Below are positions 1-14,458 of a stretch of 14,458 nt of DNA, piece by piece (positions within the stretch are counted from its first letter, which is position 1; each line of letters begins with the position of its first letter). Position numbers and translations under genes: made by a program. The notes under the pieces were generated by a model. The model saw nothing but the letters and a program-made list of their open reading frames with translations, did no database searches and was not told where the DNA came from. Origin of the DNA: Candidatus Roizmanbacteria bacterium CG06_land_8_20_14_3_00_34_14 (lineage in GTDB: Bacteria > Patescibacteriota > Microgenomatia > UBA1406 > GWC2-37-13); NCBI GenBank assembly GCA_002779665.1, contig PEVZ01000018.1:18367-32824 (forward strand), read 5' to 3'.

Positions 1-1
1 A

Positions 2-154
2 AAGAAAAAAGGAAATGAAGTTGTTAGAAAAAGAACAAGTGCGCATTTTTTTGATTCAATGAAAATTTTTTATAATAAGCATTATTCTCAAAATCACTGG
101 TGGCTAATAAATAAGCTTGTTTTTTTGGCTATAGATTATAAAAAAAATCAATGA
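2..154 (+). CDS. Glycosyltransferase family 2, C-terminal end (5' partial)
   Basis: An open frame enters from the left edge and ends at the TGA at 152-154, which overlaps the ATG of the next gene by 4 bases. About 50 residues are visible. The stretch with RTSAHFFDSMKIFYNKHYSQ is the kind of C-terminal tail found on GT2 rhamnosyl- or WcaA-like transferases, where a basic segment precedes a short amphipathic or membrane-associated helix (here WWLINKLVFLAIDYKKNQ). The catalytic domain lies outside the window, so the family rests on the tail and on the neighbouring glycosyltransferases. Translational coupling to the GT4 gene places it in the same polysaccharide operon. The sugar donor cannot be told. 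Confidence 0.6.
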   Translation, partial: KKKGNEVVRKRTSAHFFDSMKIFYNKHYSQNHWWLINKLVFLAIDYKKNQ

Positions 155-1248
155 AAAAAATCGGGATAGATGCAAGATTATATTCTCAAACCGGAGTCGG
201 AACTTACTTAAAAAACTTAATTTATTATTTGGAAAAAAAAGAATTAAAAAACGAGCTGTTTTATATATATTTATTGCCAAGTGATTATGACAGTGTTTTT
301 TTTACGAATAAAAATATTATAAAAAGAAAAGTAAATTTTCGTTGGCATTCTTTAGGAGAACAATTAGGTTTCCCAATAAAACTTTATCAGGATCAATTAG
401 ATCTCATGCATTTTACCTATTTTAGTTACCCCGTATTTTATTTAAGGAAGTTTATAGCTACCGTTCATGACGTTACTCCCTTATTATTTAAGACCGGTAA
501 GGCGTCGACAAAAAATCAATTTATATATAAAATAAAACATTTATTTTTTCGAATTATTCTCTGGTGTCAAATTAATAGGGCGGTAAAGATTATTACTCCA
601 ACTGAAACTGTAAAAAATCAGTTAGAAAATATTTACGGAAAAAAAATATCAGAAAAAATTATCCCGATCTATGAGGGGGTTAATTATCAGATTAAAGATG
701 TAGTGGAAAATTCCAAATTAGCTAAAAAATATCATAATTTTTTTATTTATGTAGGTAATTTTTATCCTCACAAGAATGTTGAAAAGTTAATCCAAGCTTT
801 CTCAAAGGTTAAAGCAGATACAAGATTACTTCTTTTAGGACCGAAGGGTTATTTTTCAGATAAAATACTTCGATGTATCGATACATCGAAGTCTAATAAA
901 ATAGAACTATTTACAAATCCAAAATTAAATGAATTAGTATTTTTTTATAAAAATGCCAAGGCGTTAATTCATCCATCTTTATCTGAAGGTTTTGGTTTAC
1001 CATTAATCGAAGCAGCTTATTTTAATTGCCCAATTATTGCTTCAGAAATAGTGGTTTTTAAGGAACTTCTTGGAAAAAACTATCTATCATTTAATCCAAA
1101 TAACGTTGAAGATATCACGGACAAAATAAATAAATTTATTAAAAATAAACCAAAATTTGATTATAAAAATTTAATCAATAAATATTCGTTTGAAAAAATG
1201 GCCGAGAAAACAATAGAGATATATAAGAATGTTCTTGATGATAATTAA
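151..1248 (+). CDS. Glycosyltransferase family 4 (GT-B fold)
   Basis: The 365-residue protein has the two-Rossmann layout of GT4 enzymes. The N-terminal acceptor domain opens with GIDARLYSQTGVGTYLKNL (residues 5-23), a typical GT4 start with a glycine-rich loop, and has HDVTP at 106-110. The donor domain begins near IYVGNFYPHKNVEKLIQAF (199-217) and carries the E-x7-E nucleotide-sugar signature EGFGLPLIE at 279-287. It probably transfers a hexose, perhaps mannose, to a lipid-linked glycan at the inner face of the membrane; the sugar is inferred from nearby GDP-mannose synthesis. The start overlaps the upstream stop by 4 bases and has no Shine-Dalgarno. Oddity: residues 239-248 (ILRCIDTSKS) are encoded by a perfect 26-bp palindrome that recurs between genes at 1848-1879. 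The region still matches the usual GT4 length by eye, so the gene appears functional. Confidence 0.9.
   Translation: MKKIGIDARLYSQTGVGTYLKNLIYYLEKKELKNELFYIYLLPSDYDSVFFTNKNIIKRKVNFRWHSLGEQLGFPIKLYQDQLDLMHFTYFSYPVFYLRKFIATVHDVTPLLFKTGKASTKNQFIYKIKHLFFRIILWCQINRAVKIITPTETVKNQLENIYGKKISEKIIPIYEGVNYQIKDVVENSKLAKKYHNFFIYVGNFYPHKNVEKLIQAFSKVKADTRLLLLGPKGYFSDKILRCIDTSKSNKIELFTNPKLNELVFFYKNAKALIHPSLSEGFGLPLIEAAYFNCPIIASEIVVFKELLGKNYLSFNPNNVEDITDKINKFIKNKPKFDYKNLINKYSFEKMAEKTIEIYKNVLDDN
864..892. repeat. Perfect palindrome inside a GT4 gene, copy 1
   Basis: Bases 867-892 form a perfect 26-bp palindrome with half-site ACTTCGATGTATC and its exact reverse complement. The 29 bases 864-892 are identical to 1848-1876. 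This copy lies in frame within the donor domain of the GT4 gene and encodes ILRCIDTSKS. As RNA it could form a long hairpin with a UCGA loop inside the coding sequence. The duplication and symmetry are read directly; the role is unknown. Confidence 0.9.
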
Positions 1249-1399
1249 CCCTACATTGCAGTAATTTATTAAATTATATTTAGCCTCAGATGTATTAGTG
1301 TATATATCGATAAAAATATATTGTCAAAATAGTCTAAAAAGATACTTCTGTAGGTTATAAGCGGTTGACAAACTTTATAGCTAATAATATCTTCTTATC
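1249..1399. other. Intergenic region, AT-rich, holding a promoter
   Basis: These 151 bases separate the GT4 gene from the TrpR-like gene. No ORF, tRNA or strong terminator hairpin is visible after the GT4 stop at 1246-1248. The only clear signals are a TTGACA at 1365-1370 and one TATCGATA core at 1305-1312, which matches the centre of the long palindrome but lacks its arms. Confidence 0.6.
1365..1393 (+). promoter_or_regulatory. Predicted sigma70-type promoter of the TrpR-like gene
   Basis: A consensus -35 TTGACA (1365-1370) is followed after 17 bases by TATCTT (1388-1393), a 4/6 match to the -10 consensus. The ATG at 1400 starts 6 bases after this hexamer, so the transcript would begin at or very near the start codon. 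An alternative -10, TAATAT at 1385-1390, gives a poor 14-base spacer. Confidence 0.45.
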
Positions 1400-1846
1400 A
1401 TGGCGCAAATATCTAAAAGATATGTAGATCGAACTTTGATATCAAGAATTGAAGAATTACTTCTTGATTTGTTGCTTAATTTAGCGGACAAAAAAGAGGT
1501 AAATAATGTTTTGAACGAACTTTTAACACCAACAGAAAAGACGATGATTACGAAAAGAGTGGCTTGTTTTTATCTTTTGATTAAGAATATTCCAATTCAT
1601 GAAATAGAAGATACTTTAAAAATATCTACATCAACTGTAGCTTATTTTAAACATTTTCTTGATCGTTCAGAAGTAATAAAGAAATATCTATCTAACAAGC
1701 TAAAAAATGACAAATTGAAACATTTAATAGAAGATATTTTTGTAGATTTATTTTATGGGACGTTAAAGAAAGGTTCTAATTGGTCAGAAGACAAAAGGAT
1801 ATTTTATCAACATCAACGCAAACGTCAACAACCCATGAATAGATAA
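1400..1846 (+). CDS. TrpR/YerC-like helix-turn-helix DNA-binding protein
   Basis: The 148-residue, mostly helical protein matches the Trp-repressor-like superfamily (TrpR, YerC/YecD). LLTPTEKTMITKRVACFYLL (41-60) is the hallmark helix pair, and the helix-turn-helix follows at IPIHEIEDTLKISTSTVAYF (64-83). The basic C-terminal tail after about residue 95 has no recognised domain. It probably binds DNA as a dimer; nothing in the sequence indicates tryptophan binding. It is the first gene of the interrupting region, has its own promoter and apparently a leaderless start. It lies between the two copies of a perfect palindrome, one starting 2 bases past its stop, which makes that palindrome a candidate operator; this is inference. 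The gene could be regulatory for the cassette or simply a passenger. Confidence 0.75.
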   Translation: MAQISKRYVDRTLISRIEELLLDLLLNLADKKEVNNVLNELLTPTEKTMITKRVACFYLLIKNIPIHEIEDTLKISTSTVAYFKHFLDRSEVIKKYLSNKLKNDKLKHLIEDIFVDLFYGTLKKGSNWSEDKRIFYQHQRKRQQPMNR

Positions 1847-1847
1847 C

Positions 1848-1879
1848 AATACTTCGATGTATCGATACATCGAAGTATT
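1848..1879. repeat. Perfect 32-bp palindrome between convergent genes, copy 2
   Basis: The half-site runs AATACTTCGATGTATC and its exact reverse complement follows. The inner 26 bases equal the palindrome inside the GT4 gene at 867-892. It sits between the TrpR-like gene (+) and the membrane protein gene (-). As RNA it forms a 14-bp stem with a UCGA loop on either strand, followed by only weak U-richness, so it could act as a bidirectional terminator, a protein-binding site, or a dispersed palindromic element. Confidence 0.9.
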
Positions 1880-1903
1880 TATAATGTTTGGTAAACAATT
1901 ACT

Positions 1904-2551
1904 TTAAGATTTTTGATTGTAATTAAACCAATAAGTAGCATTAAAAATAAGATAAAAAAGTAGATGAATGCTATCAGTTATGAATACAAATCCACCTAAA
2001 ATCATATAACCAAAAATGATTGCCATAGGAATACTCAAAGCAGTGTAAAATAGAGCCCATTTTTTATTCATAAAAAACAGGTTTCCTAAATGAATTATGA
2101 TAATAATCAAAGTAAATAAAAATATAATAGTAATTTTTTGTGAACCACTCAAAACTACAAAAAGTAAAAATAAAAATGTTGCTTGCTGAAATAAAACCTC
2201 AAAATACTTAACTGTCATTGATGGTAATTCGAACCTTACCATAAAACGATCATTATTTTTTTTGTCTTTCAAATATAAAGAAGGATACTTACCATAATGA
2301 CGAATTATCTTAGGAAAAGTAAACCAAATTAAGGTGATTATTATAAAAAGACCAGTAGTTATGTAATTTACTGTAATTAATAATTTTTTATAATTACTAC
2401 CTAAAAGCACAAGTGAAGATATTACAAATATTAAAGATAATGATATTATTCGACCCCAACTTGTTTTATCAAAAGCTCTACCTTTATAAGCAACATTAGC
2501 AATTGCTAAAACTAAAAGGAGAAAAAGCGTTCTTAAAAATATAATAGACAT
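1904..2551 (-). CDS. Polytopic membrane protein, possibly CPBP-like
   Basis: This minus-strand gene encodes about 215 residues from the ATG at 2549-2551. A GTG at 2585-2587 would add 12 residues that look less natural in front of the first membrane helix, so the ATG is preferred. Hydrophobicity suggests six or seven membrane segments. A loop near residues 78-112 (KIIRHYGKYPSLYLKDKKNN...) is polar. I do not firmly recognise the family. The order E118 in YFEVLFQQ, H154 in IIHLGNLFF and H196 in DSIHLLFYL, spaced 36 and 42 residues apart, resembles the E...H...H layout of CPBP (formerly Abi) intramembrane proteases, but the classical EExxxR is not intact. It is divergent from the DUF3800 gene, with an operator-like repeat in the shared gap, and convergent with the TrpR-like gene. 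Confidence 0.7.
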   Translation of the reverse strand: MSIIFLRTLFLLLVLAIANVAYKGRAFDKTSWGRIISLSLIFVISSLVLLGSNYKKLLITVNYITTGLFIIITLIWFTFPKIIRHYGKYPSLYLKDKKNNDRFMVRFELPSMTVKYFEVLFQQATFLFLLFVVLSGSQKITIIFLFTLIIIIIHLGNLFFMNKKWALFYTALSIPMAIIFGYMILGGFVFITDSIHLLFYLIFNATYWFNYNQKS

Positions 2552-2593
2552 ATTATTTATAAATTTATTCGATAAATTATATAACACAAATAG

Positions 2594-2619
2594 ATTGTTA
2601 TAATAGAAGTTATAACAAT
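2594..2619. promoter_or_regulatory. Operator-like inverted repeat in the divergent promoter region
   Basis: Two perfect 10-base arms, ATTGTTATAA and TTATAACAAT, flank the 6-base spacer TAGAAG. The left arm and first spacer base contain TATAAT (2599-2604) in the + direction, so a dimeric repressor bound here would cover a possible -10 box. The site lies between the divergent membrane protein and DUF3800 genes and could control both. No convincing -35 was found on either strand. Confidence 0.5.
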
Positions 2620-2672
2620 GTTGAAAAGAATTGATAATATATATTCGGAAATTTAAAAAATTTAAATTAGTT

Positions 2673-3422
2673 ATGAAAAAAGAATTTTTTAATTATATTT
2701 TTTTAGATGAATCAGGTAAGCCAGAGGTTTATTCTTCAAAGGGAATTAATTTAGTTGAAAATAATTCGGCTTCAAAATTTTTAGTTATTGCCACAGTCAG
2801 GGTAGCAGACCAATTACGACTTCAACAAAAAGTGATGGAATTTAGACTTTCGTTATTAAAGGATGAAAAATTGAAAAAAATATTTTCATCAGCATACACA
2901 TTAGATTCATTTCATGCTCAAACTGACTATGAAGAAGTTAAAAAGAAATTTTATGGATTTATAAACACTTTGAATATTAAAATCGACGTATTAGTAGTTG
3001 AAAAATTAAAATGTTATTCTGTATTACAGCAAAGACCGGGAAAACTGTATGAGGTAATAGCAGGTCAACTACTTAAAAATATTTGTCATCAATCCAAGAA
3101 TACCGAGATAATTTTTTCCAGAAAAGATAGTAAATTAAAATTAAGACAAGAACTTGAAACGAAAGTAGAAAGGGTTCGTCTAGGATATTTAGAGAAACAT
3201 AAAAGTATTAATCATGGACTATCATTAATATATTTTCATAATCCTCATTATAGTCATGGAGGGCTTCAAGTGGCAGATTACGTTGCTTACTCTATTTTTC
3301 AAGTTTATGAAAACAATAGAAACGAATGGTATCTTTTGATTAAAGACAAAATAGGAAAGATTCAGGATATATGTAACAAAAAATACTTTACTCGGAGCAA
3401 TCCGCTCAAACTATCCACTTAA
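2673..3422 (+). CDS. DUF3800 domain protein (predicted RNase H-like fold)
   Basis: The 249-residue protein fits DUF3800. It opens with YIFLDESG (8-15; D12, E13), has SFHAQTD at 79-85, an FSRKDSK segment at 148-154 where the family usually has an acidic/basic motif, and ends the core with GLQVADYVAYSIF (197-209; D202). The family is predicted to have a ribonuclease H-like nuclease fold and turns up near mobile elements and defence genes; its activity is not settled. An in-frame TTG at 2631 would add 14 residues, but the ATG at 2673 sits just before the conserved strand and is preferred. The last 12 codons (YFTRSNPLKLST, from 3384) lie in the left arm of a 23-bp inverted repeat, so the tail may derive from that repeat. 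It is divergent from the membrane protein gene. Confidence 0.8.
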   Translation: MKKEFFNYIFLDESGKPEVYSSKGINLVENNSASKFLVIATVRVADQLRLQQKVMEFRLSLLKDEKLKKIFSSAYTLDSFHAQTDYEEVKKKFYGFINTLNIKIDVLVVEKLKCYSVLQQRPGKLYEVIAGQLLKNICHQSKNTEIIFSRKDSKLKLRQELETKVERVRLGYLEKHKSINHGLSLIYFHNPHYSHGGLQVADYVAYSIFQVYENNRNEWYLLIKDKIGKIQDICNKKYFTRSNPLKLST

Positions 3423-3473
3423 GGAAGTGCGAACTTCGCACGTTTTATTAAGCGAACTGCTCAGAGTAAAGTA
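3384..3473. repeat. Imperfect 23-bp inverted repeat around the DUF3800 stop
   Basis: Arms at 3384-3406 and 3451-3473 pair at 20 of 23 positions; the outer ten pairs (TACTTTACTC / GAGTAAAGTA) are perfect. The 44-base interior carries a nested perfect palindrome at 3427-3441. The left arm is coding and contains the end of the DUF3800 gene. The structure could be an RNA hairpin, a terminator, or the end of a mobile element; no transposase is near. Confidence 0.8.
3427..3449 (+). terminator. Possible weak intrinsic terminator after the DUF3800 gene
   Basis: The palindrome GTGCGAA-C-TTCGCAC (3427-3441) folds into a 6-bp stem with a 3-base loop and is followed by GTTTTATT. The U-tract is short, so termination would be weak unless the larger flanking hairpin also takes part. 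Confidence 0.35.
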
Positions 3474-3484
3474 CGATTATATTC

Positions 3485-3518
3485 TATTAAATTTAATAAC
3501 CTTATGTCAAGAGGTTAT
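3485..3518. repeat. Two overlapping palindromes upstream of the second GT4 gene
   Basis: TATTAAATTTAATA (3485-3498) is a perfect 14-bp palindrome. It overlaps the 7-bp inverted repeat ATAACCT (3496-3502) and AGGTTAT (3512-3518), which has a 9-base loop. They lie 15-48 bases upstream of the GT4 start at 3533 and may be operator sites or alternative RNA stems in its leader. Confidence 0.45.
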
Positions 3519-3532
3519 CAAGCGATTGTAAT

Positions 3533-4666
3533 ATGAAATTAAATAAAAGAGTTGCCATTGTTTATGATTGGATTGATAAGTGGGGAGGAGTGGAGAGAGT
3601 TCTTTTAGATCTTCATAAAATGTTTCCCGAAGCAGTTTTTTATACTTCATATTTCGATAAAGAAAAAGCTACATGGGCAAAAGATTTAAACATCAAAACT
3701 TCTTTTCTACAAAAATTTCCAAACTTTATAAAAAAAAGCCGAATCCTGTCTTTTATATTTTATCCCTTCGCTTTTGAATCCTTTGATTTTTCCGGTTATG
3801 ATTTAGTTATCTCCGTTACCTCCTCATTTTCGAAATCTATCATTACTCAACCAGGCACTAAACATATTTGCTATTTATTGACTCCAACAAGATTCCTGTG
3901 GAGCCATAAAAAAGAGTATTTTGGTCGTGGGTTAATCAGTTACTTAGTTCGCGGTTACTTGGCCTATATGAAAAAATGGGATTATGTTGCCGGTCAAAGA
4001 CCTGATAAATTTATATCAATTTCAAAAACAGTCAGGGGTCGTTGTAAAAAATATTATAAACGGAAATCGGAAGTTATTTATCCGGGATTTGATACTCAGT
4101 ATTGGCAAGAAGTTAAACTCGAAACTCGAAATTCGAAATTAGAAACAAATTATAAATCCAAAATTCTAAATTCTAAAAACTTTTTGGTTGTTTCAAGATT
4201 AGAATCCTACAAAAAAGTCGATTTAGTTATTAAAGTATTTAATAAATTAATGAAGCCGTTAATTATTGTTGGGGAGGGGACACAAGAAAATAAACTAAAA
4301 CAAATTGCCGAAAAAAATATTACTTTTCTCTCGAAGTTATCAGACGTGGAGTTAAGTAATCTTTATACAAATGCCAAAGCGTTGATTATGCCACAGGAAG
4401 AGGATTTCGGTTATGTTGCCCTTGAGGCTCAGTATTTTGGTTGTCCTGTTATCTCTTATAAAAAAGGTGGAGCCACAGAAACAGTTGTTGATGGAAAGAC
4501 AGGTATATTTTTTTTAAGTCAAACTGAGAAAAGTTTAATTCAGACGGTTGAAAGATTTGATAAAATTGGGTACAATTTGAGAAAGAATATTGAGGTGTTT
4601 GGCACACAAAATTTGAAAAAATTTAGTAAAAAATTTTTTGTTGATAATTTTTTAAAAAATTTATGA
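3533..4666 (+). CDS. Glycosyltransferase family 4, probable mannosyltransferase
   Basis: The 377-residue GT-B protein begins with VAIVYDWIDKWGGVERVLLDL (7-27), typical of a GT4 subfamily in polysaccharide loci. HICYLLTPTRFLWSHKKEYF (111-130) and the WDYVAGQRPDKFISIS stretch (149-164) define the acceptor domain, and VIYPGFDTQYW (181-191) marks the interdomain linker. The donor domain has VVSRLESYKKVDLVIKVF (219-236) and the E-x7-E motif EEDFGYVALE ending at E298. It likely adds mannose or a related sugar from a GDP donor; the adjacent ManC-like gene supports this but does not prove it. Residues about 195-215 (LETRNSKLETNYKSKILNSK) come from a short tandem repeat that inflates the linker by roughly 20 residues. 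Its stop overlaps the next ATG by 4 bases. No Shine-Dalgarno is present. Confidence 0.9.
   Translation: MKLNKRVAIVYDWIDKWGGVERVLLDLHKMFPEAVFYTSYFDKEKATWAKDLNIKTSFLQKFPNFIKKSRILSFIFYPFAFESFDFSGYDLVISVTSSFSKSIITQPGTKHICYLLTPTRFLWSHKKEYFGRGLISYLVRGYLAYMKKWDYVAGQRPDKFISISKTVRGRCKKYYKRKSEVIYPGFDTQYWQEVKLETRNSKLETNYKSKILNSKNFLVVSRLESYKKVDLVIKVFNKLMKPLIIVGEGTQENKLKQIAEKNITFLSKLSDVELSNLYTNAKALIMPQEEDFGYVALEAQYFGCPVISYKKGGATETVVDGKTGIFFLSQTEKSLIQTVERFDKIGYNLRKNIEVFGTQNLKKFSKKFFVDNFLKNL
4114..4178. repeat. Short degenerate tandem repeat within the GT4 linker
   Basis: The left half repeats 7-base units of the type ACTCGAA, ACTCGAA, ATTCGAA, ATTAGAA. The right half repeats the near-complementary AAATTCTAAATTCTAA. 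The halves can pair imperfectly. The frame stays open and codes for LETRNSKLET-like residues. The flanking motifs VIYPGFDTQYW and FLVVSRLESYKK would normally lie closer together in this family. Confidence 0.7.
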
Positions 4667-5748
4667 AGGCAGTTATATTTGCAGGAGGTTCTGGGATAAG
4701 ACTTTGGCCTTTATCAAGAAGGAAATCGCCAAAACAATTCGAGAAAATAATTGGTGATCAGTCCACAATCCAATTAGCAGTCGAACGATTGATTCCTGAT
4801 TTTAAATATTCAGATATTTATATTTCAACTAATATACTTTATGCAGATATTGTCAAAAAACAACTTCCAAAAATTCCTATCTCTAATTTTCTGTTTGAGC
4901 CGGAGAAAAAAGATATAGCTCCGGCAATCGCTTTGGCTATGGGGATTATTGCAAAACTTAATCCGAATGAGCAAGTTGCCATACTTTGGAGTGATCATTT
5001 AGTTAAACAAGTCTCACTATTTAAAAAAATATTAGAATTAGCTGGATCTGAAATTGAAAAAAATCCAAATAAAATTGTTTTTATAGCTAATAAACCGCGA
5101 TTTCCGAGTACAAATTTAGGCTATATCCATATTGGTAAACAAATAAAAAAAGAAAAAAATATTAATATCTATAAATTTGAAGGTCTAAAATATAAACCAA
5201 ATGAAGAAACAGCCATAAAATTTTTTCAGTCTAAAAAATATGGTTGGAATTTAGGATATTTTGTATCAAGTGCAGGATTTATTTATAAATATTTCAAAAG
5301 ATTAGCTCCAGATATTTATAATAATACTGAGAATATATTAAAAGAATATGGGAAAGAAAACTATCAATTATTTCTAAAAGAAAATTATGGAAAAGTAGAA
5401 AGCATTAATTTTGATAACGCAATTTTAGAAAATTTAGACAAGAACGATGCCTCCGTAATTATTGAAGATATTGGCTGGAGTGATGTGGGTAGCTGGGAAG
5501 CTTTAAAGGAAGCTCTACAGCTAAAAAACGAAGAAAATGTCACAAGCGGAAAAGTATATTTAGAAAATGTTCAGGATTCATTGATATACAATTATGACGA
5601 AAATAAAATGATTGTGGGGGTAGATTTGTCAGAGTTTATCATTATAAATACCCAGGACGCAATATTAATTACAAAGAAAAATTCAATGGGAAAAGTTAAA
5701 AAAATTATCGAAAATTTTCCCGGAACGGAAAATGAAAACCTTATTTAA
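4663..5748 (+). CDS. manC: Mannose-1-phosphate guanylyltransferase, single-domain
   Basis: The enzyme makes GDP-mannose from mannose-1-phosphate and GTP in the cytoplasm. The nucleotidyltransferase signature FAGGSGIRLWPLSRRKSPKQ runs from residue 6 to 25. EPEKKDIAPAIA (79-90), LWSDH (108-112), YGWNLGYF (193-200) and IEDIGWSDVGSW (267-278) follow in the family order. At 361 residues it has the catalytic domain and a beta-helix-like tail but no phosphomannose isomerase domain, so it is shorter than bifunctional ManC/AlgA enzymes. Where many relatives have FVEKP it reads FEGLKYKP (172-179), a variant I believe also occurs in related bacteria. It overlaps the upstream GT4 by 4 bases and is followed 5 bases later by the sugar transferase, so the three are probably co-transcribed. 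Confidence 0.92.
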   Translation: MKAVIFAGGSGIRLWPLSRRKSPKQFEKIIGDQSTIQLAVERLIPDFKYSDIYISTNILYADIVKKQLPKIPISNFLFEPEKKDIAPAIALAMGIIAKLNPNEQVAILWSDHLVKQVSLFKKILELAGSEIEKNPNKIVFIANKPRFPSTNLGYIHIGKQIKKEKNINIYKFEGLKYKPNEETAIKFFQSKKYGWNLGYFVSSAGFIYKYFKRLAPDIYNNTENILKEYGKENYQLFLKENYGKVESINFDNAILENLDKNDASVIIEDIGWSDVGSWEALKEALQLKNEENVTSGKVYLENVQDSLIYNYDENKMIVGVDLSEFIIINTQDAILITKKNSMGKVKKIIENFPGTENENLI

Positions 5749-5753
5749 CAAAT

Positions 5754-6395
5754 ATGAAATATCAGTATTTCCCAAAGAGAGTTATAGATATTGTAGGAGC
5801 AATATTTTTACTAATTTTATTTTTACCTTTATCTTTGTTAATTTCAATTTTAATAAAAATAGATTCTGTTGGACCAGTTTTTGCTGATGTTCCAGAACGA
5901 ATCGGAGAAAAAGGAAAAAAATTTAAAATGTATAAATTTAGATCGATGATAAATAATGCTCATTTTTTACTTCGGACAGATCCACGTTTTAAAAAATTAT
6001 TTGATGAATATAAGAGAAGTAGTTACAAATTATTAAATGATCCGAGAGTTACTAAAATTGGTAAGTTTATAAGACGCCATTCAATAGATGAGATTCCACA
6101 GTTATTTAACGTGTTAAAAGGTGAGATGAGCATCGTCGGCCCAAGAGCTTACTATCCTGATGAGTTAGAAAATCAATTAAGTAAATATCCCCATACTAAA
6201 AAATTAGTCACTCAGGTTTTGTCTGTCAAACCAGGAGTAACTGGTCTTTGGCAGGTTACTGGGCGATCAGAAATAAATTTTGATAAAAGGATTACGATTG
6301 ATGCCGATTATGTAAAAAATATGTCATTATGGAATGATTTAAAAATTATGCTTTTAACACCTATCATAATGATAAGTGGGAGAGGTGCTGTATAA
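5754..6395 (+). CDS. Initiating sugar-phosphate transferase (monotopic PGT)
   Basis: This protein belongs to the bacterial sugar transferase family (PF02397; WbaP/WcaJ C-terminal domain, PglC). Such enzymes move a sugar-1-phosphate from a nucleotide sugar to undecaprenyl phosphate at the inner leaflet and start glycan synthesis. At 213 residues it is the minimal catalytic form. KRVIDI (8-13) leads into a re-entrant membrane helix (14-36), then KFKMYKFRSM (56-65), the catalytic dyad D112-E113 in RRHSIDEIPQLFNVLKGEMS, IVGPR (127-131) and KPGVTGLWQVTGRS (159-172). All family landmarks are present. It lies 5 bases after manC. The substrate sugar is not determinable. Confidence 0.93.
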   Translation: MKYQYFPKRVIDIVGAIFLLILFLPLSLLISILIKIDSVGPVFADVPERIGEKGKKFKMYKFRSMINNAHFLLRTDPRFKKLFDEYKRSSYKLLNDPRVTKIGKFIRRHSIDEIPQLFNVLKGEMSIVGPRAYYPDELENQLSKYPHTKKLVTQVLSVKPGVTGLWQVTGRSEINFDKRITIDADYVKNMSLWNDLKIMLLTPIIMISGRGAV

Positions 6396-6396
6396 T
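6391..6396 (+). promoter_or_regulatory. Candidate -10 box for a leaderless DUF4012 transcript
   Basis: A perfect TATAAT lies 6 bases before the ATG at 6403, the spacing expected if transcription starts on the start codon. It overlaps the last codons of the sugar transferase gene. No good -35 is visible 16-18 bases upstream, so this is tentative. Confidence 0.35.
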
Positions 6397-6402
6397 AATT
6401 AT

Positions 6403-8223
6403 ATGAGAAGAAATAAAAGCAGAGGTAGTTTGATTTTTTTATTTATTTTAATAATTTTAGGTTATTTTTTTGTTTATCGACCTATTGTTAATATCAAAGC
6501 AAAAGCAAATATTGTTATTGCTTCGGCTAAAGATTTAAAATCAATTTTTGCCAAGAATGATATTGAATTACTGAAAACTAAGATGGAAGATTTTTCAAAT
6601 AAATATCAAAATCTTCAAAAAGCGGCCAAACCAATATATTGGGCTTCTTTTATTCCATATGTTTCCGATTTAAAAAATGGATTAATAGCAGGTGATTATT
6701 TGATTAAAGCAGGCAAAGAGACCATCTTAACTATTGAACCGTATGCCGACTTGATAGGTTTTAAAAAAGGTGAAAAATCCTTTAACGAAAAATCATCAGA
6801 AGACAGGTTGCAGACAGCCGTTTTGACCTTAGATAAGATGGTCAAAAAGGTCGATCCGATTGCTGATGATATAAATCAAGCAGGAAAAAGTATTGCTAAC
6901 ATAAATCCTAATCTTTACCCAAAAAAAATAGGGAAATTAGTATTGAGAGATAATATAACCAATCTTAAAGATCAGTTTGAAGGAATGACAGAACTTTTCG
7001 TAAACGCTAAGCCATTAATCAAAAAACTGCCTGAAATTCTTGGAAGTAATGAAGAAAAGACATATTTAATTTTATATCAAAACGATAAAGAAAGAAGAGC
7101 AACGGGAGGATTTTTAACATTTTATGCCGTATTTAAAATAAGAAATGGCAAAATGAATATTTATAGATCTGATGATATTTATTCGTTAGATGCGACTATT
7201 TCAGATCATCCACAAGCGCCTCCAGAAATATTAACTTATCACAAGGGCGTAAGTCAATTTTATATTCGAGATAGTAATCTTTCCCCAGATTTTGTTCAGT
7301 CAGTCAAACTTTTTGAAGGTCTTTATAAAAAAAGTGGAGCCAAAGTCGAATATGACGGTATCATTGCAATGGACTCAAAGATATTGGTTGATATGTTAAC
7401 AATTTTTGGAGATGTCAATGTCCAAGGGATAAATTTTAGTGCCAAAATAAATAAAAGATGCGATTGTCCGGAAGCCATCTATACTCTTTTTGATTTAGTT
7501 GATAGACCAGTCGGTTATTTCAAGGAAAATAGAAAGGGAATATTAGGAGATTTGATGTATAAATTATTTTATAACGCCATTGGTTTTTCTCCATCAAAAT
7601 ATTGGGGAACATTAATGCAGACAATGTTTAAAAATTTAGACGAAAAACACATATTGGTTTATTTTAAAGACACCGAAACACAAAAATCTTTAGAACAATT
7701 AAATTTTTCTGGAAGAATAAGAGAATATAAGGGTGACTATCTCAGCATAATAAATGTAAATTTTGCCGGTGCCAAGTCAAATATGTTTATAAGTGAGAAC
7801 ATAGATTCAAAAACAAACGGTTCAAGTCGGGAAGTGACTATTAATTTTAAAAATCCATATCCGGCTTCAGATTGTAATTTGGAAAGGGGTGGTTTATGTC
7901 TTAATGCCATACTTCGCAACTGGATAAGATTATATGTACCTCAAGGTTCTAAATTAGTCAGCTTTAACGGTTCATCGAAAAAAGTTCAGAGCTATGATGA
8001 ATTAGGAAAAACGGTTTTTGAAGGCTTTTTGGAAGTCCCTACTCAAGGACAAGCAATGGTGACAATCAAATATACCTTACCGGCAAATGTTGACATAAAT
8101 AATTATTCGCTGTTAGTTCAAAAACAAGCAGGAGTGGAAGAACAAAAGTTAAAGGTATCTTTTGATAACAGAACTTTATTTGATGGAATGCTAAGAATAG
8201 ACAAAGTAATTGAGGTAAATTAA
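6403..8223 (+). CDS. DUF4012 domain protein, membrane-anchored
   Basis: The 606-residue protein has one N-terminal membrane helix (about 10-27, LIFLFILIILGYFFVY) after a basic start, so most of it should lie outside the membrane. A helical region (to about 210) is followed by the DUF4012 core, with EKTYLILYQNDKERRATGGF at 218-237 and YRSDDIYSLDA soon after. The C-terminal 120 residues look beta-rich. DUF4012 proteins are common in Patescibacteria and Actinobacteria near polysaccharide or cell-envelope genes; their function is unknown. Its position just behind the phosphoglycosyl transferase suggests a role in glycan export, attachment or assembly, by inference. An in-frame GTG at 6376 would put the start inside the upstream gene and add 9 residues; the ATG at 6403 is preferred because it fits the usual short basic lead and follows a TATAAT. 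Confidence 0.85.
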   Translation: MRRNKSRGSLIFLFILIILGYFFVYRPIVNIKAKANIVIASAKDLKSIFAKNDIELLKTKMEDFSNKYQNLQKAAKPIYWASFIPYVSDLKNGLIAGDYLIKAGKETILTIEPYADLIGFKKGEKSFNEKSSEDRLQTAVLTLDKMVKKVDPIADDINQAGKSIANINPNLYPKKIGKLVLRDNITNLKDQFEGMTELFVNAKPLIKKLPEILGSNEEKTYLILYQNDKERRATGGFLTFYAVFKIRNGKMNIYRSDDIYSLDATISDHPQAPPEILTYHKGVSQFYIRDSNLSPDFVQSVKLFEGLYKKSGAKVEYDGIIAMDSKILVDMLTIFGDVNVQGINFSAKINKRCDCPEAIYTLFDLVDRPVGYFKENRKGILGDLMYKLFYNAIGFSPSKYWGTLMQTMFKNLDEKHILVYFKDTETQKSLEQLNFSGRIREYKGDYLSIINVNFAGAKSNMFISENIDSKTNGSSREVTINFKNPYPASDCNLERGGLCLNAILRNWIRLYVPQGSKLVSFNGSSKKVQSYDELGKTVFEGFLEVPTQGQAMVTIKYTLPANVDINNYSLLVQKQAGVEEQKLKVSFDNRTLFDGMLRIDKVIEVN

Positions 8224-8226
8224 TTA

Positions 8227-8235
8227 TGTTATAAT
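8227..8235 (+). promoter_or_regulatory. Extended -10 promoter of the DUF4258/DUF2283 pair
   Basis: TGTTATAAT combines the extended -10 TGn with a perfect TATAAT at 8230-8235. The ATG at 8244 starts 8 bases after it, giving a transcript with almost no leader. The -35 position is poor, which is tolerated in extended -10 promoters. Confidence 0.55.
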
Positions 8236-8243
8236 CCAAGTAG

Positions 8244-8513
8244 ATGAAATATGTTTTTACTAAACATGCAAGAGAAAGAATGGTTTTAAGAAGAATTAGT
8301 AGAAAAGACATTCTAAATACGATTAAGAATAATGAGTTAAAGGAATTGGATGATGGTAAAGAGAATAAAATTGCTTTTTATAAAAAGTGGACAGAAAAAT
8401 TTGCTTTGAAAGTAGTTACAATTGAAAATGAATTTGAAATAAAAATAATAACGGTTCATCCAATTGATAGAGATAGATTAAAGAATATTAAAAATTTAAT
8501 TGAAATAAAATGA
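8244..8513 (+). CDS. DUF4258 protein, possible toxin of a TA-like pair
   Basis: The 89-residue protein matches DUF4258: TKHARERMVLRRISRKDILNTI (6-27), with H8, R10, R12 and the R-x-I-S-x-x-D segment, then a compact beta region ending in IKIITVHP (66-73). The family is thought to resemble small RelE/BrnT-like folds and is often found next to a small partner. Here its TGA overlaps by 4 bases the ATG of a DUF2283 gene, so the two are co-translated. Together with a private promoter this fits a type II toxin-antitoxin layout with the toxin-like gene first. Activity is inferred only from family and arrangement. A solitary housekeeping role cannot be excluded. Confidence 0.8.
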   Translation: MKYVFTKHARERMVLRRISRKDILNTIKNNELKELDDGKENKIAFYKKWTEKFALKVVTIENEFEIKIITVHPIDRDRLKNIKNLIEIK

Positions 8514-8734
8514 AAATTACTTACGATCTACAAGCTGATGCAATGTATATTTACCTTAATAAACATTCGGTTGCAGGTACTGTGCCAGTGAGCACAGATC
8601 TTATAGTGGATTATGATAAAAACAATTTGCCCGTTGGTATTGAAATGTTATCCGTATCAAAAATTATGCCAAAGAAATCACTGTCATCTATAAAAATTAA
8701 GTTATTGTCTAATCCAAAAGCTTTGCATAAATGA
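8510..8734 (+). CDS. DUF2283 protein, possible antitoxin partner
   Basis: The 74-residue protein fits DUF2283. ITYDLQADAMYIYL (3-16) is the conserved opening (YD-x-x-AD-x-x-Y), and LIVDYDKNNLPVGIEMLSVS (31-50) is the conserved DxD...GIE centre. The last 20 residues are basic. Such proteins are frequently encoded beside DUF4258 or other small toxin-like proteins and have been suggested as antitoxins; I know of no settled biochemical function. The ATG overlaps the DUF4258 stop. It is followed 14 bases later by a transporter gene with no terminator between, so the transporter may be read from the same promoter. Confidence 0.85.
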   Translation: MKITYDLQADAMYIYLNKHSVAGTVPVSTDLIVDYDKNNLPVGIEMLSVSKIMPKKSLSSIKIKLLSNPKALHK

Positions 8735-8748
8735 AATAAAATTAACAA

Positions 8749-9666
8749 ATGGATATTTTTCTTGCGTTATTATATAAATTAATTCCATTATATTTAATAA
8801 TTGGATTAGGATATTTATCTGGAAGAGTTTTTAAAGTTACTAAAGAATCTATTGCACCACTTCTTATTTATATAATTGCCCCAATAATAATATTTAATGG
8901 AGTAGTGACGACTAAACTAAATATAAGTAGTTTATCTTTACCGATATTATTTTTTATTTTGGCTTGTTTTATTTGTTTATTGTTTTATTTTATTGGAAAG
9001 ACATTTTGGAAAGATTCTACAGTCAACATTTTAGCATTTACAGCGGGTACAGGTAACACAGGTTATTTTGGCCTACCGGTAGCATTGATTTTATTTGATA
9101 AAAACCTTATTGGTTTAGTTGTAATGTCAATTTTGGGCTTCGTTCTATATGAAAACTCATTAGGTTTTTTTATTACGGCAAAAGGACACCATACAATTAA
9201 AGAAAGTTTAATCAAGGTAATGAAGTTGCCAGCGATTTATGCATTTTTTTTTGGATTAGCTATTAATTTATCAAAAATACCATTAAATCAAATATATATT
9301 GATACTATTTCTAATTTTAAAGGAGCATACACCATTTTAGGAATGATGTTGATTGGATTAGGGCTGGCAAGTATAAAGGAGTTTGCATTTGATTTTAAAT
9401 TTGTATCATTAACTTTTCTTGCCAAATTTATAATCTGGCCTCTAATAGTTATGTTAGTTGTTTGGGTTGATAACATTACACTTCAGCTTTATAATACTTC
9501 AATCCATAAAGTAATGATTCTTATGTCAATTGTGCCTCTTGCTGCAAATACCGTTGCTTTCGCTACAGAGTTAAAAGCTCAGCCTGAGAAAGCATCTCTT
9601 GCCGTTATGTTAAGTACCTTATTTGCTTTATTTTATATACCGTTAATCACTTTATCTTTTTTTTAA
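8749..9666 (+). CDS. AEC-family transporter (auxin efflux carrier/malate permease type)
   Basis: The 305-residue, strongly hydrophobic protein has about ten membrane helices in two halves, the Mem_trans (PF03547) pattern. IGLGYLSGRVFKVTKESIAPLLIYIIAPIIIF (18-49) matches the N-terminal half, and TAGTGNTGYFGLPVALILFD (98-117) is the family's signature crossover region with the N-x-G-x-x-G-x-P motif. MILMSIVPLAANTVAFATEL (256-275) is the equivalent in the second half. Members export or exchange organic acids or related anions across the inner membrane. The substrate is unknown; no metabolic genes adjoin. It lies 14 bases after the DUF2283 gene and has no Shine-Dalgarno. Confidence 0.9.
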   Translation: MDIFLALLYKLIPLYLIIGLGYLSGRVFKVTKESIAPLLIYIIAPIIIFNGVVTTKLNISSLSLPILFFILACFICLLFYFIGKTFWKDSTVNILAFTAGTGNTGYFGLPVALILFDKNLIGLVVMSILGFVLYENSLGFFITAKGHHTIKESLIKVMKLPAIYAFFFGLAINLSKIPLNQIYIDTISNFKGAYTILGMMLIGLGLASIKEFAFDFKFVSLTFLAKFIIWPLIVMLVVWVDNITLQLYNTSIHKVMILMSIVPLAANTVAFATELKAQPEKASLAVMLSTLFALFYIPLITLSFF

Positions 9667-9668
9667 AC

Positions 9669-9691
9669 ACTTCTCGATTGTAATAAGAAGT
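9669..9691. other. Small hairpin between the transporter gene and recO
   Basis: ACTTCT (9669-9674) and AGAAGT (9686-9691) are perfect 6-base arms around an 11-base loop. It directly follows the transporter stop. There is no U-tract after it, so it may be a weak terminator or mean nothing. Confidence 0.3.
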
Positions 9692-9710
9692 TCGAAAATA
9701 ACTTAAAAAT

Positions 9711-10235
9711 ATGTCTAGAAGCTTAAAAACTGAAGCAATTATTTTGAAAAAGAAAGATCTTCTTAATAAGGATGTTTTGATAAGCGTTTTTAGCCAGGAT
9801 TTAGGTCGTTTGACGTTGTTTGCCAAAGGAATTAAGAAGATAACCAGTCGTCGTTCTCCGCATCTTCAGACTGGAAACTTAGTTAACATTTTGGTCAGTC
9901 ATAAAAATGAGCGTTATTATCTCCAAGAAAGCGAACTTCTTTCAGGCTTTTCCGAATTGAAGAAAGATGAAAAAAAGGTCAGTAATTTGTATTTATTTTT
10001 GTTCGTCCTTGAGTGTTTGTTACCCGAACAGCAAAAGGAAACAAAAGCCTACAATTTAACTAAAAATTTCTTAATCGACCTATCAAAATCTACTAAACCA
10101 AATTCAATTGCAGTTAAGTATTTAAGTGATATTATGATGCAATTAGGGTATCTTGATAAAAAAGTTAATTTTCCGGAACTAAAATCCTTAATCGAAGAAA
10201 TTATTAATGAAAAAATTCCTTTACTTCAGTTATAA
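9711..10235 (+). CDS. recO: DNA repair protein RecO, short form
   Basis: RecO anneals single strands and loads RecA with RecR in the RecFOR pathway. The N-terminal OB-fold is clear: KTEAIILKKKDLLNKDVLISVFSQDLGRLTLFAKGIKK (6-43), including the conserved LTLFAKG, then RSPHLQTGNLVNI (48-60). The rest is helical. At 174 residues it is well below the roughly 230-260 of typical RecO. It ends without the C-terminal cysteine zinc-binding region and without a second helical segment. The ending is a clean TAA with no sign of a frameshift in the following bases, so it is probably a reduced form, not a broken gene. No Shine-Dalgarno is seen. Confidence 0.85.
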   Translation: MSRSLKTEAIILKKKDLLNKDVLISVFSQDLGRLTLFAKGIKKITSRRSPHLQTGNLVNILVSHKNERYYLQESELLSGFSELKKDEKKVSNLYLFLFVLECLLPEQQKETKAYNLTKNFLIDLSKSTKPNSIAVKYLSDIMMQLGYLDKKVNFPELKSLIEEIINEKIPLLQL

Positions 10236-10236
10236 T
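10231..10236 (+). promoter_or_regulatory. Candidate -10 box ahead of a possible leader ORF and glyQS
   Basis: A perfect TATAAT overlaps the recO stop codon and lies 7 bases before an ATG at 10244. It could start transcription of the short ORF and of glycyl-tRNA synthetase. No good -35 is visible. Confidence 0.35.
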
Positions 10237-10243
10237 GTAGCTA

Positions 10244-10324
10244 ATGATTAAAAAAGCTCGATACCAAAATTTTTTATCGGAAAACAACAAACCGAAAAAA
10301 ATTTTGCATCTTCGCTTTTATTAA
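10244..10324 (+). CDS. Possible 26-residue ORF upstream of glycyl-tRNA synthetase
   Basis: A short frame starting MIKKARYQNF and ending LHLRFY with TAA fills most of the recO-glyQS gap. The only support is a TATAAT placed 7 bases before its ATG. It has no glycine codons, so it is not a classical glycine attenuator peptide. A 14-bp A/T-rich hairpin lies within it. It may be a leader peptide, a small basic protein, or a chance ORF; chance is the leading alternative. Confidence 0.2.
   Translation: MIKKARYQNFLSENNKPKKILHLRFY
10266..10305 (+). other. 14-bp hairpin in the glyQS leader
   Basis: Arms 10266-10280 and 10292-10305 pair over 14 bp with one bulged A (10276) and an 11-base loop. The stem is A/T-rich with a CGG/CCG top. 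The 3' arm ends in TTTT but no U-tract follows. It could be a leader structure controlling glyQS or a remnant of a recO terminator. Confidence 0.4.
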
Positions 10325-10331
10325 TTTTAAT

Positions 10332-11690
10332 ATGGACAACATAATTGCTTTAGCCAAAAGACGGGGGTTTTTTTATCCGTCGTCGGAAATTTACGGAGGA
10401 CTGGCCAATACGTGGGACTTTGGACACTACGGAGTATTACTTAAAAATAATTTACGTGATTTATGGATTAAGAAATTCATTTTATCAAGACGGGATATTG
10501 TCATGGTTGATTCTTCGGTCATTTTAAATCCAAAAGTTTGGGAAGCTTCCGGACATGTAAACGGTTTTAATGACGCCTTGGTTGATTGTAAGACTTGTAA
10601 ATACCGGACACGAGCCGATCATTTGATCGAGACCAAATTAAAAGATATAAAAGTTGAAGGTCTGCCGGTTGAAAAATTAACAGAGATTATCCGCACCAAT
10701 AAATTAAAATGTCCTCACTGCGGTGGGTCAGATTTGACCGATGTTAGAAAATTTAATCTTCTTTTTGAAACAAAAATTGGAATGGTTGAGGATAGTAAAT
10801 CAAAAGCGTATTTGCGAGGAGAATTAGCTCAAGGAATTTTTATGAATTATAAAAATGTTGTCGATACGATGAGAGTTCGGATGCCTTTTGGGATCGCATC
10901 GAATGGGATTTGTTTCCGAAATGAAATAACCTTAGGTCAGGGAGTTTTTCGGACACTTCAATTCGATTTAATGGAGTTAGAATATTTTATTAGTTCCGAA
11001 AATTGGAAAGAGGTATTTGAAAATTGGAGAAAAGAAATGTGGAGTTGGGCATTAGAGCTTGGTTTACCAAAAGAAAAAATTCGTTGGCGTGAACATGAAG
11101 ATTTTGAAAGATCTCATTATTCAAAAAAAACCATGGATGTTGAATATGAATTTCCTTTCGGTTGGAAAGAGATGTGGGGGCTTGCTTATAGGACTGATTA
11201 CGATCTTAAAAATCATATGAAAAATTCAGGCGTTGATTTAAATTACCGTGATCCAAAAACTAATGAAAAATTCATACCTCATGTGATTGAACCGACTTTT
11301 GGACTTTCTAGATTATTAATTACCATATTGATTAACGCTTACCACGAAGAAGAAGTCAATGGAAAAAAAAGAATTGTTTTGAAATTAAAACCAAGCCTAT
11401 CACCCGTTAAGGTTGCCATATTTCCTTTACAAAAAGACGAAAAACTTAAAAGAAAAGCTTTAGACCTATTTAACGACCTAAAAAAGACATACATTTGCGA
11501 ATTTGATGACTCAGGAAATATTGGTCAAATGTATAGGCGTCAGGATGAAATAGGAACCCCTTCTTGTGTTACAATAGATTATAAGTCGATGGAAGATGAG
11601 AAAGTTACTATTAGAGATAGAGATACAATGAATCAAGAAAGAATTGAGATTGGAAAATTAAGAGATTACTTAAAAATTAAATTATTTTAA
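10332..11690 (+). CDS. glyQS: Glycyl-tRNA synthetase, alpha2 class II type
   Basis: The enzyme charges tRNA-Gly and is the homodimeric alpha2 form, as in Thermus, not the alpha2beta2 form of E. coli. LAKRRGFFYPSSEIYGGLANTWDFGHYG (7-34) is the diagnostic N-terminus. A zinc-ribbon-like insertion has C86, C89, C127 and C130. Class II motif 2 is FRNEI (195-199), and motif 3 is EPTFGLSRLL (320-329), with S326 where relatives often carry D or G. The anticodon-binding domain starts near LSPVKVAIFPLQ (356-367) and contains GNIGQMYRRQDEIGTPSC. At 452 residues it is normal for the type. The ATG at 10332 matches the family start; a TATTAA lies 7 bases before it. No Shine-Dalgarno. Confidence 0.95.
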   Translation: MDNIIALAKRRGFFYPSSEIYGGLANTWDFGHYGVLLKNNLRDLWIKKFILSRRDIVMVDSSVILNPKVWEASGHVNGFNDALVDCKTCKYRTRADHLIETKLKDIKVEGLPVEKLTEIIRTNKLKCPHCGGSDLTDVRKFNLLFETKIGMVEDSKSKAYLRGELAQGIFMNYKNVVDTMRVRMPFGIASNGICFRNEITLGQGVFRTLQFDLMELEYFISSENWKEVFENWRKEMWSWALELGLPKEKIRWREHEDFERSHYSKKTMDVEYEFPFGWKEMWGLAYRTDYDLKNHMKNSGVDLNYRDPKTNEKFIPHVIEPTFGLSRLLITILINAYHEEEVNGKKRIVLKLKPSLSPVKVAIFPLQKDEKLKRKALDLFNDLKKTYICEFDDSGNIGQMYRRQDEIGTPSCVTIDYKSMEDEKVTIRDRDTMNQERIEIGKLRDYLKIKLF

Positions 11691-11696
11691 TATCAT

Positions 11697-12203
11697 ATGA
11701 AATTAAATAACAAAAAAACATTGATTTTAGGAGGGGTATTATTAGTGTTGTTTATTTTTTTTAGTTATTGGATTTTGGTTGGAAGCAAAAATACTGTTAA
11801 CAAGAAAGACGAACAGATAGTTTCTTCGGATAATATTTTACCGACGGTTGATAGCTCAGTAAAAGTCAATCTGATATCAACAAAAAAAGGTGAAGCAGTT
11901 CTTTCGATTAACAGCGCACCAAACGGTACCAAATCAATTGAATTTGAAATGAGTTACTTAGTTGTTAATGAAGATAATAGTGAAGGCGGAGGAGCCGTTT
12001 CTCAGGGCGCAATTGGTAAATGTTATGAGGCAAGTAACGTCTGGGAATGTGGAGAGCCTTCTCAATCTGGGCGTAAAATTATTTTAGGAACATGTTCATC
12101 AGGTGTTTGTCGATACCATAATATTACAGGACCTATTAGGGTATCTTTAAAATTTTCAGGAAATTACGGGGAAAAGATTTTTACAAAAGAATATAAGATG
12201 TAA
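11697..12203 (+). CDS. Membrane-anchored extracytoplasmic protein of unknown function
   Basis: The 168-residue protein has a basic start and a single membrane helix (about 8-28, TLILGGVLLVLFIFFSYWILV) without a lipobox cysteine, so it is likely an anchored protein facing outward. The rest is beta-rich: VKVNLISTKKGEAVLSI, then IEFEMSYLVV, and RKIILGTCSSGVCRYHNITGPIRVSLKF, suggesting an immunoglobulin- or fibronectin-like sandwich. Four cysteines (C109, C118, C133, C138) could form disulfides or bind metal. The LGTCSSGxCxYH stretch looks conserved; I believe similar proteins occur in other Patescibacteria, but I cannot name a family. It starts 6 bases after glyQS and probably shares its transcript. 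Confidence 0.7.
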   Translation: MKLNNKKTLILGGVLLVLFIFFSYWILVGSKNTVNKKDEQIVSSDNILPTVDSSVKVNLISTKKGEAVLSINSAPNGTKSIEFEMSYLVVNEDNSEGGGAVSQGAIGKCYEASNVWECGEPSQSGRKIILGTCSSGVCRYHNITGPIRVSLKFSGNYGEKIFTKEYKM

Positions 12204-12215
12204 AAATTTCTAATT

Positions 12216-12221
12216 TATAAT
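12216..12221 (+). promoter_or_regulatory. Candidate -10 box for rpsT
   Basis: A perfect TATAAT lies 32 bases before the rpsT ATG, which would leave a leader of about 25 bases containing the Shine-Dalgarno. No good -35 is visible. Confidence 0.35.
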
Positions 12222-12243
12222 TTTTAATTATTAAAAGGAGGTG
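12222..12243 (+). promoter_or_regulatory. Strong Shine-Dalgarno of rpsT with overlapping palindrome
   Basis: AAGGAGGTG (12235-12243) is close to a full anti-Shine-Dalgarno match, with 12 bases between GGAGG and the ATG at 12254. Immediately upstream is the palindrome TTTTAAT-T-ATTAAAA (12222-12236), whose end touches the site. It is the only clear Shine-Dalgarno in the window. Confidence 0.8.
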
Positions 12244-12253
12244 TCTACATATC

Positions 12254-12502
12254 ATGCCAATAATCAAATCAGCTATAAAAAAAGTCAGAAAAGATAAAAA
12301 AAGAACTAATGTAAATGAACTTTATATTAAGGCTTATCAAACGACGTTAAAAAAAATCAGAAAAGGCGGTAGTGACGCAAAAAAATTAATAAGTATTTTT
12401 TATTCCCAAGTAGATAAAGCAGTTAAGCACCACGTTATCCAAAAAAACAAAGCAATACGATTGAAATCCCGAGTAAGTAAAAAAATTTTAAAAAAGAAAT
12501 GA
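12254..12502 (+). CDS. rpsT: 30S ribosomal protein S20
   Basis: S20 binds 16S rRNA in the body of the small subunit and acts early in assembly. The 82-residue, highly basic, all-helical protein starts MPIIKSAIKKVRKDKKR, the standard S20 N-terminus (MPNIKSAxKR). It continues with the helical hairpin that includes KKIRKGGSDAKKLISIFYSQVDKAVKHHVIQKNKAIRLKSR, matching the conserved DKAAxKGxIHKNxAxRxKSR, with some substitutions. Length is normal. The start is fixed by the MP-IKSA motif and the strong Shine-Dalgarno. Its TGA overlaps the next ATG by 4 bases, tying pilus-type genes to a ribosomal protein gene. Confidence 0.95.
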   Translation: MPIIKSAIKKVRKDKKRTNVNELYIKAYQTTLKKIRKGGSDAKKLISIFYSQVDKAVKHHVIQKNKAIRLKSRVSKKILKKK

Positions 12503-13026
12503 GATACAATATAAATTTGATAGAAAAAAAAGAAGTTAGTTTATTGGATAGATTGATTTTTTTTGGTCTGAATTATTTGCGTTATATAATTGTTATTACG
12601 CAGTTAGTTGTAATTGGTGTCTTTTTTTATAGATTCCAAATTGATCAAAGAATTATAGATTTGAAGGAAGGAGTGGACCAAAAGAAAGAAATAGTAAAAA
12701 TAGTCTTACCACTTCTCAATGAAGTATCTAAAATTAATAAAAAAACCTTAATAATAGAAGACACACTTCTTCAGCAAAAAAAGTTTAGTGGAATGGTTGA
12801 TTATTTTCTTTCCTCATTTCCAGAGACAATTACCTTAACTAATATGGAAATAAAAGGAGAGTCAATAAAAATAACTGGCGATGCCATAAACGCGCAACAT
12901 TTACAAGCTTTTTATAATTTATTAAAAAAAGAAAATAAATTTCAAATAGTTAATCTTCAGAGTATAAAAAAAAGTGAAACTGGATATAATTTTGTATTAC
13001 AATTGGACAAGCTGAATAGTATCTAA
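12499..13026 (+). CDS. PilN-like inner-membrane protein
   Basis: The 175-residue protein has the PilN layout: a short cytoplasmic start with NINLIEKKE (4-12), recalling the INL motif that in PilN contacts PilM, one membrane helix (about 25-45), a coiled-coil segment (about 46-95) and a C-terminal ferredoxin-like fold with FPETITLTNMEIKGESIKITGDA. PilN works with PilM and PilO in the type IV pilus alignment subcomplex. The PilO-like gene follows 8 bases later. The INL start, topology and neighbour agree, but the sequence is diverged. A GspL/GspM-like protein of a related secretion system is the alternative. It overlaps rpsT by 4 bases. Confidence 0.65.
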   Translation: MRYNINLIEKKEVSLLDRLIFFGLNYLRYIIVITQLVVIGVFFYRFQIDQRIIDLKEGVDQKKEIVKIVLPLLNEVSKINKKTLIIEDTLLQQKKFSGMVDYFLSSFPETITLTNMEIKGESIKITGDAINAQHLQAFYNLLKKENKFQIVNLQSIKKSETGYNFVLQLDKLNSI

Positions 13027-13034
13027 AATAAATT

Positions 13035-13604
13035 ATGGACTTAAACATTCTATTAAAATCAATTTTTGAAAAAAAAAGTGGAGATAATATATATGTTATT
13101 TTTTTTCTTCTTATTTTTTCAATTTTTATCATTTTTGCAATCAAACCATCATTGATGACTGCCTACTCTTTAAAAAAAGAAGAAATTGATTTGACGAAAA
13201 TAGACCAAGTTTACGAGGAAAAAATAAATAATATCACTTTAATTCAGACACAAATTGAGGAAAATAGAGATAATTTACCACTACTTAATCAATCTATCTC
13301 TGAGCAACCGGAAGTAAATAAGGTTATAGAAGATATAAAAAAAATAGCTGATAAAAATTCTTTAGTTATAAATAAAGCTACTATAATCGATATAAATTTT
13401 TCCAAAACTAATAAAGAAAAACAAAATGTTAAATTACAGATGGAAGCAACGACAAGTTTCGATAATTTAAGACAGTTTATTAGGGATATATTTGATCAAA
13501 GAAGATTGAAGCTGATAGACAATTTGGTAATAAATCGAGATAAAGAATCCACTAACTCGGGAAATTTGAAAGTTGATTTAACAATTAATGGTTATTATTT
13601 ATGA
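13035..13604 (+). CDS. PilO-like inner-membrane protein
   Basis: The 189-residue protein has one membrane helix (about 19-37, IYVIFFLLIFSIFIIFAIK), a long coiled coil (about 45-100) including IEENRDNLPLLNQSI, and a C-terminal alpha/beta domain with EDIKKIADKNSLVINKATI and a VKLQMEATTSFDNLRQFIRDI segment, where PilO proteins have their ferredoxin-like fold. PilO pairs with PilN in the periplasmic part of the pilus alignment complex; in a cell without an outer membrane it would face the cell-wall zone. Assigned from topology, size and position after the PilN-like gene. Its stop overlaps the next start by 4 bases. Confidence 0.65.
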   Translation: MDLNILLKSIFEKKSGDNIYVIFFLLIFSIFIIFAIKPSLMTAYSLKKEEIDLTKIDQVYEEKINNITLIQTQIEENRDNLPLLNQSISEQPEVNKVIEDIKKIADKNSLVINKATIIDINFSKTNKEKQNVKLQMEATTSFDNLRQFIRDIFDQRRLKLIDNLVINRDKESTNSGNLKVDLTINGYYL

Positions 13605-13786
13605 ATAGAAAAGAAGTATTTTTATTATCAGTAGGAGTTTTTTTGACTGTAATTGCATGGTTAGTTGCTGATATTTATCATGCATCAACCGAAGATAAGA
13701 TAAAAATAAAAATTGAACTGTCACAAACGTACCAATATAGAATTAGTAAGGGGCTTATGGAGCAGTTAAAAAATAAAACCGAATAG
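13601..13786 (+). CDS. Small single-helix membrane protein (61 residues)
   Basis: The protein starts MNRKEVFLLSVGVFLTVIAW, with one membrane helix (about 5-26), then a polar, charged tail with IYHASTEDKIKIKIELSQTYQYR. The 4-base overlap with the PilO-like gene, and a 2-base gap to the next gene, argue strongly that it is a translated operon member. I do not recognise a family. Position suggests a small partner of the pilus assembly complex, perhaps standing in for an accessory protein such as PilP, which it does not resemble in sequence. Confidence 0.75.
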   Translation: MNRKEVFLLSVGVFLTVIAWLVADIYHASTEDKIKIKIELSQTYQYRISKGLMEQLKNKTE

Positions 13787-13788
13787 AT

Positions 13789-14458
13789 ATGATATATTCT
13801 GACCTTTACGTACATAATGAAAATAAATTGCCGACGGTAGTTGGTTTTTTATTTGTACTTTTTGTCACGATCTTTTTTTCAAGATTATTTTTGGATTCAG
13901 CAGGACCTTCTAAGGCAACCTTAAAAGTTGCAAAAAGAGTAGAGGTGGTTAATTTATCACCGACTCAAGTAAGTATTTTTTGGCAAACAGATAAACAAGA
14001 ATCCGGTTGGGTCATTTATGGAGAGATGAACAATTTAGAAAATAAAATTATCTTTGATGAAAAGGACATTAATAATTTAGGTCAAAAAAAAGGCAAATAT
14101 ATAGTTCATTTAGCCACATTAAAGGAATTAATACCCGGTAAGAAATATTTTTTTAAAATAGTAACTGACAATAACCAGATTATTGTCCAGCCTGATGGGA
14201 AATCGTTTAGTTTTATTACTCCTCAGGGTGGGCCTAATGGCCTGCAAAATATTAGTCCGGCTTTTGGTAAAATTTTACAGTCAAATTCTGTCAATCCTTT
14301 GATTAATTCCTATATTATTTTAAGTATTAAGGATAGTTATCCACTTTTAACACAGATAAAATCGGAAGGTGATGGGAGTTGGCTTATACCTTTAAATCAG
14401 TTATACAAAAAGGATAGTCAAAATATTCAAACAATATCAGATAAAGATAAGATAATAA
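13789..14458 (+). CDS. Membrane-anchored fibronectin type III protein (3' partial)
   Basis: An open frame begins at ATG 13789, 2 bases after the previous stop, and runs off the right edge after 223 codons without a stop. A membrane helix (about 17-33) follows a short polar start. Residues about 45-145 look like one Fn3-type domain: VVNLSPTQVSIFWQT (53-67), SGWVIYGE (72-79), and YIVHLATLKELIPGKKYFFKI (104-124) match the fold's B, C and F strands, including the L-x-P-G-x-x-Y-x-F hallmark. The tail contains a second beta segment, perhaps a carboxypeptidase-like or Ig-like repeat. It is likely a surface protein of the pilus operon, maybe an adhesin or cell-wall tether; that role is inferred. Confidence 0.75.
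   Translation, partial: MIYSDLYVHNENKLPTVVGFLFVLFVTIFFSRLFLDSAGPSKATLKVAKRVEVVNLSPTQVSIFWQTDKQESGWVIYGEMNNLENKIIFDEKDINNLGQKKGKYIVHLATLKELIPGKKYFFKIVTDNNQIIVQPDGKSFSFITPQGGPNGLQNISPAFGKILQSNSVNPLINSYIILSIKDSYPLLTQIKSEGDGSWLIPLNQLYKKDSQNIQTISDKDKII

Follow-up and report, generated by a model that had tools for sequence, protein, structure and literature searches.

DNA uptake sequences are lineage-specific words that arise in place inside genes; they are non-palindromic and number hundreds to thousands per genome. The parS, matS and Noc sites are palindromic, amount to about ten per genome, lie in genes as well as in gaps and also arise in place. Rickettsia palindromic elements (RPEs) are inserted and lengthen proteins.

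RPEs are described as dispersed and in frame inside unrelated genes (PMC3733652, PMC6649704), and a discussion of Nematomorpha has the Rickettsia elements losing repeat identity over time (PMC6649704). The mitochondrial genes of Nematomorpha carry perfect inverted repeats of which both arms code conserved protein and which are gained and lost between species; these coding palindromes are long, up to 284 bp, and template switching has been proposed as a possible cause (PMC6649704). REP elements are palindromes of 20-40 bp that form several families, some of them inside genes (PMC3733652; PMC8266576), and most known REP families are tagged with GTAG or CGTC and are chiefly intergenic (PMC3733652). 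In PARCELs, dyad-symmetric coding sequence specifies amphipathic segments, arranged as tandem repeats of 25 residues in special proteins (PMC2996958), and the parS site is the subject of PMC4368675. Judged by title or the start of the abstract, none of the papers listed by our literature searches treats words of the kind reported below in Patescibacteria.

We analysed a stretch of 14,458 nucleotides (the window) from a draft Candidatus Roizmanbacteria genome (G000; 784,847 bases in 72 contigs, 82.57% complete). Bases 864-892 and 1848-1876 are identical over 29 positions and contain a perfect 26-bp palindrome (family A), whose exact matches at 867-892 and 1851-1876 bear out the coordinates of an earlier note made from the sequence alone. 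That note considered a chance repeat not credible; when the window was shuffled 200 times with dinucleotides preserved, no shuffle held two family A matches (mean 0.00 at up to 3 mismatches). It also placed the first copy in frame in a GT4 gene as ILRCIDTSKS, which agrees with residues 239-248 of ORF 151-1248, and the second between genes, which we locate in the gap between an ORF at 1400-1846 (+) and a convergent ORF at 1904-2587 (-). The features are as follows.

151..1248, + strand: GT4-type glycosyltransferase gene with copy 1 (Pfam PF00534, PF13692, PF13439).
867..892, no strand: palindrome copy 1 (family A), in frame in GT4 and encoding LRCIDTSK, from exact match and orthologue codon alignment.
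1289..1310, no strand: probable remnant of a third site, ahead of the gene for the TrpR-like protein, read from gap sequences set side by side.
1400..1846, + strand: gene of a TrpR-like protein, adjoining copy 2 (PF01371).
1848..1879, no strand: 32-bp perfect palindrome between convergent genes, containing palindrome copy 2 (family A, 1851-1876).
1904..2587, - strand: convergent ORF bordering the copy 2 gap, with no Pfam family at E 0.001.

Copy 2 has a counterpart at the same place in G013, in G016 with one mismatch and in G007 in a changed form. The gap upstream of the TrpR-like gene holds GATGTATCGATACATC in G016 and G014 and a partly decayed form in G007, and the window's own 1289..1310 is probably a decayed third palindrome site. 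The TrpR-like protein was set aside as a partner of the palindrome because the GT4 loci of G014 and G015, which were the loci searched, gave no match to it. At the place of this gene, behind GT4, G014 has a match to the Y1 transposases (L089 and L103, G014:C23). Elsewhere in the window, positions 3384-3473 form an inverted repeat with 26-nt arms that are 85% complementary and 38 nt apart, spanning the end of a DUF3800 ORF.

Beyond the window, genomes of the Roizmanbacteria type (Patescibacteria) carry scattered hairpin words, mostly of 26 or 18 bp, with a few families peculiar to each lineage. These words occur in many copies, mostly genic in G000; they lie in place at most tested sites, families are exchanged at single sites and symmetry is kept. 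At up to 3 mismatches G000 holds nine family A copies, of which six are exact, two have 1 and 2 mismatches respectively and one is interrupted by Ns, against no match to a reversed control sequence; Sua5 has a weaker tenth copy, mismatched once in the core. Judged from reading frame and neighbouring genes, eight of the ten are in genes, namely GT4, RecG, UvrD-like, Fmt, another GT, NNRD, PMT-like (cut by Ns and named after its G013 relative) and Sua5, and two are in gaps. Across 144 genomes, 14 match the A 24-mer within 3 mismatches (G000 counted; nine of the 14 in its genus), and the 16-bp core is found within 1 mismatch in 10 of the 20 genus genomes. In named genomes, exact copies fall on 13 contigs, whose titles give Roizmanbacteria, Gottesmanbacteria or Patescibacteria group, and an exact search of viral contigs returned no match to A or B. 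Counting in the genome and its relatives bears out the earlier note on dispersal over genes and gaps, a feature shared with RPEs. Palindrome pairs less than 2 kb apart are commoner than under random placement, both in G000 (simulated p 0.019) and in G016 (p 0.005); the simulation handles every genome as a single line, and the excess does not discriminate between hypotheses.

Whether the words were added to genes or replaced native sequence was examined in codon alignments of orthologues (31 rows for the window GT4, 102 for six other genes). With or without a word, the palindrome site is gap-free in 16/16 orthologues of Fmt, 18/18 of Sua5 and 15/15 of PheS, and in 17 of 18 NNRD orthologues, the exception being G003, which is 7 codons shorter. 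QueA is gap-free in 13 of 16, two rows carrying another 9-codon element and one being without one residue. Among the 19 MurC rows, G016, G013, G007 and G014 are of equal length although G014 is without the word, and the others are about 3 codons longer. Many GT4 rows are equal in length, with differences of 1 to 4 residues in some and a shortfall of 7 codons in two; here the codon alignment sides with the earlier note, which suggested that the palindrome may have replaced native GT4 sequence. Against solved structures (two alignments listed per protein), QueA and PheS align without a gap at the site in both cases and Sua5 in one, lacking two residues in the other. Within the NNRD site the two alignments open gaps of two residues and of one, and at the word RecG exceeds its structures by about two and by five to six residues. 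The codon alignments do reveal true insertions in QueA of G005 and G014 (9 codons) and MurC of G008 (7 codons). Equal length across the palindrome site is therefore firmly established for PheS, Sua5, QueA and, inside the genus, Fmt, and well supported for NNRD within the genus; small additions are conceivable at the NNRD and RecG words, RecG being the less clear case. For the gap-free sites this answers whether the words were inserted or took the place of native sequence. At the aligned sites named, both arms code native protein with no added length, as in the Nematomorpha repeats.

In MurC of G008 (L168), a 7-codon LPAGRQG element interrupts an F-type palindrome at its centre, and a related 22-bp palindrome, ACCTGCCTGCCGGCAGGCAGGT, occurs in four other retrieved places. 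In QueA of G005 and G014 (L239 and L243), the palindrome site has an inserted element of 9 codons (around EGPPSLKLRR) next to it.

A search with fixed outer arms (ACTTCRNT/ANYGAAGT) and a free inner length of 0 to 16 bases gave 111 matches in the 20 genus genomes, against 9 for the reversed control, with at most 17 matches of these ACTTC-arm families per genome. Among the 75 matches listed, 28 are 18 bp and 37 are 26 bp long; all 37 of the latter have 4 or 5 of 5 inner pairs, 29 of them 5, where 0.17% would be expected to have 5 under an assumed base composition, and the perfect inner sequences are of five distinct kinds. At 10 orthologous coding sites that share A (28 copy pairs), 632 of 672 positions of the 24-bp palindrome are identical (94%), compared with 1533 of 2352 (65%) in the flanks, compared ungapped. 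Arm identity is kept while bases change: in G007, CGATG/CATCG has become CAATG/CATTG on both arms at GT4, Sua5, MurC and the gap behind the TrpR-like gene, and further two-sided changes are seen in G007 (CTTTG/CAAAG) and G062 (GTTCG/CGAAC). One-sided changes also occur, many of them in G016.

The families other than A include B (ACTTCATTATATTAATATAATGAAGT), G (TGTACAGTTGATTAATCAACTGTACA), D (ACTTCGATTAAACGTTTAATCGAAGT) and an 18-mer (ACTTCGATTAATCGAAGT), and orthologous sites hold different families in related genomes. The GT4 site has A in G000, G005, G013 and G016 (one mispair), an A derivative in G007, B in G015, and G in G006 and in G035, which belongs to another genus. At the Fmt site we found A in G000, the 18-mer in G005 and G009, and D in G006, G008, G017 (one mispair) and G067, again of another genus. 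QueA has A in G016 (one mispair) and G062, B in G019 and G017 (one mispair), E in G015 and an F type in G004 and G008; PheS has an A type in G016 and G014, D in G006 and G017 and the 18-mer in G005. The GT1 site carries A in G016 and G013, the 18-mer in G017 and a palindromic (CGAT)n run in G007; the GTb site (another GT) carries A in G000 and G013 and a B variant in G009; and the site in a TP_methylase gene, which we take to be RsmI, carries B in G014 and an imperfect F type in G006. Words of 18 and 26 bp thus occupy the same sites in Fmt, PheS and GT1 with length unchanged. The earlier note had also offered a genome-wide binding site: the dispersal stands, but a single site fits poorly with several families and two lengths that share sites.

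Words are repeated within genomes as well, with B exact four times and E three times (in G015 and G007, respectively), the 18-mer eight times and an F type three times in G005, and G exact twice, or three times within one mismatch, in G006. G067 holds eight exact D words, seven of which fall within ORFs and one of which is at the Fmt site, and four families (A, B, E and G) coexist in G015. At L147, L266, L294 and L295, different palindrome families lie less than 1 kb apart, in the same ORF at L147, L294 and L295. Word-bearing status is uneven, sites being filled in some relatives and empty in others. Among orthologues without A at six sites, 16 of 86 show at least 10 of 12 pairs at the site versus 19 of 6424 other places in the same genes, and 5 of 86 show 12 of 12 versus 1 of 6424, the 86 orthologues coming from related, non-independent genomes.

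Read directly, A leaves three frames open, the 18-mer two, and B, D, E, F and G one each. In ORFs of at least 100 codons, family G reads VQ-I-QL in 11/11 places and B reads LHYIN in the 9 of 23 listed places that lie in such ORFs, while 7 of the 9 D-type places of G067 are in ORFs, all reading TSIKRLIE. Such uniformity of frame is the expected remainder of purifying selection against stops, and a protein-level cause is unnecessary.

The reading that we favour, with not quite an even chance of being right, is that hairpin words are written in place, spread by copying from arm to arm and from locus to locus, and maintain themselves. A process acting on DNA hairpins would copy one arm onto the other, and family words might pass between loci by template switching or conversion, perhaps driven by a postulated trans-acting protein. 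Native codons would be overwritten and nothing inserted; proteins may tolerate the word where an amphipathic surface helix can be coded, and the words could be self-maintaining passengers for which a host function is unnecessary. Copying would explain why D has multiplied in G067 and why sites are filled unevenly, and we count the concerted two-arm change at four G007 loci in its favour. The six E 26-mers listed share one asymmetric centre, in either orientation, which argues for copying since a symmetric binding site would not require it; this argument is weakened by a fully symmetric E relative (L278). Against copying, equal length is reached more easily by point substitution under selection, sites outlast their flanks across genomes in the manner of a functional site, MurC and GT4 vary in local length from clade to clade, and the copying enzyme remains hypothetical. 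Furthermore, Sua5 of G015 keeps an A core while G015 has no other core within 1 mismatch, so that no donor is visible. The broader claim, that a genome-writing process in Patescibacteria overwrites coding DNA with lineage-specific hairpin words and rewrites these words in frame at equal length, is possible, with the balance leaning against it.

Below copying we place selection on functional DNA sites, a somewhat unlikely explanation in which the words would be putative sites under base-by-base selection for one or more chromosome-binding proteins whose specificity shifts between lineages, on the model of parS, matS or Noc sites. Selection on a DNA site would account for equal length and for the long persistence of the words, and the in-place origin, the excess of palindrome over flank identity at orthologous sites and the dialect change shared by the G007 loci are all consistent with it. 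The mispairs of A copies on the coding strand (A-C 14, G-U 8, other 7, two of these being Ns; five Sua5 orthologues supply 16 of the 29) bear no sign of a constraint on mRNA pairing, which also fits selection at the DNA level. It is harder to reconcile with several families in one genome, as in G015, with words of 18 and 26 bp at the same sites, with the asymmetry of the usual E centre and with sites filled in some relatives and not in others. The ParB-family model TIGR00180 matched weakly in 28 of 37 genomes, with no match above the cut-off.

Mobilisation of the words as REP elements by RAYT (TnpA-REP, Y1) transposases appears quite improbable from the sequences. The words are short dispersed hairpins with a conserved foot, which is REP anatomy, and they co-occur with Y1 genes: at least two Y1 genes are found in 13 of 14 genus genomes with at least three motif matches (the fourteenth, G012, has three, none a perfect palindrome) versus 0 of 6 with fewer (Fisher p 1.8e-4, ignoring kinship). 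Y1 and motif counts correlate over 72 family genomes (Spearman 0.49; control motif 0.12) and over the 52 outside the genus (0.43), both with kinship ignored, and G067, with its eight exact D words, has the most Y1 matches of the 72 (8). Outside the genus, however, at least two Y1 genes occur in 5/5 word-rich genomes versus 24/47 with few matches (Fisher p 0.059), and G061 has seven Y1 matches but one motif match. Sixty Y1 loci were retrieved, and 52 of them yielded an ORF (the wrong one in one case, IS200-like in two); the hairpins listed for these 52 up to about 260 bp from the gene include no CTTC-type word, so cognate copies do not flank the Y1 genes there. The Y1 genes are often flanked by other hairpins (TAGGGTC..., GGTCCGTCC..., CACCC..., ACCTCGGAGGT...). 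The nearest cases are an E relative (L278) about 350 bp behind a Y1 ORF of G015, in the next gene, and a Y1 match about 200 bp from an A-like word in G014, where G016 has the same word in the same gap. By reading, the ends of A, B, D, E, F, G and the 18-mer have neither a GTAG nor a CGTC tag, and a B variant, CTAC...GTAG, resembles the REP tag. Insertion would moreover add length. With co-occurrence found and adjacency not seen at the retrieved loci, RAYT mobilisation is a weak rival only.

Several RAYT types coexist in these small genomes, many with a flanking hairpin of their own (L271-L290, L327-L366). RecG of G000 (L003, at about 2224 and two further places) repeats VETQNFASLQ, or close forms of it, so that the protein has three copies; the DNA of one copy forms a perfect palindrome of 28 bp that includes TAGAGACGCAAAATTTTGCGTCTCTA and reads as REP type.

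That the words are mRNA hairpins selected for expression control is very improbable: six words folded with DNA parameters gave stable hairpins well below shuffled sequences and many copies lie inside ORFs, but G-U mispairs show no excess over A-C on the coding strand (8 vs 14) and several copies lie in gaps. The chance that they are inserted selfish elements like RPEs, a likeness drawn in the earlier note, is next to negligible: they are dispersed, palindromic and in frame in many genes, and at the word RecG and NNRD exceed the listed structures by a few residues, but in-frame length is not added at Fmt, PheS, Sua5 or within-genus NNRD, the orthologue alignments do show true insertions of other elements elsewhere (QueA, MurC), and insertion is rejected at gap-free sites because orthologues are equal in length, RecG being less clear.

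Dispersed repeats are usually understood as inserted, whereas here identical words replace native codons at many loci. The presence of different words at one site in related genomes is unlike known inserted repeats, and at Fmt and GT4 this exchange of families crosses genera. Either an overwriting copy process is at work, the reading that we prefer, or housekeeping genes hold strongly selected DNA sites whose specificity changes fast; both bear on how small genomes change proteins.

Compared with known systems, the words resemble DNA uptake dialects in being lineage-specific and inside genes, but they are palindromic and, at no more than 17 ACTTC-arm matches in any of the 20 genus genomes, fall short of the hundreds of copies typical of uptake sequences. 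With PARCELs they share dyad-symmetric coding sequence and an amphipathic segment, and they differ as single words in ordinary genes. Like RPEs, they are dispersed palindromes in frame in unrelated genes; unlike them, they add no length at most tested sites and largely keep their symmetry. They are short palindromes of several families, some genic, as REP elements are, but their foot is usually ACTTC, and different hairpins accompany the Y1 genes at the loci retrieved. About ten palindromes per genome, genic and intergenic and arising in place, recall parS, matS and Noc sites, from which they differ in that several families and two lengths share sites and no ParB-family match lies above the cut-off. 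Finally, coding arms, symmetry and gain or loss between species are common to these words and the Nematomorpha palindromes; set against the latter, as far as the available portion of PMC6649704 describes them, the Patescibacteria words are short and identical over many genes, and their families replace one another at one site.
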